Positions 1 to 64,000 of a stretch of 64,000 nt of DNA are shown here, one piece after another. The DNA lies in NCBI GenBank assembly GCA_022651005.1, contig JALCQD010000004.1, positions 1 through 64,000 of the forward strand. The letters are read 5' to 3'. The notes below the pieces were generated by a model that had not been told where the DNA came from, searched no databases, and saw only the letters and a program-made list of their open reading frames with translations. The position numbers and the translations under genes are program-made. The stretch comes from Bifidobacteriaceae bacterium (GTDB lineage: Bacteria > Actinomycetota > Actinomycetes > Actinomycetales > Bifidobacteriaceae). The number at the start of each line of letters is the position of its first letter. Position 1 is the first letter of the stretch.

Positions 1-332
1 GGGAGTCCTTCGAGGGTGGTGAGTGGGTTGCTGTAGAGGTTGAGGGTGGTGAGGTTGGTGAGGTTTGGGAGTCCTTCGAGGGTGGTGAGTGAGGTGTTGT
101 AGAGGTTGAGGGTGGTGAGGTTGGTGAGGTTTGGGAGTCCTTCGAGGGTGGTGAGTGGGTTGCTGTAGAGGTTGAGGGTGGTGAGGTTGGTGAGGTTTGG
201 GAGTCCTTCGAGGGTGGTGAGTGAGGTGTTGTAGAGGTAGAGGGTGGTGAGGTTGGTGAGGTTTGGGAGTCCTTCGGGGGTGGTGAGTGGGTTGCTGCCG
301 AGGTTGAGGATGGTGAGGTTGGTGAGGTTGTG
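1..332 (-). repeat. Tandem 66-bp leucine-rich-repeat coding units
   Basis: Units begin at 1, 67, 133, 199, 265 and 331, an exact 66-bp period that encodes 22 residues. Units 1 and 3 are the same, and units 2 and 4 are almost the same (Asn-Thr-Ser in place of Ser-Asn-Pro), so a 132-bp higher-order repeat has recently duplicated. The array continues beyond the left edge. Confidence 0.9.
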
Positions 333-1088
333 GAGTCCTTCGAGGTTTGTGATGCCTTCCGATGAGGCATACAGGTAGGTGATGCTGTTCGCTTCTTTTT
401 CTGTGATGGTCTCGTCGACTGTCTTCCCGAGTTTTGTGGCGATGACTGTTGCCAGGTTCGGGTCGGGGAAGACTTTCTTGATGAGCCCGAGTTCCTTGTC
501 GGTTTCCTTGGTTGTTTCTTTCTTTTCCGGGGTCTTGGAGGGCTGGGGCGCCGTGTCGTCTTCATCCGAGTCGTCCTGACTCGGTGCCGTTGCGTCCTGC
601 TTCTTCTCCTCCTGCGTGCCGCCTGTTTCCTTGGTGGCGGATTCTTTTTCCGATGGTGGGTCTGCCGTTGTGTCTTTCTTCTGGGTGTCCTGGGGCTTCG
701 GGGCCGGTGACGGTTCGGGTGTTGGCGCTGGTTCAGGTGCTGGGGCGGTCTCCGTGGGTTCCACTGGCGGCGCTGCCTCTGTGGCTTCCGGTGTGGCTGG
801 TGTTTCTTCGATGGTTGGCTGGACGGGTTCGCCTGCGGGTTCTTCGGTGGGATTGGCTTCCGCACTCGCTTCCGCATTCGCGTCTGCGCTTGCGGCTGCG
901 ACTGTCCCCGTGTTCGGGTCACTGGTGTTTTCGTTTGCGATTGCCGTGGCGGCGCTGCCGGTGGTGAGTGCGATGGCGAGGAGTGTGGAGAGTGCGCTGG
1001 CCGCTATTTTGAATAGTGGTGTTGCGCGCTGTGGCGAAGTGTGTCCGCTGGTGCTCACATCACGAGCGGTGGTGTGCGGCTTTTTCAT
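1..1088 (-). CDS. Secreted leucine-rich-repeat (internalin-like) surface protein, N-terminal part
   Basis: Minus-strand reading frame open from the start codon at 1088 to the left edge, so the C-terminus and any cell-wall anchor lie outside the window. The N-terminus is basic (MKKPHTT...), with a hydrophobic stretch at about residues 25-45 ending in an Ala-rich region, which looks like a signal peptide. Next comes a long Pro/Glu/Thr/Ala/Lys-rich spacer (about residues 50-185), then a short lead-in (DPNLATVIATKLGK) and 22-residue leucine-rich repeats of the type LTNLTTLNLYSNPLTTLEGL. Repeats of 22 residues with an Asn are typical of internalin-like surface proteins, so adhesion is likely but not shown. 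GGAAGG lies 7-8 bases before this start. An in-frame ATG at 1115 is an alternative start. Confidence 0.85.
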   Translation of the reverse strand, partial: MKKPHTTARDVSTSGHTSPQRATPLFKIAASALSTLLAIALTTGSAATAIANENTSDPNTGTVAAASADANAEASAEANPTEEPAGEPVQPTIEETPATPEATEAAPPVEPTETAPAPEPAPTPEPSPAPKPQDTQKKDTTADPPSEKESATKETGGTQEEKKQDATAPSQDDSDEDDTAPQPSKTPEKKETTKETDKELGLIKKVFPDPNLATVIATKLGKTVDETITEKEANSITYLYASSEGITNLEGLHNLTNLTILNLGSNPLTTPEGLPNLTNLTTLYLYNTSLTTLEGLPNLTNLTTLNLYSNPLTTLEGLPNLTNLTTLNLYNTSLTTLEGLPNLTNLTTLNLYSNPLTTLEGL

Positions 1089-1313
1089 GGTCGTGCCTTC
1101 CGTGGGTGGTGTCATGACCCCTCTTCAGGCTCCTGTGTAAAGCTAATCACGGGCACAACAAAGTGTGCAAGTCAGAACTAACTGTTCATTTAGAGAAAAA
1201 CTTGACGTGGAAGGTCATGCGGCAAAGTAAAACCGGCAATCGCCCCGGTGCCACCCTGCTCGCCGCCCTCCACGACACGAGCGCCCGTCCCCCCATGGTC
1301 TACACTCCAAACT

Positions 1314-1949
1314 GTGGCAAAAGATAGGGCTTCGCATCAGCGCATTCGCAAGACGCCGGAAGAGCGTCGGCGCGAGATTCTCGACGCGTCCATACGTCTC
1401 ATCGGCGAATATGGCTTCAACGGCATATCGCTCAAGGATGTGGCCGACGAGGTGGGAATGTCCCAGCCGGGCCTTCTGCATTATGTGGGCACGAAAGAGG
1501 GCTTGCTCTCCATGCTCGTTACCGATGTCTACGACATGTCGGGCACGCCAGGGGACTTCCTTGCATCAGGCGTTCCTGGCTCGGATCCCGAGGCGCCTCA
1601 TTTTCCTGCGTATCTGCGATTTTTGGTGAGGCACAATGCCTCTCGTCCTGCGCTGATGCAGCTTTACGTTGTGTTGCAGTCCGAGGCGGTGGCACCGAAT
1701 CACCCTTTGCATGACTATTTTCAGGCGCGTCCCGAGCAGGTATGGAATTTCTATTCTGAATATCCGTGGGTGCTTCCCGAGGAGATTGGCGGCTGGGAGA
1801 ATATGCGATCGCTGGTGCGCATGAGCATTGAGGCGATGGATGGCATTCAGCTGCGCGTTCTGCGCGAGCCGCATATTGACTTATATGAGGAATGGCTCGC
1901 TTTCGAGAAGCTTCTTTTTCCGTCCCCGCTGTGGGATGAGTACCGCTGA
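1314..1949 (+). CDS. TetR/AcrR-family transcriptional regulator
   Basis: About 211 residues. The N-terminal TetR helix-turn-helix is clear (RRREILDASIRLIGEYGF, then SLKDVADEVGMSQPGLLHYV at about residues 40-58), followed by a variable ligand-binding domain. I chose GTG 1314 over the longer frame from 1248 because a TACACT box at 1301-1306 lies seven bases upstream and no Shine-Dalgarno sequence is present, which suggests a leaderless mRNA. The next gene downstream is a sugar transporter whose promoter carries an inverted-repeat operator, so this protein probably represses the transporter-GH30-GH42 operon and responds to its sugar. The target is inferred from position. Confidence 0.88.
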   Translation: MAKDRASHQRIRKTPEERRREILDASIRLIGEYGFNGISLKDVADEVGMSQPGLLHYVGTKEGLLSMLVTDVYDMSGTPGDFLASGVPGSDPEAPHFPAYLRFLVRHNASRPALMQLYVVLQSEAVAPNHPLHDYFQARPEQVWNFYSEYPWVLPEEIGGWENMRSLVRMSIEAMDGIQLRVLREPHIDLYEEWLAFEKLLFPSPLWDEYR

Positions 1950-2095
1950 TTTCGTTTGGTATTTCGCACCTTCTTTGAGGACTCCGAAAACTGAGAAAAC
2001 GGCTGTGTGCGTTGGGCCTGGCACTCGCCGCACATAAAGGTGAACACGCAGCACCACGCTCCATAATGCATGTCGGATCTCTAGAGAGACCACAC

Positions 2096-2138
2096 TTGAC
2101 AAACCTATCTAACAGGTATTAGATATTAGTTATCTAAT
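2096..2138 (+). promoter_or_regulatory. Promoter and TetR-type operator of the MFS-GH30-GH42 operon
   Basis: TTGACA at 2096-2101 is followed after 17 bases by TTAGAT (2119-2124). Three alternating half-sites cover this region: TATCTAA (2106-2112), TTAGATA (2119-2125) and TATCTAAT (2131-2138). The last two form a perfect inverted repeat, ATTAGATA-N5-TATCTAAT (2118-2138). A repressor bound here would block the -10 region. The nearest regulator gene is the TetR protein just upstream. Confidence 0.65.
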
Positions 2139-2224
2139 GGTCGTCAGATACGGCGATGTAGTCAGGATGACGGCCATTGATGTGATGTGAAGTAGTCGAT
2201 GATGACATCATGAAAGAAGGCGTT

Positions 2225-3565
2225 ATGTCCGACAGCGTTCAGTCGGGTAAGGCTCTTGATAGCCGATACCAGCAGATGCAAGCCGCCCAGGCAGCTGCAG
2301 AAAAAGATCCCAAGATTTCTCCCGAAACCGGTGTGGAAGTTCCTAAGTCAAAGATGTTCCGCTTCGGCGCGAGCTTCCTGGTCTTCGGCCTTCTGTGGTG
2401 CGCGGGCCTCATGATTGTGACTCAGGTGCTTCTTCCCCAGCATCTGAAGGATATCGGCGTCGCATCCCCCGACGCGCTGCTCGGAACCGTAAACGCCGCA
2501 ACGGCCATCGCCTCCCTCGTGGCAAACCTGATGTTCGGCAATTTCTCCGATCGCACGCGCTCTCGCTTCGGTCGCCGTACCCCTTGGATCCTCTTCGGCG
2601 CAGTCCTCGGCGGCGTCACGCTGTTCCTGACGGTCGTCTCCACCAATCCGGTGCTGCTCACCGTCTTCTACTGCCTCGCAATGTTCGGCCTCAACGCAAT
2701 GATCGCGCCGTTCGTCGCCATCCTCTCCGACCGCGTGCCCAGAGGTAACCGCGGCATGCTCTCCGCCTTCTATGGCGCTGGCACCACCGTGGGAACGCCC
2801 ATCGGCACCCTCATCGCTTCCGCACTCATCAACAACGTTTTCGCCGGCTTTGCCCTCGCGGGTGTCCTCATGGCGCTGGGCGGCTTCGTGGCCGTCGCCA
2901 TCATGCCGCGCGAGCAGTCCGCCGAATTCATTCCCAAGGGCGACTCCGGCTCCTTCCTGGACGTCATCAAGTCCTTCCGTCCTCCTCAGTTCTCCACGAA
3001 CCACGACTTCTACAAGGCCTTCGTCGGCCGCCTCTGCATGCTGGTGAGCTATCAGATGATCGCCGTCTACCAGCTCTACATCGTGCAGGATTACGTGGGG
3101 CAAGATAAGGTCAATGCCGCCGCCACCATCTCAGTGATGTCGATCATCATGATGATCGTCTCCCTCGTGGGCTCTCTGCTTTCCGGACCCATCTCCGATG
3201 CCATCGGCCGCCGCAAGGTCCCCGTCGTGGTCGCTTCCGTGCTCTTCGCAGTCGGCGTCGCCATGCCGTGGGTCTTCCCTACTGCCATGGGCATGTACCT
3301 CTTCGCAGGCATCGCGGGCTTCGGCTACGGTGTGTATTCCTCCATCGATCAGGCGCTGAACGTTGACGTCCTCAAGAGTAAGGAAGAGGCAGGCAAGGAT
3401 CTCGGCATCCTCAACCTCGCCACCACCATCGGCCAGTTCCTTGGACCTCTCGTCACCTCCAGCCTCGTTGTTGCAACTGGCGGCTACGGCGCTGTGTTCC
3501 CCACGTCCATCGTGCTGGCGGTTCTTGGCTGCGTCTTCATCCTCGCCATCAAGAACGTGAAGTAA
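2225..3565 (+). CDS. MFS sugar transporter (SLC45/GPH-like)
   Basis: About 446 residues with twelve predicted membrane helices. The segment RFGRRTPWILFGAVLGG after helix 2 is typical of the sugar-transporting MFS groups related to SLC45 and melibiose carriers, and a second signature (SDAIGRRK) sits in the C-terminal half. The N-terminus is a hydrophilic cytoplasmic tail. I chose ATG 2225 because AGAAGG lies at 2215-2220; an upstream in-frame ATG at 2210 lacks this. It is the first gene of an operon with GH30 and GH42 enzymes that have no signal peptides, so it probably imports the oligosaccharide or glycoside that they cleave. The exact sugar cannot be read from sequence. Confidence 0.85.
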   Translation: MSDSVQSGKALDSRYQQMQAAQAAAEKDPKISPETGVEVPKSKMFRFGASFLVFGLLWCAGLMIVTQVLLPQHLKDIGVASPDALLGTVNAATAIASLVANLMFGNFSDRTRSRFGRRTPWILFGAVLGGVTLFLTVVSTNPVLLTVFYCLAMFGLNAMIAPFVAILSDRVPRGNRGMLSAFYGAGTTVGTPIGTLIASALINNVFAGFALAGVLMALGGFVAVAIMPREQSAEFIPKGDSGSFLDVIKSFRPPQFSTNHDFYKAFVGRLCMLVSYQMIAVYQLYIVQDYVGQDKVNAAATISVMSIIMMIVSLVGSLLSGPISDAIGRRKVPVVVASVLFAVGVAMPWVFPTAMGMYLFAGIAGFGYGVYSSIDQALNVDVLKSKEEAGKDLGILNLATTIGQFLGPLVTSSLVVATGGYGAVFPTSIVLAVLGCVFILAIKNVK

Positions 3566-3589
3566 GAGAGCGCACAGAAAGGATTTCTT

Positions 3590-4924
3590 ATGACCACATG
3601 GATTGAAACGACTCCCGACGCAAAGCTCGTGGAGCGTCAGGCGGGGGAGAGCACTTCCGCCGCATCTCAAGATTTGCAGCTGAACGGCGATGCCTTCCAG
3701 AAGATTCGCGGATTCGGCGGCTGCTTCAATGAGCTGGGATACCTGCCGTTGCAACAGCTTGACGATGAGGCCCAAGAGGCGATTTACAAGGATCTCTTCA
3801 GCCCCGATGAGCTCAATTTCCGCTTCAACCGCACGCCCGTTGGCGCCAACGACTTTGCGGCCACCTGGTACAGCTACGACGAAACCGATGGCGATACGGA
3901 TCTCAAGGACTTCAGCGTGGATCACGATGAGAAGACCCTGATTCCCTACATTCGCCGCGCTCAGAAGTACCAGCCCGACATGGATCTGTTCGCAAGCCCA
4001 TGGAGCCCGCCCACCTGGATGAAGAACCCCAAGGTCTACAACTTCGGCCGCATCGTGATGACGCCTGAGAACCTCACCACCTATGCGAACTATCTGCTGA
4101 AGTACGTGCGTGAATACGCCAAGCGTGGCATCAAGGTCAACAGGCTCTTCGTGCAGAACGAGGTGTTTGCGGACCAGAAGTTCCCCTCCTGCCTGTGGTC
4201 GAGCGATGACATGAAGATCTTCATCCGCGACTACCTTGGCCCGCTGTTCGAGCGCGAAAACGTGCCCACCGACATCTTTCTTGGAACCCTCAACGGCCCC
4301 GAGGACATGAAGTGGGTTCCCACCGGCATCGAGCACGAGAACTACAACCGCTACGTGGACAACATCCTCTTCGACGACGCTGCGCGCAAGTACATCAAGG
4401 GCATCGGCTACCAGTGGGCCGGGCAGAACGCCATCGAACGCACGCACCAGTCCTGGCCCGAGCTTGAGCTGCTGCAGACCGAGTCCGAATGCGGCTTCGG
4501 CGAGAACTCGTGGGAGGATGCGGAATACATCTTCCACCTCATCAACCACTACTTCCGCTCCGGTGCCACAGCATACGTTTACTGGAACATCATTCTGGGC
4601 GACTCGGTGAGCACCTGGGGATGGCGTCAGAACTCGCTGTTCACGATTTCCGACAACGGCCACGAGGTCATCAAGAACCCCGAGTACTACGTCATGCGTC
4701 ACTTCGCAAAGTACGTGAAGCCGGGCGCGCAGCTGCTGGGAACGAGTGGGCACTTCACTTCCATGGCCATCGCCTTCCGCAACCCGGACGGCAAGATTGT
4801 TGTGGTGGTGCAGAACGCGCTGGAGCGTGCGCTCGATTTCACCTTCGCCGATCCCGACAACGCGTCGCACGGGTTCGCGGCACAGCTCAAGCCGCGCTCG
4901 TTCAACACGTTCGTGATTGACTGA
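3590..4924 (+). CDS. Glycoside hydrolase family 30 (glucosylceramidase-like), cytoplasmic
   Basis: 444 residues with no signal peptide. The retaining clan-A fold is indicated by GFGGCFNELG near the N-terminus, SPWSPPTWMK (137-146), the acid/base glutamate in FVQNE (E191) and the nucleophile in LLQTESECG (E298 by position). These match GH30 glucosylceramidase-type enzymes. It starts 24 bases after the transporter stop with AAAGGA upstream, and GH42 follows 35 bases later. Family 30 includes beta-glucosidases, beta-1,6-glucanases, xylanases and beta-1,6-galactanases, so the substrate is open. Pairing with GH42 suggests a beta-linked gluco- or galacto-oligosaccharide taken up by the neighbouring transporter. 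Confidence 0.87.
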   Translation: MTTWIETTPDAKLVERQAGESTSAASQDLQLNGDAFQKIRGFGGCFNELGYLPLQQLDDEAQEAIYKDLFSPDELNFRFNRTPVGANDFAATWYSYDETDGDTDLKDFSVDHDEKTLIPYIRRAQKYQPDMDLFASPWSPPTWMKNPKVYNFGRIVMTPENLTTYANYLLKYVREYAKRGIKVNRLFVQNEVFADQKFPSCLWSSDDMKIFIRDYLGPLFERENVPTDIFLGTLNGPEDMKWVPTGIEHENYNRYVDNILFDDAARKYIKGIGYQWAGQNAIERTHQSWPELELLQTESECGFGENSWEDAEYIFHLINHYFRSGATAYVYWNIILGDSVSTWGWRQNSLFTISDNGHEVIKNPEYYVMRHFAKYVKPGAQLLGTSGHFTSMAIAFRNPDGKIVVVVQNALERALDFTFADPDNASHGFAAQLKPRSFNTFVID

Positions 4925-4959
4925 TTTCATGCAATTCGAGTAAGAAGGAGACACCTGAC

Positions 4960-7131
4960 ATGGCAAAGAAGCAAGTGGACGAAATCCTCTTCGGCGCTGC
5001 GTATTACGACGAGTACCTCACCCCAAAGGGCTTGGATCGTGTCGATACCGACATGAAGATGATGCGTGCGGCGGGCATGAACCTCATCCGCATCGCAGAG
5101 TCGACGTGGAGCACCTGCGAGCCACAGCCGGGTGTCTTCGACTTCTCTCACGTGGACCGTGCGCTGGACGCTGCAGAGCGCGCCGGCATCAAAGTGATCG
5201 TGGGAACACCCACCTACGCCGTTCCCACCTGGCTGGTGAAGATGCACCCCGATGTGTTGGCGGTCACGCCCAACGGCCCCGGCAAGTACGGCGCGCGTCA
5301 GATCATGGACATCGTCAACCCCGCATACAAGTTCTACGGTGAGCGCGTCATCCGCAAGCTGGTGGCCCATGTGGCAGAGCGCGGCAACGTCATCGGCTTT
5401 CAGGTGGATAACGAAACCAAGTACTATGACTCGGTGTCAGAAGACATGCAGGCGCTTTTCATCAAGTCATTGCGCACCCGCTTCCACGACGATCTCAATG
5501 CGCTCAACGCCACTTTCGGGCTGGATTATTGGTCCAATCGCATCAACGCCTGGGAGGATTTCCCCGATCTCACGGGCTCCATCAACGAGTCCCTACGTGC
5601 GGCCTTCGATCATTTCCGCCGCTCGCAGGTGGCGGAGTTCCTCGCATGGCAGGCCGGAATCGTGCGCGAGTACGCGCGCGACGACCAGTTCGTGACGCAC
5701 AACTTCGACTTCGACTGGGCGCCCGGCTGGAGCTATGGCGTGCAGCCCGCGCTCGACCACTTTGAATCTGCCGCGGCCGTCGACATCGCTGGCACCGATA
5801 TTTACCACCCCACCGAGGATGCGCTTACCGGCAAGGAGATTGCGTTCGGCGGCGACATGATGCGCTCGGTCAAGGATGGCCAGAACTACATCGTGCTCGA
5901 AACCGAGGCACAAGGTCAGAACGGCTGGCTGCCCTACCCGGGGCAACTGCGCCTGCAGGCCTACAGTCACCTGGCCTCCGGTGCTGATGGCGTGGAGTAC
6001 TGGCACTGGCACTCCATCCACAACTCTTTTGAAACGTACTGGAAGGGCGTGCTCTCCCACGACATGGAGCCGAACCCCACGTACGAGGAGGCAGGCGTCT
6101 TCGGCCGCGAGATTCAGCGCATCGGCGGCGAGCTGCTGCACCTTCGCAAGCACAACAAAGTGGCCATGATGGTGAGCAATGATTCGCTCAGCGCTCTCGA
6201 ATGGTTCCACCTTGAATCAGGCTTCCCCTACGGCGGCACCATGCGCTACAACGACATCGTGCGCAAGATGTACGACGAGCTGTTTGAGATGAACGTTGAA
6301 TGCGACATGGTGCCGGTGACGGCATCGGCTGAGAAGCTGTCGCAGTATTCGATGGTGCTCACGCCCGCGCTGTATTCGGCGCCCGCCTCCACGCTTGAGG
6401 TGTTGCGCGCGTATGTGCAGGGCGGCGGGCACCTGGTGTCTACGCTGCGTTCCTTCGTGACCGACGAGAACGTGACCGTGTGGACCGACCGCGCCCCGCA
6501 CTCGCTCACCGACGTTTTCGGCATGACGTACAACCAGTTCACCAGGCCACAGAACGTACCGGTGAAGTTTGGGAGCGAAGGTTCTGAGGCGCTCGCGGAC
6601 ATTCCCGCTGAGAACGCGCAGGCGCTCATTGAGTTGCTCGTGCCGGCAGGTGCGAATGCTGCTGGTGCTGAGGCTGCTGGTGCGAACGTCACTGGAACGA
6701 GCACTTTCGGCTCACCCACGCAGGTTCTCGCTGCCTACGATCACTACGCGTGGAAAGGCTATGCCGCCATCACGCGGCACGCCTTTGGCTCGGGCGATGC
6801 GGAATACATCGGAACTGTTCTGTCTGACGCGGCTCTGAAATCCGTTCTGCGCGAGGCTGTTGAGAATGCTGGAATTGAGGACGACGTTACCGCACTAGGC
6901 AACACGGTTCGCGTGCGTCGCGGCACCAATGCGGCGGGCAAGTCCGTGACATACTTCCTCAACTACTCGGCTGAACCGGTGTCGTTCTCCTCACCGGTTG
7001 CGGGGCGCATGGTGCTGCCGGCTGCTGGGAACGGTACTGAAGCTGCGGAGGTTACTTCCGGCGCGCCAATTACTGCGGGCGCGCAGCTCTCCATTGCCCC
7101 GTGGAATCTACAAATCGTGATTGGGAAGTAA
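4960..7131 (+). CDS. GH42 beta-galactosidase
   Basis: 723 residues without a signal peptide. It releases terminal beta-linked galactose from oligosaccharides in the cytoplasm. The catalytic barrel begins ILFGAAYYDEYL. The acid/base is E152 in FQVDNETKYY and the nucleophile E314 in IVLETEAQGQNGW; a trimerisation domain and a small beta domain follow. The length is slightly above the usual 680-700, partly through an Ala/Gly-rich insertion at about residues 563-585 (nt 6647-6715). AAGGAG precedes the ATG. It is the last gene of the MFS-GH30-GH42 operon and is followed by a strong hairpin terminator. Confidence 0.93.
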   Translation: MAKKQVDEILFGAAYYDEYLTPKGLDRVDTDMKMMRAAGMNLIRIAESTWSTCEPQPGVFDFSHVDRALDAAERAGIKVIVGTPTYAVPTWLVKMHPDVLAVTPNGPGKYGARQIMDIVNPAYKFYGERVIRKLVAHVAERGNVIGFQVDNETKYYDSVSEDMQALFIKSLRTRFHDDLNALNATFGLDYWSNRINAWEDFPDLTGSINESLRAAFDHFRRSQVAEFLAWQAGIVREYARDDQFVTHNFDFDWAPGWSYGVQPALDHFESAAAVDIAGTDIYHPTEDALTGKEIAFGGDMMRSVKDGQNYIVLETEAQGQNGWLPYPGQLRLQAYSHLASGADGVEYWHWHSIHNSFETYWKGVLSHDMEPNPTYEEAGVFGREIQRIGGELLHLRKHNKVAMMVSNDSLSALEWFHLESGFPYGGTMRYNDIVRKMYDELFEMNVECDMVPVTASAEKLSQYSMVLTPALYSAPASTLEVLRAYVQGGGHLVSTLRSFVTDENVTVWTDRAPHSLTDVFGMTYNQFTRPQNVPVKFGSEGSEALADIPAENAQALIELLVPAGANAAGAEAAGANVTGTSTFGSPTQVLAAYDHYAWKGYAAITRHAFGSGDAEYIGTVLSDAALKSVLREAVENAGIEDDVTALGNTVRVRRGTNAAGKSVTYFLNYSAEPVSFSSPVAGRMVLPAAGNGTEAAEVTSGAPITAGAQLSIAPWNLQIVIGK

Positions 7132-7157
7132 CCCCTTTCTTCCTGATCCTTGCCACG

Positions 7158-7212
7158 AAAAAGCGCGCTGAGTGTGAGCCGAAGCTCACTCAGCGCGCTT
7201 TCTCTTTCTTAC
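7158..7212. terminator. Bidirectional intrinsic terminator
   Basis: The stem AAAGCGCGCTGAGTG-TGAGC pairs with GCTC-ACTCAGCGCGCTTT across a CGAA loop, with a two-base bulge. A T-rich run follows on the plus strand and an A-rich run precedes it. It lies between the convergent GH42 gene and the peptide-binding protein gene and can serve both. Confidence 0.85.
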
Positions 7213-7230
7213 TGTGCCTACTGTGCTTCC

Positions 7231-8871
7231 CTATTTCGTCAGCTTGTAATACGCCGGGTAACCCATGTAGTTGAAGTCCACTCCGCTCACCTTCTGCGAA
7301 GAAGCGGCGTTGACGTTCTGGTACCACAGCGGAATCACGGGCAGGTCCTTCAACAGAACCTTCTCAGCCTGGTGATACACGGTCACCGAACTCGAGAGCG
7401 ACGTCTGCTTTGCAGCCTCAGAAATCAGCGAATCAAATTCGCCTGACTTGTAATCGCCGTTGTTGAGCCCCTTGCCATCGGCGAACGCGGAGCCGTACGC
7501 CTGCACCAAGTAACCTTCGGGGTGAGGATAGTCGGACTGCATGCCCGACTTGAACGCCGTCTTCACCGTGCGGTTCAGTACCGCGGTGCTCAGCTCCTTC
7601 GATGTGGAGTACGGCACGCTTTCGGTGGAGATGCCTAATACGTTCTTGAGGGAGTTGTTTACCGCGTCCACCCAATCCTTGTCGGTGGTGTCGCCGGCGT
7701 AGGAAATCTTGAACGTTCCGGACCACTTCGAAATCTTGTTGGCCTGTGCCCACAGCTTCTTCGCCTGCGCTGCGTTGAATTTCAGCACGCCGGAGCTGTC
7801 GATGGTCTTGGAGTAGCCGGCGATGGCAGGTGCGGTGAAGTCGGTGGCGGGGGTTGCGGAGCCCAGCAGGATCTTGGAGGTGATGGACGAGCGGTCGATC
7901 GCCAGGGAGATCGCCTTGCGACGCAGTGCGCCCTCCGCTCCCTTGAAGTGCGCCAGCGACTGCGGAATGGTGAGTGACTTGAACGCCGGGCCCACCTTAT
8001 CGATGGCGTTGATGCCTTTGTCGGTTTTGTACGACGCCAGCGAGGTGGTGGGAATTTGGTCGAGCACGTCGAGATTGCCCGCCTGCACGTCGGCGTAAGC
8101 CGCGTCGAGATCCTGATACAGCTTGAAGTCGATGCCGCCATTCTGAGCCTTGCGAGGTCCGGTGTAGTTGGGATTCGCCTTCAACACGATGTCTTGATTC
8201 GGCGTCCACGACGTGAACGTGTAGGGTCCGTTGCCGATGGGGTGCTTCCCGAACGCGGTGATGTCCTTGTACGCCACGGAGGGCAGAGGCATGAAGGCCA
8301 CGTCGCCCACCTTGTAGGCGAAGGAGGAGTCAGGTGCGGCCAGCGTCACCTGCAGAGTAGTGGGGTTTACCACCTTGAGTCCGGAGAGCTGTGCGTTTTT
8401 GTCACCCTTCGCGTCCTGAATTTTGTCGTAACCCTTGATGGTGGAGAAGATGGCGGCGCCCATCTGTCCGTTGGCGGCATTGGCCGCGTACGACCACGCC
8501 TTTGCATACGTCGAGGCGGTGATCTTCTCGCCGTTGCTGAATTTTAGATTCGGCTTCAGCGTGACTGTATAGACGCTCGCGTCGGAGTTGGGAGTAATGG
8601 ACTTTGCGTCCGCGTACACGAGCTTTCCGGTATTGGAGAAGGTGACGAGGCCGTCGAACAGCTGGGTAACGACCTTCCAGCCTGCGGTGTCCGCGGTATT
8701 GCCGGGAACGAGGCCCACGCCCGGCTCCACGTTGTTGACGCTGATGACTGCGTTGCTGGCTTTTGCGGAAGTGCTGGAATCTGATGTCGATCCGCTCGTT
8801 CCGCACCCGCTGAGCGCCAGACCTACGCTGAGCGCTGCTGCGATTATTGCCGGAATCTTGAATTTCTTCAC
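7231..8871 (-). CDS. Family 5 (oligopeptide) ABC substrate-binding lipoprotein
   Basis: 546 residues. The signal peptide ends in a lipobox (LALSGC, lipid on C23), so the protein is tethered to the outer face of the membrane. The SBP family 5 fold is recognised from DGLVTFSNTGKLVYADAKS, the VTLKPNLKFSNGEKITAS segment, KHPIGNGPYTF and RRKAISLAIDRSSI. It delivers peptides or similar solutes to a Dpp/Opp-type permease. No permease or ATPase gene is adjacent, so it is an orphan binding protein that must use a transporter encoded elsewhere. The start is GTG 8871, with AGAGGAT upstream. Confidence 0.92.
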   Translation of the reverse strand: MKKFKIPAIIAAALSVGLALSGCGTSGSTSDSSTSAKASNAVISVNNVEPGVGLVPGNTADTAGWKVVTQLFDGLVTFSNTGKLVYADAKSITPNSDASVYTVTLKPNLKFSNGEKITASTYAKAWSYAANAANGQMGAAIFSTIKGYDKIQDAKGDKNAQLSGLKVVNPTTLQVTLAAPDSSFAYKVGDVAFMPLPSVAYKDITAFGKHPIGNGPYTFTSWTPNQDIVLKANPNYTGPRKAQNGGIDFKLYQDLDAAYADVQAGNLDVLDQIPTTSLASYKTDKGINAIDKVGPAFKSLTIPQSLAHFKGAEGALRRKAISLAIDRSSITSKILLGSATPATDFTAPAIAGYSKTIDSSGVLKFNAAQAKKLWAQANKISKWSGTFKISYAGDTTDKDWVDAVNNSLKNVLGISTESVPYSTSKELSTAVLNRTVKTAFKSGMQSDYPHPEGYLVQAYGSAFADGKGLNNGDYKSGEFDSLISEAAKQTSLSSSVTVYHQAEKVLLKDLPVIPLWYQNVNAASSQKVSGVDFNYMGYPAYYKLTK

Positions 8872-9058
8872 GGATCATCCTCTCATAGGGGTTCTCATTG
8901 GATATTTCAAGGGTACGAGCTGAGTGCGGGCTTGGGAACCCGATACGCCGACTGCGCATATCGTATTTTTTGATGACGCGCTACAGCCGTGCGATTTTTT
9001 GCGTGGAATGAGAAGATAAGTCAGGATTATCGATGATATTAGGGAGCGCGATAGAACG

Positions 9059-9682
9059 ATGAGCGAAAAAGAACGCATGGTGGCGGGACGTCTTTATATT
9101 GCCGACGATCCTGAGCTAAAGGCGGGCTTCGTGCGCAAGGCAAAATTGTTGCAGGCCATCAACCGGCTTGATTGGGACCGGGTAGAGGAGCGCATGGGTC
9201 TTTTCCGCGAGCTCTTTGGCGACTTGGGGGAGGGCGCCTATATTGAGCACACCTTCCACTGTGACTACGGTTTCAACATCCACGTCGGCAAGAACTTCTA
9301 CGCCAACGTGGATTGCGTTTTCCTCGACGTCGCTCCCATCACCATTGGAGACAATGTGTTCTTTGGGCCTCGTATCGGCCTCTATACGCCGTATCATCCC
9401 ATAGATGCCGAGGTGCGCAATCAGCAGCTCGAGGGAGGGCTTCCCATCACTATCGGTTCGAACGTCTGGTTCGGTGGCAACGTTACGGTGTGCCCAGGCG
9501 TCACTATCGGATCAAACGTCGTGATCGGCGCGGGTTCCGTTGTGACGAAAGACATCCCCGACGGCTCGGTGGCCGTGGGGAATCCGTGCAGAGTCGTGCG
9601 CGCCATCACGGACGCCGACCGCGCGTATTGGCAGCAGAAGGCCGCAGAATACCGCGCGGAGGTTGCAGCCGAACAGGGCTGA
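9059..9682 (+). CDS. maa: Maltose/galactoside O-acetyltransferase (left-handed beta-helix)
   Basis: 207 residues. The N-terminal MAC domain (ERMVAGRLYIADDPEL) and the hexapeptide-repeat beta-helix (ITIGDNVFFGPRIGLYTPYHP, ITIGSNVWFGGNVTV, VTIGSNVVIGAGSVV) identify the NodL/LacA/Maa group, which moves acetyl from acetyl-CoA to a sugar hydroxyl. The catalytic histidine is in TPYHP. It is divergent from the peptide-binding protein, with 187 bases between the starts. A plausible role is acetylation of non-metabolised sugars for export, but the substrate is not shown by sequence. Confidence 0.9.
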   Translation: MSEKERMVAGRLYIADDPELKAGFVRKAKLLQAINRLDWDRVEERMGLFRELFGDLGEGAYIEHTFHCDYGFNIHVGKNFYANVDCVFLDVAPITIGDNVFFGPRIGLYTPYHPIDAEVRNQQLEGGLPITIGSNVWFGGNVTVCPGVTIGSNVVIGAGSVVTKDIPDGSVAVGNPCRVVRAITDADRAYWQQKAAEYRAEVAAEQG

Positions 9683-9713
9683 AGGGGATTGTGCGGCTTG
9701 GATTCCTTGGCGC

Positions 9714-10379
9714 CTACTCCACGTGCTCCAGAGCCTCGTCAATCGGGGTGGGGCCTGTTCCCATACGCACGACCTTCTTGACGGTGTTTGGGTGATCGAG
9801 CAGTGCTGCAAGTGTGCCGGCAACATCGGGAATCGGGTTCGTCATGGCGGCTCCGTCGCCGATTTCGATAGTCCCCTTGCCGGGTTCCTCCACAAGGTTG
9901 GACGGCTGCAGGATGGTGTAATCAAGGTGCGTGCTGGTGACCAAGTAATGGTCCGCGAAGAACTTCGCCGTGATGTAATCGCGCAAAGACTCCATGCCTG
10001 GGCGTTCCCATTCCGCGGGCTCGAGCGAATACAGCGAGCTGAGCATAACGAAACGCGTGGCTCCCTGCTTTTCGGCCGCCTGCATGAGTTTGATGGCACC
10101 AAAAGCGTCCGTCTGCAACAAATCTTTGCCCCGTGAGCCAGCTACGAAATAAACGGCATCTGACGTGCCGATCGTTGCGGCGAGTGACTCCACGCTGCCA
10201 TGCAAGTCCATGGCGACTGTAGTGACGTGGTCCTGAACGGTCGCGGCATCTGAGATATCGCTGAGCACGATGTTCTCCGGCGTGCGAGCAGCTGCGATGA
10301 CGTCATGGCCCGCTGCCACGAGATCCTTGATGAGCTCATGTGCCACGCGACCTGTAGCTCCTGCGACGTAAACCTTCAT
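9714..10379 (-). CDS. NAD(P)-binding atypical SDR / NmrA-like protein
   Basis: 221 residues. The N-terminal MKVYVAGATGRVAHELIKDL is a Rossmann nucleotide-binding motif (GATGRVA) of the atypical short-chain dehydrogenase group (NmrA/HSCARG-like). The mid-region has DAVYFVAGSRGKDL and the end has a short HxY-type segment rather than the classical YxxxK. It is probably an NAD(P)H-linked epimerase/reductase-like protein or redox sensor. TAGAGG precedes the ATG. A second protein of the same kind lies at 24902. The gene is convergent with the acetyltransferase. Confidence 0.82.
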   Translation of the reverse strand: MKVYVAGATGRVAHELIKDLVAAGHDVIAAARTPENIVLSDISDAATVQDHVTTVAMDLHGSVESLAATIGTSDAVYFVAGSRGKDLLQTDAFGAIKLMQAAEKQGATRFVMLSSLYSLEPAEWERPGMESLRDYITAKFFADHYLVTSTHLDYTILQPSNLVEEPGKGTIEIGDGAAMTNPIPDVAGTLAALLDHPNTVKKVVRMGTGPTPIDEALEHVE

Positions 10380-10598
10380 GATGAACCTCTACCTTCTTGC
10401 GTCTTTTTCTATTCTTCTGGCCTGTCCTTATGACGTCAGCCGTTCATTGCTTTCAATCTACTGAGGTGTCGCAAGGCGTATGCGGTTTTCCTCTCTCGGC
10501 ACGGCGTTAGGTGGTGTCATCGAAGTTCACCTTCTCGATAATGATGAGTAACGGGCATGCCTTCCCGCTTAGAGTTGAGAGAGACGAAGGTGGCAAAG

Positions 10599-11861
10599 AT
10601 GGCAAATATTTCGGATGCAATGAGAGATACGGCCGGCGCCGTAGCCAACGAGGTGAGAGATAGCGGGTCGAGCCTCAACGACCTCAGTGCCTCGATTCCA
10701 ACAACCATGCACGCGTGGCGAGTGCGCACAGAGCCTGCGCCCATCGACACCGATCCTCTTGAATGGGTTGAGGTACCGGTTCCGCAGCCTGCTCCGGGCG
10801 AGGTGCTAGTCAAGGTGCTTGCGTGCGGAGTGTGCCGCACGGATCTGCACGTCTCCGAGGGTGACTTACCGGTACATCTACCGCATGTGACGCCCGGCCA
10901 CGAAATCGTGGGGCGAGTGGTGAAAGTCGGGAAAGAATCAAGCGACGCCGTTGGCACTTCGCAAGCGGACGCATCGCACACAAGTAATGCGGCACGCAGC
11001 GTGCGCGTGGGGCAAACTGTTGGCATCGCCTGGTTGCGCCACACCTGTGGCGAATGCGACTTCTGCAGGGAAGGCAAGGAAAATCTCTGCCAGCGCTCGC
11101 GATACACGGGGTGGGACGCCAACGGCGGCTATGCGCAATACGCAGTGGCACCTGCTGATTACGTCTATCCGCTGGACGATCTTCTTCCCCAAGGAACTGA
11201 GGACGATGCCGCTTCTGCCTATTCCACAGTTGACGTCGCTCCACTGCTGTGTGCGGGAATCATCGGTTACCGCGCGCTCGAACGTACGGGGCTGCTGGAT
11301 CGCTACAATCGCCGCGACTGGTCGCTCAAGGAATCTGAAACTTCCGATGGTCCCGCTCCCCGCCAGCCCGTTCTGGGGCTTTATGGCTTCGGCGGTTCGG
11401 CGCACCTCACGGCGCAGGTCGCGCTTGCGCTCGGCATGAAGGTTCACGTGCTGACCCGTGGAAAGGCGGCGCAGAAGTTGGCGCTTGAGCTTGGGTGCGT
11501 GTCGGCTCGTGGCGCCTATGACGATCCTCCGGAGAAACTCGACGCTGCCATCATCTTTGCGCCGGTGGGAGCCATGATTCCCGTGGCGATGCGCGCGCTG
11601 AGGTCCGGAGGCATTCTTTCGCTCGCGGGCATTCACATGAGCGACGTGCCGTCCATGAATTATGAGCGTGAGCTGTTCCACGAGAAGGAAATTCGTACGG
11701 TTGAATCGAACACTCGGCAGGACGGTCGTGAATTCCTTGCTTTTGCGGCCACTCATCATCTTGCGGTGGATGCGCACCCATATCCGCTCGCTCAGGGCCA
11801 ACGCGCGTTGCAGGATCTCAAGGCGGGAAGTTTCGCCGGAGCTGCCGTACTCGTGCCATAG
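10599..11861 (+). CDS. Zinc-dependent alcohol dehydrogenase (AdhA-like)
   Basis: About 420 residues. The catalytic zinc site is seen as [13 protein letters not shown] and PGHEIVGRV, the structural zinc site as [15 protein letters not shown], and the Rossmann fold as [13 protein letters not shown]. These identify the medium-chain zinc alcohol dehydrogenases, which oxidise alcohols or reduce aldehydes with NAD(P). Two additions are unusual: an N-terminal extension of about 36 residues before the usual first strand (MHAWRV), and a roughly 24-residue Ser/Ala-rich insertion between the two zinc sites. I chose ATG 10599 with AAGGTGG upstream; GTG 10590 and ATG 10707 are alternatives. Confidence 0.9.
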
Positions 11862-11919
11862 TGTGATTGTGTGACGCTGCGGTCGTCATGCGTCCTTGCG
11901 GCGAATAAAATCGTAGATT

Positions 11920-12537
11920 ATGAAACGCAAGAGCGGAGTACTCGTCGCCGTCGGGCTGCGCGAAAAGGATGCTGAGGCCAAGGAGACGTCGCTCTACCAT
12001 GCGAGCCGCCTTTTCTTCTGGTTCATCCTTTACAGTTTCTTGGGCTGGGCGTGGGAAACGGTCTACTGCTACCTCACGGAGGGCGTGCTGCAGGATCGCG
12101 GCATTCTCAACGGTCCCATCTGCCCGATCTACGGTTTTGGCGCGCTCATCGTGTTGTTCCTGCTGGACGACGTTTTCAACCCCATCGCGCTGTTCCTGAG
12201 CGCCGGCGTCCTCACGTGCACGCTGGAATACCTCACGTCGTATGCGCTAGAAGCGTTGTTCCATGTGAAACTGTGGGATTATTCCGACCAGCCGTTCAAC
12301 ATTGACGGCCGTATCAGTTTGTTGGGGTTCCTTGCCTTTGGCGGAGCCGCCACCTTCTTCAAATTTGTCTTCCAACCGGCCGTCGAACGCTGGACCAATC
12401 GCTTCCCGGCCAAGTTCCTTGAGATTGTCACCATTATTTTCTTTGTGATGTTCATCGTGGATATTGCGGTGACGTTGCTTGGATTGCTGGGTGTCAACCC
12501 CGCGCTGGCGCACTTCGATGAGGCGGTGGGGAAGTAG
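11920..12537 (+). CDS. CmpB-family (PF06541-type) multi-pass membrane protein
   Basis: 205 residues with five or six hydrophobic helices. The stretches FFWFILYSFLGWAWETVY, DRGILNGPICPIYGFGA and LEYLTSYALEALFH...WDYSDQPFNIDGR are typical of the family annotated as putative ABC transporter permease CmpB. The family's biochemical role is not established. The ATG at 11920 has no Shine-Dalgarno sequence but lies eight bases after TAAAAT (11906-11911), suggesting a leaderless mRNA. A paralogue is encoded at 23340 in an operon with HAD and HD phosphohydrolases. Confidence 0.85.
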   Translation: MKRKSGVLVAVGLREKDAEAKETSLYHASRLFFWFILYSFLGWAWETVYCYLTEGVLQDRGILNGPICPIYGFGALIVLFLLDDVFNPIALFLSAGVLTCTLEYLTSYALEALFHVKLWDYSDQPFNIDGRISLLGFLAFGGAATFFKFVFQPAVERWTNRFPAKFLEIVTIIFFVMFIVDIAVTLLGLLGVNPALAHFDEAVGK

Positions 12538-12621
12538 CAGCAGTAGCAGCCTCTGAATCCCGGCTACTGAGCCGGAGGCGAACTCCGCAATATGCGCGGC
12601 CGCGCGCCTAGAGTGGTCGTC

Positions 12622-13296
12622 ATGGCAAACGAAAACGTGACGAATGAAACTGCGATAAATAAAGCTATGGCGAATCCCTCCGAAACGAAGACTCCGTTGA
12701 TTTATCAGGCAACCAAATACGATTGCGGCCCCACAACAGTGGTGAACGCACTGCGATTCTTGTACTCACGCGAGGAACTCGACCCTGAGCTTCTCACCGA
12801 AACGTATGCGCGCACGCTGGATGATTTCAACGAGGAGGGTGAACTGGGCAAGTACGGGACGTCTCATCAGGCCATCCGCAACGTCATCCGTTATTTCCAC
12901 GCTTACGGATTGGGCAGTGGATTCCCCATCGACGCGCGTGCGGTGCGCGGAGAGGATGTTGTAATGCGTCCGGGCGCCGCCGCATATGATGCCATTGCGC
13001 ACGGTGCCGCCGGCATCGCTCGAGTATGGCATGCAGGCCACGGGCACTACATTCTGCTGAGTGGCGTCAGCGAGGACGGCCGACTTTTGGCCTTCGACCC
13101 TTCCGCCGCAGCCGACACGATTGATGACACAGCGCGTACGGAGATTACGGACATGCCGACCATCGCCAACCGCAGCATCGACCCAGCGGTCCTGAATGCC
13201 GCTGAAGCTGATGATTATGCCCTCAAGAATTCAAAAAATGCCGACCCCACAGATCCGGAGATCGGTGAGATCGGCCTTATATGGCGGACCGCATGA
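12622..13296 (+). CDS. Peptidase C39-like cysteine protease-fold protein
   Basis: 224 residues. The motif YQATKYDCGPTTVVNAL supplies the catalytic-type cysteine of papain-like C39 domains, and AGHGHYILLSGVSEDGRLLAFDPS supplies the histidine and aspartate. There is no signal peptide, membrane helix or transporter domain, so it is a stand-alone cytoplasmic C39-like protein and not a bacteriocin exporter. The ATG at 12622 lies seven bases after TAGAGT (12609-12614) with no Shine-Dalgarno sequence. The substrate is unknown, and no double-glycine peptide gene is visible nearby. Confidence 0.75.
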   Translation: MANENVTNETAINKAMANPSETKTPLIYQATKYDCGPTTVVNALRFLYSREELDPELLTETYARTLDDFNEEGELGKYGTSHQAIRNVIRYFHAYGLGSGFPIDARAVRGEDVVMRPGAAAYDAIAHGAAGIARVWHAGHGHYILLSGVSEDGRLLAFDPSAAADTIDDTARTEITDMPTIANRSIDPAVLNAAEADDYALKNSKNADPTDPEIGEIGLIWRTA

Positions 13297-13413
13297 GTCG
13301 GGCGGTCCGAGCCTGAGATGTCGCAAGAGCCATGTGCCGAGCGCCGCGCGGTGTCGGAAAGGGGAAATCCGAATGCGCGTGTGCGGCAGGTCTCGTGACA
13401 AGTGGTGTGGTTT

Positions 13414-14154
13414 TTAGATGCCCTGGTCCCCGTTCGTTGTGGTGGAGGAATCGGAACTCGAGCCGGAACTGCTGGAGTCAGAGCTGCCCGAGTCTGACCC
13501 GGAGTCAGAACTGCCGGAGCTTGAACCGTCAGAACCCAGCGATCCCAGTGTGGAGCCCGATCCTGAGCTCGAGCCGCCGGAGCTGTATCCGTAGCCGTTT
13601 CCAGAGCCCGAACCTGAAGATCCGGATCCTGACTGCCCCTGTCCCATCATTCCGGGGTACATCTGGGTCTGGGAGGGGATGCTGGATCCTCGTGAGTTCG
13701 AAGTGATGATGGCCGCGCCGCCGAGTCCGCCGATGAGCCCGGCTACCAGTGAGATTCCCGCCATCATGGCGACGAATGGACCCGTGTGCATTTTCGTCAC
13801 CCATGCCATCTTTGGTTTCTTCGTTTTCTGCTTGAGGTTCCTTGGCACGGCGCTGAGGGGAATTTGACCGTATTGCTGGGGTCCTGCCTGTGGCTGCGAA
13901 TACTGGGCGTTTTGAGTGTTGGCGTTCCACTGTTGATTTTGTCCCGTGGTTGGCTGGGTAAAGCCATTTTGCGCTTGTTGCGCGTTGTATTCCTGCTGCC
14001 AGAGCTGGCGCTGTTCGGGCGTCGCGTTCTGCCACGCTTGTTGTGCGTTCCACCTGCGTTGTGCTTCCTCCTGCGAGGGTGTTTGCGAGGGACCCTGCGT
14101 AGGGTCTGCAGGAGCGGAATTCTGATTCTGCGATGTTGGGTTGGTCTGTGTCAT
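13414..14154 (-). CDS. Single-pass membrane protein with Gln-rich and Ser/Gly-rich low-complexity domains
   Basis: 246 residues from the ATG at 14154 (AGGAC upstream). The first 100 residues are rich in Gln, Asn, Pro and Thr, with a QQAQ/QQEYNAQQ pattern. A basic stretch (LKQKTKKPK) and one hydrophobic helix (about 123-145, FVAMMAGISLVAGLIGGL) follow. The rest is an almost pure Ser/Gly/Asp tail predicted outside the cell. No enzymatic motif is visible. The architecture resembles the N-terminal part of actinobacterial membrane-anchored HtrA proteins, but no protease domain follows, so I assign no function. Confidence 0.7.
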   Translation of the reverse strand: MTQTNPTSQNQNSAPADPTQGPSQTPSQEEAQRRWNAQQAWQNATPEQRQLWQQEYNAQQAQNGFTQPTTGQNQQWNANTQNAQYSQPQAGPQQYGQIPLSAVPRNLKQKTKKPKMAWVTKMHTGPFVAMMAGISLVAGLIGGLGGAAIITSNSRGSSIPSQTQMYPGMMGQGQSGSGSSGSGSGNGYGYSSGGSSSGSGSTLGSLGSDGSSSGSSDSGSDSGSSDSSSSGSSSDSSTTTNGDQGI

Positions 14155-14381
14155 GCTGCGTCCTTGCTCGTGAATCGCTCCCGCATCTTGTGCGATGAGG
14201 CGCGATTCGTGATTCCTTTGTTGATGATTACAGTCAACCCATCCCAGCGTGGAATGAAATGCGAGAAGGCTCGGGAGATGCAAAGAATAACGATGAGTAG
14301 TTCTGGAATCTATCTGGAAGAAGTCTGGGAGAGTGAAGCGCGATTACAGTCGCTGTTCTACCTCCGCTTTACGATTGAACT

Positions 14382-15071
14382 ATGAATTTCTTTGCGCTTC
14401 CGTCGCTTGGCCAGGTGCTGGCCATCGCGCTCTCCTTCGTTCTGACTGCCACCATCGGCATCGAGCGTGAGCTTCGGCACAAGGACGCAGGCATCCGCAC
14501 ACACGTACTTGTGGGCATGGGCAGCTGCCTCTTCACGCTGATTTCCATTGCGGGGGCTCCGGCTGTGCTGACGGGGAATATGCGATGGGACGCTTCGCGT
14601 ATTGCGGCGCAGGTGGTGTCGGGCATCGGTTTTATCGGTGCTGGGGTCATCTGGTTCAATCACGACGCCATCCGCGGGCTCACCACGGCGTCCGCCATTT
14701 GGGTGGCGGCGGCCATTGGCATGGCGTGCGGCGCCCAGATGTTCCTTCTGGCAGTGCTTGTGGTGGTGGCATACTTCATTCTCGTGCTTGTGGTGGCGCC
14801 GTTGTTCTACAAGATCACGCGTCGTGCCGGCCAGATTGTGGAGATTTCCTATTCGGAAGGGCAAGGGGTTTTGCGTGCGGTGCTCTTGGAGATTTCTCAG
14901 CGTGGTTTTGAGTCCCAGATTGTGTCAGTGCGCCAGTCAAAGTTCCATGAGCACCATGAGGCGGTGGTCGACATTCGCCTCAAAGGTGGGCGCGATGTGG
15001 ACTCGCTTATGTCGTGGCTTTCCGAATATGACGGTGTGGTCGAGGTGAAGCTCGCCGACGAGGCGGAGTGA
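14382..15071 (+). CDS. MgtC/SapB-family membrane protein
   Basis: 229 residues. The MgtC signature is present: IGIERELRHKDAGIRTHVLVGMGSCLF, GIGFIGAGVIW and GLTTASAIWVAAAIGMACG, spread over four or five membrane helices, followed by a soluble C-terminal ACT-like domain (about 150-229). MgtC proteins affect Mg2+ homeostasis, membrane potential or ATP synthase in other bacteria; the role here is not known. The ATG is six bases after TACGAT (14370-14375), a leaderless arrangement. Confidence 0.9.
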   Translation: MNFFALPSLGQVLAIALSFVLTATIGIERELRHKDAGIRTHVLVGMGSCLFTLISIAGAPAVLTGNMRWDASRIAAQVVSGIGFIGAGVIWFNHDAIRGLTTASAIWVAAAIGMACGAQMFLLAVLVVVAYFILVLVVAPLFYKITRRAGQIVEISYSEGQGVLRAVLLEISQRGFESQIVSVRQSKFHEHHEAVVDIRLKGGRDVDSLMSWLSEYDGVVEVKLADEAE

Positions 15072-15219
15072 GTGTTCGGCGATCTCAACACGCTGTTTAG
15101 CGCGCATGGCACAACCGGACGTGCTCGCCGGTCAAAAAACTCTATGATAGAGGAGTCGCGCGGTACGTGGACTTCCCCTCCTGCGCGCAAGAAAAATCAA
15201 CGATGATTTGGAGGCAAAT

Positions 15220-15969
15220 ATGACGGATCGTTTGCAAGGAAAAGTGGCCATCATTACTGGAGGCGTCGCTGGAATCGGCCTGGGAATCGCCGAGTGCTAT
15301 GTGCGTGAGGGCGCGAAGGTTGTTCTTACGGCCAATCACAACGTGACGGCCGGCGCTGCTGCCGTCGAGAAATTCGGTGAGGATACAGCCCTCTTCGTGC
15401 AGCAGGACGTGGCGTCCGCTGCGGATTGGGACAAGGTCATCGACGCCACCATCGAGAAGTTCGGCAAGCTGGACATTCTGGTGAACAATGCCGGCATCGG
15501 CGGCAAGGGCGGTGCTATCGAGGACGAGTCGCTCGAGAACTGGCAGCAGATTGTGGACGTGAACCTCACGGGCAACTTCCTCGGCGTTAAGGCAGGCATC
15601 AACGCCATGAAGAAGTACAGTGACGCGAAGGGCTCCATTATCAACGTATCGAGCGTTGCGGGCCTCGTGGGTCTTCCATTTGGCGTGGATTATTCGGCCA
15701 CGAAGGGTGGCACGCGCCTGCTGACGCACGCGGCTGCGGTTCAGTTGGCACGTCGCGGCGTGAAGATTCGCGTGAACTCGGTGCACCCAGGGTGGATCGA
15801 CACTGCCATTGTTCCTGATGAATACAAGAAGCAGATCATCCCCACCATTCCGCTGGGATACATGGGAGAGCCGCACGACATTGGTGAGATCTGCGTGTAT
15901 CTGGGTTCTGATGAATCCAAGTACGCCACCGGCGCCGAGTTTGTAGTGGACGGCGGCATTCGCGCATAA
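15220..15969 (+). CDS. Classical short-chain dehydrogenase/reductase
   Basis: 249 residues. The cofactor motif is [12 protein letters not shown], the structural motif NNAG is present, and the catalytic Ser-Tyr-Lys set is visible in [10 protein letters not shown] and DYSATKGG. It is a classical SDR using NAD(H) or NADP(H). The sequence is of the 3-alpha/20-beta-hydroxysteroid or acetoin reductase type, but the substrate cannot be set. The ATG 15220 is preceded by GGAGG (15210-15214). The gene is alone on its strand and is followed by a long inverted repeat. Confidence 0.9.
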
Positions 15970-15986
15970 ATTCCTGAGCTCTTTGA

Positions 15987-16058
15987 GGGCGGGAAATCCT
16001 CGTTTGAATACAGAATTGCATTTAATATGGGTTCTGACTGAATGAGGATTTTCCGCCC
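15987..16058 (+). terminator. Long-loop inverted repeat downstream of the SDR gene
   Basis: GGGCGGGAAATCCTC (15987-16001) pairs with GAGGATTTTCCGCCC (16044-16058), 14 of 15 positions, over a 42-base loop. TTATCC follows. It may end SDR transcription, but the large loop and poor T run make it an unusual terminator. Confidence 0.4.
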
Positions 16059-16115
16059 TTATCCATTTGAGGGAATTCTTCACGAAGAATGCTGTGCCGT
16101 ACGAGAGAAGGAATT

Positions 16116-16754
16116 GTGACCATGACAAGTCCCGTAACCGACCATCACGATCACGCCTATTCTGATGCTGATCTCGAACGCTTCCGCGTCGCCACATTCT
16201 CCTGGCTGAGCATGCAGGAGGCGAATATCGAACGGCGGTGGAATACCGATCAGAAGGGCCTTCTTTACGCTACGAAAGACTATGCGGGTGTCATTGCGGC
16301 GCTTGGCACCCTTGGTCTTGGATTCAAGGTCAACGTGGTTGGTAATCCAACGGCAACCTTTGCCATGACCGACGAAGTGACGCTCATGCCTGAATTCGTC
16401 AAAAGCCCACACGCCTCCATGACGGGTCTCAACGTTGTTCTCAGCCCCATGTTCCAGGGGTCCAAGGCACGCGATGCCGAGAAGGGGTTCCTCGAGACGC
16501 TTGCGGGTCCACTGGCTCAGGAAGAGGCTCTTGCGGCAGTGCGCGGTGGCAAGAAGACCGCCAAATACTACAATCTTTTGAAGTCCGCAGTTGAGGAGCG
16601 CTATGTATCGGGTCCGCGCGACTTGAAGGCGCTGGGACTGAGCGATGATAGGCCTTTAACGTCGCGGGAGTTGCAGAACGTGAGAGCTTTACTCGCGGAT
16701 TTTTGGACATTACGAGACGCATTGTTCGTCATCAGCGGGCCGATCGAGCACTGA
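16116..16754 (+). CDS. Conserved-looking protein of unknown function
   Basis: 212 residues from GTG 16116, or 210 from ATG 16122; AGAAGG (16106-16111) lies four or ten bases upstream. The protein is soluble with no signal peptide. A His/Asp-rich start (DHHDHAYSDAD) is followed by a region with alternating strands (GFKVNVVGNP, ATFAMTDEVTLMPEFV) and a C-terminal helical part. Codon use resembles the neighbours, so it is probably a real gene. I do not recognise the family. Confidence 0.65.
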   Translation: MTMTSPVTDHHDHAYSDADLERFRVATFSWLSMQEANIERRWNTDQKGLLYATKDYAGVIAALGTLGLGFKVNVVGNPTATFAMTDEVTLMPEFVKSPHASMTGLNVVLSPMFQGSKARDAEKGFLETLAGPLAQEEALAAVRGGKKTAKYYNLLKSAVEERYVSGPRDLKALGLSDDRPLTSRELQNVRALLADFWTLRDALFVISGPIEH

Positions 16755-17249
16755 AGCCGAGCGTAAGCGCTGAAAATAGTACTCGACACGTTGTGCAACA
16801 CACCTGAAACCATTTGTCTTGTCTAATGAATGTAGAGGCGCTGGCGCAGCTATATTTTCTGTTGTTTTTAGGGCAAGAAAAGCTGCGGAACATGTCTTGT
16901 GAACGCTGACTTTCGGGTAACGGATGATGCGTTCTAGGGGTGAGAGCGAGAAGTCTTGTTAGATTTGCCGTTCTCCGAGTTCGTTGAAATTGGAGATGGA
17001 CATGGATGTTCCGAAGGTGTGCTGCAATAGAGCGTGGCGGTCCTTGAAGATGGTGCCGCATGCTTTCTGCAATTCCGGGCAATTTAATTGTCTTGATTAT
17101 CAAGACAATCTTATTTTTCTTCAGTGATGAGGTCGCAACGACGCGGCGTCATTGATGAGGGGAAGCTCATCTCAGCGAAGAAGTAGACGGTGTGCATGGT
17201 TTCTCGGAGACTTTTGCAAAGATGAAAAATCACGGGGGAGGGGGACATT
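16755..17249. other. 495-base intergenic region with repeated GTCTTG motifs
   Basis: No convincing gene is seen. The hexamer GTCTTG occurs four times (near 16817, 16892, 16952 and in the palindrome at 17087). On the minus strand, 17084 down to about 16958 encodes a short open frame (...ELQKACGTIFKDRHALLQ... ending GERQI) without a good start codon, which may be a gene remnant. Confidence 0.5.
17087..17109. promoter_or_regulatory. Perfect 11-bp inverted repeat (operator or terminator)
   Basis: ATTGTCTTGAT (17087-17097), one T, then ATCAAGACAAT (17099-17109) form a near-seamless palindrome followed by CTTATTTTTCTT. The one-base spacing is too short for an RNA hairpin loop without opening pairs, so a dimeric DNA-binding protein site upstream of the 17250 gene is the better reading. 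The T run still allows a weak terminator. Confidence 0.45.
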
Positions 17250-18053
17250 GTGCCTGTTGAGGATGGCGGTGGCGCCCGTATGAGTCTCGCTCATACAGGG
17301 AAAGAAGTGGGTGGAGAGAACCACGCTTACCGCGACGAGCTGATTGAGAGCAACGGCGCTATCGGCAAGCTGCTGAATAAACTGTTTGTGCGGTCAATGG
17401 GACAGCAGGTACACCGATTTTCGGGCTTCTTGATACGTGATGAAGCGAGACGGACTGTTGAGGAGCTCAGTTGGGGGTTCTATGACGACTGCGGCCGGCA
17501 GATTTTCATCAAGATTCTTACGGGTTTCCTCCCTGATGATGCCGCTGCAGAGCGTTACATCGCCAAGTCGATGCGGCATTGGCTCATTAATGAGTTTAAA
17601 AAAACTCCCGATGGCAAGATTTATGACCTTCTCACACATCGCATGAATCGCGATCAACAGCATCGCTTCGTCCATATTCACGGAACAAGGCGGTGGGGAC
17701 TTGCGGGCGGCTCCACGAATCCGAGCAAGGCAACTGTGGAACAGATGGCTGTCATAGCCCGAACGTGCACTATTACGATGACGCGTTCCCGGCGCAGTCT
17801 CCAGCGAGACCACCAGGAATGGTCCGCAGAGCCTGTAAAGCACCGTGCTCCTAACGTGGGGAAGCAGGGAGAGCTCGAAAATATGCTGGAAACTATTTTC
17901 ATACAAACTCATGGAACAATTGAGATGATGGATTTGGTACGCGTCATCAAAATTCGAGTACCGCAAGTCGCAACACCTGAAGTGATTTCTCTGGAAGAAA
18001 TAGGTGGAGCCGACGCTAGAGAGTTGAGAAGCTGGCCGACTATGCTGACATAG
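17250..18053 (+). CDS. Protein of unknown function, possibly sigma-region-2-like
   Basis: 267 residues, GTG start with GGAGGGGG five bases upstream. The protein is soluble. The middle (about 65-130) is helical and reads DEARRTVEELSWGFYDD, RQIFIKILTGFLPDD, YIAKSMRHWLINEFKKT, faintly like region 2 of sigma-70 factors in spacing and in the WLINEFKK helix. The C-terminal half is mixed, with a basic TMTRSRRSLQRD stretch. The next gene starts 33 bases downstream on the same strand with its own GGAGG, so they form a two-gene unit. The sigma resemblance is my inference and is weak; no family is certain. Confidence 0.6.
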   Translation: MPVEDGGGARMSLAHTGKEVGGENHAYRDELIESNGAIGKLLNKLFVRSMGQQVHRFSGFLIRDEARRTVEELSWGFYDDCGRQIFIKILTGFLPDDAAAERYIAKSMRHWLINEFKKTPDGKIYDLLTHRMNRDQQHRFVHIHGTRRWGLAGGSTNPSKATVEQMAVIARTCTITMTRSRRSLQRDHQEWSAEPVKHRAPNVGKQGELENMLETIFIQTHGTIEMMDLVRVIKIRVPQVATPEVISLEEIGGADARELRSWPTMLT

Positions 18054-18086
18054 AAGAAATTTGAGAGAAGAACTGGAGGTGGACTC

Positions 18087-18605
18087 ATGCCGCGGAGAAC
18101 TATGCAGGAAAGCGCTGTAAATTCGCAGCATGCGTCAGAAGATATTCCTGATGGTGCTCTTTCGGCAGCCCTGCAGATTGCACGGCGCGATCGCGCGCAT
18201 AATGGACGCCCTTCCCGTCCTCAGGCTCGGCGTGGGCAGTTATGGGTAGGGTCGGACGGCAAGGATTCACTCTATCTTTTGGTGGTGTCGGCCGCTGATG
18301 ACGTGGCGGACGTCATTCCTTGTGACACGATCGGCGACCTGTATTCACACGGCCCCTACATTATTGAGGCAACGCATAATCCATTGAAAGAAAAGATGCT
18401 TGCATGGCCTGAAATGGTGACGGCCATTCCCAATTCCTTTTTATATAACTATATGGGTGACGTTGCTTCTTGCATTGTGGATTCCTTGGCATCGGCAAAG
18501 AGGAAGATAGCTGCGGCGATGAGGGCGGCGGATGACGATGACGATGACGATGATGATGTCTCCGATATTCGTGAGGCCCTTCGACGGTGGCACGCCAAGA
18601 TTTAG
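18087..18605 (+). CDS. Partner protein of unknown function with PemK/MazF-like features and poly-Asp tail
   Basis: 172 residues, GGAGG seven bases before the ATG. After a basic disordered start comes RRGQLWVGSD, then LYLLVVSAADDVADVIPCDT, and later WPEMVTAIPNSFLYNYMGDV. The GQ(I/L)W opening followed by strands is reminiscent of the small beta-barrel of PemK/MazF-type proteins, but the usual catalytic pattern is not clear. Near the C-terminus nine consecutive Asp codons (about 149-157) precede a final basic helix. It is paired with the preceding gene. The function is unknown; a toxin, an anti-sigma-like or a regulatory partner are all possible. Confidence 0.6.
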   Translation: MPRRTMQESAVNSQHASEDIPDGALSAALQIARRDRAHNGRPSRPQARRGQLWVGSDGKDSLYLLVVSAADDVADVIPCDTIGDLYSHGPYIIEATHNPLKEKMLAWPEMVTAIPNSFLYNYMGDVASCIVDSLASAKRKIAAAMRAADDDDDDDDDVSDIREALRRWHAKI

Positions 18606-18797
18606 TACATTTTCCCGTCAGCCTTGGTACCTATAGCACACCTAAACTGAGAATTTTCTGAAACCTCCGAAAAACTTAGCCTGTATCGGCGTGTTTCTTC
18701 GTCTGTCTAGCATAAACTTCTCTCCTAGAGAAGAAGTGCGATGCCGCGGGCTCTGTGCCAAGCGGCATCTCTGCGCGGTGTTGTGGAAGGCAGAATC

Positions 18798-19538
18798 ATG
18801 GGAGAAACGGGCTTTTGCCCCAATTGCGGGTCATTCACCATTGGGATGACTCCGTTTTGCGTCAATTGTGGCGCTCGCCTTGAGTCTTCTGAAAAACTGC
18901 GTCAGTATGGCAGTGTCGATGCAACTCTCATCGGCGGTTCCGGACTTTCGAGGCTCGGTGTGGCTCCGTCCCGCGTCTCTGCTGTGACGCTTTCTCCGTC
19001 CGGAAATATCTCTCATAAGGCAACGCCGCAGAAGGCCGCGCATCGTGCACCACAAAGGCCCTTCGCCTGGCGAAAGCTCATCCTCCTCTCTGTCATTTTC
19101 GCTTCCCTCCTTGCCGTGAGCGCCGGAGTGGGGGGAATTTACATGGTCTCGCATCGTAATGATGCGGCCGTCGCAAGTTGTCAGCAGGCGACGGATCATC
19201 TGCTCGACGCTAACGACGCGCTCAAGGGTGCGGTGATGGGCGCTCAGAGCCTCACGGCCACCGAGACCGAACTGGTGCTGGGAACTCCCGAATTGGCCTC
19301 ATGGCAACAGCTGGAGAGCAATGCTCCCACAGCGGCTGCAGTTCCTCAATGCGCTTCGATCGCATCAGTAACCGGTCTTCATGCCGCTACGTCCTCAGCC
19401 AGCGCCTCCGCCAAGCATCTCGGGGCCTATGCCACGCAGCTCAACGCCTCGACCGCGTCGCTGCGTAACCTCATCTCGACGCAAGAAATTCTGGCAAGGA
19501 GCCAGACAGCCGCCGCTATTACTCAATCGCAGGAGTAG
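18798..19538 (+). CDS. Zinc-ribbon membrane protein
   Basis: 246 residues from ATG 18798 (GGAAGG upstream). The N-terminus carries a zinc ribbon, CPNCGSF...PFCVNCGARL (two CxxC pairs), then a polar linker, one membrane helix (about 100-122, LILLSVIFASLLAVSAGVGGIYMV) and an Ala/Ser-rich extracytoplasmic helical domain. This layout is common among actinobacterial zinc_ribbon_2 membrane proteins of unknown role. The gene is convergent with the SRAP gene, only eight bases apart. Confidence 0.78.
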   Translation: MGETGFCPNCGSFTIGMTPFCVNCGARLESSEKLRQYGSVDATLIGGSGLSRLGVAPSRVSAVTLSPSGNISHKATPQKAAHRAPQRPFAWRKLILLSVIFASLLAVSAGVGGIYMVSHRNDAAVASCQQATDHLLDANDALKGAVMGAQSLTATETELVLGTPELASWQQLESNAPTAAAVPQCASIASVTGLHAATSSASASAKHLGAYATQLNASTASLRNLISTQEILARSQTAAAITQSQE

Positions 19539-19546
19539 TCACGTAG

Positions 19547-20212
19547 CTACTGCAGTGGCGTTGGCTGCGGCTGTATCAACTCAGGACCGTCTCCGCGCAG
19601 TGTGTCCACCGGATAAATCTCCAGTTTCGCCGATTCTTTGCTGCTGGCTGTCAATACCCGCGGAATCACCGTTTCTCCGTCGACGTGTGGGTCCAGCCAC
19701 TCATCCACGAGTGAATCTGCCACAATGACAGGCATGCGCGGATGAATCTCGGCAGGGGCACCCTCCGAATCACGTGTGATGATGGTTGCGGTGAGCTCCC
19801 AGGGAGAGTTGGAGTCCGCTCGCCACCACGAATACAGCCCCGCAAGCAGCAGGAGCTGACCCTCCGTGTGGAAGTAATGCGGGGTGCGATCCTTCCACTC
19901 GTAATAACCTGTGGCCGGAATGATCGCCCGCATGGCATGCGCGGAATCGCGATATGTGGGCTTATCGAGTATGGACTCGACGCGTGCATTGAACGTGGGG
20001 TATTCGAGTGGCTTGGTTTTCCCCCATGCGGGTATGAGCGACCAGAAGGCACTCGCGAGGCGGCGCTTGCCATCTCGGCCGTCGAGCAGAATCTGAATCT
20101 GCTGTGTGGGACTAATATTCCACGATTTCTCGGGCAGTGGGTTCACGATGGTGGCACCGAAGCGCGCGGCCACTGTGGCCGCATCCCAGCTGACGACGAA
20201 TCTTCCGCACAT
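19547..20212 (-). CDS. SRAP-family (YedK/HMCES) abasic-site DNA-protein crosslink protein
   Basis: 221 residues. SRAP proteins use a Cys exposed after Met removal to trap abasic sites in single-stranded DNA. The start is therefore set at MCGRFV (20212), where Cys is residue 2, and not at the ATG three codons upstream. Other conserved elements are PTQ, WSLIPAW, NARVESI, RAIIPATGYYEW and HPRMPVI, giving the Asn, Glu and His of the active site. The start is seven bases after a TACAAT box on this strand (20220-20225), so the mRNA is probably leaderless. The family is often annotated as SOS response-associated peptidase. Confidence 0.93.
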   Translation of the reverse strand: MCGRFVVSWDAATVAARFGATIVNPLPEKSWNISPTQQIQILLDGRDGKRRLASAFWSLIPAWGKTKPLEYPTFNARVESILDKPTYRDSAHAMRAIIPATGYYEWKDRTPHYFHTEGQLLLLAGLYSWWRADSNSPWELTATIITRDSEGAPAEIHPRMPVIVADSLVDEWLDPHVDGETVIPRVLTASSKESAKLEIYPVDTLRGDGPELIQPQPTPLQ

Positions 20213-20291
20213 GCGTGTCATTGTAACGGCATTTGTCTCCGTAGCAGCCTCATGGCGGTAAAATCACGAAAAGAAGAGGCTGTAAGTTGTT

Positions 20292-21590
20292 GTGAGTGTG
20301 GCGGTTAAGAGCGCGAAGGAGCGTCTTATGGTGTATGCGAAAACTGATCTTCCCTTTCTGCGGCGTGATCTTCATCAGCACGCCGAGCCAGGTTTCTGTG
20401 AGATTCGCACGGCGAGCATTCTCGAGGAAAAGCTTGAAACGCTTCCGGTGACGATTCTCAAGGGCGAAGAGATTCAAGACCGTTCTGCCATAGTGAATTA
20501 TCCGAGCGATGCCGAGCTCAACCATTGGTATGACCTCGCGGTCACGGGTGGCATTGAGGAGCCAAGGGCGAGATATTTTAGAGATCACGGAACGGCCATG
20601 ATCGTGGTGATGAAGGGCAATAGGCCCGGACCCACGTGGGGCTTGCGCGCTGATATCGATGCCTTGCGCCTGGAAGAACCGACGGATCACTCGCACCTTC
20701 CTGCACGACTGGGATTCAATTCACGCACGGGAGCGATGCACGCCTGCGGCCACGATGCGCATATGAGCATTGCCGTGGGGCTGCTGGAGTCTCTCGCCAC
20801 TACGGGTTGTGATTTCGCTGGAACGCTCAAGGTGGTTTTCCAGCCCGCCGAAGAGGGCGTGCGCGGAGCGGATACGATTTTGCGCACGGGCGCCACCGAC
20901 GACGTCACGACGATGCTCGGACTGCATGTGGACGGGCCGTCGCCCATTGGAGAGGTGACGGCGAGCACGGTGGGCGGCATGGCGGTCAACGGTTTCCTGG
21001 TCGAATTCCAGGGAAAGACATCCCACGCGTCCATGGCGCCCGAGCAGGGCCGCAACGCACTGCTAGCTGCCGCGGCGGCGTCATTGGGAATCATGGCATT
21101 GCCGAGGTTCGGTACCGCCGATACACGTCTCAACGTGGGAGTGCTGCACGCGGGAGATGCCGTCAACATCGTTCCCGCTCATGCCACCATGGAGGCCGAA
21201 GCACGCGCCACTGATGACGACGTGCTTGAGGATTTAGTGAGCCGCGTGGAACAAGTTCTCGATGGAACCGCCTCCGCGTACGGGGTATCGGTGAAGCGCT
21301 CAATCATGGGTCATGCTGTGACGGTTCGTCCCGATGCCGACCTCGTCGACGCTATCGCTGCCGTGGCAGCTGCGACGCAGGGTGTGACCGAGGTGAAGCG
21401 TACCGCTCCCATGGGCGCCAGCGACGACGCGAGTCTGTTCATCCGCAATACTCAAAAGCATGGCGGCCAGGGAGCGTTCATCATGGTGGGTGCGAACAGT
21501 CCGGCACCGCATCACAACAATTACTTCGATGTGGACGAACAGGCCATCGCCATTGGCGAAGGCGTGTTGGAACGCCTTATCCGCGGATGA
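20292..21590 (+). CDS. M20 family amidohydrolase (N-acyl amino acid/hippurate hydrolase type)
   Basis: 432 residues. Metal ligands and catalytic residues of M20D enzymes are visible: WGLRADIDAL, HACGHDAHM, FQPAEEGVRGA, LGLHVDG and, at the C-terminus, PAPHHNNYFDVDE. A lid/dimer domain lies between (about 215-330). It hydrolyses N-acylated amino acids or indole-amino acid conjugates in the cytoplasm. An insertion after residue 65 (YPSDAELNHWYDLAV) lengthens the first domain relative to many homologues. GTG 20292 is assumed with AGAAGAGG about 12 bases upstream; GTG 20298 is an alternative. Confidence 0.9.
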   Translation: MSVAVKSAKERLMVYAKTDLPFLRRDLHQHAEPGFCEIRTASILEEKLETLPVTILKGEEIQDRSAIVNYPSDAELNHWYDLAVTGGIEEPRARYFRDHGTAMIVVMKGNRPGPTWGLRADIDALRLEEPTDHSHLPARLGFNSRTGAMHACGHDAHMSIAVGLLESLATTGCDFAGTLKVVFQPAEEGVRGADTILRTGATDDVTTMLGLHVDGPSPIGEVTASTVGGMAVNGFLVEFQGKTSHASMAPEQGRNALLAAAAASLGIMALPRFGTADTRLNVGVLHAGDAVNIVPAHATMEAEARATDDDVLEDLVSRVEQVLDGTASAYGVSVKRSIMGHAVTVRPDADLVDAIAAVAAATQGVTEVKRTAPMGASDDASLFIRNTQKHGGQGAFIMVGANSPAPHHNNYFDVDEQAIAIGEGVLERLIRG

Positions 21591-21618
21591 GGCGAACCAT
21601 TCGAACCGCTATTCCATA

Positions 21619-21666
21619 AAATGGCCTCCCAGCGCCCTGTTGGATGCGCTGGGAGGCCATTTATTG
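21619..21666. terminator. Bidirectional intrinsic terminator
   Basis: AAATGGCCTCCCAGCGC (21619-21635) and GCGCTGGGAGGCCATTT (21646-21662) are exact complements around a 10-base loop. It sits between the convergent M20 gene and rpmE2. Confidence 0.9.
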
Positions 21667-21712
21667 CGCCGCTCATGGTCGGCGCGTGGGGTACGTCCGT
21701 AAACGTACTTGC

Positions 21713-21970
21713 TTACTTGCGGCCGTAGCGAGCGTTGAACTTGCTAACCTGGCCGGCCGTATCAAGAACGGTGCGCTTGCCGGTATAGAACGGATGGCTT
21801 GCAGAGGAAACGTCCACGTCCACAAGTGGGTAGGTGTTGCCGTCCTCCCATTCGATGGTCTGCTGCACGCGCTGTGAACCCGTCAGCGTGGAGGCCATGA
21901 GGAATGACTTGCCGGCCGTCTTGTCCCTGAAAACCACCGGACCGTAATTTGGATGAATGTTCTTCTGCAT
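21713..21970 (-). CDS. rpmE2: 50S ribosomal protein L31 type B
   Basis: 85 residues beginning [16 protein letters not shown] and including ASHPFYTGK, the hallmarks of L31. The zinc-binding CxxC of the type A form is absent, so this is the zinc-independent paralogue that replaces the zinc form when zinc is short. GAGG lies seven bases before the ATG. A Zur-like palindrome upstream supports zinc control. In actinobacteria these genes are classical Zur targets; here the link is from the motif. Confidence 0.95.
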
Positions 21971-22032
21971 GGTTGCCTCGTTTCTTGTGCCAGTATCTAA
22001 CACTGCCTTCAACAAAAAAACATCGTAATTAT

Positions 22033-22047
22033 TGATAATCATTATCG
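22033..22047 (-). promoter_or_regulatory. Zur-type operator upstream of rpmE2
   Basis: GATAAT-C-ATTATC (22034-22046) is a perfect palindrome within TGATAATCATTATCG, matching the general shape of Zur/Fur boxes. It lies 63 bases upstream of the rpmE2 start. The neighbouring HAD gene on the plus strand begins 83 bases away and may also be affected. Confidence 0.7.
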
Positions 22048-22129
22048 AAAATAGCGATTAGCGTAATTTGGAATGAAAGAATCATGGCGGCACCCTGAAC
22101 AAAATCAGAAACTCTGAGAGAATGGCAGC

Positions 22130-22804
22130 ATGAACTCTTCGCCTATGACTCACGCGCGTGCGGTAGTGGCCGGCACCGTCTCAAACGTCATCTTCGACTT
22201 TGGCAATGTCCTGGTGGACTGGGATCCGACTGCCGCTCTCGTGGGCAGATACAACACTCGCGATATTACTTGGTTCCTATGGGGAGATGGCGGGTACTTT
22301 AGCGAAGGCAACAATCGCACCAATGAGGGTGACGCCTTAGAGGACGTTCTACCTGATCTCAGAGTACGCGGTGGAGAGAAGGCGGCGGAGATGTTCCAAT
22401 GGTATTGGAATCATGCAGCTGACGCGATTAAAGGCAATCAACTCGGTGCGCGGCAACTCGTCGAAGACGTCAAAGCAGCGGGCGTTCATGTCTATGGCCT
22501 GTCGAATTGGCCTGCGCCGACTTTTGACGCGGCTTTCCAAAAGTTCTCAATCTTTTCCGAAATGGAAGACATAGTGATCTCTGGGCGTGTGAAAATGCGG
22601 AAACCGCAAGCAAGTATTTATGAACTCGCGCTGCACCAATTTGGGATCGTGGCATCGCAGACGATGTTCATTGATGATTCTCCGCGCAATGTCACCGCTG
22701 CTCGTGACGTGGGAATGCAGGCATTACACTTCGACGGTGATCCTTACCATGTGCGTGCGGAACTCATCGCCAAAGGGCTCGCGATTCCGGCGATTGCAGC
22801 ATGA
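22130..22804 (+). CDS. HAD-superfamily hydrolase (subclass IA)
   Basis: 224 residues. Motif I is IFDFGNVLVDWD (nucleophile Asp), motif II GLSNW, motif III Lys in KMRKPQASIY, and motif IV FIDDSPRN. This is a cytoplasmic phosphatase of the HAD-IA type, similar to epoxide hydrolase-like and YihX-like proteins. The stop codon overlaps the ATG of the HD gene by four bases (ATGA), so translation is coupled with the next two genes. Confidence 0.92.
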   Translation: MNSSPMTHARAVVAGTVSNVIFDFGNVLVDWDPTAALVGRYNTRDITWFLWGDGGYFSEGNNRTNEGDALEDVLPDLRVRGGEKAAEMFQWYWNHAADAIKGNQLGARQLVEDVKAAGVHVYGLSNWPAPTFDAAFQKFSIFSEMEDIVISGRVKMRKPQASIYELALHQFGIVASQTMFIDDSPRNVTAARDVGMQALHFDGDPYHVRAELIAKGLAIPAIAA

Positions 22805-23343
22805 GAGCGAAGAAAAGCGTCGCGATTCGCCGCGCCATCGACGACTACGGTTCTGAGATACTCGCAAATCCTCACATGGAAATCGAGCGGCACAGTCTGC
22901 AGCATGGCACTGTCACCACGTATGATCACTCGTTACGAGTGGCACGTCTGAGCGTTCGCATTGCGTTGTTTTTTCACGTCTGGGCACACGTCGACCGGAG
23001 TTCGCTTGTGAGGGCGGCGCTCCTGCATGACTACTTTCTTTACGATTGGCACGACAGCGAACCCTGGCACCGACTCCACGGCTTCCGCCACGGAGGATTC
23101 GCGGTACGTAATGCGCAGAGGGATTTCGAGCTCACTGCTATTGAGAGCAATGCCATTGCCCGCCATATGTTCCCTTTGACGCCAATACCGCCGAAATATC
23201 TTGAAGGCGTCATCGTATCAGTCGCCGACAAAATCAGCGCAACGCAGGAGACGCTCTCGCCACAAAGATTTCGCACACTCCATATCGCCCACATGATTGG
23301 CGTCATTCATACTCGATTTACACACCAAGGATTTCATTCATGA
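22801..23343 (+). CDS. HD-domain metal-dependent phosphohydrolase
   Basis: 180 residues. The HD pattern is visible as YDHSLRVARLSVRIA, then RAALLHDYFLYDWHD (HD pair) and a later NAIARHMFP histidine and VADKI aspartate. These proteins cleave phosphoester bonds of nucleotides or similar compounds. It is joined by ATGA overlaps to both the upstream HAD gene and the downstream CmpB-like gene, giving three coupled genes. The small size and absence of other domains suggest a stand-alone hydrolase of unknown substrate. Confidence 0.88.
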   Translation: MRAKKSVAIRRAIDDYGSEILANPHMEIERHSLQHGTVTTYDHSLRVARLSVRIALFFHVWAHVDRSSLVRAALLHDYFLYDWHDSEPWHRLHGFRHGGFAVRNAQRDFELTAIESNAIARHMFPLTPIPPKYLEGVIVSVADKISATQETLSPQRFRTLHIAHMIGVIHTRFTHQGFHS

Positions 23344-24125
23344 CCGCACTCGCCGCTCTCCTTTTCTGCGAGAAACTCTTCCTCTGGTTTGTCTTTTACA
23401 GCTTCTGTGGCTGGGTCTATGAAACAGTGCTTATCTCGGTGCAGCAGCGCCATTTCGTCAATCGCGGCTTCCTCAACGGGCCGTATTGCCCGATCTACGG
23501 TGCAGGCGCCATCGCCATCTACCTGCTGCTATGGGACGTATCGAATCCCTTTGCGCTCTTTGTGGCAGGCGGTGTGGTGGCGTGCATTCTCGAATACGTG
23601 ACGTCCTACGTTCTCGAGAAAGCGTTTGGCGCTCGCTGGTGGGATTATTCGCAACGACCCTTTAATCTCAACGGACGCACATGCCTGGGAGCGGCTGTTG
23701 TCTTCGGCGCATTTTCACTCGTCTTTGTCAAGGTTGTGCACCCGCCTGTTATGGCAGTTACGGACATGATTCCTATGACTGTGCTGCACATTCTTGCTAT
23801 CGCCTTTGTGGTGATACTGGGAGCGGACACGACTGTCACCATCGCAGGTCTCGTTGGCTTCTCGGAAAGGGTGCAGGCCGCCGTCGACGCGGTCACCGTG
23901 GCCGTCGAGAAGCTCAAGACTCAGACCTCGGAACGCGCTGCAGATGCCACAGCACACAATGCCGAGGTGTTGCGCAGTGCCTCCGCTATACGCGATGCGG
24001 TGGTGCAACGGCTCACTGTGCAGCAGCGCCGCATGTTGCATGCCTTCCCTCAGCTGAATTTGCCGGATCGCTCCGATCTCATTCCTCGCCTCCGAGAGCT
24101 CATTGACAAGCGGCACAGGCGTTAA
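23340..24125 (+). CDS. CmpB-family membrane protein with C-terminal coiled-coil extension
   Basis: 261 residues. The N-terminal 180 residues are membrane helices with the same motifs as the protein at 11920: FLWFVFYSFCGWVYETVL, NRGFLNGPYCPIYGAGA, LEYVTSYVLEKAF and WWDYSQRPFNLNGR. Unlike that paralogue it adds about 75 charged, heptad-like residues (KLKTQTSERAADATAHNAEV...) that are probably cytoplasmic. Its ATG overlaps the HD gene stop. The family function is not established. Confidence 0.85.
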   Translation: MTALAALLFCEKLFLWFVFYSFCGWVYETVLISVQQRHFVNRGFLNGPYCPIYGAGAIAIYLLLWDVSNPFALFVAGGVVACILEYVTSYVLEKAFGARWWDYSQRPFNLNGRTCLGAAVVFGAFSLVFVKVVHPPVMAVTDMIPMTVLHILAIAFVVILGADTTVTIAGLVGFSERVQAAVDAVTVAVEKLKTQTSERAADATAHNAEVLRSASAIRDAVVQRLTVQQRRMLHAFPQLNLPDRSDLIPRLRELIDKRHRR

Positions 24126-24142
24126 AAGTAAATTAGACAGTT

Positions 24143-24769
24143 TTAGATAGCGATGGAATCAGCTGCTCGAGTTTCGGCCGAATGAAGGTATTCGCTGATG
24201 CAGCCGGCTCGCAGCAGTAGTCCGTTGATGCCATCCTCGATGTAGCGGCGGAGATTTTCGATTTCAGCCTCGAGCGGAACGGTTGATTCCTCGGCCGGGT
24301 CCTGATCAAGATACGTCTTCAGCTCACGCAGAAGGGCAGAGCTGAGCATGCGTTGCAGGAAGACGCAATAGGCAGTGGTGATCGGCAAATGCTCCCGTTC
24401 GCCCAGATCCGTAAAGATGACTCCAATCATCTCCGAGATATGTGCCTCGATGACGTCTTCAGGAGCGTTGCGCTCGTCGATTTCGAGCGCTTTGCGATAA
24501 AACCGACGATTGGCACTGAAATACTCCATCATGCGGCGAAGAGTGCTGGGCCAATTTCGGTACGACGTGCAGTTAGGTGCCACCTCCGTCACTTCGACGC
24601 GGTAAATCCACTCGAGAACGTCGTATTTGTCTCGGAAGTAATCATAAAAAGTTTGCCGGCGGCGTAACCCGGCCGCTTCAACTATGTCGGAAACAGTGAT
24701 GGCGCTGAAGTCCTGGACGGTCACCAAATACTTGGTGGCCCTTGCAATATCACGCTTTGTCTGGCACAT
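24143..24769 (-). CDS. TetR/AcrR-family regulator
   Basis: 208 residues. The N-terminal DNA-binding part reads AITVSDIVEAAGLRRRQTFYDYFRDKYDVLEWIYR (about 23-57), typical of TetR proteins of the DhaS/TetR_C_8 type. A helical effector domain follows. GGAAG lies just before the ATG. The gene is divergent from the NmrA-like oxidoreductase gene at 24902 (132 bases between starts), whose expression it probably controls, as TetR genes often do for a divergent reductase. Confidence 0.85.
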   Translation of the reverse strand: MCQTKRDIARATKYLVTVQDFSAITVSDIVEAAGLRRRQTFYDYFRDKYDVLEWIYRVEVTEVAPNCTSYRNWPSTLRRMMEYFSANRRFYRKALEIDERNAPEDVIEAHISEMIGVIFTDLGEREHLPITTAYCVFLQRMLSSALLRELKTYLDQDPAEESTVPLEAEIENLRRYIEDGINGLLLRAGCISEYLHSAETRAADSIAI

Positions 24770-24856
24770 CTTCCGCTCCCGATCTCATTTCCCGTCCGCG
24801 GTCCGGACACCACAGCAGCATTGTCCGTTCCTTCGCAGAGCCTACCCATCTAGCCT

Positions 24857-24886
24857 GAAATTGTTCACGAAGAAATTGTTCACAAA
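24857..24886 (+). repeat. Direct repeat in the tetR-nmrA intergenic region
   Basis: GAAATTGTTCACGAA (24857-24871) is followed at once by GAAATTGTTCACAAA (24872-24886), 14 of 15 bases the same. It lies just before the Shine-Dalgarno sequence of the NmrA-like gene. It could be an operator for the divergent TetR protein or a recent slip duplication. Confidence 0.5.
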
Positions 24887-24901
24887 GAAAAGAAGGACAT
24901 G

Positions 24902-25543
24902 ATGAGCACAGTACTTATTTTGGGTGCCAACGGTCACATCGCGCAGCTCGCCGAAAAACAGTTGATTTCCGAGACGAATCACACGCTGAGACTCTTTGCT
25001 CGTAAGGCTCGTCGCGTGAAGGTTATCGATTCGGCTCGCGAATCCGTCATTGAGGGAGACGCTACCGACGCCGACGCCGTAAAAGCGGCAGCTGCGGGTG
25101 CCGACATTGTCTACGCCAACCTTGGCAATGGCAGTATCGAGCAGCAGGCTCGTGCTGTGGTGAAGGGCCTGGATGAAGCGGGGGTCAAGCGCCTCATCTG
25201 GATCTCAACACTGGGAATCTATGACGAAGTTCCGGGAGCTTTCGGAAAGTGGAACCATCAGATGCTCGACGGCGGCTACCTCGAAACGTACGAAGCAGCG
25301 GCAAAAGTCATCGAAGGCTCGGATCTTGATTACACCATCATCCGTCCCGCATGGCTGTCCAACAAGGATATCGTGAGCTACGAGACCACGCAGAAGGGCG
25401 AATCGTTCAAGGGGACCGAGGTGTCCCGCAAGTCCATCGCAGATCTTGTGGTGAAGCTCATCAACGATCCGACTAAAGAAATTGGTCATTCGCTGGGCGT
25501 TAATCAGCCCAATACGGATGGCTCCAAGCCGTCGTTCTATTAG
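24902..25543 (+). CDS. NAD(P)H-binding NmrA/SDR-like oxidoreductase
   Basis: 213 residues. The N-terminus STVLILGANGHIAQLAEKQL has the GANGHIA Rossmann motif of atypical SDRs. RLIWISTLGIYDEVPG, DLDYTIIRPAWLSN and KSIADLVVKLIND follow, as in NAD(P)H-binding YwnB/Ycf39-like proteins. Divergence from a TetR gene is typical for stress- or electrophile-induced reductases of this kind. ATG 24902 is four bases after AGAAGGA; ATG 24899 is too close to it. Confidence 0.85.
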   Translation: MSTVLILGANGHIAQLAEKQLISETNHTLRLFARKARRVKVIDSARESVIEGDATDADAVKAAAAGADIVYANLGNGSIEQQARAVVKGLDEAGVKRLIWISTLGIYDEVPGAFGKWNHQMLDGGYLETYEAAAKVIEGSDLDYTIIRPAWLSNKDIVSYETTQKGESFKGTEVSRKSIADLVVKLINDPTKEIGHSLGVNQPNTDGSKPSFY

Positions 25544-25586
25544 AGAGCGAGCGGGAAGAGTGGGGATTGCGAGATAACCTGTGCCC

Positions 25587-26882
25587 GTGCACACTAGTAT
25601 GCCTCTCAACATGAACGACAATGAGCCGCTGGCCTACCGCATGCGTCCGCGCAAGATCGAGGACGTGGTGGGGCAGCGGCACCTGGTGGGACCTGGGAAG
25701 CCCATCGCCATGATGGTGGCCGCCCACCAACTCAGTTCCATGATTCTGTATGGGCCTCCGGGCACAGGGAAAACGAGCATCGCCAGCGCCATCGCAGGTT
25801 CCACGAAATACCCTCTCCGAATGTTCAACGCAGCAAACGGAACCATGAAGGATCTCAAGGAAATCGCTGATGAATCCTTCACAACGCCCGTCGTTCTGTT
25901 GCTCGACGAGATTCATCGCCTCGACCGCGTCAAACAGGATTACCTTCTCTCGTTCATCGAATCGGGGCAGCTCATCGTGGTGGGTGCCACCACCGAAAAT
26001 CCTTATCTCAACGTGGCTCCAGCGCTGCGCTCGCGACTCATCATCTATGAGGTGTTCCCTCTTAAGCCCGACGATGTGTTCACCGCACTGAAACGAGCAT
26101 TGGGAGACGCGGAACGTGGCCTTGGCGATAGGGGCGTTAACTGCACGGATGACGTTTTGCATTGGCTCGCGGAACGTACCAACGGTGACGTTCGGCTGGC
26201 GCTCAATTCTCTTGAGATTGTTGTGAAATCGGGTTCACCGGTGGACGAGGAGCATCTCTCCGACATCATCAGCAATAATAACTTCGACATGGATGCCGCC
26301 GAAGACATGCACTACGACACTATCTCCGCTTTCCACGAATCCGTGAAGGGCTCAGACGTGGACGCGAGCCTGTACTACTTGGCCGTGCTCATTCAGGCGG
26401 GTGACATGGAATCGATCATCCGTCGTCTTACGGTTCTGCTGTTTGAGGACATCGAGCTCATCGACATTGGCATGTGGGGCGATGTGCTCGAGGCCCTACG
26501 GGTGGCGCGAGAGGTGGGCTTTCCCAAGGCGAAATACATCCTTTCCACTGTCACCATCGCGATGGCACTCGTTCCCAAGACGAATTCCGCGCAGGTGGCA
26601 ATTGACGCTGCTCTCGAGGATGCCAAAAACAACAAGCTGCATCCCGCTCCCAAGTTCACGCAGGATTTTCATTACAAGGGACATGAGGCGTTGGGGCGTG
26701 GAGTGGGATTCAAGAACCCTCACGATTTTCCACATCATTTTGTGGCGCAGCAATATCTGCCGGAGTCGCTCCGTGATCGTGTGTATTACAAGCCCGACGC
26801 GGACGCCGAGGAGCGCTTCAAAAAGATGCACGAGCGGTTGCATGAGATGTTGTATGGACACACTGGCGAAGCTGCGGTCTAA
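25587..26882 (+). CDS. rarA: Replication-associated recombination protein A (AAA+ ATPase)
   Basis: About 431 residues. An AAA+ clamp-loader-like ATPase that acts at stalled replication forks. Walker A is GPPGTGKTSIA, Walker B VLLLDEIHRLD, sensor 1 is in VGATTENP with the family signature PYLNVAPALRSR, and the C-terminal MgsA domain ends ...YLPESLRDRVYYKPD. The start is taken as GTG 25587, six bases after TAACCT (25575-25580), with no Shine-Dalgarno sequence; ATG 25611 (MNDNEPLAYRMRP) is the other candidate. A 17-bp inverted repeat overlaps the stop codon. Confidence 0.95.
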   Translation: MHTSMPLNMNDNEPLAYRMRPRKIEDVVGQRHLVGPGKPIAMMVAAHQLSSMILYGPPGTGKTSIASAIAGSTKYPLRMFNAANGTMKDLKEIADESFTTPVVLLLDEIHRLDRVKQDYLLSFIESGQLIVVGATTENPYLNVAPALRSRLIIYEVFPLKPDDVFTALKRALGDAERGLGDRGVNCTDDVLHWLAERTNGDVRLALNSLEIVVKSGSPVDEEHLSDIISNNNFDMDAAEDMHYDTISAFHESVKGSDVDASLYYLAVLIQAGDMESIIRRLTVLLFEDIELIDIGMWGDVLEALRVAREVGFPKAKYILSTVTIAMALVPKTNSAQVAIDAALEDAKNNKLHPAPKFTQDFHYKGHEALGRGVGFKNPHDFPHHFVAQQYLPESLRDRVYYKPDADAEERFKKMHERLHEMLYGHTGEAAV

Positions 26883-26973
26883 AGCCGCGGCTTTACGCTA
26901 TGTGGTGTGCGGTTCCCACAAACGAAGCTACGGCAACTAAAGCCGCTGATAGGAAACCGCGGCTTTAGACCGC
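26874..26973. repeat. Long inverted repeat at the 3' end of rarA
   Basis: GCGGTCTAAAGCCGCGG (26874-26890) is exactly complementary to 26957-26973, with 66 bases between. The left arm contains the rarA TAA stop. Each arm also holds an internal CCGCGG palindrome, and a further CTAAAGCCGC copy lies at 26937-26946. It resembles a small palindromic (REP- or MITE-like) element or an extended hairpin. No ORF is inside it. Confidence 0.65.
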
Positions 26974-27279
26974 GGTCGCGTCCATGTATCCAGACACAAG
27001 TTAAAAGCAGTACTAAATGAAGTAGCAGACACCAGTCCGCTGCCCCGTCAAAGGAGATGGGGCAGCGGACTTTTTTGTTCTTTTCATATGAACGACATTC
27101 TTGCGACACGCCGATAGCAAATTGTCCTGTCAATCCAAATAGAGGGTATGCGCGCAGCTATCTCAAAATGCGCATCTCCTTTGACGTGCACCGTGGAGCG
27201 CTATGGGGCGATTTCGCGGTGGTTGAGACTGAGGGCTTGATGGGATTCCGTCGAGTTCGCAAGAACTGGAGATTAGGAT
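26974..27279. other. Intergenic region between rarA and the LAQTG surface protein
   Basis: It holds a strong hairpin terminator (27035-27076) and about 200 bases of leader before the surface protein gene. Short plus-strand frames (for example 27148-27240) lack a ribosome-binding site and show no recognisable product. Confidence 0.5.
27035..27076 (+). terminator. Intrinsic terminator downstream of rarA
   Basis: GTCCGCTGCCCC (27035-27046) and GGGGCAGCGGAC (27059-27070) are perfect complements around a 12-base loop, followed by six T. It isolates rarA from the surface protein gene. Confidence 0.93.
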
Positions 27280-29124
27280 ATGAAAAAACTCAAGGTCGCA
27301 GCTATTGCGGGAATTGCAGCCGTGGGAATGCTTGCGGCACCATCTGTTGCTATGGCCGACGGCGGCAATAAGGCTGCCACGGAGTCGCAGACGACACAGA
27401 GTGCTGCAGCTTCGGTGTCGATAAAGGTTGTGTTTGTTGATAGCACGGGTGCCATCAAGCAGGAGAGCAAGCTGACGAAGACCGTTGGTTCTCAGGTAAC
27501 GAAGGCGGATTTGCTGGGGCTTGGTCTTCCTGGGGGTTATGGCATCGCTGTGTATGGTCCGAAGTATGTGTCTGCTACGACGACGCGTATCCAGGTGGTC
27601 ATATCACATTCGATCGCCTACACGGCAACGTTCTATGACTCCACAACGGGTAAGACCGTGGGAACGAAGCTGCTTGCCGGGAAACCCGGTTCGGCAGTGG
27701 GAAAGTCTGCTCTTGCTCAATATCTGCCGGAAGGCTATAAGTTTGCCGAGGGCTTCGAATCGACCACGATTTCCGTGCTCCGGGATGGCAGCGCCGCCAT
27801 TCAGGTCCCCGTGGCAGACAATACGGTGTCAATGAAGGTTGTGTTTGTTGACGGTAACGCGGGGAATGCGATTCTCGATGAGTCAAAGACTCTGAGGAAG
27901 ACCGTGGGCTCCCAGGTGACCAAGAGCGATATTTTGCACCTCGGTCTTCCCGCCGGTTATGGCATCGCTGCGTACGGACCGAAGTATGTGTCTGCTACGA
28001 CGAAGCGCATCCAAGTGGTTCTGTCGCAGTCGATCGGCTACACGGCAACGTTCTATGACTCCACAACGGGTAAGACTGTGGGCACGAAGTTGCTTTCCGG
28101 GCAGCCTGGCAAGGCAGTAGAGAAGTCCGTGTTCGAACAGTATGTGCCGGCAGGGTATGAGATTGTCAAAGGTTTCGAATCTGCAGCTATTCACGTGAGC
28201 AACTCGGGTGATGCTTCTGTAAGTATTCCTGTGGCGGCCAAGACGTCCACGACGATGAAGGTTGTGTTTGTTGATGGCAACGCTGGGAATGCGATTCTCG
28301 ATGAGTCGAAGACTCTGACGAAGGCCGTTGGCTCTCAGGTGACGAAGGCGGATTTGCTGGGGCTTGGGTTGCCCGCCGGTTATGGCATCGCTGCGTATGG
28401 CCCGAAGTATGTGTCTGCTACGACGACGCGTATCCAGGTGGTTCTGTCGCAGTCGATCGCCTACACTGCTACTTTCATTGATTCAGCAACGGGCAAGACC
28501 GTGGGAACGAAGTTGCTCGCTGGGCAGCCTGGCTCCACGGTGAAGAAGTCTGCTCTCGCCCAATATCTGCCGGAAGGCTATGAGTTTGCCAAGGGCTTCG
28601 AATCAGCCATGATTACCGTGAGCAAGAACGGCGACGTCTTCGTTCAGGCCTTCGTGACCAAGAGTGTTGAAACCACCACTCCAAGGGATGACGGTCAGCC
28701 GGGCACCGATACCACGGATACCGATAACTCAGGTTCCGACGCTACTGATACCGATACCTCCGACACTGATGCCACTGATACTGACACCACGGATACAAGC
28801 ACCACGGATACCAACACCGGTACGGATAACGCGGGTGATGTGGACGTCGATAATACTGGCAATACTGGCAATACTGGCAGCGAGAACGATGGCAGTATCG
28901 CTGGCGAGAATGACAGTAACACTAGCCAGAGCACCGATACTCAGAATGTCGACAAGACTCAGCCTTCCCAGAAGACTGCCAAGGTAACGCCAAAGAAGTC
29001 ATCTCAGGCTAAGGCCTTGGCACAGACGGGCGTAAATTCCTCCGTCGCGTTCATCGCATTTGCGACGTCGATGCTTCTTGGCGCTGCTGCTCTCGCGCTG
29101 AAGCTTAGGATGGCGCGTCGCTGA
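27280..29124 (+). CDS. Sortase-anchored surface protein with three ~138-residue repeats (LAQTG)
   Basis: 614 residues. Signal peptide MKKLKVAAIAGIAAVGMLAA...AMA, then three tandem repeats starting at nt 27421, 27832 and 28255 (137-141 residues each; KVVFVD..., GSQVTK.DLLGLGLP.GYGIA, YGPKYVSATT.RIQVV, YTATFYDSTTGKTVGTKLL). A Thr/Asp-rich stalk of TDTTDTD type follows, then the sorting signal LAQTG (580-584), a hydrophobic helix and RMARR. The motif has Ala in place of the usual Pro, as seen in some bifidobacterial sortase substrates. The repeat resembles no domain that I can name; an adhesin or cell-wall binding role is likely. Confidence 0.88.
   Translation: MKKLKVAAIAGIAAVGMLAAPSVAMADGGNKAATESQTTQSAAASVSIKVVFVDSTGAIKQESKLTKTVGSQVTKADLLGLGLPGGYGIAVYGPKYVSATTTRIQVVISHSIAYTATFYDSTTGKTVGTKLLAGKPGSAVGKSALAQYLPEGYKFAEGFESTTISVLRDGSAAIQVPVADNTVSMKVVFVDGNAGNAILDESKTLRKTVGSQVTKSDILHLGLPAGYGIAAYGPKYVSATTKRIQVVLSQSIGYTATFYDSTTGKTVGTKLLSGQPGKAVEKSVFEQYVPAGYEIVKGFESAAIHVSNSGDASVSIPVAAKTSTTMKVVFVDGNAGNAILDESKTLTKAVGSQVTKADLLGLGLPAGYGIAAYGPKYVSATTTRIQVVLSQSIAYTATFIDSATGKTVGTKLLAGQPGSTVKKSALAQYLPEGYEFAKGFESAMITVSKNGDVFVQAFVTKSVETTTPRDDGQPGTDTTDTDNSGSDATDTDTSDTDATDTDTTDTSTTDTNTGTDNAGDVDVDNTGNTGNTGSENDGSIAGENDSNTSQSTDTQNVDKTQPSQKTAKVTPKKSSQAKALAQTGVNSSVAFIAFATSMLLGAAALALKLRMARR
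27421..28660 (+). repeat. Three tandem ~0.41-kb coding repeats
   Basis: Repeats 1-3 start at 27421, 27832 and 28255 with KVVFVD. Long runs are the same at nucleotide level (for example the segments around 27560, 27972 and 28395), indicating recent duplication or gene conversion within the gene. Confidence 0.85.
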
Positions 29125-29151
29125 CGTTTCGACTGCCGTACCTTTTTTAAC

Positions 29152-29193
29152 AAAGGGTCCTCATTTCCTAAAAGGAATGAGGACCCTTTTTAT
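29152..29193 (+). terminator. Intrinsic terminator after the LAQTG protein
   Basis: AAAGGGTCCTCATTTCCT pairs with AGGAATGAGGACCCTTTT through a small loop, giving an 18-base near-perfect stem followed by T-rich sequence. Confidence 0.9.
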
Positions 29194-29271
29194 GCCTTTA
29201 ATGGTGGGCTCGCCACTTGAGTGAGTTTCTCGAAGAGGTGTGTGAGACGTGCCGCGTGGGAGAATATCAGT

Positions 29272-30549
29272 ATGAAGACGAACAACAAGAAGTCGGCAGT
29301 AAGGATCACAGTGTCGCTTCTTGCGTGTTCCTTTTTGGCAGTGACGGCTGGGTGCGGCGTCGATGATTCGGACACGTCAGCTCACTCCGCGTCGGCCCCG
29401 ACAGGTCCCGATGCCGTCATCACGTCACCACTCCCTCGATCCAAGACTCCCGCTCCGTCCGCCGCGCTCGGAGTCAAGGCGCAGGCACAGAAGATCCTCG
29501 ACGCGATGTCGTTGACGGAGCGCGTGGGGCAGACCGTCATGACTCCGCTTAACGTGGCAACTACCTCTCCCGAGAGCGTCCGTGGGGCCTTTGTGGATGG
29601 CAAGGTGGGATCAGTTCTTTTTCTCGGTAATTGGAATGGTGGAACGTCTCGCCTCAAAGCGATCTCAGACACGTTGCAAGGATACGCAAAAGCGGCCGGG
29701 GGCAAGGGCGGGAAGTTGCTCGTTGCCACGGACCAAGAAGGCGGCCAGGTCCAGCATCTCCAGGGTGCTGGTTTCTCGCGTATGCCGTCGGCTGTGTGGC
29801 AGGGGACGCAGTCGAGTACCGCTCTGCGTAAGTTTTCGGCGGGATGGGGTTCTCAGCTGAAATCGGCAGGAGTCAACGTCAATTTAGCGCCTGTGCTGGG
29901 AACTGTGCAGACGTCAACGCGAGCGAGCAATGCTCCCATCGGCGCGCTCAATCGCGACTTTGGTAAATCGGCAGCAGGCAATGCCGCGTCTGGAGCTGCT
30001 TTCATTCAGGGCATGCGCGATGCTGGCGTTATGACCTCCGTCAAGCATTATCCGGGGCTTGGCGCGGTGACTGGCAACACCGATTTTACGACGCACGGCA
30101 TTCTCGATACCACGACTGTGATTGGCGGTGACCAGGAGAGTGCTTTCGTCAAGGTGCTTAACGGTTCCGCGGGCGGCTCGTCCGGAAAGCCCGACATGGT
30201 GATGATGTCACTCGCGACGTACTCCGCCATTGACGCGCACAACCCTGCGGCTTTTTCCCACACGCTGATAACGGATCATCTGCGCGGTGAGCTGGGCTTT
30301 GATGGTGTGGTGACGTCGGATTCGTTGTCGGCTGCAGCCGTCAGTGGTATTCCGCCAAATCAGCTCGGTGTGCGCTTTTTAGAGGCGGGCGGGGATTTAG
30401 TATGCGTGGGGGCTCCGGAAATTGCACAGCAGATTCTCGCGGGAATGCAGAGCACGGCGCGTGATTCTGTGGCCTTTAGGAAACTTGTTGACGCTTCCGC
30501 ACTGCGGGTGCTCGCGCTGAAGATTTCAGCGGGGCTCGTTCAGGCGTAA
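29272..30549 (+). CDS. Glycoside hydrolase family 3 lipoprotein (NagZ-like beta-N-acetylhexosaminidase)
   Basis: 425 residues. The signal peptide ends in a lipobox (AVTAGC), so the enzyme is anchored to the outer membrane face. The GH3 N-terminal barrel is seen as MSLTERVGQTVM, VATDQEGGQVQHL, NLAPVLG, SVKHYPGLGAVTGNTDF (NagZ KH(F)PGHG-type loop) and ELGFDGVVTSDSLSA, with the nucleophile Asp in SDS. NagZ enzymes use a His/Asp dyad in the KHxPG...D loop; here the loop is GLGAVTGNT, so that histidine is not in its usual place. It probably acts on cell-wall or environmental hexosaminides. The ATG 29272 has GGGAGA upstream. Confidence 0.85.
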   Translation: MKTNNKKSAVRITVSLLACSFLAVTAGCGVDDSDTSAHSASAPTGPDAVITSPLPRSKTPAPSAALGVKAQAQKILDAMSLTERVGQTVMTPLNVATTSPESVRGAFVDGKVGSVLFLGNWNGGTSRLKAISDTLQGYAKAAGGKGGKLLVATDQEGGQVQHLQGAGFSRMPSAVWQGTQSSTALRKFSAGWGSQLKSAGVNVNLAPVLGTVQTSTRASNAPIGALNRDFGKSAAGNAASGAAFIQGMRDAGVMTSVKHYPGLGAVTGNTDFTTHGILDTTTVIGGDQESAFVKVLNGSAGGSSGKPDMVMMSLATYSAIDAHNPAAFSHTLITDHLRGELGFDGVVTSDSLSAAAVSGIPPNQLGVRFLEAGGDLVCVGAPEIAQQILAGMQSTARDSVAFRKLVDASALRVLALKISAGLVQA

Positions 30550-30578
30550 CGCGGCCGTGTTTTCACGATGGAAGATTG

Positions 30579-31133
30579 TTAATTCACGATTTTCTTGAGA
30601 TGGTCAACGAGGAGATGACTGTCGTCCAGAATGCGGCGGAAGGCGGCAAGGTCTGGTGCAGGAGAGGTAGCGGGGGAGCTGCCATCGGCGTCAACAATGT
30701 CTGCCGTATCGCTTGCTCCGGGCGTCTTGTCTTCCTTGAATCCGTGCATGACGCATACGCTGATGCGGCCTTCGATGTCTTCCTGTGCGCGGCGTCCCTT
30801 TTCGGTAAGCTGCACGAGGAGTTGTCTGCGGTCGGTATCAGGTCGAAGACGGAGCACCCAGCCGGCGTCTTCCATGCGACGCAGCAATGGGGTGAGAGTG
30901 TTGCTGTTGAGGCTGAGTTTGGTGCCGAGGTCTCGCAGACTCAATTGTCCGTTCGGCTGATCGTCCGCGTGCATGCTGTCCCATAGCGCCAGCAGGATGA
31001 GGTATTGCGTATAGGTGAGCCCATATGGTTTCAACGCCTGTTGATAGAAGCGGCCAAACCACAGATTCGCGTTGTAAATGGCAAAACACAGCTGATTGTC
31101 AAGCGCGAAGTCATTGGATGAAATTTCACTCAT
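30579..31133 (-). CDS. ohrR: OhrR-type organic hydroperoxide-sensing MarR regulator
   Basis: 184 residues. The MarR winged helix covers LTYTQYLILLALW, LSLRDLGTKLSLNSNTLTPLLRRME and RPDTDRRQLLVQLTEKG. LDNQLCFAIY (Cys16) is the redox-sensing cysteine motif of OhrR, which releases DNA when this cysteine is oxidised by organic peroxides. A 20-residue Ala/Ser/Asp insertion (GASDTADIVDADGSS...) lies in the C-terminal dimer helices. The ATG 31133 is seven bases after TATTGT on this strand, so the mRNA is likely leaderless. The divergent glutathione peroxidase gene carries a 20-bp palindrome at its transcription start and is the probable target. Confidence 0.9.
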   Translation of the reverse strand: MSEISSNDFALDNQLCFAIYNANLWFGRFYQQALKPYGLTYTQYLILLALWDSMHADDQPNGQLSLRDLGTKLSLNSNTLTPLLRRMEDAGWVLRLRPDTDRRQLLVQLTEKGRRAQEDIEGRISVCVMHGFKEDKTPGASDTADIVDADGSSPATSPAPDLAAFRRILDDSHLLVDHLKKIVN

Positions 31134-31140
31134 ACGTGAC

Positions 31141-31172
31141 ACAATACCATCAATAACTCGCGCGCGATTAGG
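31141..31172 (-). promoter_or_regulatory. ohrR promoter with imperfect OhrR site
   Basis: On the minus strand TATTGT (31141-31146) is the likely -10. The segment 31153-31172 matches 15 of 20 positions of the perfect palindrome at 31218-31237, sharing TCGCGCGCGATTA, and covers the -35 region, which fits autoregulation. Confidence 0.6.
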
Positions 31173-31186
31173 TATTAATTGTTGTT

Positions 31187-31237
31187 TTGACAGTCATTGA
31201 TCGTTGCGTTATTATTATTTAATCGCGCGCGATTAAA
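31187..31237 (+). promoter_or_regulatory. Glutathione peroxidase promoter with OhrR operator
   Basis: TTGACA (31187-31192), 17 bases, TATTAT (31210-31215) is close to the consensus housekeeping promoter. Directly downstream, TTTAATCGCGCGCGATTAAA (31218-31237) is a perfect 20-bp palindrome over the expected transcription start, well placed for repression by the divergent OhrR protein. Confidence 0.8.
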
Positions 31238-31263
31238 CGCGAAAACGAAAGGCTGTGAGTGTC

Positions 31264-31752
31264 ATGGCAAAAACAAACTCTACAATTTATGATTTCTCGG
31301 TGAAAACTCAAGCGGGTACGCAGGAAGACCTTGGCGATTACAAGGGTAAGGTTCTTCTCGTTGTCAACACTGCCACAGGCTGCGGCTTCACGCCCCAGTA
31401 CGAGGGTCTTGAAAATCTGTATAAGAAATACAAGGATCGCGGTTTCGAGATTCTCGACTTCCCGTGCAATCAGTTTGCTAATCAGGCGCCCGGAAGCGAC
31501 GATGAGATTCGCGAATACTGCGTCTCCCGCTTTGCGATGACGTTCCCGCAGTTCTCGAAAATTGACGTCAACGGAAAATCTGCGGATCCTTTGTACTCCT
31601 GGCTCAAGGAACAAAAAGGCGGCATGGTGAACTCCGCCATTAAATGGAACTTCACAAAGTTCCTCGTAGATCGTGACGGTCACGTCGTGGAGCGGTTCGC
31701 TCCCACCGTGACTCCGGAACAGCTCGACGGCAAGGTGGCGCAGCTGCTGTAA
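31264..31752 (+). CDS. Glutathione peroxidase family (thiol peroxidase, BtuE/Gpx-like)
   Basis: 162 residues. The peroxidatic cysteine is C40 in TATGCGFTPQYEGLE, FPCNQFANQ provides the family glutamine region, a resolving-type Cys lies at 86, and IKWNFTKFLVD carries the conserved Trp and Asn. Bacterial Gpx-like proteins with a second cysteine usually take electrons from thioredoxin and reduce lipid or organic hydroperoxides. Control by the divergent OhrR fits this. ATG 31264 is 11 bases after AAAGG; GTG 31255 is an in-frame alternative. Confidence 0.93.
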   Translation: MAKTNSTIYDFSVKTQAGTQEDLGDYKGKVLLVVNTATGCGFTPQYEGLENLYKKYKDRGFEILDFPCNQFANQAPGSDDEIREYCVSRFAMTFPQFSKIDVNGKSADPLYSWLKEQKGGMVNSAIKWNFTKFLVDRDGHVVERFAPTVTPEQLDGKVAQLL

Positions 31753-31845
31753 GGGCATTGTCCGCGATGGTGGGCGAATGAACAGTGCGGTAGTGATGGC
31801 CGAGCGGTAATAAAGGTGATTAGGTGTGCAGGTGAAAGGTCCTTT

Positions 31846-32976
31846 ATGTTTCTTGCGCTGAAGGAAATGCGGTATTCAAAGTGGCGCTATGCGTTGGTGA
31901 TGGGAGTCATCTTCCTGGTGAGCTATATGGTGTTCATGATGTCGGGACTGGCAACGGGCCTGAGTTCCGGACACAAAAAGGCGATTGACGACTGGAACGC
32001 ATCAAGCGTGGTGCTCACGGAGGATGCCAACAAGGTCTTCGGTGCCTCGCAGCTCACGCGTGGCGATCTCGACCGCGTGAGTACTGCTTCCTCTTCCGAC
32101 AAATCAGGCGTGGGGCTCTACCAAGGCTCGGTCACTAAGGGCAGCACGAAAGAGAATATTTCGCTGTTCGGTTCCGATGCCAGTGCGTTCACGACTCCCG
32201 CCGTGACGCAAGGCACGAACTATTCCGGCAAATACGACATCACTATCTCGCAAAATCTCGTGGACGAGGGCTTTGCCATCGGGGACACGGTGCGCATCGG
32301 CAACCTTGATCACGATCTCACCATTACGGGAATCTTCAAGTCCACCACCTACAGCGTGGTCCCGGTGATCTATACCTCGCTCGACACGTGGACGAGCATC
32401 AAATACGGTACGCAACCATTCAACGAAGATGCCAGCAAACCCCTCAACGCGGTAGTGATACGCGGCACGAGCGGCGTCACCATTGACAATTCCACCGCCA
32501 CGCGGCAATCAGCTACTGCGGAGCGCACGGGATCGACGGCGAAACTGCAAAAGCTCGACATGGCGACGTTCGTCAACAACGTTCCCGGTGTTTCCGCTGA
32601 GGCGCTTACCTTCAACGGCATGATTGGTTTGCTGGTCGTCATCACCGCTGCCATCGTGGGCATCTTCATGTACGTAATCACGCTACAGAAAACGGCCATC
32701 TTTGGGGTTATGAAGGCCGAGGGCGTGCGCACGGGATTCATCGCGCGTTCCGTGGTGGCACAGTCGTTCGTAGTGGGCGTGGCGTCTGTAGCGATCGCCT
32801 ATCTCCTCGCGTGGCTCTCGAGTCTCGCTTTCCCGGCAGCCATGCCGTTCGTGGCTGATCTAGGGAAGTGGGCGCTGTACGGGGTGCTGCTCGTAGTGGT
32901 GACGGTTGTGGGTGGTCTGTTCTCGGTGCGCACGGTGGCGCGCGTGGACCCGATTACCGCGATGGGAGAGGAGTGA
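31846..32976 (+). CDS. ABC transporter permease, FtsX/MacB type (HrtB-like)
   Basis: 376 residues. MFLALKEMRYSKWRYALVMG starts the first membrane helix, a large extracytoplasmic domain (about 45-260) follows, and three helices form the C-terminal FtsX domain (GLLVVITAAIVGIFMYVITLQKTAIFGVMKAEG, ending in RVDPITAMGEE). The layout fits heme-exporter-like or lantibiotic-resistance-like FtsX permeases; the substrate is not known. AAAGG is 8-9 bases before ATG 31846. The ATPase gene starts four bases after the stop. Confidence 0.88.
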   Translation: MFLALKEMRYSKWRYALVMGVIFLVSYMVFMMSGLATGLSSGHKKAIDDWNASSVVLTEDANKVFGASQLTRGDLDRVSTASSSDKSGVGLYQGSVTKGSTKENISLFGSDASAFTTPAVTQGTNYSGKYDITISQNLVDEGFAIGDTVRIGNLDHDLTITGIFKSTTYSVVPVIYTSLDTWTSIKYGTQPFNEDASKPLNAVVIRGTSGVTIDNSTATRQSATAERTGSTAKLQKLDMATFVNNVPGVSAEALTFNGMIGLLVVITAAIVGIFMYVITLQKTAIFGVMKAEGVRTGFIARSVVAQSFVVGVASVAIAYLLAWLSSLAFPAAMPFVADLGKWALYGVLLVVVTVVGGLFSVRTVARVDPITAMGEE

Positions 32977-32979
32977 GCA

Positions 32980-33681
32980 ATGGCTGCAATGATTAATGCG
33001 AAAGATGCGAATATGCCGGTTCTGACGCTCAGCAAAGTGACGAAAACGTTTGGCTCGGGTCATACGGAGGTCGACGCACTCAAAGGTGTGGATTTCTCAG
33101 TGTCTCGTGGCGAGTTTGTGAGTGTCATTGGGCCTTCTGGCTCTGGTAAGTCAACGTTCCTCACCATTGCGGGCGGCCTGCAGTCGCCCACCTCTGGTGT
33201 GGTATCTCTGGACGGAGCGGATCTGGGTGCGCTGTCGGATGCCAAACGTACCCGGCTGCGTTTCGAGAAGATTGGCTTTGTGCTGCAGCGCTCGAATCTT
33301 GTTCCCTACCTCAAGGTGGGCGAGCAGTTTGCCTTGGTGGACAAGGTGGCCAAGCGAGGAGTGCGGAGTAGCAATATTGACGAGCTTCTGACATCTTTGG
33401 ATATTGCGGCTCTTAAGGATAAGTATCCGCGGGATCTTTCGGGCGGGGAGCGCCAGCGCGTGGCAATCGGGCGTGCATTGTTCAACGATCCGAGCCTGAT
33501 CTTGGCCGACGAACCCACCGCGAGCCTTGACTCTGACCACGCATATGCGGTGGTGAAGTTGTTGGCGAAGCTCACTCGGGAGCAGGGCAAGGCCACGGTG
33601 ATGGTGACGCATGATGAGCGCATGGCGCAGTGGAGCGATCGTATCTACCGCATGGAAGATGGGTCGTTGAGCGTGAAGTAG
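32980..33681 (+). CDS. ABC transporter ATP-binding protein (MacB/LolD/HrtA type)
   Basis: 233 residues. Walker A GPSGSGKST, Q-loop LQRSNLVPYL, signature LSGGERQR, Walker B LILADEP and H-loop VTHDER are all intact. The Q-loop and SGVVSLDGADL context are typical of ATPases that serve FtsX-type exporters. It forms a two-gene operon with the permease, with a GGAGAGGAG sequence in the permease 3' end. It has no regulator next to it. Confidence 0.93.
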   Translation: MAAMINAKDANMPVLTLSKVTKTFGSGHTEVDALKGVDFSVSRGEFVSVIGPSGSGKSTFLTIAGGLQSPTSGVVSLDGADLGALSDAKRTRLRFEKIGFVLQRSNLVPYLKVGEQFALVDKVAKRGVRSSNIDELLTSLDIAALKDKYPRDLSGGERQRVAIGRALFNDPSLILADEPTASLDSDHAYAVVKLLAKLTREQGKATVMVTHDERMAQWSDRIYRMEDGSLSVK

Positions 33682-33695
33682 TTTTGCATTACTCG

Positions 33696-33745
33696 AGAAG
33701 GTCGTCGATTTCACTGTGGTGAGGATCGACGACCTTCTGTCTTCT
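33696..33745. terminator. Bidirectional terminator between the ABC exporter and the GH91 gene
   Basis: AGAAGGTCGTCGAT (33696-33709) and ATCGACGACCTTCT (33725-33738) are perfect complements with a 15-base loop. T-rich sequence follows on the plus strand. It also marks the left border of the AT-richer block. Confidence 0.85.
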
Positions 33746-33762
33746 GTCGAGCGAGTATATAA

Positions 33763-35124
33763 CTACAGCGATGGGGTTGGCCTGAAGGCATTGTGGGATT
33801 TGTCGAGTGTCACTTGTCGCTCATTTCCTGAATCAAGAATCGTGTTGAGGGAAGAACTGTCTTCGACAAGAACGGTCGTTACATCAATTTTCTCAGAGGC
33901 AGAATTCGTGAGAAGTTGCTCAACTTGAGTTGAAAAGGTGGAGGAGCTTGAGGCGGGACCTTCGTCGGTGACTTGCTGCATTGATTCAGTTCTCGCTACA
34001 ACGTTATTGGCGGCTACATAATTCCCTTGACCTGTGACGAGACGAATGATGATGGGTATGGTACCTGTGGGCTTGATATTGTCGCGGTCAATGATCTCCG
34101 AAAAATGATTAGCAATGATGGAATTGTCGCTTCCTTCGATGCGAAGGATCCCGTAAAGATCATCATGTCCGTTGTTGTACTGACGCATCGGAGCCCAAGG
34201 CTCCTGGGAACGATAGATGTGGTTTGATGACACTAGATTTTCTGTACAGCCATTCTTCAGACTAATAACGCCTGGATAGAATGCATGAATTCGGTTACTA
34301 GTGATGGAGGAGCGGGATACCCCATCGAGTTCGATGCTGCTTGCACCTCTCGGGAAGATATTATTAGTGGTGATGAGGAGGCCGCCAAAATTCTGTGCAT
34401 AAATGGAGTGTCCCCTGAAGCCTGCACCAATCAGATTGTCAGTAATCTTAGAAGCTTGCCCTGAGCCGCGTAATTCAATGCAGCTGCCGCATTCTGCGAT
34501 GAAATTATCGTGGATGCTCAATGCATCCGCGTTGTAAATGGTGAGTCCATGTTCGAGATAGACTAATCCCATTTCATTGAATTTGAAAGAGTCCTGCGCG
34601 CTCGCTATATAAATACCTGTTTTCCCGTTGATGTAGGAATTCTCTGAATCTTCGGGCACTATCTGGTCTGCGCGAAAGTGTAGTCCGTCAATGCAGAAGT
34701 TTGAAAATTCTACAGAGCTGATGCGTGGTTCTCCGCCTCTTTCTATGAGGAATGCTGCTCCTGACTTTTCGTCTGGAATATTGGAAGGAGCGATGTCGAC
34801 TAGAATCCGGCTTCCTCCGGGCCATAGCTCGTGCATGTCTTTCCATTGGCTTTGAGGAGTGTTGTACCTTATAGACGAAGAAACGAATCCGTGTCCTGTC
34901 CCGAGGATCTTGAGGTAACTGACATCGATGAGGATTTGCGTCGAGAGACGATAATCCCCTGACGGTATGAAGATAGTGGCACCGGGTTTCCCTTCCCCAG
35001 TGACCGCGGACTCAGATTGTCTTTTCTTGATATCTGCAATGATGCTGTTAATGACGATTCCAATATCCTTGTGAGGATCACCGATAGGCCACTTCGATAT
35101 ATCGTAAAAATTTTCATCAGTCAT
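33763..35124 (-). CDS. GH91 protein: cytoplasmic difructose-anhydride hydrolase / inulin fructotransferase family
   Basis: 453 residues from ATG 35124 (AGGAGA upstream). A right-handed beta-helix protein that I place in GH91 from YDISKWPIGDPHKDIGIVI, KPGATIFIPSGDYRLSTQIL, LKILGTGHGF, WPGGSRI and NNIFPRGASSIELDG. The Asp/Glu pair known from inulin fructotransferases, 11 residues apart, is present as D206 and E217 (HDNF...CIELRG). GH91 contains secreted inulin lyases that form difructose anhydrides and intracellular enzymes that open them. This protein has no signal peptide, which favours the second role. It is divergent from a sugar ABC operon with GH32 and LacI. The exact anhydride (DFA I or III) is not decidable. 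Confidence 0.8.
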   Translation of the reverse strand: MTDENFYDISKWPIGDPHKDIGIVINSIIADIKKRQSESAVTGEGKPGATIFIPSGDYRLSTQILIDVSYLKILGTGHGFVSSSIRYNTPQSQWKDMHELWPGGSRILVDIAPSNIPDEKSGAAFLIERGGEPRISSVEFSNFCIDGLHFRADQIVPEDSENSYINGKTGIYIASAQDSFKFNEMGLVYLEHGLTIYNADALSIHDNFIAECGSCIELRGSGQASKITDNLIGAGFRGHSIYAQNFGGLLITTNNIFPRGASSIELDGVSRSSITSNRIHAFYPGVISLKNGCTENLVSSNHIYRSQEPWAPMRQYNNGHDDLYGILRIEGSDNSIIANHFSEIIDRDNIKPTGTIPIIIRLVTGQGNYVAANNVVARTESMQQVTDEGPASSSSTFSTQVEQLLTNSASEKIDVTTVLVEDSSSLNTILDSGNERQVTLDKSHNAFRPTPSL

Positions 35125-35187
35125 TGCGTCTCCTATATGATGTGTGACTTCTGCAAAAATCATAATAACGATTTAGAAATGAAATAA

Positions 35188-35263
35188 CAACCGGTAAACA
35201 TATAAATATAAATATGGATTCAAATCCTTGTAATCATGCGTATGCAGATATGTTATCCGGTTG
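35188..35263. promoter_or_regulatory. Inverted pair of 15-bp motifs in the divergent GH91/ABC promoter region
   Basis: CAACCGGTAAACATA (35188-35202, plus) and CAACCGGATAACATA (35249-35263, minus strand) agree at 13 of 15 positions and face each other. The second overlaps the -35 TTGACA of the ABC operon. A core CCGG suits a LacI-family regulator, and one is encoded in the cluster (40155). Confidence 0.55.
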
Positions 35264-35289
35264 ACATAGAATGAGTTCAGTTGTACTCT
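35261..35289 (+). promoter_or_regulatory. Promoter of the CUT1 ABC sugar operon
   Basis: TTGACA (35261-35266), a 17-base spacer, and TACTCT (35284-35289). A leader of about 55 bases precedes the binding-protein gene. Confidence 0.65.
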
Positions 35290-35350
35290 GTCTTTTGCCA
35301 GAGATGGCACATACATCCAAAGAAGAGGTAGTGGTTGTTGAAGGGAATTA

Positions 35351-36646
35351 GTGAAAGGCTCAATGATGAGGCAGAAAGCTAGAAAAATTATTGCGGCTGT
35401 TGCTACGGTTGCTGCCATGGTGTCGTTAGCGTCATGCGGTTCCGCGAGTTCATCTGCAAATGATAAGACTCTCAACCTGCTTGTGGAAGGCGGCGGTCCT
35501 GCTGAAAAAGTGGCACGTAATACAGCGGCTGCTTTTCAGAAGAAGACTGGTTACAAAATCAATATTGACACTTCTCCGTATTCCGGTCTGTACGACAAGC
35601 TGAAGGCGGAGACGGATTCAGGCAAAGCGACGCACGATCTCGCTGTTATTGATGTTCTTTGGTTCCCCTCTCTGGCAAAGGGTCTATCTTCTGTTGACGG
35701 AGTTCTTTCTGGCAGCGAAGAAAAAGATCTTATGCCACAGTTAAAGGAGGGTGGAACGGTCGACGGGAAGCTCCTCGGCATCCCGACGTGGACGAATTCG
35801 AAAGTTCTTCTCTACCGCAAAGATCTCTTCGAAAATGCTGCCAATAAAAAAGCCTTCAAAGCTAAGTATGGCTATGATCTAAAGGTTCCTACGACATGGC
35901 AAGAATACCGTGATGCAGCAAAATTCTTCACGAAGGGTGACATGTACGGCACTGCAATGATAGGTCAGACGGGAGCTGATTCTGTCACGGGATGGCTGGA
36001 GTTCGCCGCTCAGGCCGGTGCCAAGAACTTGGTTATCGGTAAAGATGGGAAACCTGATCTTAATGATAAAGCGTATAAGGATGCTTTGAATTATATGCAG
36101 CAATTGGTGAAGGATGGGTCAATTCCGTCTGATTATCTTTCACTCGGTACAAGTGAAATCTCGGACATGTTCAACCAGGGTAAGTTAGCTATGCAATTGA
36201 CTTGGGGCCACTTCTATCTGTCATCTGCAAAGGAACTTGGTAACAAGGTCGGCGCCGCACCCATGATTGGTGGTTCGGCTGGAATCGGTGCAATTCCAGG
36301 ACCTTGGTATGAGGTTCTTATGAAGAATTCCACAAAACAGGAGATAGCAAAGAAGTATCTCGAATTCATGTATGGGCAAAATGAGGGATACATGAAGGCG
36401 CTGGGCGTTGCTGCTCGCAAGAGCGTATTTAAGAAATATGAAAATAATCCTAAGTATGAACATGTGAAAGCACTTGAAACGACTCTTGCCTCACCACAGA
36501 CGCAAAATCGCCCTGCTACAAAGCTGTGGACTCAAGCGGAGACGGAAATTCTTTCGCCCATGGTCCAAAGCACGCTCAAGGGTTCTAGTGCCACCCAAGA
36601 ACTGGGAACGGCACAGAAGTCAATCGAGGATCTTTTGAACTATTAG
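35351..36646 (+). CDS. CUT1-type ABC sugar-binding lipoprotein
   Basis: 431 residues. The signal peptide ends in a lipobox (SLASC, Cys29 from GTG 35351). The extracellular solute-binding family 1 fold is seen in NLLVEGGGPAEKVARNTAAAF, DLAVIDVLWFPSLAKGL, LGIPTWTNSKVLLYRKDLF and TWQEYRDAAKFF. It captures an oligosaccharide for the two permeases that follow. GTG 35351 has AAGGG five bases upstream; ATG 35363 or 35366 (GAAAGG upstream) are alternatives. With GH91 and GH32 alongside, a fructose disaccharide or difructose anhydride is the likely ligand (inference). Confidence 0.92.
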   Translation: MKGSMMRQKARKIIAAVATVAAMVSLASCGSASSSANDKTLNLLVEGGGPAEKVARNTAAAFQKKTGYKINIDTSPYSGLYDKLKAETDSGKATHDLAVIDVLWFPSLAKGLSSVDGVLSGSEEKDLMPQLKEGGTVDGKLLGIPTWTNSKVLLYRKDLFENAANKKAFKAKYGYDLKVPTTWQEYRDAAKFFTKGDMYGTAMIGQTGADSVTGWLEFAAQAGAKNLVIGKDGKPDLNDKAYKDALNYMQQLVKDGSIPSDYLSLGTSEISDMFNQGKLAMQLTWGHFYLSSAKELGNKVGAAPMIGGSAGIGAIPGPWYEVLMKNSTKQEIAKKYLEFMYGQNEGYMKALGVAARKSVFKKYENNPKYEHVKALETTLASPQTQNRPATKLWTQAETEILSPMVQSTLKGSSATQELGTAQKSIEDLLNY

Positions 36647-36698
36647 TCAGAGTCTTTAAGGGCTGTAAGAATTATTGATTCTGTAAAGGAGCAAGAGA

Positions 36699-37649
36699 AT
36701 GGCTGGGAAAGCGGCTATTAAAATAAATGGGGCGCACACGGGTATTGCCAAACCGCGCAAAAAGAGAAGAATGCTGAGTTCGACTTTTGACAGGAAGAGC
36801 TTAATGCTGTTTTTCCTGCCTGCAGGCCTTTTTATGGCCGCTTTCCTGTTATTCCCTTTACTAAAGCTTGTCTATGACAGTTTTTTCGACGTCGGAGATA
36901 ATTATGATGGACGAACTTTTGTGGGGCTTAAAAATTACATCAAAGCATTTACTTCGCAGCAATTCCAGGCTGATTCATGGCATACCGTGGTGTATGTCAT
37001 AGTTGCAGTTGGTGTTGAGACTGTTCTTGGTCTCGCGCTCGCTGTTATTCTCACGAATAAATACAAAGGTTTCAAAGCCATAAGGACCTTCATCCTGTCA
37101 CCTTTGATGATTGCGCCGTTAGTGGCTGGTCTCGTGTGGAAGTTCATGCTGAGTAGCCAGTTTGGCGTCGTCAATGTATTGCTTATGAAGATTGGGCTCA
37201 TTCATTCGACAGACAGTATCTTGTGGTTGTCTGATTCACGGTTGGCTCTTATTTCCTGCATCATCGCAGATGTGTGGCTGACGACACCATTCATGATGCT
37301 AATGTTCCTTGCTGGGATTCAATCGATCCCAGATAGTCTGTATGAGTCTGCCAGCGTCGAAGGTGCCAATAAGTGGCAGATCATTACGAAGATCATCATT
37401 CCTAATATCAGCGGAGTTCTTTTCAGCGCGCTTGTTATTCGAGTGATTGATGCAGCGAGAACATTCGACATTATTTGGGCCATGACTCAGGGCGGTCCTC
37501 AAGGCTCTTCCGAACTTTTAAGTGTCCATATCTACAAGATGCTTCAACGGTATGGAGATGTGGGATACGCAAGTGCGATGGCAGTCATCTTCATTATTGT
37601 GCTCATCGCTATAACGCTCATCACTCAGTTGCGGCAGAAGAGAAGGTAG
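36699..37649 (+). CDS. ABC sugar permease, MalF/LacF type
   Basis: 316 residues with six membrane helices and a basic cytoplasmic start (AKPRKKRRMLSS). The EAA loop that docks the ATPase is ESASVEGANKWQIITKIIIPNI (about 209-230). AAAGGAG precedes the ATG. It pairs with the next permease. No ATPase gene is in the cluster, which is usual for CUT1 systems that share an MsmK-type ATPase. Confidence 0.93.
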   Translation: MAGKAAIKINGAHTGIAKPRKKRRMLSSTFDRKSLMLFFLPAGLFMAAFLLFPLLKLVYDSFFDVGDNYDGRTFVGLKNYIKAFTSQQFQADSWHTVVYVIVAVGVETVLGLALAVILTNKYKGFKAIRTFILSPLMIAPLVAGLVWKFMLSSQFGVVNVLLMKIGLIHSTDSILWLSDSRLALISCIIADVWLTTPFMMLMFLAGIQSIPDSLYESASVEGANKWQIITKIIIPNISGVLFSALVIRVIDAARTFDIIWAMTQGGPQGSSELLSVHIYKMLQRYGDVGYASAMAVIFIIVLIAITLITQLRQKRR

Positions 37650-37657
37650 GCATAGAT

Positions 37658-38512
37658 ATGTTTAATGAAAAGTTTGGGCGTAACAGAAGAGATAATGTCT
37701 GGATCATTATTATGTATGCGCTTGCAGTGGTATTTCTGCTAGGCTTCATTTTCCCATATCTTTATATGTTGTTCTCCTCTTTTAAGCCGTCTGCAGACGT
37801 TATTTCGGTGCATCCGACGTTCTTTCCGAAGTCGTGGTCAATTGAGAACTATCTCAAAGTTTTTCAGACATCCGATATAGGCAAGTTCTTTGCAAACAGC
37901 TTTATTGCCGCAGCCGTGAGTACGATTATCTGTTTGCTGCTAGGGTCGCTTGCTTCGTATGCAATTTCACGAACATCATTGTCTAAATTCAGTAACTTTC
38001 TACTGATTCTTGTTCTGTGTCTCAAGATGATTCCAGTGTCCAGCATTGTCGTCCCAATTTATAGTTTGGTGCAACAATTTGGATTCTATGATTATCTACC
38101 GGTGCTGTGCATCGTTTATGCAGGTGTGAATATGCCATTTGTATTGTGGATGATGATTAGCTTCTTCAAGGATGTTCCCCGCGATCTCGATGAGGCAGCA
38201 GCAGTTGATGGGGCCGGTCCTTTTACGGCGTTCTTTAAGGTTATTCTTCCGGTAGTGACGCCCAGTCTCATCTCTACAGGCATCTTCACCTTCCTTCTGT
38301 CGTGGAATGACTTCCTCATCGCACTCTTGCTGACAAGCAGCGAGGCGAAGACCGTACCTGTTGCACTATCCGAATTCCTGACATCGTACAGCCTAGATCT
38401 AGGGCCAATGACTGGTGCAGCTGTATTGTTCTCGTTCCCTGTCATTATCTTGTCCTTCTTCCTGCAGAGATACCTCGTATCTGGGATGCTTGCTGGTTCA
38501 GTGAAGGGCTAG
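37658..38512 (+). CDS. ABC sugar permease, MalG/LacG type
   Basis: 284 residues from ATG 37658, eight bases after the preceding stop; the much longer upstream frame is an overlap artefact. There are six membrane helices and an EAA loop DEAAAVDGAGPFTAFFKVILP. The start MFNEKFGRNRRDNVWIIIMYAL and the VISVHPTFFPKSWSIENY segment are typical of the second CUT1 permease. It completes the importer with the binding protein at 35351 and the permease at 36699. Confidence 0.93.
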   Translation: MFNEKFGRNRRDNVWIIIMYALAVVFLLGFIFPYLYMLFSSFKPSADVISVHPTFFPKSWSIENYLKVFQTSDIGKFFANSFIAAAVSTIICLLLGSLASYAISRTSLSKFSNFLLILVLCLKMIPVSSIVVPIYSLVQQFGFYDYLPVLCIVYAGVNMPFVLWMMISFFKDVPRDLDEAAAVDGAGPFTAFFKVILPVVTPSLISTGIFTFLLSWNDFLIALLLTSSEAKTVPVALSEFLTSYSLDLGPMTGAAVLFSFPVIILSFFLQRYLVSGMLAGSVKG

Positions 38513-38574
38513 AAAGGTTAATTCTGAAGCACGGGAGTACGTAATAGTTCGCAGTGATGATGAATGGAGTAGTT

Positions 38575-40065
38575 GTGTCCCAGGAAACAATGAAGGCGGC
38601 AATTGATCGAGCCCAGAAATACATCGATGAGCATGCACCTAAAGTTCGTGAAGCGAGTATGCGTCAAAGATATCATTTTATGGGACCGTGTGGGTGGATC
38701 AATGACCCTAATGGATTGATTTACTATAAAGGCCAATATCACCTATTTTATCAATTTAACCCATATAGTGCGTTCTGGTCCCAGATGTATTGGGGCCATG
38801 CGGTGAGTGAGGATATGCTTCATTGGAAGCAGCTGCCGCCCGCTCTTGCTCCAAGCGAGTCTTATGATGCTCACCCGCAAGGGGGTTGTTTCTCAGGATC
38901 TGCTATTGAGAAAGATGGCAGGCTTTATCTTGTGTATACGGGTGCTGCAAACCTTGGGAAGGGTCTCGAACAGACTCAAAATATCGCAGTGAGTAGTGAT
39001 GGAATTCACTTCGAAAAGTATGAGGGGAATCCAGTTGTCACTGCGCCGGAGGGCGTTGCCATCGATTCCTTCCGCGATCCTAAGGTGTGGGAACATAACG
39101 GTCGCTACTATTTCGTTTGTGCTGCACAGCGTGAAGGTAGGGCTCAGGCGTTGCTGTACCGCTCAGATGACTTGTTGCATTGGGAGTTCTTCAACGTGCT
39201 ACTCGAATCGCGTGGCGAATGGGGGTACATGTGGGAATGTCCTGATTTCTTCCAGCTCGGCGATAAATGGGTTTTCCTCTGCTCTCCGATGGGTGCCGGC
39301 GAGCGTACCACGGTGTATTTTGTGGGCGATTTTGATTATGGCACGGGAAAGTTTACGTACACTTCGACGGGTGAAGTCGATTGGGGACTTGACTTATATG
39401 CGCCCCAGACCTTCTTGGATCATCAGGGAAGACGATTGATGTTTGGATGGGCAAATGAGTGGGAATGGATGCGTTACTGGAAAGACTGGGGTCCGACATT
39501 CCGCGAGGGTTGGTGTGGGTCTTTTTCTTTGCCGCGTGAAATCTCTTTAGGTGAAGATGACATGCTGATCTTTTCTCCGATAGCAGAGCTGAATCAGCTA
39601 CGCGAAACGCCAACCCTCGTCAATTCGATGAAAATAGATCCTGGCCGAGCACGCAGTGTGAAGGCCGGTGATGGTGTGGCATTCGAGTTGTCCTTCTCTC
39701 TTGATTTGGAGGCATCGGAATCCTCATCGGTTCTCCTGTCACTGAGGAAAGGCGCAGGACGAGAGCTAACGTGTATTTTCGATTTGGAACATGCTGAGGT
39801 ACGCATTGACCGCAATAATGCTGATGGCTGGGGGAAGGGAGTCAGTTCTAGTCCGTTGAGTCTACGGGGAGAGCCCCTTCTTGATGTGCGTGTGTACTCG
39901 GATCAGAGTTCGGTTGAGTTGTTTGTCGGTAATGGCACAAACGTCCATTCTATGAATGTTTTTGCACCGTCGACTCAGAATGGTATCGAGATTGCGGCTC
40001 GAGACGGGATAGCTATCGTGCAAGATGTTCGAGGCTATGGGATGAAATCTATTCCAGCCGCTTGA
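38575..40065 (+). CDS. GH32 beta-fructofuranosidase / sucrose-6-phosphate hydrolase-type
   Basis: About 496 residues without a signal peptide. Catalytic motifs are all intact: nucleophile Asp in GWINDPNG, transition-state stabiliser in FRDPK, and acid/base Glu in WECPDFF. A five-bladed propeller is followed by a C-terminal beta-sandwich (from about 345). It hydrolyses beta-fructosides in the cytoplasm; with the GH91 product inulobiose it would give two fructose. The start is taken as GTG 38575, five bases after GGAG; GTG 38554 and ATG 38557/38560 are upstream in frame. It is the last gene of the ABC operon before lacI. Confidence 0.92.
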   Translation: MSQETMKAAIDRAQKYIDEHAPKVREASMRQRYHFMGPCGWINDPNGLIYYKGQYHLFYQFNPYSAFWSQMYWGHAVSEDMLHWKQLPPALAPSESYDAHPQGGCFSGSAIEKDGRLYLVYTGAANLGKGLEQTQNIAVSSDGIHFEKYEGNPVVTAPEGVAIDSFRDPKVWEHNGRYYFVCAAQREGRAQALLYRSDDLLHWEFFNVLLESRGEWGYMWECPDFFQLGDKWVFLCSPMGAGERTTVYFVGDFDYGTGKFTYTSTGEVDWGLDLYAPQTFLDHQGRRLMFGWANEWEWMRYWKDWGPTFREGWCGSFSLPREISLGEDDMLIFSPIAELNQLRETPTLVNSMKIDPGRARSVKAGDGVAFELSFSLDLEASESSSVLLSLRKGAGRELTCIFDLEHAEVRIDRNNADGWGKGVSSSPLSLRGEPLLDVRVYSDQSSVELFVGNGTNVHSMNVFAPSTQNGIEIAARDGIAIVQDVRGYGMKSIPAA

Positions 40066-40154
40066 GACGTAGGTGCGTATGAATAATATAGATGAAGACG
40101 ATTTGATGGGGTTTGTAGCTCATCTTTAGTCAAACTTGATAATAGGAGCGCGAA

Positions 40155-41174
40155 ATGGCTACCATCACAGACGTTGCCCGTGTGGCAGGTGTGTCTAAAA
40201 ATACCGTTTCGCGTTTCCTTAATGAACGAGGCTATATTTCCCAACAGACTCGGAAGAAGATTCAAGACGCCATCGATTTGTTGCATTATCAACCTAATCA
40301 GATAGCGAGAAGCCTTTTTACCAACAAGACGAACATGGTGGGACTTGTCATTCCAGATGTAAGCCAGCCTTTCTTCGCGACGATGACGTCCAAGATCGAG
40401 GACGAGCTTGATCGGCGTGGCTACAAGATGATTCTTTGTAACACCATGCATTCATCGAGTAAGGAAAGAAAGTATCTCGATATGCTCACTGCCAACAAAG
40501 TCGATGGAATCATCATTGGCAGCCATTCAATCGATATTAATTATTCGGGCATCAAAGCCCCCATTGTGGCTCTTGATCGTTTCCTTTCGGACACGATTCC
40601 AGTGGTGTCAGCAGATCATGCGCAAGGTGGCTTGATGGCAGCGAATGCTGTCCTGAAAAGAGGATGCCGTAACGTCGCTCAGTTCATTGGATATTCGAAA
40701 GTTCGTACACCCTCAGCCAAGCGGCATCAGGTTTTCGCTCAGCAAATGCATCAGAGTGGTATCCCCTGCGCCACATACGAATTAAGGCTCAACCAATTCG
40801 AGTTTGCGACGTATCTTAAGACCGTGGATGATTTTTTGGAGGAGAACTCCAATGTTGATGGCGTTTTTGCATCTGATCTTGTTGCGCTGGCTATTCAGCG
40901 ACAGGCACTTGCTCGTGGGGTTAGAATTCCGGATGATCTGTTCATCTTTGGCTATGATGGATCTTTTGTATCTCAGATTGCGTATCCTGCCTTACCTACA
41001 ATCGTGCAGCCCTTTGAGGAGTTAGCGAAGACTCTTGCTGATGTTCTTGTTCGGGAAATTAATGGTGAACAAGTGGAGAAACTGTCCTATACCCTGCCCG
41101 TCAAAGAGTCTGATGGATATGTGGAAAGTGCCTTAAGCTCAAAGGCTGATTTATTTATGCCATTTCCTTTTTAG
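40155..41174 (+). CDS. LacI-family transcriptional regulator of the fructoside cluster
   Basis: 339 residues. The LacI helix-turn-helix is ATITDVARVAGVSKNTVSRFLNERGYIS with the hinge YQPNQIARSLF (about 44-55). A periplasmic-binding-like sugar domain follows (GLVIPDVSQPFFA, DGIIIGSH, VDGVFASDLVALA, FIFGYDG). TAGGAG lies about 8-9 bases before the ATG. Its position at the end of the ABC-GH32 genes suggests that it represses this cluster and the divergent GH91 gene, probably through the CCGG-centred sites at 35188-35263. Confidence 0.92.
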   Translation: MATITDVARVAGVSKNTVSRFLNERGYISQQTRKKIQDAIDLLHYQPNQIARSLFTNKTNMVGLVIPDVSQPFFATMTSKIEDELDRRGYKMILCNTMHSSSKERKYLDMLTANKVDGIIIGSHSIDINYSGIKAPIVALDRFLSDTIPVVSADHAQGGLMAANAVLKRGCRNVAQFIGYSKVRTPSAKRHQVFAQQMHQSGIPCATYELRLNQFEFATYLKTVDDFLEENSNVDGVFASDLVALAIQRQALARGVRIPDDLFIFGYDGSFVSQIAYPALPTIVQPFEELAKTLADVLVREINGEQVEKLSYTLPVKESDGYVESALSSKADLFMPFPF

Positions 41175-41287
41175 CTCTTTGATTTTTGAATCCTGAAATA
41201 AGTCGGGGTACTTGCTGGATGCGTCTTCAGGTTCGTAAGAGATAATGGGAAGGAGAGAAGGCAGACGTAGAGAGTTGGGTATTAATT

Positions 41288-41848
41288 ATGGACGCGGGTA
41301 TTTCGAGTTCAGATGGTGTAAGAATGCTTGAAATCAATTTCGGGTTGCCGAAAGACGACGTGGATTATGTTGCGAGTTATGCCGCTGTCAAGGGTTTTAG
41401 CCTTGAACGGGCCCTCTTAGAACAGCTTCTTGCAAAGGATCATGGCGCGCAGCTTATGGAAGAGCTTCTCGCTATGTCGTCGTTGCTCACTCAAAAGCGT
41501 CACGGTGCTGGAGAGCGAAATCCTTCTGAAGACTATTGCTCATTTACATTTTCCGTGACGAGCGACATCTTCGACGCGCTGCTTGATAGCGCTCACCATC
41601 GTGGCATGCTGCTCAATGAGTTCATCAACCGCAGGATTCTGGAATTTCACATACAGAACCCCATTCTGTGTCTTACTGAATTGACGAGGTTGGCCCGGGC
41701 TCACGATATGAGCGTGAAGGACCTCATCGATGCTTCTCGCAAGGGGTGTGTGGACGGTGAGATCTCTTCGACCGTGCTGCACCTCTTTGAGCGGGCGCAG
41801 CAGGAAGTTGTTGAATATGAGGCGGCCAAGGCGCGTTTAGCTCGCTGA
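41288..41848 (+). CDS. Small protein with two ribbon-helix-helix-like units
   Basis: 186 residues from ATG 41288, or 174 from ATG 41324; no clear Shine-Dalgarno sequence precedes either. Two segments have the strand-helix-helix pattern of RHH DNA-binding domains: LEINFGLPKDDVDYVASYAA + KGFSLERALLEQLL (about 14-48) and YCSFTFSVTSDIFDALLDSA + RGMLLNEFINRRIL (about 82-118). A helical C-terminus follows. The first resembles RelB/DUF6290-type antitoxins, but no toxin gene is adjacent. It may be an autonomous regulator. The IS begins 43 bases after its stop. Confidence 0.6.
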   Translation: MDAGISSSDGVRMLEINFGLPKDDVDYVASYAAVKGFSLERALLEQLLAKDHGAQLMEELLAMSSLLTQKRHGAGERNPSEDYCSFTFSVTSDIFDALLDSAHHRGMLLNEFINRRILEFHIQNPILCLTELTRLARAHDMSVKDLIDASRKGCVDGEISSTVLHLFERAQQEVVEYEAAKARLAR

Positions 41849-41883
41849 CGGATATATACGAGGTATAAACGTAAAAATCCTCG

Positions 41884-41891
41884 GGAATTAG
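41884..41891. repeat. IS target-site duplication, left copy
   Basis: GGAATTAG at 41884-41891 is repeated at 43211-43218 directly outside the other IS end. The 8-bp length suits IS256-superfamily elements. Confidence 0.9.
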
Positions 41892-43210
41892 GGGTTATAG
41901 GAAAATAAACGTGTATGGAATTGGCTGGTAGGGGTTGGGGTTGTTGGTCTGAGTCGGGTTTTATATCCTGGTCTGGTTATTCCTGCCCGGAAAACACGTG
42001 TGTATGGAATCTGTCGTAGGATACTGGGATTACTGGGATTCGATGGGTTTTATATTCCTCGGGTTGACTGGGTTGCATGAGGACACCAGTGTGCCATGTT
42101 TGCAACGAGACGATGAGACGGAACGGGACCACGTCGAAAGGTACCACCCGGTGGAGGTGCACCACGTGCGGAACCTCGAAAGTGTTTCCCAACGTGAAGG
42201 ACAACGGTCTCGAGGAGTTCCTCTTCTGGCTGTTCTCCAAAAACACCCAGGCCCAGGCCAGCGGTCAGACCTCCCGCTCGTTCCGCAACCACACGGCCCG
42301 CTATTGGGACTACTGGCCCAGGACGCCTTTGATCGGCGAACCCCATGAGTGGATCCATGTTGATGGCATCCATCTGGGAAGGAACGCGGTCGTGCTCATC
42401 GCCGTGGACGAGACCGGCATGGTACTGGGCTGGCACACGGCCCGTTCCGAATCGGCGCGGGCGTGGAGCGCCCTGTTCGCCAGGATCGCTCCTCCCCGCG
42501 TCCTGGTCTGCGACGGAGGAAGCGGCATCCGGAAAGCCATGCGGGCCTGCTGGCCGGGGACCCGGATGCAGCGCTGCCTGTTCCACGTGTTCATGGACGT
42601 CACCGTTCTGACGACCCGGCATCCCCAACTCCAAGCGGGCAGGCAATTGCTCGACCTGGCCCACCGCCTCCTCCACGCCACCACCCGGCAACGGGCCACC
42701 CGATGGCTCCGCGATTATTCCGCGTGGGAATCCAGGTGGCATGAGCGGCTGGCCGAGACCAGCACCTATACGGACGGCAGCATCCAACAGGCCCACCAAC
42801 GCCTCGTGCGCGCCAGGAACATGCTCAACAGGCGAATCGGAGAAGGCGTCCTCTTCGAGTTCCTCCAACCAGAACACGATCATCACGACGTCCCCTGGAC
42901 GAACAACCGGATCGAGTCCCTCAACGCCAGGCTCAGAGACATGCTCCGCAACCACCGCGGCCTCAGCCTGATCAGACGGATCAAGGCCATCCACTGGTAC
43001 TGCAGCAGGCACACGGCCCACCCCGAGCCCCTCGACCACACGCTCGAGCACTGCTGGAGCGACCAACAGATCACCGACCTCTACCAGCAGGCATGGCAGA
43101 ACCAACCCGAACAGATCTGGGCCCTCACCGGCATCCCCATGAAATACGGAACCGGCATCCAATGGAACGAATTCCACACCTAACCAGACACACTTATTTT
43201 CCTATAACCC
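41892..43210 (+). mobile_element. Intact 1,319-bp insertion sequence, IS1249-like (IS256 superfamily)
   Basis: The ends are inverted repeats: both begin GGGTTATAGGAAAATAA and agree at 24 of 27 bases (41892-41918 and 43184-43210). They are flanked by the 8-bp duplication GGAATTAG. The single transposase gene is intact. The element is more G+C-rich than the cluster to its left, and its perfect target duplication suggests recent arrival. Confidence 0.93.
42077..43183 (+). CDS. Transposase, IS1249-like
   Basis: 368 residues. The N-terminal zinc ribbon (C6, C9, C28, C31) is followed by a DDE nuclease core: WIHVDGIHLG, VLVCDGGSGIRKA and WTNNRIESLNARLRDML supply the Asp, Asp and Glu. LFHVFMD after the second Asp (the CxxH-like C-x-F-H region, RCLFHV) is typical of IS256/MULE-type transposases. 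No frameshift or stop is seen, so it should be active. It ends at the inner edge of the right inverted repeat. Confidence 0.93.
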   Translation: MRTPVCHVCNETMRRNGTTSKGTTRWRCTTCGTSKVFPNVKDNGLEEFLFWLFSKNTQAQASGQTSRSFRNHTARYWDYWPRTPLIGEPHEWIHVDGIHLGRNAVVLIAVDETGMVLGWHTARSESARAWSALFARIAPPRVLVCDGGSGIRKAMRACWPGTRMQRCLFHVFMDVTVLTTRHPQLQAGRQLLDLAHRLLHATTRQRATRWLRDYSAWESRWHERLAETSTYTDGSIQQAHQRLVRARNMLNRRIGEGVLFEFLQPEHDHHDVPWTNNRIESLNARLRDMLRNHRGLSLIRRIKAIHWYCSRHTAHPEPLDHTLEHCWSDQQITDLYQQAWQNQPEQIWALTGIPMKYGTGIQWNEFHT

Positions 43211-43218
43211 GGAATTAG
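43211..43218. repeat. IS target-site duplication, right copy
   Basis: GGAATTAG, same as 41884-41891. Confidence 0.9.
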
Positions 43219-43237
43219 ATTCCCGAGGATTCAACTG

Positions 43238-43310
43238 TGGCCCCCGTGGGACTCGAACCCACAACCCACGACTTAAAAGGACGCTGCTCTAACCATTGAG
43301 CCAGAGGGCC
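43238..43310 (-). tRNA. tRNA-Lys (UUU)
   Basis: 73 nt on the minus strand. The acceptor arms GGCCCTC and GGGGGCC pair, the D stem is GCTC/GAGC, the anticodon loop is CTTTTAA (anticodon TTT), and the T arm is GTGGG-TTCGAGT-CCCAC. The discriminator is A and CCA is not encoded. The anticodon stem has one T-T mismatch (position 30-40). The terminator just downstream is broken by the IS. Confidence 0.93.
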
Positions 43311-43510
43311 GACAAAAGTTAATGATACAACGAGCACTGGTCGCTTGCCAATTAAATGTGTCTTGAAATCTCTCTCAAGAGAAGTCATCGTGTTCAGTAT
43401 CTTCCTTGCGCGGAGACACTGGCGCGCGCACCTCTCACGTCGTACACTCGAAATTCGAGATCGCGAGCAGTGCGCCACATTGCGCGGTGACGAAACAAAA
43501 GAGGGAACGC

Positions 43511-43984
43511 ATGTCATATACGGTAGATTTCAAGGATGTCTCAACTCAGGGCCTTGAGTCCTCGCCCGTTGCGGAGGCCCTCGCGGGTTTGCGCGCCAAC
43601 GAGGCGCGGTATTTCAAGAATCACTATGACGCGGATTTTGTGGTGGAAGATGCCGGTGACGCGGATTTTGACGCGACTCTTGCCTTTGTCACCAATGTTT
43701 TGACGAAAGAACGCAATCTCTCATTCGCTTCAAAACCGCTTGAGACTGCGATGATGCACGTTGACGACTATCGGTGGTCCTTCGTCTTCTTCGAATCGGG
43801 CTTGGCGGTCAATGTGATGTACTCCGCCAGCAATCCCAAGAAGCGGGCAGTTGGCTTCAAGCTTTCAGAAGGCATGGATGTTCCGGAAGAATTGGCGGCA
43901 GCTGGATTCAAATTCGCTCGGCAGAAATCCAAACTTGCGGGTGTCATTCGCGGCTCATATTTTGTCATTAAGGGCGAATACTAA
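43511..43984 (+). CDS. Conserved-looking small protein of unknown function
   Basis: 157 residues from ATG 43511, with GAGGG six bases upstream. The protein is soluble, acidic at the N-terminus and basic at the end (KFARQKSKLAGVIRGSYFVIK). It contains an N-terminal helix (PVAEALAGLRANEARYFKNH) and a central beta-rich part (MMHVDDYRWSFVFFESGLAVNVMYS). I do not recognise the family. It is divergent from tRNA-Lys. Confidence 0.7.
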   Translation: MSYTVDFKDVSTQGLESSPVAEALAGLRANEARYFKNHYDADFVVEDAGDADFDATLAFVTNVLTKERNLSFASKPLETAMMHVDDYRWSFVFFESGLAVNVMYSASNPKKRAVGFKLSEGMDVPEELAAAGFKFARQKSKLAGVIRGSYFVIKGEY

Positions 43985-44267
43985 ATGCCGATGGCGGTGC
44001 GAGTCGTTGACCGCAACCCGTGGTGGCCTGCACTCTTTGATAAAGATCGGTGAGCTATGTCTCCGAACGCTCGCATCGTCTTTGTGTTCGTGATTTTTGC
44101 GGACTCATCCGAACGAGGCGAGAGAGTACGGGGAGCTCAAATCTCGCTTAGCGGCGCAGTTTCCTGAAGATATCGAAGGCTATTGCGATGGCAAGGACGT
44201 CTTTGTGCAGAAGCTGGAGCGAGAGGCCCTGATGGAACACTGGCGTCTGGAGTCCGCGGGCCGCTGA
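43985..44267 (+). pseudogene. Decayed GrpB/UPF0157-family gene
   Basis: Two pieces of a GrpB-like nucleotidyltransferase-fold protein can be read. 43985-44053 gives VRVVDRNPWWPALFDKDR then a stop; its DPxWPxLF pattern is the family's N-terminus. From about 44052 another frame reads SERSHRLCVRDF. After a one-base loss in a T run (near 44094-44098) comes LRTHPNEAREYGELKSRLA, which is the family's C-terminal FRDYLRxHP...Y..LK motif, ending at TGA 44265-44267. The middle of the protein (roughly 80-90 residues) is deleted. Confidence 0.75.
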
Positions 44268-44592
44268 ACGGTAAGGGCATCTTGGCTTCCGATTGCGTTA
44301 AGGGCTAAGAAAAATCACGAGAGAAATATCGAATTTTTAGCAACTTTTATCTCGTGTTCTTATCAACACAACTTGTCGAAATTTCGCGAAAGCCTCGAAA
44401 ACGTTGAAATGTCAAGGGTCATATCTGCGCCGATGGCGTACTTCAGTTACGAAATTTTTCAATTCCTGATATAGGATAGCGCCATCGTTTATTGAATTCG
44501 TCGATTATCGGGGGTTGTCAGCGCAAACCACGTTGTGAGCGTGACAGTTAGTGCGGCACAAGTCCTGATTTTTGGATGAGGGGATGTGCCCA
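44268..44592. other. AT-rich leader region of the pilus operon
   Basis: No gene is seen. A 7-bp inverted repeat CACGAGA/TCTCGTG (44316-44322, 44350-44356) and a TATAGGAT-like box near 44470 are the only notable signals. The region is much AT-richer than the genes on either side. Confidence 0.45.
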
Positions 44593-47235
44593 ATGATGGA
44601 AGCCCTATCTCGCCTTCGTGCATCGAGGGTAGCGAAGATACTGGTTGCCGCTGCCGTGGTGCTCTGTCTCGCGTCGCCGGGAACGGCTCAGGCTTCCCCG
44701 GGAGCCCAGGACCAGGCGTCGCCATCGGCCTCCTCTTTTGAGTGCTCCACTAACACCGTGTACAGCCTTTCTGAAGCCGGAAGCGTCACTCGTCTGGTGC
44801 TTGACCCCGCGAAGGACAGCGTCACGGCTACAAGGGGAATTGTTAAGGGACTGTCGGGACGAGGCATTCACGCGAATGGTCTGGGCATCTCTGCGAACGG
44901 TACGCAGGCAGTCGCCTTCACTCGAAACTCACGAGCGACGTGGTCTATCGACAACCTTCTGACGGCGTCTGGTGACACTTCGTCCATGCGGTGGACGACG
45001 CACAATGACACGGATTACAACACGAAGATGGACGATAACTCTCTCGTTGCGGGCGCAGTTGATCTCACCACCGGAAATTATTTCTTTGGCGGATTCGACA
45101 TGTATTCGTGGGAGGGAACCGTTCACTTCGATGTCTTCATGTATTCGCCAAGCACTGGCAAGTATTCGCAGGTCGGCCACTTCGATACCGGATTGAAGCC
45201 ACACACCTCTTCACAAGTCGCGTATTTCAACGGTGACATGGCCTTCGATTCCAACGGAAACCTCTACGTATTGCGCAGTGCGGGAGGCAAGGGAACTACG
45301 AATCTGTATTCCATCACAGCGCAAGAGGTGCGCGATGCAGCGACTCACCCCAACAGTCTCAATGAGCTTGAGGCGCAAGAACTGGCACAAGGGAAAATCG
45401 ACGTCAGCGGCATTAATGGTGCCGCGTTCGGCGGCGACGGGTCTCTGTATCTGAGCAACGAGACGAATCTGTACCGCTACGACGCCAACACATGGAAGCT
45501 GCTGGGGCAGTATCGAGACGTCGTGGACGATGGAACGGATCTCGCGAGCTGTAATTCCCCCTCTACCATCTCACTTGAAAAGAATCTTCCGGACGGGCGC
45601 ATCGCGGAATCGGATCAATTCACAATTTCCCTTATACAATCCAACGGCACCGCATACTCCGCAACAACGCAAGGGAGCGACACTGGGCAGCAGGATGCCG
45701 TGGTCGGCCCGGTGCCAGCGATGCAGGGAACGACGTTCACCATCGGGGAGACCATGGCGAAGGGCTCAGTGTCTCGCCTCGATGACTACACCACAACGTG
45801 GCGCTGTGACGACGGAAGCGGAACGGTCGCAACCGGAGACTTAAGCGCGGGTCACACCACCGTAAGCATTCAAAAGGCGGGGTCGGCGCTCACATGTCAT
45901 CTCACCAATGCAATTACGGGGACGGGGAGCCTGACATGGAGCAAGCATGAGGAGTCGGCGGCTGGCCCCGACACCACAAATCTGCTGGGTGGCAGCAAAT
46001 GGTCGTTCGTGGGAGGCACGGTTGGTGAGGCGGAAGCAACGTTCACTGTCTCTGACTGTGAGTCAGCACCGTGCCCGATGAGCAGTTCAGCTTCCGAACT
46101 TGCCGACATGGATCCAGCTCCGGGGCAATTCCGCATCGATAACCTGCCGTTTGGCACTTATATTCTCAACGAAATCGAGGCGCCAAAGGGGTACCAGATA
46201 GCAGCGTCCCCCACGCGCGTGATTGTGAGCGGATCGGTGGCAGGAGGCACGGCTATCGATGTGGGCGCTTTTGAGGACTCGATGGTGCCGCCTGCGCGTG
46301 TCAGTGTAAGTAAAACGGTTCACGATATCTTTGGTCACGACGTCAGCGGTACAAGCGCCAACTGGACCATGAACGTACAACTAGCGGTGCCGACCGCGGG
46401 CATAGAAATCACGCCCAACGCCACGCGCGACACCCATTACCCAGGCAGAACTGGGCAGGGGCCTACCGCCACCACTCTGCCCTGGACGGTAAGTTTTCCC
46501 GGCAATTCCACGGCGACCGCACTGAAGGTGAGTGAAATTCTCACAGGCGCGCGAGCGGATGCTTACGATGTCACCTCGATGACCTGCGCACGCCAGGATG
46601 GCACGGACATCGATGTCAGCAAGCCCACGGTGACGCAATCCACTACTGCGGATGGCAGCACGGTCACCATGGTGAGTGTCACCACGGCACCGACTGTAGC
46701 TTCTGGAGACGCCATCACCTGCTCCGTGGTGAATCAACAGCGACCGGGAACCGTGGAATGGGAAAAGCGGATGGACAACGCGGCCGGAACCCTTCTCGGC
46801 GGCAGCTCATGGACATTCACCCATCTCGCAAGCGGCACTGAGTTCACGGTTGAAGACAACGAGGGCCAGGCGCAGTATACCGGCCGTGATTCGGATCCAA
46901 CGCCGGGAGCATTTCACGTGAAGAACTTGGCGTGGGGGCAGTACTCGGTCACGGAGAAGGCGGCGCCGCTTGGATACGCCACGTTGGAAGAGACGGAAAC
47001 GTTCACCATCTCCGCTACGAATCTGCATGATAAGCGTGTTTTTCCCGTGCTCAACCACCAGAGTGAGGTGCCGGCGCTTCCGTTGACGGGTGGCATGGCA
47101 AGCAAAGACGGGCTGACGATTCTCGGACTCGGCGTCATGGTGGTGTCTGCGGCGATCCTGGGCGGATACGTCGTTATGCGGTATCGGCGGCGTGACGCCG
47201 GGCGCCAAAGACCTCCCAATAACCCAACTGTGTGA
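44593..47235 (+). CDS. Large sortase-dependent pilin, probable tip adhesin (LPLTG)
   Basis: 880 residues from ATG 44593, nine bases after GAGGGG; the ATGs at 44584 and 44596 are alternatives. Signal peptide (ILVAAAVVLCLASPGTAQA), then a large N-terminal domain (about 40-330) with beta-propeller-like repeats (DSNGNLYVLRSAGG, GDGSLYLSNETNLYRYD). SpaA-type Ig domains follow, with FRIDNLPFGTYILNEIEAPKGY and FHVKNLAWGQYSVTEKAAPLGY (E boxes). The end is LPLTGG, a membrane helix and basic residues. First gene of a tip-backbone-sortase operon; the N-terminal domain probably binds host or mucus ligands. Confidence 0.9.
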   Translation: MMEALSRLRASRVAKILVAAAVVLCLASPGTAQASPGAQDQASPSASSFECSTNTVYSLSEAGSVTRLVLDPAKDSVTATRGIVKGLSGRGIHANGLGISANGTQAVAFTRNSRATWSIDNLLTASGDTSSMRWTTHNDTDYNTKMDDNSLVAGAVDLTTGNYFFGGFDMYSWEGTVHFDVFMYSPSTGKYSQVGHFDTGLKPHTSSQVAYFNGDMAFDSNGNLYVLRSAGGKGTTNLYSITAQEVRDAATHPNSLNELEAQELAQGKIDVSGINGAAFGGDGSLYLSNETNLYRYDANTWKLLGQYRDVVDDGTDLASCNSPSTISLEKNLPDGRIAESDQFTISLIQSNGTAYSATTQGSDTGQQDAVVGPVPAMQGTTFTIGETMAKGSVSRLDDYTTTWRCDDGSGTVATGDLSAGHTTVSIQKAGSALTCHLTNAITGTGSLTWSKHEESAAGPDTTNLLGGSKWSFVGGTVGEAEATFTVSDCESAPCPMSSSASELADMDPAPGQFRIDNLPFGTYILNEIEAPKGYQIAASPTRVIVSGSVAGGTAIDVGAFEDSMVPPARVSVSKTVHDIFGHDVSGTSANWTMNVQLAVPTAGIEITPNATRDTHYPGRTGQGPTATTLPWTVSFPGNSTATALKVSEILTGARADAYDVTSMTCARQDGTDIDVSKPTVTQSTTADGSTVTMVSVTTAPTVASGDAITCSVVNQQRPGTVEWEKRMDNAAGTLLGGSSWTFTHLASGTEFTVEDNEGQAQYTGRDSDPTPGAFHVKNLAWGQYSVTEKAAPLGYATLEETETFTISATNLHDKRVFPVLNHQSEVPALPLTGGMASKDGLTILGLGVMVVSAAILGGYVVMRYRRRDAGRQRPPNNPTV

Positions 47236-47306
47236 TGTACGTAGTGCTGCTGTGCGCAAGCGCGCAGTCGTGTTCAGTGTCGAACAGACCATGAGAAAGG
47301 TAGATT

Positions 47307-48944
47307 ATGACAATCAAAAAACAAAGCGCGCGCTGCCTGCTCTCTGCTGCCGCGTGTGCGGTGACAGTCGCCGCGATGGGCATGCTGGGCGGCGTTGGAG
47401 CGCCGGTTGCTCACGCTGCGGGCGGCGGGATCGACGTGAATGCCAAGGGCTCCATCACGATTCATAAGCACGCTCATCAGGCGTCTGATGCTTCGGGGAA
47501 CAAGGTCACCGGCCCGGTGGATGGGTCTGGAGACACCATGACGGATCCGCTCAACAACGTCGGTTTCACGGGATATCAGATCACGTCGTTCGACCTCACC
47601 AAATCCGACAGCTGGGAGACGCTGAAGACCTTTTCGGTCCCCGAGAATGCGTGCGACGACCCGGCCGGTCCTCAGATCGCAGGGCAGAGCTTCGGCGCTG
47701 CCATCGACTTTGCGAAAACGGGATCAGATAAGACCCTGGGCGATGGCGTCACCAAGACGGACAATCTCGCAATCGGCGCGTATCTGATCTGTGAGACGAG
47801 TGCGCCCACTGGAGTTATCGAAACATCAGCACCGTTCGTGGTGACGGTGCCCTTCCCGGACTCGGCGGCGAGCGGAGCCGGTTCCGCAGCCACCAATAAC
47901 TGGATCTATGACGTTCACGTCTATCCCAAGAATGGTGTGGCAGAAATCGACAAGACCGTTCTTCCGCAGGATAGTCTCGGCATAGGCTCCACGGCCACAT
48001 TCCCCGTGACGACGAAGGTTCCGCGCATAGCCGCCGTGGACGGATTCAAGAAATTCGCCATCTCAGACAAGCTCGAGTCTCGTCTCGCAGAGGGAGCTGT
48101 GAAATCGGTGAGCTACCGTGACGCCAGTGACCCGGACGCCGCCTCCAAGGATGCCCTGCCGGTTGACACGAAGTACTACACGGTCGATGGCCCGACTTCC
48201 GATGGCACTGTCACCGTGACGTTCACTTCCGACGGCCTGGCATGGCTTCGAACGCAGAGCGGATCCACCATTGAGGTGATGTTCACAGCGAAGGTGACGA
48301 ATGTGGGCGACGGTTCCATCAAGAACATTGCCATCCTGCACGCGGGGACCACCGACATTGATCCGCAGGTTCCCAGCCCCGAAGTCAGTCAGAACTGGGG
48401 AGACGTCATCATCAAGAAGGTGGATTCTGCCTCGAAGGCACCCTTGGGCGGCGCAAAATTCGAGATCTACGAGGCAGCGGATCCCTATCCTGCCGCGGGC
48501 TCGGATTGTTCTCACGCAATCGCCCAGGGAGCCACTCCCATCGCGGTGAGTACGGGTGCCTCGGGTGCCACCACCACGACCTTCACTACGGATAACGCTG
48601 GAATGGTCACCATTCCCGGCCTCTTCGTCTCCGATTCCGAGAATGGCGTCGTCGACAGCACCTTCCGCTGCTACGTCCTCAAGGAGGTGGCGGCACCTCT
48701 GGGCTACGTGGCCCCGCAGGACACCACCACCGCTGTGCGAGTGCAGGCCGGCACCACCGCCACCGATGCAGTGGACGTGACGGTGTCCAACACCAAGTCC
48801 ACCGTGCCGCCACTGCCGCTCACAGGTTCGAACGGCACCATTCTCGCAGTCGTCCTCGGCGTTCTCACACTTGCTGGCGCCATCTTCCTGATGATTTGGT
48901 ACGCGCGCCGCACGTCACAGGACGTCAAGGGAATCCGGAAGTGA
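47307..48944 (+). CDS. Backbone fimbrial pilin (FimA/SpaA type, LPLTG)
   Basis: 545 residues. Signal peptide ending at ...GAPVAHAA, a D1 domain beginning GSITIHKH, and the pilin motif YDVHVYPKNGVAEIDK (the YPKN lysine used by sortase for polymerisation, about residue 210). A D2 domain with DKLESRL is followed by a C-terminal Cna-B-like domain with E box CYVLKEVAAPLGY, which also carries two cysteines (SDC and FRC) likely to form a disulfide. The C-terminus is LPLTG, helix, YARR. GAAAGG precedes the ATG. It makes the pilus shaft, joined by the class C sortase downstream. Confidence 0.93.
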   Translation: MTIKKQSARCLLSAAACAVTVAAMGMLGGVGAPVAHAAGGGIDVNAKGSITIHKHAHQASDASGNKVTGPVDGSGDTMTDPLNNVGFTGYQITSFDLTKSDSWETLKTFSVPENACDDPAGPQIAGQSFGAAIDFAKTGSDKTLGDGVTKTDNLAIGAYLICETSAPTGVIETSAPFVVTVPFPDSAASGAGSAATNNWIYDVHVYPKNGVAEIDKTVLPQDSLGIGSTATFPVTTKVPRIAAVDGFKKFAISDKLESRLAEGAVKSVSYRDASDPDAASKDALPVDTKYYTVDGPTSDGTVTVTFTSDGLAWLRTQSGSTIEVMFTAKVTNVGDGSIKNIAILHAGTTDIDPQVPSPEVSQNWGDVIIKKVDSASKAPLGGAKFEIYEAADPYPAAGSDCSHAIAQGATPIAVSTGASGATTTTFTTDNAGMVTIPGLFVSDSENGVVDSTFRCYVLKEVAAPLGYVAPQDTTTAVRVQAGTTATDAVDVTVSNTKSTVPPLPLTGSNGTILAVVLGVLTLAGAIFLMIWYARRTSQDVKGIRK

Positions 48945-49181
48945 GCACAGTGGTAGTGAATACACAAAATCGTGGGTAAGCGACGTGTGGGCGTGGGCGC
49001 GCGCGGTGTTGGTTCCGTGGTGCCAGCCTGGGTAGTCCACTGCACTTACTCGCCCGCGGCGGGGAGGAAAGAGAGCTGAGCCGTCGTCGTATGAAGGAGA
49101 GGAAAGGGAGTGGAATCGTGTCAGCGATGACCGATTTTGCTCCCTTATTCTGCGTGATGCACTTTCGTTGGAAGGACAATC

Positions 49182-50069
49182 GTGACGCGGCTTCATTACC
49201 GCAAGGCTTACCGCAAGAAATACCGGACGCAGGGAAGTGCTGGCGTGATTCCCCTCGTGGCCGGCGTTCTTGCCTTTGTGGGAGCTTGCATTCTGTTGTA
49301 TCCAAGCGCTGCCGCCTGGGTATCCCAGTACAACCAGTCCAAGATCATCGTGGGGAATCTGGCGGATTCCACGTCAAGCGTGGCCGAGCGCGCCTTCGCG
49401 GCTCGGGAACTCAGCTCAGCTGAAGACTACAACCGACGATTGGTGGCGGGGGCTATTTATTCCGCACGCACCAATGCCCCATTGGGGACGGGTGCGGATT
49501 CAGATATTGAATATGGGCGTCTCCTCGATGGCGGTGACGGGCTCATGGGTCGCCTTCAGATTCCGAGCATCGACCTCGATCTTCCGATGTACCACGGCAC
49601 CGAGGACGCCACGCTGCTCAAGGGCATAGGGCACTTGCATGGGACGTCGCTACCTGTGGGCGGGAAGAATACGCATGCCGTTCTGACCGGGCACCGCGGC
49701 CTTGCCAACGCCGAGATGTTCACGCGGCTTAATGAGGTGCGCCAGGGGGATGAGTTTACGGTATCGACGTTCGGGCGCGTCCTCACCTACCGTGTGGTGC
49801 GCACGCAGGTGGTGGAACCGACGGATACGCGCTCGCTGAAAGCCGTACAGGGCAAGGATTTGGTGACCTTGGTGACGTGTACGCCGTTGGGCATCAATAC
49901 GCAGAGGATTTTTGTGACAGGAGAGCGGGTAATCCCCTCGCCTCAGGAGGCGGTTGATTCGGCAGGAGCTCGTCCGGAGATTCCCACGTTTCCGTGGTGG
50001 GGAATCATTCTGGCGACGATTGCGTTCGCCGACATCGGCGTCGTGGTGTGGGTGATGAGAAAGAGGTGA
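49182..50069 (+). CDS. srtC: Class C (pilus-assembling) sortase
   Basis: 295 residues. N-terminal membrane helix (VIPLVAGVLAFVGACILLY), catalytic His171 in LTGHRG, catalytic Cys233 in TLVTCTPLGINTQR and Arg242. A second helix near the C-terminus (WWGIILATIAFADIGVVVWVM) is the class C hallmark. It cleaves LPxTG signals of the two pilins upstream and links them through lysine. GTG 49182 has GGAAGGA upstream. The 237 bases after the backbone pilin hold no gene. The DPF/W-type lid motif usual in class C enzymes is not obvious. Confidence 0.94.
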   Translation: MTRLHYRKAYRKKYRTQGSAGVIPLVAGVLAFVGACILLYPSAAAWVSQYNQSKIIVGNLADSTSSVAERAFAARELSSAEDYNRRLVAGAIYSARTNAPLGTGADSDIEYGRLLDGGDGLMGRLQIPSIDLDLPMYHGTEDATLLKGIGHLHGTSLPVGGKNTHAVLTGHRGLANAEMFTRLNEVRQGDEFTVSTFGRVLTYRVVRTQVVEPTDTRSLKAVQGKDLVTLVTCTPLGINTQRIFVTGERVIPSPQEAVDSAGARPEIPTFPWWGIILATIAFADIGVVVWVMRKR

Positions 50070-50077
50070 GAAAAGAA

Positions 50078-50140
50078 GTGAAGCGTCGAACCGCGAAAGC
50101 GCCTGTCGGCGCGAAGGCCGCTCGCAGCGGCAATAAATGA
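50078..50140 (+). CDS. Possible 20-residue basic peptide
   Basis: GTG at 50078, nine bases after the srtC stop, preceded by GAGAAAAGAA, and a TGA that lies in the first arm of the following hairpin. The peptide (MKRRTAKAPVGAKAARSGNK) is strongly basic. It may be only chance; coding is unproven. Confidence 0.25.
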   Translation: MKRRTAKAPVGAKAARSGNK

Positions 50141-50180
50141 AGCCCGGGGCTTAAGCACGATCCGACGCGGGCTTCACTTT
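50138..50180 (+). terminator. Terminator of the pilus operon
   Basis: TGAAGCCCG (50138-50146) pairs with CGGGCTTCA (50168-50176) and CTTT follows. The stem is good but the T run is short. Confidence 0.6.
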
Positions 50181-50242
50181 ACGCTTTCCTTTCGTACGGC
50201 GCTACTTGAGTGCCGTTTTGTGCTCAACGAGAATGTCACTGG

Positions 50243-51739
50243 CTATTTGAGAGTGCGCACGGAGAAGGGCTTCACGGTTACTTTGATGGTGAGGGCATAT
50301 TGGATGACCAAAGCGACCGTGAGAGTGAGAAACGCCATGCGTGACCCCGCTGCCGTTCCCGTGGCCTGATTGCTGGCGCCAGATTGACCCGCGGCGACGA
50401 GTGCCGCCACGATGGAGGTTCCCACAGCGCCTGCGAATTGCTGAATGGTGGTGAAGATGGCGTTGCCGTCGCTGCGCGATGCTTGTGGCAGTTGCGCTAA
50501 TCCAGTGGTCATCGTATTGCCCATGGTGAGGCCGGTTCCCAGCATGTACAGCAGATATATCCAGCAAATGCTTGTGGTGCTGAGGCTACCGCTCAACGCA
50601 GTGAGAAGTGCCATGGCCACAATGGCTATGGCGGGTCCGCTAAGCAGCGGGGGCTTGGGACCCATGATATCGAGAATGCGGCCTCCGAGAGGCGCAAAAA
50701 CGGCTCCGAGAACGGCGCCCGGCAGAACAACGAGCCCCGCCTGTAACGCCGAATTTCCATCCACGAGCTGAATGTAATTCGGCAAGATGAACGAGAGACC
50801 CAACGCTGAGGATTGGAAGAGGAAGAAGCCGAGGGAGTATCCGGAGAAATTCAGATTTTTAAAGAGCCTCACGTCAATGATGGGGGCATCGATGTGCAGC
50901 TGCCGGAAGACGAATCCAGCCAAGGCAATAATCCCGATCGCCATGGCGCCAGCCACTCGCAGACTGAGGAACGCAGTGCTCGCCATAGAGCTGAAGCCGA
51001 TGATGATGCCGCAGAAAGTGATGGCGATGAGGACGATACTCGCGATGTCGAAATGAACTTTACGAAGAATGTTCTTCTGCTCGATGGCGATGATTCCCAT
51101 GACGAGAGAGACGAGAAGAACGGGTAGCAGGAACACGAAGATGTAGCGCCAACTCATGGAGGAGACCACGAGGCCGCCAAATGTGGGGCCGATGGCCGGA
51201 GCGATGGCGGTGATGAGCGTTCCGAATCCCATCATCACGCCGATTTTTTGAGCGGGGACCTGTTCGAGGATGATGTTGAACATCAGCGGCAGGGCAATGC
51301 CCGTGCCGACGCCCTGAACCGCTCTTCCCACAAGCAACATGGGGAAGATGGGGGCGGTCATGTCGAGAATGATGCCCGTGATGAACAGCAGATTTGCCAG
51401 AATGAAGAGTTTCTTCGTAGCGAAACGTGCCTTGAGACCGGCCGAAAGCGGCACGATGATGGACACCACCAACAGATACAAGGTGGTCATCCACTGCACG
51501 GTGTCGGTGCTGACCGAAAACTCGCGCATGAGCGTGGGGAACGTCACGTTCATGGCGGTTTCAATGATGACTCCACTCAGGGAGAGAAGGCCGGCAGCAA
51601 GGACGGCGCAAAAGACCTTGGGCGGAATTTTCTGTGTATTTTTTGGCAGGCTTTCAGGAGTGCGCGTGCCGGATACGGAAACTTGTGGCGACTGTACCAT
51701 CGAGGTCATTACTTTTCTGTTGTATGTCTGATCACGCAT
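50243..51739 (-). CDS. MFS multidrug exporter, DHA2 (EmrB/QacA) family
   Basis: 498 residues with 14 membrane helices, the DHA2 number. Helix 1 (VFCAVLAAGLLSLSGVIIETAMNVTFPTL) carries the family's acidic residue; VQWMTTLYLLV and the motif C region (GFGTLITAIAPAIGPTFGGLV) indicate a drug/H+ antiporter. The first of three possible starts (51739, 51709, 51700) is listed; no clear Shine-Dalgarno sequence decides. No regulator is adjacent. The gene stands alone between the pilus operon and the mutT1-ppk group. Confidence 0.9.
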   Translation of the reverse strand: MRDQTYNRKVMTSMVQSPQVSVSGTRTPESLPKNTQKIPPKVFCAVLAAGLLSLSGVIIETAMNVTFPTLMREFSVSTDTVQWMTTLYLLVVSIIVPLSAGLKARFATKKLFILANLLFITGIILDMTAPIFPMLLVGRAVQGVGTGIALPLMFNIILEQVPAQKIGVMMGFGTLITAIAPAIGPTFGGLVVSSMSWRYIFVFLLPVLLVSLVMGIIAIEQKNILRKVHFDIASIVLIAITFCGIIIGFSSMASTAFLSLRVAGAMAIGIIALAGFVFRQLHIDAPIIDVRLFKNLNFSGYSLGFFLFQSSALGLSFILPNYIQLVDGNSALQAGLVVLPGAVLGAVFAPLGGRILDIMGPKPPLLSGPAIAIVAMALLTALSGSLSTTSICWIYLLYMLGTGLTMGNTMTTGLAQLPQASRSDGNAIFTTIQQFAGAVGTSIVAALVAAGQSGASNQATGTAAGSRMAFLTLTVALVIQYALTIKVTVKPFSVRTLK

Positions 51740-51824
51740 TGTGACGTGGTATTTCAGCTAATACTTTCAGTGTAACGACGCATGTTAATTGAAATTTGAA
51801 TTAAGCCCGGTAGTTCGGTGCGCT

Positions 51825-52541
51825 TCAGTCGAGCTGACCATTGCGCCACAGTTCGGCACCGACGTGAAATTCCTTCGCAGTGCGGGCCAGAGAAGCGCTG
51901 GACTGCATGAGTTCCATTGTGTCGTGTGCCGCTTTCTTAGCGTCAGCACTCGCCTGAGCGCCGCCACGAGCCAGATACTGCGCACGCTTGTGCTCGGCCT
52001 CGGTTTCCATGCCCGAGGCAATGACGTCGACAAAGGCGCTGGCACGGTCGAGCGCCACGGCGAAATCCCCCGTGAAGGCACCGGTCAGAATCGAATTCGC
52101 GGTATCCGTAATGTCTTGAGCGCTGGGGAATTCTTCCACGCCCGTGATGGCGGAGGCGGCACCTTCGGCTGGCTCACCAAGGGTCCACAGCTTCGCGATA
52201 GTGGTCTTGTTCCTCTGCATCCATGTACGCAGCGTGTACAGCCGCCACATGATGCCCGGTAGCGTCTCGGGCGCGGACTTTGACCACAGTTCAGCGATGA
52301 GGTCGATTCCTTCGGTTTCCACCAGCGTGAGAACTTTGGCGACCACCTGCGCGTCTTGTGATTCGTGGACGCGGTGCAATAGCGATTGCGCTGTGGTGTG
52401 ACTCATTTCGCTTATTTTCTGCGGGTCGAGGCCGCCCTCGAGCTTGTCTGCCGTCATGGCATCGAGCTGTGCCGGGCGCGCAGGGCGATGAGTCCCAATG
52501 CGTCCTGCGGAATAGGTACCTGATAGCGGTCTAATAGACAA
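51825..52541 (-). CDS. Actinobacterial protein of unknown function, helical
   Basis: 238 residues if translation starts at TTG 52541 (SIRPLSGTYSAGRIGTHRP...), which follows AGGGTGG; this start overlaps the end of the upstream gene by 11 bases. A longer frame from 52583 has no ribosome-binding site. The protein is almost entirely helical and soluble (ISEMSHTTAQSLLHRVHESQ, GIMWRLYTLRTWMQRNKTTI, ALDRASAFVDVIASGMETEA). I do not recognise a domain. Overlap with the Nudix-phosphatase gene implies co-translation with it. Confidence 0.7.
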   Translation of the reverse strand: MSIRPLSGTYSAGRIGTHRPARPAQLDAMTADKLEGGLDPQKISEMSHTTAQSLLHRVHESQDAQVVAKVLTLVETEGIDLIAELWSKSAPETLPGIMWRLYTLRTWMQRNKTTIAKLWTLGEPAEGAASAITGVEEFPSAQDITDTANSILTGAFTGDFAVALDRASAFVDVIASGMETEAEHKRAQYLARGGAQASADAKKAAHDTMELMQSSASLARTAKEFHVGAELWRNGQLD

Positions 52542-53583
52542 CGTTTTCCACCCTTTGAATTGCTGTGATCGTCGGTTCATCATTGGTCAGAATTACGCTG
52601 AATGCAAGTCCGTACGCTGTCTGCAAATATGGTGACTCAGTGGGAATGGCTGAGGCGAGCTTCTTTGTGGCGCACATTGCGGCTATCTGTGGAAAAATTT
52701 TCTCGAAAACGGGACGGTGTGTACAGACTGCGACGGGTTCACTCGGTGCGCTGAGGGCTCGCCGGAAAATTTCGCGTATCGCCGCAGTTGTTGCGTCGGG
52801 GTCGGCGGCGACGGTGTCCTCGGTGAGATCGTCGATTTCTGTCATGTCGAGCTGGCAGCTGGCGGCGTAGGGAATGAGGGTTTGCGCGCACCGTGTCCAC
52901 GGAGAAGTGACGAGATCGGCAATGCCAAAGCAAGCGAGTTCGCGGCTGAGCGCGAACGACGCTCCTGCTCCCAAGGGGGTGAGTGGTCGCAGCGCCTCGG
53001 TGCCGCTCCACCGTTTGCGGGACTCTGCCTTGCCGTGTCGCACGATGATGACGGTGGCGGTTTCTTCGGGTTGTGTCGCTGAGACGAGGGTCGAGAACTT
53101 CTGCAGGACGGCGCGATCGGAGTCATAAGTAAGCCGCTGCGCTGCTGCGTCAGAGCTCATCCATTCGACGGTGTCGGCTTCCTTGTCCTGCTCAATGCGC
53201 GCTCCCAGAGCGTCTTGTCTCATGTGTGCATGTGTGGTGTCCAAGGGAACTCCCACCCAGTAGACCACATGTTTGATGAGATCCTTCTTCTTGCTGCGCC
53301 GCTTGCCCGCCTTGCGAGACTTATCCCTGTTCCCCTCAGAGCCGTCGGCGTGCAAGGGGTAGGTCACCTCAGCGAGTAGCTGCGCCAATCGAATGGGCAC
53401 GCCCGTTTCCTCGCCTACTTCGCGAACTGCTGCGTGAGCGAGGCTTTCATGTGCCTCGAGCTTGCCTTTGGGAAAGCTCCAGTCATCGTATTTGGGGCGG
53501 TGCACCAAGCACACTTCGAGATCTCCGGAATTTGCGTGCCGGCGGAAAACAACAGCCCCCGCCGCCTCGATTGTCTCTTGCAT
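52531..53583 (-). CDS. mutT1: MutT1-like Nudix hydrolase fused to histidine phosphatase
   Basis: 350 residues. The N-terminal Nudix domain shows the box GKLEAHESLAHAAVREVGEETGV (about 40-62, E residues intact), preceded by DDWSFPKG. A Lys/Arg-rich insertion (KSRKAGKRRSKKKD, about 88-101) lies in the domain. The C-terminal histidine phosphatase domain begins VIIVRHGKAESR (RHG) with a second His in AVCTHRP. This two-domain layout matches mycobacterial MutT1, which removes 8-oxo-GTP and diadenosine polyphosphates. Its position next to ppk is also as in mycobacteria. Confidence 0.92.
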   Translation of the reverse strand: MQETIEAAGAVVFRRHANSGDLEVCLVHRPKYDDWSFPKGKLEAHESLAHAAVREVGEETGVPIRLAQLLAEVTYPLHADGSEGNRDKSRKAGKRRSKKKDLIKHVVYWVGVPLDTTHAHMRQDALGARIEQDKEADTVEWMSSDAAAQRLTYDSDRAVLQKFSTLVSATQPEETATVIIVRHGKAESRKRWSGTEALRPLTPLGAGASFALSRELACFGIADLVTSPWTRCAQTLIPYAASCQLDMTEIDDLTEDTVAADPDATTAAIREIFRRALSAPSEPVAVCTHRPVFEKIFPQIAAMCATKKLASAIPTESPYLQTAYGLAFSVILTNDEPTITAIQRVENVVY

Positions 53584-53649
53584 GATGCCTCGTCTCTTGG
53601 TCGCGCAGTAGGTCTTTTCGGCGTCTCAGCGGTTGAGCGTTTCTTCGAT

Positions 53650-55896
53650 TTAACGGTGCTTGCGTTGGCGTAGGTGCTGGTTGATGAGCGCCTCCTGGCA
53701 GTCAATGAGCGGATTGCCCTGATCGTCGGTGGAATGCCGTACGTAAGAGCCGTCTCCCTTCATATGCCATGAGCTGGTGGTGTCGGCCATCTGGAAGTCC
53801 ACGTAATTGATGAGCTCCTCCACCTCGTCCGGGCTGGTAATGCGGATGAGTGTTTCCACGCGTCTATCGAGATTCCGGTGCATGAGGTCGGCGGAGCCGA
53901 TCCACACCTCTGGGCCGTTCAGCGGGCCTTCGCCGATCTGAGGACCCTGCGAATTTGCAAAAGCGAAGACGCGGGAGTGCTCTAGGAAGCGTCCGAGGAT
54001 GGAGCGTACGCGGATGTTGTCGGAGAGCCCTGGAACGCCCGGCTTGAGTGCACAAATTCCACGTTCCACAATATCGACCTTCACGCCGGCTTGGCTTGCA
54101 CGGTAGAGAGCGTCGATGCATTTTTCGTCCACAAGTGAGTTGACCTTGATCTTGACCCACGCCTCCTTGCCGGCTCGTGCGGCATCCTCCTCGCGGTGAA
54201 TGCGTTCGATGAGTCCTGCGCGGACGCTGCGAGGCGCCACGAGCAGCCTGTGGAAGCTCGACTTCGGGGCATATCCCGACAGTTGATTGAACAGGCGCGT
54301 GAGGTCCTGGCCTACCACGGGATCGCATGTGAGCAGTCCCAAATCGGTATATTGGCGCGCTGTCTTGGGATTGTAATTGCCGGTTCCAACGTGGCAATAG
54401 CGGCGGAGCGAATCGCCCTCCTGGCGTACCACGAGCGAGAGCTTGCAGTGAGTTTTGAGACCCACGATGCCATACACCACGTGCACGCCCGCGCGCTCTA
54501 GCTTCCTGGCCCAGGCGATATTGGCTTCTTCATCAAAGCGAGCCTTGATCTCGACGAGTGCTAGCACCTGCTTGCCAGCGTGCGCCGCGTCGACGAGGGC
54601 GTCGATGATCGGCGAATTCCCAGAGGTTCGATACAGGGTCTGCTTGATGGCGAGTACCTTGGGGTCCGCGGCCGCCTGTGCGAGAAAAGCTTGTACCGAC
54701 GTGGAGAATGAATCGTAAGGGTGGTGCAGCAGGATGTCGCTTTCGCGGATTGCCGCAAAAATGTCCTGAGCGCGCGACGACTCGACCTCGGCGATCTGGC
54801 GGTTCGTGGGTGGAATGAACGGTTTGAATTTCAGGTCTGCGCGGTCGATCTTCTGCAGCTCGAAGAGCACAGAGAGGTCAAGAGGTGCCGGCAGACGGTA
54901 TACCTCGTCGTCGCTCACGCGTAGCTGTACGGCAAGCAGGTGGGAGAGGAAGGGAGACGTCTCCTCATTGAGCTCGAGGCGGATCGGCGGTCCGAAGCGG
55001 CGACGCAGAAGCTCCTTCTCCATGGCGTTGAGGAGGTTTTCGGCGTCATCTTCCTCGACGTCAATGTCCTCGTTGCGTGTGACACGGAAGCCACGGGCCT
55101 CTTTAATGACCATTCCGGGGAAGAGCGCATCCAGATGGGCGATGAGCAGGTTTTCCATGGTGATGAAGCCATAGCGTTCGTCTGCTGCCTCGTCGGAGGT
55201 GCGGTCGCCGACGGCCACGAGGCGCGGCATGTTGTCGGGAATCTTGACGCGCGCGAAGTGCGATTTCCCTGACACAGGATTTTCCACGATGACTGCGAGG
55301 TTGAGGGAGTTGCCCGAAATGTAGGGGAAGGGGTGCGCGGGATCCACGGCCAGCGGCGTGAGAACAGGGAACACCTGGCGACGGAAGAATTGCGAGAGAT
55401 GTTCCTGCTCGCTGATGGTGAGTTCGCTCCACTTGAGCAGCACGATTTTTTCTGCGGCGAGATCGGGAAGAATATGGTCGATGGTGTAGCGGGCGTGCTG
55501 CAACGAAATTTTGTGGGCCTGTTCGCTGATGGCACGCAGCTGCTGGCGTGGACTGAGGCCGCTTGCCGCCGTGACGGCGATTCCCGTATCGATGCGGCGC
55601 TTGAGACCGGCCACGCGCACCATAAAGAACTCATCGAGATTCGACGCAAAGATGGCGGAGAAATTGGCGCGTTCGAGGACGGGAACGCTCTCGTCCTGCG
55701 CGAGTTCAAGCACGCGCTTGTTGAATTTGATCCACGAGATTTCGCGGTCGAAGAAGCGGTCCTTTGGCAGCGGCTCGTGACGAGGATTCGTGTCCTCGAT
55801 CTCGAGCGAGCGGTCGATTTTCTCGTCTTCCGCTATGTGCTCGGCAATCTGCATTTTGAGCTGTGCCCGCGAGGGCTCATTAAATATTTGCGCCAT
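53650..55896 (-). CDS. ppk1: Polyphosphate kinase 1
   Basis: 748 residues. It makes inorganic polyphosphate from ATP at the membrane. The four PPK1 domains are readable: [21 protein letters not shown] (N), [11 protein letters not shown] and [21 protein letters not shown] (head), then [20 protein letters not shown] and [21 protein letters not shown] with the HCKLxLV histidine (autophosphorylated residue) and [10 protein letters not shown]. The ATG is six bases after a TAGAGT box (55903-55908), so a leaderless transcript is possible. A candidate structured RNA with terminator lies just upstream. The gene is 66 bases before mutT1 on the same strand. Confidence 0.97.
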
Positions 55897-55946
55897 GACT
55901 TAACTCTAGTAGATGGGGTGTGCTGGCGTGTGCCGGCAATGAACAT

Positions 55947-55974
55947 AAAAACGGGGGCCCCGATTGGGGCCCCC
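55947..55974 (-). terminator. GC-rich intrinsic terminator before ppk1
   Basis: A nine-base perfect stem (GGGGGCCCC with GGGGCCCCC, 55953-55961 and 55966-55974) around a four-base loop, followed on the minus strand by G and five T. Confidence 0.85.
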
Positions 55975-56107
55975 TCAAAGAAAACTGTTAGCAGAATCTC
56001 TGCACAACATCTTCGTTGCAAGCGGTAAGTTCTATCCAGTGTCCGCCCAACGTCTTAACCAATGTGGTTTTTACTTTTGTGGGCTCTGCTCTTAAGTTTT
56101 CTTTGTA
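55947..56107 (-). ncRNA. Candidate structured RNA with own promoter and terminator, upstream of ppk1
   Basis: On the minus strand a -35 TTGCAC (56136-56141) and -10 GATAAT (56114-56119), spaced by 16, should start an RNA near 56107. It would end at a GC-rich hairpin GGGGGCCCC-loop-GGGGCCCCC (55953-55974) and five T (55947-55951). Within it 56095-56105 and 55976-55986 pair perfectly (11 bp, CAAAGAAAACT type). They enclose a 6-bp stem (56085-56090 with 55990-55995) and then inner hairpins (56080-56084 with 56045-56049; 56065-56069 with 56057-56061). It is about 160 nt with no ORF or known family. It may be a stand-alone small RNA or a leader attenuator of ppk1, which starts 51 bases after the T run. 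Confidence 0.6.
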
Positions 56108-56379
56108 CTTACTATTATCGTGATTTCTCGTGAGAGTGCAAGCAATTTCGCTGGTTTGAGAAAATGTTATTTTTTGGAATCACGTGTTGTTTTTTGGCTG
56201 TTTTGAGGTGGATTCTGCGTTCTTTTTATTCTTTCATTCGTGGGTTTGGGAGCTCTTGTGCATACATGGAAACCAGCCCATGAATTCGAGGCGTGTCGAA
56301 AGCTGTGGATAGAGATCCCATTCGACCACAGGCATCGATTTTGGTGGTGCGGTGTCACATTGTCAATCACAATGGGCGC

Positions 56380-57600
56380 ATGACTGACTTTGATGCCACG
56401 CATGGTGCGTATGACGGGTACGGAGAATATGGCGAGTATGGCGAGTATGGCGAGTACGACCGGCGTGACCGATATGGCAAAAACATCGACAGTACTGGTT
56501 CCGGTACTGATCTTGAGGACGGCACCGTGATGACTGTGCCGCTGCCACGCCGTCCCGAAGATCATCGTGGCGGCGCTGCGGTGTCTTCTGTTCGCCCCCG
56601 TCGGCCGGCACTTCCAGCGAGGCCCACTGAGCCGAGACGCCTCTCGCCGTTCCGCCGCTCGACGGTCCTCAATGAGCGGAGTGTGGCAGCATATCCTGTT
56701 CTCGGCGGCGCAATCGAGAGGGATCAAGAACTAAACAGTGGGGTCGCCCTGCGCGGTGATGCTGCGCTTGACGACGGTGCTCCTGCGCACGGATGCCACA
56801 TCATTGAGGTGTCTTCTGCCAGTGGGCGGACTGGCGTCAGTGTTTTGTCTGGGCTCATCGCGCTCGCACTTGCGAGGGGAAGACATGCTGGAGGTGGCGT
56901 GGGACTCATGGATGCGAGCCCGGAGCGTGGCGGACTCGACCTCGTGCTGGGGTTGGAAGCCGATTCAGGGCTGCGATGGTCACACGTCGAGGCGCCCATG
57001 GGATATCTCGATTCCAGTTCCTTTGTGCGCGAATTGGTGCACTGGGAGGGAATTGATGTTCTCGGCGCGGATCCATGGAGCGGCGCTTCGCTTCAGGGAT
57101 GGGAGGTGAGAGCCACATACTCTGCTATGTGTTCTGCGGAGGAGTGGTTGGTGGTTGACGAAGGGGATATTCCAATATCGCTGGAAACGTATGGCGTTAA
57201 AAATAGCGCAGCAACAGTGAAAGTGACGTTGGTGGAATTGAGCCTCTATGGTCTCTCTCAGGCTTTGGGGAAAATGATGCGTCAGAAGGCGCATGCCGGA
57301 GAGGATGCAACCGCGGGCAATAGTGCGCAATCATGGGATGGATCACGCGAGGGAAAGACTGCGCAAGAGGTTTTCATCGGTGTCCCGTCAGCGCGGGCGT
57401 GTGGCAAAAGACGTGCGCTTGTCAGCGTGGAGCAAGCCGCCGCCTATCTTGGAGTGGACTTTCTTGGGACGCTATCTCCTCTTCCCAAGATTGAAAGGGA
57501 CATTTCTCGCGGGTTGGGCATCGTGGCAATTCCAAAGCAGTACGAGCGGCTGATCTCTTCCGTGCTCAGCAGAGCGGGAGCTGGGGATGTTCTCCGATAA
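56380..57600 (+). CDS. CpaE/TadZ-like (Ssd) localisation protein of the tad pilus cluster
   Basis: 406 residues from ATG 56380; the frame is open to GTG 56293 but no ribosome site supports it, while CACAAT lies six bases before 56380. The start has a (GEY)n repeat (DGYGEYGEYGEYGEYDRRDR), then a Pro/Arg-rich linker. From about 155 comes a ParA/MinD-like domain, IIEVSSASGRTGVSVLSGLIALALARG, where the deviant Walker A (SASGRTGVS) lacks the usual Lys pattern, as in actinobacterial septum-site-determining-like proteins. It overlaps tadA by 14 bases and probably positions the secretion machine. Confidence 0.8.
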   Translation: MTDFDATHGAYDGYGEYGEYGEYGEYDRRDRYGKNIDSTGSGTDLEDGTVMTVPLPRRPEDHRGGAAVSSVRPRRPALPARPTEPRRLSPFRRSTVLNERSVAAYPVLGGAIERDQELNSGVALRGDAALDDGAPAHGCHIIEVSSASGRTGVSVLSGLIALALARGRHAGGGVGLMDASPERGGLDLVLGLEADSGLRWSHVEAPMGYLDSSSFVRELVHWEGIDVLGADPWSGASLQGWEVRATYSAMCSAEEWLVVDEGDIPISLETYGVKNSAATVKVTLVELSLYGLSQALGKMMRQKAHAGEDATAGNSAQSWDGSREGKTAQEVFIGVPSARACGKRRALVSVEQAAAYLGVDFLGTLSPLPKIERDISRGLGIVAIPKQYERLISSVLSRAGAGDVLR

Positions 57601-58687
57601 CGGCCTTGGATTTGGACCCTTGGAACCCGTTGTTTCTTTGCCTGGGGTGACGGACATTGCCGTGACTCCGTGCGGTGCGGTGTGGATAGACAGGGGAGAG
57701 GGCATGCGCGAAGTGACCTTGGAAGTCCCTTTCTCGACACCTGCACGAGTGAGGGAGTATGCGATGCGGCTATGTGCCCAACTTGGCCGGAGGCTTGATG
57801 ATGCGTGCCCCATTGCGGACGCCGCCTCGATGACGGGTGTGCGTGTCCACGCCGTTCTTGAGCCCCTAGTGCCTGCTGGTGCGGCAATCTCGATCCGTCT
57901 CCCTCCACGCGCGGCGCCGAGCCTCGGTGATATCGAGCGAAGCGGGTTTCTGCCACATGCATGGGTATCAGTGCTTAGGAGGCTTCTCGCTGCCCGCGCG
58001 AGCATCGTTGTGAGCGGGGGAACTGGCACGGGTAAGACCACGCTGGTGCGTGCACTTCTTCGCGAGTGTGAGCCCACGGAGCGTGTTGTGATTGTTGAAG
58101 AGATCCGCGAAATAGGAGACCTCGGTCGCGGCAATTTCGTGTCCCTCGTGTCGAGAGAGAAAAACGTCGAAGGCGCGGGGGAGGTGTCGCTATCGCAGCT
58201 GGTGACGGCGACGTTGCGCATGCGGCCCGATCGCATAGTGCTCGGTGAGTGCCGCGGACCGGAGACTGCCGATGTGCTGAGAGCTTTCAACACCGGACAT
58301 CGGGGCGGCATGGTAACCATTCATTCGAACGGCATCGAGAGACTGCCGCAGAGGTTGGTGGCGCTAGGGCAGCTGAGTGGGATGTCCTCTGAAAGCCTCG
58401 TGACTCTTGCGGACGGAGCTTTTGATGTGGCACTGCACCTTGAGAGAGCTGCGAGAGGGCCTCTGGCCGGTTCGCGACGAGTGTCGTGCATCGGCCATCT
58501 TTGCGGAGACGCACCAACCGGTCCTCTCGGGGTGAGCGAGGAACGAGGGTCACATCAAAGAGCTAAAGGCTTGCGTGGCGAGGTTCTTTCGACGTGGGAC
58601 GGGATGGGGAGTCCCGTAATTTTCCCGGGATGGGAAGAATTTTCGTCTCAATGGGGACTCGAAGACGATGGTGGGGAGGTGACGTGA
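57587..58687 (+). CDS. tadA: TadA/CpaF-type secretion ATPase
   Basis: 366 residues. Walker A GGTGTGKT (144-151), Walker B-like VVIVEEIREIGDLG, His box RPDRIVLGECRGPET and TGHRGGMVTIHSNG are typical of type II/IV secretion ATPases. It powers assembly of Flp/Tad-type pili. The N-terminal domain is short. The ATG follows GGGAG and overlaps the preceding gene by 14 bases; the next gene begins one base after its stop. Confidence 0.93.
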   Translation: MFSDNGLGFGPLEPVVSLPGVTDIAVTPCGAVWIDRGEGMREVTLEVPFSTPARVREYAMRLCAQLGRRLDDACPIADAASMTGVRVHAVLEPLVPAGAAISIRLPPRAAPSLGDIERSGFLPHAWVSVLRRLLAARASIVVSGGTGTGKTTLVRALLRECEPTERVVIVEEIREIGDLGRGNFVSLVSREKNVEGAGEVSLSQLVTATLRMRPDRIVLGECRGPETADVLRAFNTGHRGGMVTIHSNGIERLPQRLVALGQLSGMSSESLVTLADGAFDVALHLERAARGPLAGSRRVSCIGHLCGDAPTGPLGVSEERGSHQRAKGLRGEVLSTWDGMGSPVIFPGWEEFSSQWGLEDDGGEVT

Positions 58688-58688
58688 C

Positions 58689-59372
58689 GTGCTCGTCATT
58701 GCAGTATTCGGTGTGCCGATTATAGCGGTCATTGTTCTCTTTCTGAGGAGCGTTCTGAACGTATCAACGCATGATCGATGGAGAATTCTGATATCGCGGA
58801 GGAAAGAGAAGTCATCTGGAGAAACGACTCGTGCGAAGGAGCGATCGGCGATCGATGAAGGACAATTCACTGCCACGCTGATCTCCCAGCTGGAGAGCGG
58901 TTCCGACATTCGTTCCCTGTGTGAGAAATCAGCGGGAAGGACTTTCGCGCTGTCAACGTTAAACAGACAATACGTTGGGGAGGCGCTTGACGCCATGTGC
59001 GGGGCCGCAAGAACTGCGAGGCGGGCGCAGACGTGTGCACGCATTGTCATGTGCATTCGGCTGAGTGACAGTTTAGGAAGTCAGCTCGTGGAGAGTCTTC
59101 AGGTAGTGAAGGAACTCTATGAGCAGGAGAGACACATGGAGGAATTGCGTGCCAAGGCGTTTTCTTTACCCCGGGCAACGGGGAAACTCCTGGCACTGCT
59201 TCCGATCATCACACTGCTTGGCGGAGAGATAGTGGGTGCCCATCCATTGTTGTTTCTGACGGGCTCCGTTATGGGATGGGTATGCTGCATCATCGGCCTT
59301 CTATTCTTCGGTGCCGGAGCGATATGGATGCGCCGACTTTTGATGAGTTTTGGGACGCTCTCATGCGTGTGA
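58689..59372 (+). CDS. TadB-like type II secretion F-domain membrane protein
   Basis: 227 residues, GTG start with GGGGAGG about nine bases upstream. One N-terminal membrane helix (LVIAVFGVPIIAVIVLFL), a cytoplasmic T2SSF-like helical domain (CIRLSDSLGSQLVESLQVVKELYEQERHMEELRAKAFSLPRATG) and two C-terminal helices. Small TadB-like proteins of this type are usual in actinobacterial tad loci. It acts as the inner-membrane platform with the next gene product, whose start lies inside this gene. Confidence 0.8.
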   Translation: MLVIAVFGVPIIAVIVLFLRSVLNVSTHDRWRILISRRKEKSSGETTRAKERSAIDEGQFTATLISQLESGSDIRSLCEKSAGRTFALSTLNRQYVGEALDAMCGAARTARRAQTCARIVMCIRLSDSLGSQLVESLQVVKELYEQERHMEELRAKAFSLPRATGKLLALLPIITLLGGEIVGAHPLLFLTGSVMGWVCCIIGLLFFGAGAIWMRRLLMSFGTLSCV

Positions 59373-59965
59373 TGGTGCTGCTGTCTGCCGGTATTACGGT
59401 GGCGATGGCCATGGTATGGAGCGTTGCTGTTCCTCCGAGTGTGATGAACCTGCCCCGAGGGAGGAAGAGATTGCGGGGAGCGAGCGGTCACGGTGGTGGT
59501 CGAGAAGAAAGTGATGCTCAGACTGTTCTGAGTTCTTCGGACTTTGTTCTCCTCGTGAGGCTTTTCATCGTGGCCTTCCGGCAAGGGGCGTCAATCCCCT
59601 TGTGTCTTGTGCATGTTAGTGAGGTTTTCGACAGAGACGATGAGTTGGGGTTGCGCGGTGTGGCTGCTGCGCTGAATCGGGGCGTGCCGTGGGCGGCGGC
59701 TTGGTCCATGATCCCGCAGCGCCATTTAGGATGCCTGAGGAGTCTCATGGACGCGCTGGAATCTTCATGGACTCAGGGAGCTTCTCCCATTGCGGGATTG
59801 GAATCACTCGCGCGCTCGCGGCTGGAGCAGGAGGAGACAAACGTGGAAGTGGTGGCAACGCAGTTGGGTGTCCGTCTTCTTCTGCCAACAGGACTGTGCT
59901 TCCTCCCGGCATTTATTCTCATCGGAGTAATTCCTTCAGTCGCATCATTTGCGGGTATTGGGTAA
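59324..59965 (+). CDS. TadC-like type II secretion F-domain membrane protein
   Basis: 213 residues from ATG 59324, four bases after GGAG; it overlaps tadB by 49 bases, so translation is coupled. N-terminal helix (MRVMVLLSAGITVAMAMVW), a cytoplasmic helical domain (FVLLVRLFIVAFRQGASIPLCLVHVSEVF..., LESLARSRLEQEETNVEVVATQLGVRLLLP) and a C-terminal helix. The RQG...P and LP(T)GLC patterns fit T2SSF/TadC proteins. It is followed by 278 bases in which I see no gene. Confidence 0.78.
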   Translation: MDAPTFDEFWDALMRVMVLLSAGITVAMAMVWSVAVPPSVMNLPRGRKRLRGASGHGGGREESDAQTVLSSSDFVLLVRLFIVAFRQGASIPLCLVHVSEVFDRDDELGLRGVAAALNRGVPWAAAWSMIPQRHLGCLRSLMDALESSWTQGASPIAGLESLARSRLEQEETNVEVVATQLGVRLLLPTGLCFLPAFILIGVIPSVASFAGIG

Positions 59966-60243
59966 GGAAGATCCAACAAGGGAGAACGCCACGCCCGGAG
60001 AAAACGGCATGATTCCCATTCGACCACATCCCCTTTGATTTTCCGCCAACCAAAACAGCGGCTGTCACACTTGAAGCATCGACTGGCCATGCGTGAAGAG
60101 AAAAAGCATGCGGGTGGGAAGCTCGCTCGCAGAAATGACAGATAGGGCAACAGAGCAAGAGATACAGAACGCGTGGTTTACCCAATATCAAAAAATCTAG
60201 AAATACAACTCACTAAAACTTACGTACTCGCGAAGGAGGCATC

Positions 60244-60525
60244 ATGGCAATGATGCAATCATGGCTCACAAGAGCACGGCATGGTGGAACGGCGCTTCTT
60301 CAAGTGCCACACACTGTGGCGCGTAAATCTGAAGCCTTGGCTCAGGAAGTGGCAGTGCGATGGCACGTCGCCTCAACCATGCCAGAGGCGGGAATGGCTA
60401 CGGCAGAATATGCGGTAGTTCTCGTCGCTGCCACTGGCTTTGCAGGTTTGCTGGTGGCGATTCTCAAGTCGTCGGCCATCAAATCTCTTCTTACCGGAAT
60501 CATCAAGAAGGCATTGAACGTATAG
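60244..60525 (+). CDS. Flp-pilin-like small protein (DUF4244 type)
   Basis: 93 residues; AAGGAGG lies before the ATG. After a 50-residue leader, MPEAGMATAEYAVVLVAATGFAGLLVAILKSSAI is the prepilin-like segment: a Gly-Met/Ala cut site, then Thr-Ala-Glu-Tyr with the conserved Glu at +5-like position, and a hydrophobic helix. It is the probable Flp-type pilin subunit of this locus. Such DUF4244 proteins lie between TadC and TadE in many actinobacteria, as here. Confidence 0.85.
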   Translation: MAMMQSWLTRARHGGTALLQVPHTVARKSEALAQEVAVRWHVASTMPEAGMATAEYAVVLVAATGFAGLLVAILKSSAIKSLLTGIIKKALNV

Positions 60526-60608
60526 AAGAGAGGTATTGTCTGCGCTCACGAGGGCAACTACTCCGTGAGCGCAGACAGACTCCTTGGTTATCACGGAGGG
60601 AGGGGCTT

Positions 60609-61028
60609 GTGCGATTGATGAGGCGTTTGGGATTAAGGGCTCGGCGCTGTAATAAGACGCTACGTGCAAGGATCTCTATAAGCGACCCGGGCACGGTAAC
60701 TGCGGAATTTGCGGTGGTCCTCCCCACTGTCATGGTGATTGCCGTGGTACTGCTGTCGCTAGGGCGGGCGGTGCTCGTACACGTTGAATGCCAAGATGCG
60801 GCGCGCGCTGCCGCCAAGGAAATCGCAGTGTCGCGAACATATAGTTCCGCAGTTTCCTCGAGAGCTTCGATTGCCGCACATACGGTGAGCAAAAAGGTGA
60901 GTGTGCGTTTTTCTGCAGGACCCGAAAGCGTTGTTGTCACGACTCAATGCCCTCTGCTGCCAGGGCCTTTGGGGATTTTCCCGGCGCAGGTGCAGGGAAA
61001 GGCCGCGGCAATGATTCAGGATTCTTAA
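60609..61028 (+). CDS. TadE-like pseudopilin
   Basis: 139 residues from GTG 60609, with GGAGGGAGGGG directly upstream. A basic leader (RRLGLRARRCNKTLRARIS) is followed by GTVTAEFAVVLPTVMVIAVVLLSLGRAVL, the TadE prepilin-like helix with the conserved Glu. The extracellular part has two cysteines' worth of sequence only partly (one in CQDAA, one in TQCPLL), which may pair. It is a minor pseudopilin of the tad system. Confidence 0.85.
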   Translation: MRLMRRLGLRARRCNKTLRARISISDPGTVTAEFAVVLPTVMVIAVVLLSLGRAVLVHVECQDAARAAAKEIAVSRTYSSAVSSRASIAAHTVSKKVSVRFSAGPESVVVTTQCPLLPGPLGIFPAQVQGKAAAMIQDS

Positions 61029-61074
61029 CGCCATCGAAGGCGATGGGAGCGTGCCGATGCGGAAGGAGGCGACT

Positions 61075-61479
61075 ATGAAACGTTGGCGGGCGTGGCGAAC
61101 AACTGTGCTGGGATCAGACGCGGGTTCGGGAACGGACGTAGGCTCGGGAACGGTCTTAGGAATTGGACTCATCATGATGGTGGGGCTTTTCTTGAGCGGT
61201 GTGGGGCTTGCGGGAAGAGTCATGTATTGTCAGGCAGTGGCCCAGACGGGAGCCGATGAGGCGGCGATCAGTGCGGCGAAGGCTCTCAATGGACTTGCTG
61301 GAGCTTCTTCTCCCTGCCATGAAGCGTTGCGGGCTGCGCGTGCGAATTCGGCATCATTGATGGAGTGCACCCCCGAGGGTAGCGATGTTCGCGTGAAGGT
61401 AAACGTGGAGACGGGTGTCCCTCTCATTGCTCAGATAGCGGTGGAGTCACGTGCGGGGCCGGCAGCATGTGGAGAGTGA
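61075..61479 (+). CDS. TadE-like/helicase-associated (Rv3654c-type) membrane protein
   Basis: 134 residues from ATG 61075, preceded by GGAAGGAGG. A basic start, a low-complexity GSDAGSGTDVGSGTVLG stretch, one hydrophobic helix (GIGLIMMVGLFLSGVGLAGRVM) and an extracellular Ala-rich domain with three cysteines (SSPCHEA, MECTPE, AACGE). The position as last gene of the actinobacterial tad operon matches proteins annotated as Rv3654c-family TadE-like. Its exact role in pilus assembly is not known. Confidence 0.78.
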   Translation: MKRWRAWRTTVLGSDAGSGTDVGSGTVLGIGLIMMVGLFLSGVGLAGRVMYCQAVAQTGADEAAISAAKALNGLAGASSPCHEALRAARANSASLMECTPEGSDVRVKVNVETGVPLIAQIAVESRAGPAACGE

Positions 61480-61616
61480 GTGATGTGGATACGGAATCGC
61501 TGGGCGCGATGATGCTTGCATCCACGAGGCGGCACGGCGTATGTTTCGGTCGGATTATTTGTGGCAAGTGAAGTGATGAGCCTCGCGCGGGCGGGGGATT
61601 AGGATACGTTTGAACC

Positions 61617-64000
61617 ATGGCTTTAGCACTGTATCGTCGGTATCGTCCTGACACCTTTGATGGTGTCATAGGACAGGATCAAGTGGTTGTGCCGCTCTCT
61701 CGTGCACTCGATGAGGGCAAGCTGACGCATGCCTATCTCTTCTCTGGCCCGAGAGGTTGCGGAAAGACGAGTTCTGCGCGAATTCTGGCGCGATGCATTA
61801 ACTGCGAAAAGGGCCCCACCTCCCACCCATGCGGTGTGTGCGAAAGCTGCAAGGACCTCAGCGCGAACGGCGCTGGGTCCATCGACGTGGTAGAGATTGA
61901 CGCCGCTAGCCACAACGGAGTTGATGATGCGCGCGAGTTGCGTGAACGCGCAGGATTTGCTCCGGCGAGGGATCGCTACAAGATTTTTATCCTCGACGAG
62001 GCGCACATGGTGACGCAGCAGGGCTTTAATGCGCTGCTCAAGATTGTGGAAGAGCCTCCAGAGCATGTGATGTTCATCTTCGCGACGACAGAGCCAGAGA
62101 AAGTCATCGGCACCATTCGTTCGCGCACGCATCACTATCCTTTCCGCCTGGTACCGTCCGAGATTATGGGACCGTATCTGGAAAAGGTCTGCAATCAGGA
62201 GAAAATTACGCCCGCTTCCGGTGTTCTCAAACTCGCCATGCGTGCTGGTGGTGGGTCGGTACGCGACACTCTGTCGGTGCTTGATCAGCTCATGGTTGGC
62301 TCTGTCGACGGAACTATTACGTATGAGTCCGCCAGCGCGCTACTTGGCTTCACGCCGGAGGCGCTGATCTCGGATGCCATCGATGCCGTCATCGACAAGG
62401 ATGGATCTGCGCTGTACTCGGCAATCGAGAAAGTGGTGGTAGGTGGTTTCGAGCCTCGCCGATTTGTAGAGGATCTTCTTGCAAGAGTGCGTGATCTTCT
62501 GGTGCTGACGCTCGCCGGGAAACAGGCAGTGCAGGTGTTCAACGAGGACACTGAGGGCGAGGACACGAGTTCGCTGTCTCGGCAGGCCAAGGCTTTGGGC
62601 TTGAGCAAGCTAACGATGATCGCGCAGAAGATCAACGACACGTTGGCTACGATGTCCGGAGCGACATCCCCGCGGCTTCGTCTTGAACTGCTGGCGGCTC
62701 AGCTGCTCGCAGCCGTCGACGAGCCAGCGTGGACGGCTGCTATGCCGAGCGCGGGAGCGCAGAACGACTCTCAGAACCAAGCGTCGATGCAACCGCAGCA
62801 CATTCAAGATGGTGAGCAGCAGCAGTCTGGATCTCGCGGAGGATTCAATCCTCCGGCGCAGCCGAAAGCTGCTGGTCCTACGAGAGTCCAGCCCGGCCGA
62901 GCCATGCAGCGATCTGGGCAGCAGGCTCACGGGCAGGCGCAGGAACCGCAGGCTCCGGCCCCATCGTCGAATTTGCCGTCCGTGCCTGAGACACCTCAGA
63001 AGCCAGCGCAGACGGTGGCTGATTCTGGCGGCGCGCCAGATACCTCGAACATGTCCGACATGGATCTGTGGAAGAGCGTTCTTGCACAGATGCCTCGAGA
63101 CTTGAGCGGCTATGTGGAATCGTCGAAGGTCCCCATTGTGGAGTTTTCTACGAATGCGCTCGGCGGCAAGCACATCGTGTTCACGTTTGATACCCCTTTG
63201 TCTCAGCACGCTTTTGCTCTCGCAGTGACGGGTCAGAACCGCAGCGTTCCGGGTTTAGTGCAGAACGAGGTTCGCAAGGTCTTTGGCAAGACCGCCTCCA
63301 TTGCGCCTAATAACGTAGCGGCAAACGGAGAGGCCGTGCAGACGGTCAATTCGATGAGTCCTCAACAACGCGCTGCGGTAAAGAGATCCATCGCTCTGAG
63401 TGCCATGAAGGCCGCTGCAGGAGCAGCCCTTCAAATGCCTGCGGAGGAACAGCGTGAGCCCAGGACCGCGTCCGCGGAGACGCATGCAGATGCGGATTCC
63501 GATGCGGAGGCGCACCGACGTCAGAACGAGCTGCCTAACGAAGCCGAGTCTCCGGCCACAGCCCAGAATTCTGCCGTTTCTACTGCCGAATCTAGAGAAG
63601 TAAACGAACCTGAACCGGAAGAGCCTGACGTTGCCGACGACCCGTGGGCAGAAGAACCAAGTGCGGCGGTGAATGATGAGACCGGAACACAATCTCTGGG
63701 GCCTGATGGTGCACAGGAAGAAGCGGTTCAGTCTGAACGTCATGTGAAACATATCGAGGTTCCCGAGGCAGACGATGAGGATGACCCCTGGGCGCATCCA
63801 GAACCTGAGCCCACACCCGAACCCGCACAGCAGCCAATCAGCCCTGCGAATGAAACTGCTGGCGAGCAGCGGAATAGTGCTCCTCAGCCATTTCAGCGGC
63901 AACCAATGCAACCTCAGCAGGCAGTGCAATCCGCGCGCCCGGAGCAGTCACAACAGTCCGTGACTCCTCAGGTGGATGCGGAAGAAGACACATACTCCAT
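61617..64000 (+). CDS. dnaX: DNA polymerase III subunits gamma/tau, 5' part
   Basis: The frame is open to the right edge (794 complete codons). The clamp-loader ATPase core is intact: YRRYRPDTFDGVIGQ, Walker A GPRGCGKT (44-51), zinc cysteines 63, 72, 75, 78, Walker B FILDEAH, sensor FATTEPEKVIGTIRSRT. Domain III follows to about 360, then a long Gln/Pro/Ala- and Glu-rich tau linker with ADDPWAEEP and EDDPWAHPE acidic-Trp motifs. It loads the sliding clamp and ties polymerases to the helicase. The ATG lies five bases after an ACGTTTGA stretch with no Shine-Dalgarno sequence. Confidence 0.97.
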   Translation, partial: MALALYRRYRPDTFDGVIGQDQVVVPLSRALDEGKLTHAYLFSGPRGCGKTSSARILARCINCEKGPTSHPCGVCESCKDLSANGAGSIDVVEIDAASHNGVDDARELRERAGFAPARDRYKIFILDEAHMVTQQGFNALLKIVEEPPEHVMFIFATTEPEKVIGTIRSRTHHYPFRLVPSEIMGPYLEKVCNQEKITPASGVLKLAMRAGGGSVRDTLSVLDQLMVGSVDGTITYESASALLGFTPEALISDAIDAVIDKDGSALYSAIEKVVVGGFEPRRFVEDLLARVRDLLVLTLAGKQAVQVFNEDTEGEDTSSLSRQAKALGLSKLTMIAQKINDTLATMSGATSPRLRLELLAAQLLAAVDEPAWTAAMPSAGAQNDSQNQASMQPQHIQDGEQQQSGSRGGFNPPAQPKAAGPTRVQPGRAMQRSGQQAHGQAQEPQAPAPSSNLPSVPETPQKPAQTVADSGGAPDTSNMSDMDLWKSVLAQMPRDLSGYVESSKVPIVEFSTNALGGKHIVFTFDTPLSQHAFALAVTGQNRSVPGLVQNEVRKVFGKTASIAPNNVAANGEAVQTVNSMSPQQRAAVKRSIALSAMKAAAGAALQMPAEEQREPRTASAETHADADSDAEAHRRQNELPNEAESPATAQNSAVSTAESREVNEPEPEEPDVADDPWAEEPSAAVNDETGTQSLGPDGAQEEAVQSERHVKHIEVPEADDEDDPWAHPEPEPTPEPAQQPISPANETAGEQRNSAPQPFQRQPMQPQQAVQSARPEQSQQSVTPQVDAEEDTYS

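Follow-up and report, generated by a model that had tools for sequence, protein, structure and literature searches.

Difructose anhydride III (DFA III) is a cyclic sugar that occurs in caramel and is produced from inulin. It is marketed as a prebiotic and as an aid to mineral absorption, and is understood to be fermented by Blautia, not by bifidobacteria. A six-gene locus in a 64,000-nucleotide stretch of a Bifidobacteriaceae genome (GCA_022651005.1, contig JALCQD010000004.1; hereafter the window) raises the question of whether members of this family can import DFA III and open its ring. A first-pass annotation had described the locus as one for scavenging an unspecified difructose anhydride, composed of genes for a GH91 enzyme, a CUT1-type SBP with two permeases, a GH32 enzyme and a LacI regulator. 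All six genes, reported at 33763-41174, were found there intact, and their family assignments agree (Table 1). The reading as a difructose-anhydride locus also stands, but the anhydride should be specified as DFA III. With this amendment the earlier interpretation is supported at the sequence level, and the most likely role of the locus is to scavenge DFA III from outside sources.

Table 1. Features of the locus, in coordinates of the window
Feature	Position	Strand	Remarks
Perfect 14-bp inverted repeat; probable bidirectional terminator	33696..33738		lies where the upstream ABC gene and the GH91 gene converge
GH91 enzyme of DFA-IIIase type, 453 aa	33763..35124	-	catalytic pair D200/E211; lid insertion; no signal peptide
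GH91 promoter-like site	35190-35162	-	
Operator-like site ATGTTTACCGGTTGTTAT	35184..35201	-	overlaps -35 TTGTTA of GH91 promoter-like site
Operator-like site ATGTTATCCGGTTGACAT	35250..35267	+	overlaps -35 TTGACA of importer-operon promoter
Likely importer-operon promoter, TTGACA-17-TACTCT	35261..35289	+	seen by eye; below the automatic scan's cut-off
SBP (lipoprotein) of CUT1-type ABC importer	35363..36646	+	
Permease 1 of ABC importer	36699..37649	+	
Permease 2 of ABC importer	37658..38512	+	start MFNEKF as in relatives
GH32 beta-fructofuranosidase, cytoplasmic	38554..40065	+	WINDPNG, RDP and EC motifs
LacI-family regulator	40155..41174	+	

The first-pass annotation staked its reading on membership of GH91, and in a profile search the minus-strand protein falls in that family, matching PF18835 ('Beta helix repeat of Inulin fructotransferase'). 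The comparison with DFA-forming and DFA-hydrolysing enzymes that it proposed favors the hydrolase subtype by bit scores, lid, tree and Foldseek. In a PDB search a DFA-IIIase is matched at E=7e-179. The match to AcDFA-IIIase from Arthrobacter chlorophenolicus (5zks) is full length (ORF residues 16-465) at 598 bits, as compared with 349-360 bits for DFA-III-forming inulin fructotransferases and 247 bits for 8hsn, described as DFA I-forming. A lid insertion at approximately residues 378-415 (391-428 in the 466-aa ORF) is present in the window's protein and in all DFA-IIIase-type sequences aligned, and is absent from the four inulin fructotransferases aligned; the lidless form that marks an inulin fructotransferase is therefore not the form seen here. 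In a maximum-likelihood tree, built without AcDFA-IIIase (which was compared through the PDB matches) and without a Blautia sequence, the lidded sequences form a separate clade with support of 100/100. On that tree, genomes from another family of the order (f2) sit with a named Arthrobacter plasmid on short branches. The predicted model, built without plasmid rows, is a beta-helix with a mean pLDDT of 73.7, and its first 22 Foldseek matches in the PDB are all DFA-IIIase chains; pLDDT in the lid is below 50, so that the lid is called from sequence. Family and subtype are directly established, with the minus-strand GH91 assigned to the DFA-IIIase (difructose anhydride III hydrolase) subtype.

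The gene starts with the ATG at 35124, which has AGGAGA just ahead of it and agrees with the N-termini of relatives. With this start the reported ORF proves real and 453 rather than 466 aa long, and the Asp/Glu pair singled out earlier keeps its 11-residue spacing under corrected numbers, D200/E211 (D213/E224 in the 466-aa ORF) in place of D206/E217. These residues correspond to the catalytic D207/E218 of the A. aurescens enzyme. Seven active-pocket residues have been discussed for that enzyme (PMC4640833); when positions are transferred through the A. chlorophenolicus protein (offset 8), six are identical here (D200, E211, Y164, R259, R278 and H280), and the seventh, S76, is changed to Thr. 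Thr also takes the place of C387 in the AcDFA-IIIase lid (the C387A mutant was crystallised), a position occupied by Cys in most relatives and by Ala in three others. As had been noted, the enzyme has no signal peptide, judging by eye from its N-terminus (MTDENFYDISKW...), and relatives are alike in this respect.

The sample of the family comprised 189 genomes in 16 genera, the largest of them (g5) probably Bifidobacterium and the window's own (g1) small, with three genomes; GH91 matches occur in seven of the 189, this one included. Five of the other six, representing two further genera of Bifidobacteriaceae, have full-length genes, with identities of 61-65% for GH91 and 75-90% for the transporter. 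One stop codon was scored within the match in G102 and likewise in G133; as the G102 ORF is 454 aa long and the reading frame of G133 also stays open over 454 aa, these stops are the normal ends of the genes. All five relatives have the GH91 gene facing away from SBP-permease-permease, which a LacI gene follows. In G102 and G150 the GH32 gene is an orthologue at the same place; G034 and G045 have a different, adjacent GH32 in its stead, and the G133 cluster has none, the one GH32 of that genome lying elsewhere. The invariant core across the six loci is thus GH91, importer and LacI; its constancy beside a variable GH32 points to the GH91 substrate, and not that of GH32, as the importer's cargo. 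The remaining match, in G083, is solely a decayed, internally deleted GH91 relict (L012; G083:C4:21266-21791), in which the lid region can still be read; the stretch yielded no importer genes.

Regulatory sites are conserved along with the genes. The two near-palindromic sites between the GH91 and SBP genes recur as a pair, one per divergent promoter, in all six loci, and TTGACA with TAxxxT at 17 bases is found at the matching place in relatives. The importer-side operator is the best kept, and the GH91-side site of G150 is degenerate (4 mismatches). Matches with up to three mismatches outside these particular intergenic regions are absent from the 20-kb loci of four of the five relatives, and the fifth locus, L013, has two extra places. 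In a whole-genome scan the two sites are the only perfect copies, a score to be expected because the pattern was written after the sites had been seen; a reversed control pattern gave none. The informative observations are the recurrence in relatives and the absence elsewhere. Conservation of both module and operators is directly observed, and the linked LacI presumably binds both candidate operators. At the other end of the GH91 gene, the inverted repeat in Table 1 does not appear in the output of the terminator scan.

The gene inventory completes the picture. Transport, GH91 and GH32 genes all lie in one cluster, the combination by which a DFA III utilisation cluster is recognized, and the GH32 product has both its N and C domains. 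No ATPase gene is present inside the cluster; elsewhere in the genome a single stand-alone ATPase of the UgpC/MsmK type scores above the family cut-off. The SBP is only distantly akin to any structure-solved protein, and its cargo is therefore assigned by gene association. The locus gene is the one clear GH32 of the genome, a second match (29.5 bits) being marginal. Neither a second GH91, secreted fructotransferases included, nor GH172 (PF11175, which we take to be the GH172 domain) was found in the genome, absences that are not absolute given an assembly estimated to be 95.6% complete; PF11175 occurs in 66 of the 189 family genomes. Missing its own fructotransferase, the strain would depend on externally made DFA III and could only scavenge it.

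From this directly read set of genes we infer the cargo, the reaction and the inducer, and we hold with high confidence to an explanation that joins DFA III import, ring opening, GH32 cleavage and LacI control. DFA III from other organisms, or from heated sugar, would be captured by the lipoprotein SBP and imported through the two permeases, powered by the shared MsmK/UgpC ATPase encoded elsewhere. In the cytoplasm the GH91 DFA-IIIase would open the ring reversibly to give inulobiose, which GH32 would hydrolyse to fructose, thereby pulling the equilibrium of ring opening forward. By binding the operator at each of the two divergent promoters, LacI would repress them until released by a sugar ligand. 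Weighing against this explanation are the Thr residues in place of S76 and C387, the wider substrate range of the Blautia enzyme, the failure of five Bifidobacterium species to use DFA III, the lack of GH32 in one cluster and the distance of the SBP from solved structures. A bolder proposal, for and against which we are evenly divided, is that the SBP importer of six genomes in three genera is specific for DFA III, that it serves a niche on DFA III from the secreted IFTases of others or from cooking, and that LacI senses DFA III or inulobiose. Should this be true, no other importer of DFA III would, as far as we could find, have had its specificity established earlier, and the published view that bifidobacteria have no DFA III pathway would be overturned.

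The same gene association is seen outside the family. When 72,556 plasmids were searched blind with the SBP (tblastn), a GH91 match lay 3.1-4.5 kb away in at least 47 of the 60 top-scoring records. Since these come mostly from related Rhizobium plasmids, they do not count as independent events. One of the other 13 reads, by annotation, LacI-SBP-permease-permease-ATPase-GH91-GH32. In other families of the order, a lidded GH91 is accompanied by relatives of the SBP and of the two permeases in eight of eight 20-kb stretches. On plasmids of Latilactobacillus, Citrobacter and Rahnella the transporters paired with a DFA-IIIase-type enzyme are of the PTS or MFS kind. The Citrobacter freundii plasmid pA-NDM-202212 (L040), a resistance plasmid, carries such a gene with an MFS transporter, a kinase, GH32 and LacI, and has aph and sul2 close to it. 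Among the fructotransferase-type GH91 proteins, L037 has a twin-arginine-like leader, unlike those of L035, L036 and L038 (6769-7965), which show no obvious signal peptide ahead of YDVTTW.

These associations bear on the most serious alternative, that the operon mainly takes up short fructo-oligosaccharides (FOS; kestose, nystose or inulobiose), with GH91 as an accessory for longer FOS or DFA by-products. Such a role would suit a GH32 that is the sole clear beta-fructofuranosidase of its genome, and the Blautia DFA-IIIase, which splits nystose into DFA III, inulobiose and sucrose, also acts on inulin (PMC11538131), so that the cargo here could include short FOS. As the main purpose of the operon, however, FOS uptake is unlikely: GH91, SBP, permeases and LacI are kept in 6/6 loci, whereas GH32 is orthologous in three, different in two and absent in one, and importer relatives elsewhere adjoin lidded GH91 enzymes. 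We give next to no credence to the reading of GH91 as a DFA-forming inulin fructotransferase and not a hydrolase. The two activities do share a family, and an Arthrobacter hydrolase becomes a fructotransferase when its lid is removed (PMC11538131), but here the lid is present, the hydrolase clade is fully supported, the best matches are all DFA-IIIase, and the protein is without a signal peptide with which to get at inulin.

A further alternative concerns the history of the locus. Its GC content is 46% against 57% for the rest of the window, its GC3 is approximately 0.49 against 0.60-0.73 in most neighbors, and the loci of all five relatives have GC below that of their own flanks. In the tree a Selenomonadaceae MAG is the weakly supported partner (84/69) of the six family GH91s; this MAG was the only match in a genome-contig scan with one protein, and 398 sampled genomes of its phylum gave no further matches. 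The low GC and this grouping suggest that the locus was acquired and later spread. No orthologue was found in two genus mates with incomplete genomes, where an empty-site comparison matched the flanking genes at 68-69%, in fragments only. Low GC and GC3, the IS1249-family element alongside, the missing orthologues and the decay of GH91 in G083 might together indicate a recently acquired, silent or decaying island that is functionless in its host. Against this, none of the six genes is broken, conservation extends to promoters and operators, and other genera have kept the module, which makes such an island very improbable. The IS1249-family element (41886-43216, with 33-nt imperfect terminal inverted repeats) separates the locus from a tRNA-Lys gene (43237-43310, minus strand), adjoining the tRNA 3' end. 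A tRNA-Lys integration island was considered and rejected, as the window has no second copy of the tRNA end and the adjoining element is IS1249. Viral contigs gave no match, and no near-identical nucleotide match was found among plasmids.

The DFA III scavenging pathway proposed here is itself already known, from soil Arthrobacter and, since 2024, from gut Blautia. In the Blautia gene set, both enzyme steps were demonstrated biochemically and a route from import via inulobiose to GH32 was proposed (Ye et al. 2024; PMC11538131). The clusters of B. parvula, hansenii, hydrogenotrophica and wexlerae share with this locus a GH91 DFA-IIIase, GH32 and an ABC transporter, and in both cases the ring would be opened inside the cell before cleavage to fructose; the present locus differs in belonging to another phylum and in its divergent layout, LacI gene and two shared operators. 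The inulin-to-DFA III pathway of Arthrobacter/Paenarthrobacter (5zks; PMC4640833) likewise combines a lidded cytoplasmic GH91 with SBP, permeases, LacI and GH32, but Arthrobacter-type genomes have an extra GH91 of the DFA-forming type a few kb away (L038, L063, L065, L066), which the window's genome does not. Rhizobium plasmid clusters (for example on pRLG202 and pR132501) have LacI, SBP, two permeases, GH91 and GH32 in common with it; their operons include a UgpC ATPase gene, whereas the importer described here would draw on a shared ATPase encoded at a distance.

Within the family, the Bifidobacterium dentium alphaFFase1 locus also combines difructose anhydride use with an intracellular GH32. 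Its GH172 enzyme is unrelated and retaining, and acts on DFA I, not DFA III (Kashima et al. 2021; PMC8605356). The suggestion that GH91 is a second, independent solution beside GH172 therefore fails: the present locus, in a genome where GH172 is missing, is a route for another substrate. Five Bifidobacterium species, all different from the source of this DNA, failed to use DFA III in an earlier test as cited by PMC8605356, and surveys of B. pseudocatenulatum and B. adolescentis count GH91 by automatic annotation, the portions consulted giving neither locus nor function. What is new is the presence of the pathway in Bifidobacteriaceae, reported to be without a DFA III route. With a conserved, regulated locus in this family, DFA III use would become a question for the species level; lidded GH91, SBP and operator provide a marker set for finding DFA III users in genomes, and the locus supplies a candidate DFA III-specific ABC importer and regulator.

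Two features lie downstream in the window. A 186-aa ORF 3' of LacI (41288-41848) has no significant Pfam or NCBIfam match, and a tblastn search of the relatives' loci found no counterpart. Farther on, two large LPxTG-like pilin ORFs and a sortase-like ORF, recognized by eye, probably constitute a sortase-dependent pilus cluster (44572-50069).

Follow-up and report, generated by a model that had tools for sequence, protein, structure and literature searches.

Polymerase-binding RNAs of actinobacteria and the RNA gene of the window

Ms1 (Rfam RF02566; MTS2823 in M. tuberculosis, scr3559 in S. coelicolor) is described as binding the core of RNA polymerase, both in M. smegmatis (PMC4191392) and in S. 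coelicolor (PMC9130861). Its published fold is depicted there as a long hairpin with a conserved central bubble and two short hairpins (PMC4191392), and HAD hydrolase genes mark its locus, CpaE being one of the words given for its synteny (PMC9130861). The same 2022 study reports Ms1 in 824 species from a synteny search, lists it in Cellulomonas and other Micrococcales, and notes for Bifidobacterium only intergenic regions that were too short. Two papers record the failure to find either 6S or Ms1 in Bifidobacterium (PMC9130861, PMC11077062), and the second of these, a RIP-seq study of 2024, expects polymerase RNAs that are as yet unrecognised, for example in Bifidobacterium bifidum (PMC11077062).

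The window (the whole stretch of DNA analyzed, 64,000 nucleotides of contig JALCQD010000004.1 in assembly GCA_022651005.1 of a Bifidobacteriaceae bacterium) contains a structured RNA gene of ~160 nt on the minus strand, at about 56106 to 55947, between ppk1 and a homologue of ssd/cpaE. It is a stand-alone gene that apparently has not been described before, and it is most likely a compact Ms1-type RNA of bifidobacteria. The features discussed below are as follows, in window coordinates.

53650..55896, minus: ppk1; Pfam PP_kinase domains, NF003922 above its cut-off
about 56106 to 55947, minus: candidate RNA gene, ~160 nt; 5' end inferred from the -10 box, 3' end from the terminator
56136..56141, minus: -35-like TTGCAC, 3/6 of consensus, spacer 16 nt; missed by a consensus scan
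56114..56119, minus: -10 box GATAAT, 5/6, read from the sequence
56095..56105, minus: P1 5' strand, CAAAGAAAACT; closing stem, 11 bp
56085..56090, minus: P2 5' strand, AGCAGA; covarying helix, both sides changed in 7/7 pairs (41 loci)
56079..56083, minus: CCCAC motif; 5' strand of the internal loop and start of P2b
56077..56081, minus: P2b 5' strand, CACAA; 4/5 pairs invariant (40 distinct sequences)
56057..56069, minus: P3 hairpin, part of the three-way junction; both sides changed in 4/4 pairs
56043..56052, minus: P4 5' strand, CGTTGGGCGG; bulged helix, 10 bp, 95.5% of cells paired
56014..56025, minus: P4 3' strand, CCGCTTGCAACG
56003..56007, minus: P2b 3' strand, TTGTG
55996..56002, minus: internal loop 3' strand, CAGAGAT
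55990..55995, minus: P2 3' strand, TCTGCT, partner of the P2 5' strand
55976..55986, minus: P1 3' strand, AGTTTTCTTTG
55947..55974, minus: intrinsic terminator, all-GC 9-bp stem followed by GTTTTT
56293..57600, plus, divergent from the RNA: ssd/cpaE homologue, start codon uncertain; TIGR03815 (septum site-determining protein Ssd) at E 2.7e-18, below the curated cut-off; no Pfam match
57587..58687, plus: tadA ATPase of a tad locus; Pfam T2SSE, TIGR03819 at E 6.3e-95, below the curated cut-off

A preliminary description of this region had proposed a self-contained RNA gene of about 160 nt, and that proposal holds: the gene has its own -10 box, closing stem and terminator, and it is conserved with covariation. 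The perfect 11-bp closing stem (56105-56095 with 55986-55976) and the GC-rich terminator with five T (55974-55947) are exact as they had been described. The promoter, which had been called near-consensus, is weaker than that, with five of six matches in the -10 box but only three of six in the -35-like element, and a sigma-70 consensus scan of the RNA promoter region returned no site. The further statement that the RNA has no ORF needs rewording, because mechanically called ORFs do cross it (e.g., 55833-56021 on the minus strand, 62 aa); these are nonetheless taken as accidental, since variation in the RNA takes the form of indels and base-pair changes, and a coding gene at this place was set aside for the same reason.

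Distribution, fold and covariation

A covariance model (R1) built from 30 sequences, carrying the first structure and applied at a limit of E<=0.01, matches positions 55974-56110 of the window and, in all, 123 of 151 Bifidobacteriaceae genomes, at one place each; the matches take in 117 of the 130 good-quality genomes and 8 of 16 genera. The 13 good-quality genomes without an R1 match include some that are very small and some of normal size. Similar DNA was found by nucleotide search in 111 of the 151 genomes at the loose limit of E<=1, where the lower end includes chance matches. Over 396 genomes of the order, searched with strict filters that lose weak matches, R1 matched 30, all of one family; this is taken to be Bifidobacteriaceae because an exact pattern from the RNA retrieved 66 stretches (65 contigs) of named genomes, every one from Bifidobacterium. 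In B. pongonis two stretches of one contig carry identical letters, one of them only in part; two copies are not claimed.

An Rfam scan of the window at the gathering score reached no family in the RNA, and the suggestion that the RNA belongs to no known Rfam family thus stands. Sub-threshold matches to the L20 leader, BjrC68 and suhB appeared in a permissive search and were rejected, as they rest largely on the GC-rich terminator. No description of the RNA was found in the literature covered (most subscription papers and supplements lay outside its scope), nor is the RNA listed in the table of six RNAs in PMC5746004.

The folding energy of the RNA is -60.8 kcal/mol, compared with -39.9 ± 4.3 kcal/mol in 200 shuffles (z -4.8; 0/200 as good), a value to which the terminator contributes. 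From the closing stem inward, the fold consists of P1, P2, an internal loop (GCC / CAGAGA) and P2b (CACAA/UUGUG), which is nearly invariant, and it ends in a three-way junction that bears the hairpins P3 and P4; this covarying three-way junction is not identical to the minimum-energy fold of the single sequence. The structure carried by R1, with a CAAC/GTTG hairpin, was replaced: on 30 nearer relatives it gave 5 pairs changed on both sides, and 207 of 500 shuffles were as high. More is accounted for by P4 (GTTG/CAAC plus GRCGG/CCGYY) together with P2b than by that first hairpin structure, and with the corrected structure 19 sequences show 96.6% of cells paired and 10 pairs with two-sided change, a result equaled in only 2 of 500 shuffles. 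The alignment designated A5 comprises 52 of 67 distinct cores, and model R2 comprises 19 of these with equal P2 length.

A wider set of 41 family loci (40 distinct sequences) consists of the window, 20 of the more diverged loci and 20 others with an R1 match. In the alignment of this set, which was fitted to the structure model and therefore leans towards it, 93.9% of cells are paired and 16 of 28 pairs have changes on both sides; compensatory stem changes in related genomes, to which the preliminary description had looked for confirmation, are thus present, and the three-way junction, with which it held the nested stems to be compatible, is backed by covariation. Cells with two-sided change number 107, compared with 35 in shuffles, and of five covariation measures four were matched by 0/500 shuffles and the fifth by 1/500. 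When the partner columns are slid by 1-3 positions, pairing falls to 32-54%. A terminator-like hairpin with a T run lies 3' of the RNA at all 41 loci as judged by a lenient script, and a -10-like hexamer (>=4/6) lies just upstream at all 41, also a lenient count in which the best hexamer was picked from a short stretch.

The ssd-tad neighborhood and the compact Ms1-like RNAs

The ssd/cpaE neighbor, missed in the preliminary description, is more telling than ppk. Among the 41 chosen loci the RNA lies beside ssd/cpaE in 34, with 30 divergent and 4 co-directional arrangements. At the other seven (L107, L108, L110-L114) ppk lies beside the RNA and the ssd/tad genes are absent from the 10-kb stretch, which indicates that the RNA may outlast the tad cluster. 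In the window the 5' end of the ssd ORF contains a short repeat, GGCGAGTAT, at 56422-56460 on the plus strand, read as GEYGEYGEY, and the true ssd start may be further downstream.

No HAD-IB hydrolase gene lies beside the RNA at any of the 41 loci, and in the window genome TIGR01490 (HAD) stayed below its cut-off; of 30 loci from related genomes, 13 have HAD next to ssd or tadA. The published synteny search was anchored on HAD-type neighbors and long intergenic regions, and the lack of HAD here is a possible reason why it missed Bifidobacterium. Likewise, RF02566 matches nothing in the window, nor elsewhere in its genome. That model passed its own cut-off in only 3 of 149 genomes of the phylum, and is for this reason called narrow; these matches are the source of the mycobacterial Ms1 used as a yardstick below. 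Since neither an RF02566 match nor a HAD neighbor was found, the RNA is not to be filed under RF02566.

A bridge to Ms1 is offered by other short RNAs of the same order. Searching HAD loci for further Ms1 RNAs with a loose regular expression gave mostly noise, from which only L150 and L153 were kept. Model R3 was made from 11 short RNAs beside HAD genes (115 positions), and over 297 genomes of the order it matches 105 at E<=0.1 and 90 at E<=3e-7; two Bifidobacteriaceae genomes are matched weakly (E 0.02 and 0.04), at places other than the bifidobacterial RNA. Given 90 of 297 order genomes for R3 versus 3 of 149 phylum genomes for RF02566, a new or widened Rfam Ms1 model seems justified. Fifty R3 loci were inspected, 30 of them returned by the search and 20 chosen: 26 have HAD, 14 ssd without HAD, 2 only tadA, and 8 none of these within about 1.5 kb. 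When the nine loci from training genomes, all among the 26 with HAD, are taken away, the counts are 17, 14, 2 and 8 of 41. The 14 loci with ssd but no HAD show that, in the absence of HAD, ssd is often still the neighbor of the compact RNA, which is the bifidobacterial arrangement.

Of these 50 loci, 44 (43 distinct sequences) were aligned as A10, with L159, L161, L172, L177, L181 and L184 left out. The compact Ms1-like RNAs have the same nesting of helices as the bifidobacterial RNA, with covariation in 19 of 27 pairs. The pairs that open P2b, C-G and A-U, are invariant in 40/40 bifidobacterial and 43/43 compact Ms1-like sequences, and CCCAC occurs in 30/30 nearer relatives, at 36/41 loci of the wide family set and in 44/44 of the aligned compact RNAs.

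The two families were compared directly as profiles. The bifidobacterial RNA against the Ms1-like set scores 22.7, compared with a null of 12.1 ± 2.2; scores as high arose in 1 of 3000 column shuffles, 3 of 3000 block shuffles and, in a repeat run, 2 of 1000. The same comparison gives 8.7 with one profile reversed and 14.6 with the reverse complement, and the alignment passes in order through CCCAC, the P3 loop, the CGG/CCG of P4, ACGA and GUGCA. Bifidobacterial SRP RNA (24 rows), used as a negative control, was equaled by 131/1000 shuffles against the bifidobacterial RNA and by 960/1000 against the Ms1-like set. For mycobacterial Ms1 and the Ms1-like set, a presumed homologous pair, 14 of 500 shuffles were as high. 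For mycobacterial Ms1 and the bifidobacterial RNA the figure was 277 of 500, thus no direct similarity between these two.

Searched with covariance models, neither family yielded a significant match in the other. Model R2 on Ms1 loci returned 70 matches, most of them due to chance, and these covered 2 of the 15 places where Ms1 is known (E 2.1 and 9.8); R3, searched against 38 bifidobacterial loci (37 genomes), met the RNA in 3 (E 0.64, 0.83 and 8.2). Two mycobacterial Ms1 loci served as a yardstick for R3, which found L032 (E 0.029) and missed L034. On balance, homology of the bifidobacterial RNA and the compact Ms1-like RNAs is probable.

Interpretation and comparison with known systems

The reading that we favor, and regard as fairly probable, is that the RNA is a stand-alone gene which occupies the Ms1 locus (ssd/cpaE-tadA) and corresponds to Ms1 in a compact, diverged form, and that it would bind RNA polymerase. 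Its position and architecture are what suggest polymerase binding. By analogy with what has been published on Ms1 of M. smegmatis and S. coelicolor, the RNA, once folded, would bind the polymerase core, and the site of contact would probably be the internal loop (CCCAC / CAGAGA) with the neighboring helices; it would accumulate as growth slows, keep polymerase in reserve, and help outgrowth. Several observations weigh against an Ms1-type RNA, namely the covariance searches that fell short of significance, the HAD gene (the usual neighbor of Ms1) absent beside the RNA, a published Ms1 fold that is a bubble hairpin with no three-way junction, the difference in length (160 nt versus ~300 nt for Ms1), and the lack of direct similarity to mycobacterial Ms1; moreover, ssd is missing at 7 of 41 loci and its orientation is variable, and ppk lies beside the RNA almost as often as ssd does (32/41 versus 34/41).

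Some of the same observations would fit a bifidobacterial small RNA unrelated to Ms1, which originated between ssd and ppk or was brought there later, and has a function of its own (e.g., protein binding or global regulation). Significant covariance matches would then be absent between the families, as they are, mycobacterial Ms1 would lack direct similarity, and the RNA would be confined to its family, outside of which it was not detected in the 396 order genomes under strict filters. An unrelated RNA would not, however, be expected to share its locus, nested topology and order of motifs with Ms1-like RNAs, nor to show profile similarity to them beyond that of shuffles, and we consider this origin rather unlikely.

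A 6S-type RNA, i.e., an open-promoter mimic that binds sigma-containing holoenzyme and templates short pRNAs instead of binding core, is improbable. The bifidobacterial RNA resembles 6S RNA (RF00013) in size, its length being near the 160-180 nt of 6S, in its closing stem with an internal loop, and in its presumed polymerase target, and the 41 family genomes have no other 6S matches. It differs in being branched at a three-way junction, where 6S RNA is a rod (as is the published Ms1 fold); its locus is that of Ms1; and RF00013 matched 0 of 41 family genomes, the window genome included, at E<=0.1. Quite improbable, too, is a trans-acting antisense regulator that would act on mRNAs by base pairing: unpaired stretches such as the P4 loop could pair with mRNAs, of which those of ppk and the tad pilus would be plausible targets among others, but conservation is strongest in the paired helices and internal loop, and the identity and orientation of the neighbors vary.

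The preliminary description had left open whether the RNA is a stand-alone small RNA, which is the part that survives, or an attenuator or riboswitch of ppk1 sensing phosphate- or nucleotide-related signals. As it stated, the RNA lies upstream of ppk1 in the same direction, and ppk1 has its own -10 box, TAGAGT, at 55903-55908 (minus), six bases before the ATG at 55896, which is itself ~50 bp beyond the RNA terminator; ppk1 appears leaderless. TANNNT likewise lies 5-7 nt ahead of the start codon in 26 of 33 family ppk genes examined, the window included. Within about 1.7 kb of the RNA ppk is present at 32 of the 41 loci, co-directional and downstream at 22 and divergent at 10; at the remaining 9 it was not seen, L122 being cut by a contig end and ppk in L121 lying past the tad genes. 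The co-directional arrangement of the window and of 22 of the 32 loci is what a ppk1 riboswitch or attenuator would call for, but such a leader is hardly tenable, because ppk is divergent at 10/32 and not seen beside the RNA at 9/41, the RNA terminator is kept at 41/41, and the ppk promoter is of the leaderless kind in 26/33.

Returning to a compact Ms1-type RNA, we consider it on balance somewhat more plausible than its contrary that bifidobacteria do have a polymerase-binding RNA, namely a minimal Ms1 of ~160 nt with a core of closing stem, CCCAC internal loop and three-way junction; together with the compact Ms1-like RNAs it would define an Ms1 core of smaller size, and perhaps of greater age, than the mycobacterial RNA and anchored to ssd-tad, not to HAD. 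The present work gives a locus and a sequence at which the predicted polymerase RNA may be sought in a gut commensal, and compact forms such as these could reveal the minimal polymerase-binding core of Ms1.

Of the known systems, CoRP RNA of Corynebacterium is a polymerase-associated RNA from an actinobacterial group where 6S and Ms1 were not found; it differs from the bifidobacterial RNA in its length of 516 nt, its flanking tRNA genes and its cleavage into two parts (PMC11077062). Ms1 is closer. Like the bifidobacterial RNA it is a stand-alone gene near ssd/cpaE of the tad cluster, and both show, besides a closing stem, an internal loop in which one strand carries CCCAC; by eye, mycobacterial Ms1 sequences show GTACAAAGGAA near the start where bifidobacterial RNAs show GTACAAGGA. 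The bifidobacterial RNA is shorter (~160 nt versus ~230-300 nt for Ms1), has a three-way junction in place of the published bubble hairpin, and, unlike Ms1, is without a HAD-IB hydrolase neighbor and without an RF02566 match; sequence similarity to Ms1 is seen only through the compact Ms1-like RNAs. These compact RNAs differ from it in being GC-rich and in the 3' strand of the internal loop, which is of the CNTGNTN kind compared with bifidobacterial CAGAGA, and the covariance models of the two do not detect each other. They have in common with it P2, P2b, P3 and P4 nested alike, the opening pairs of P2b, CCCAC, a short P3, CGG/CCG in P4, and a place beside ssd, with or without HAD.
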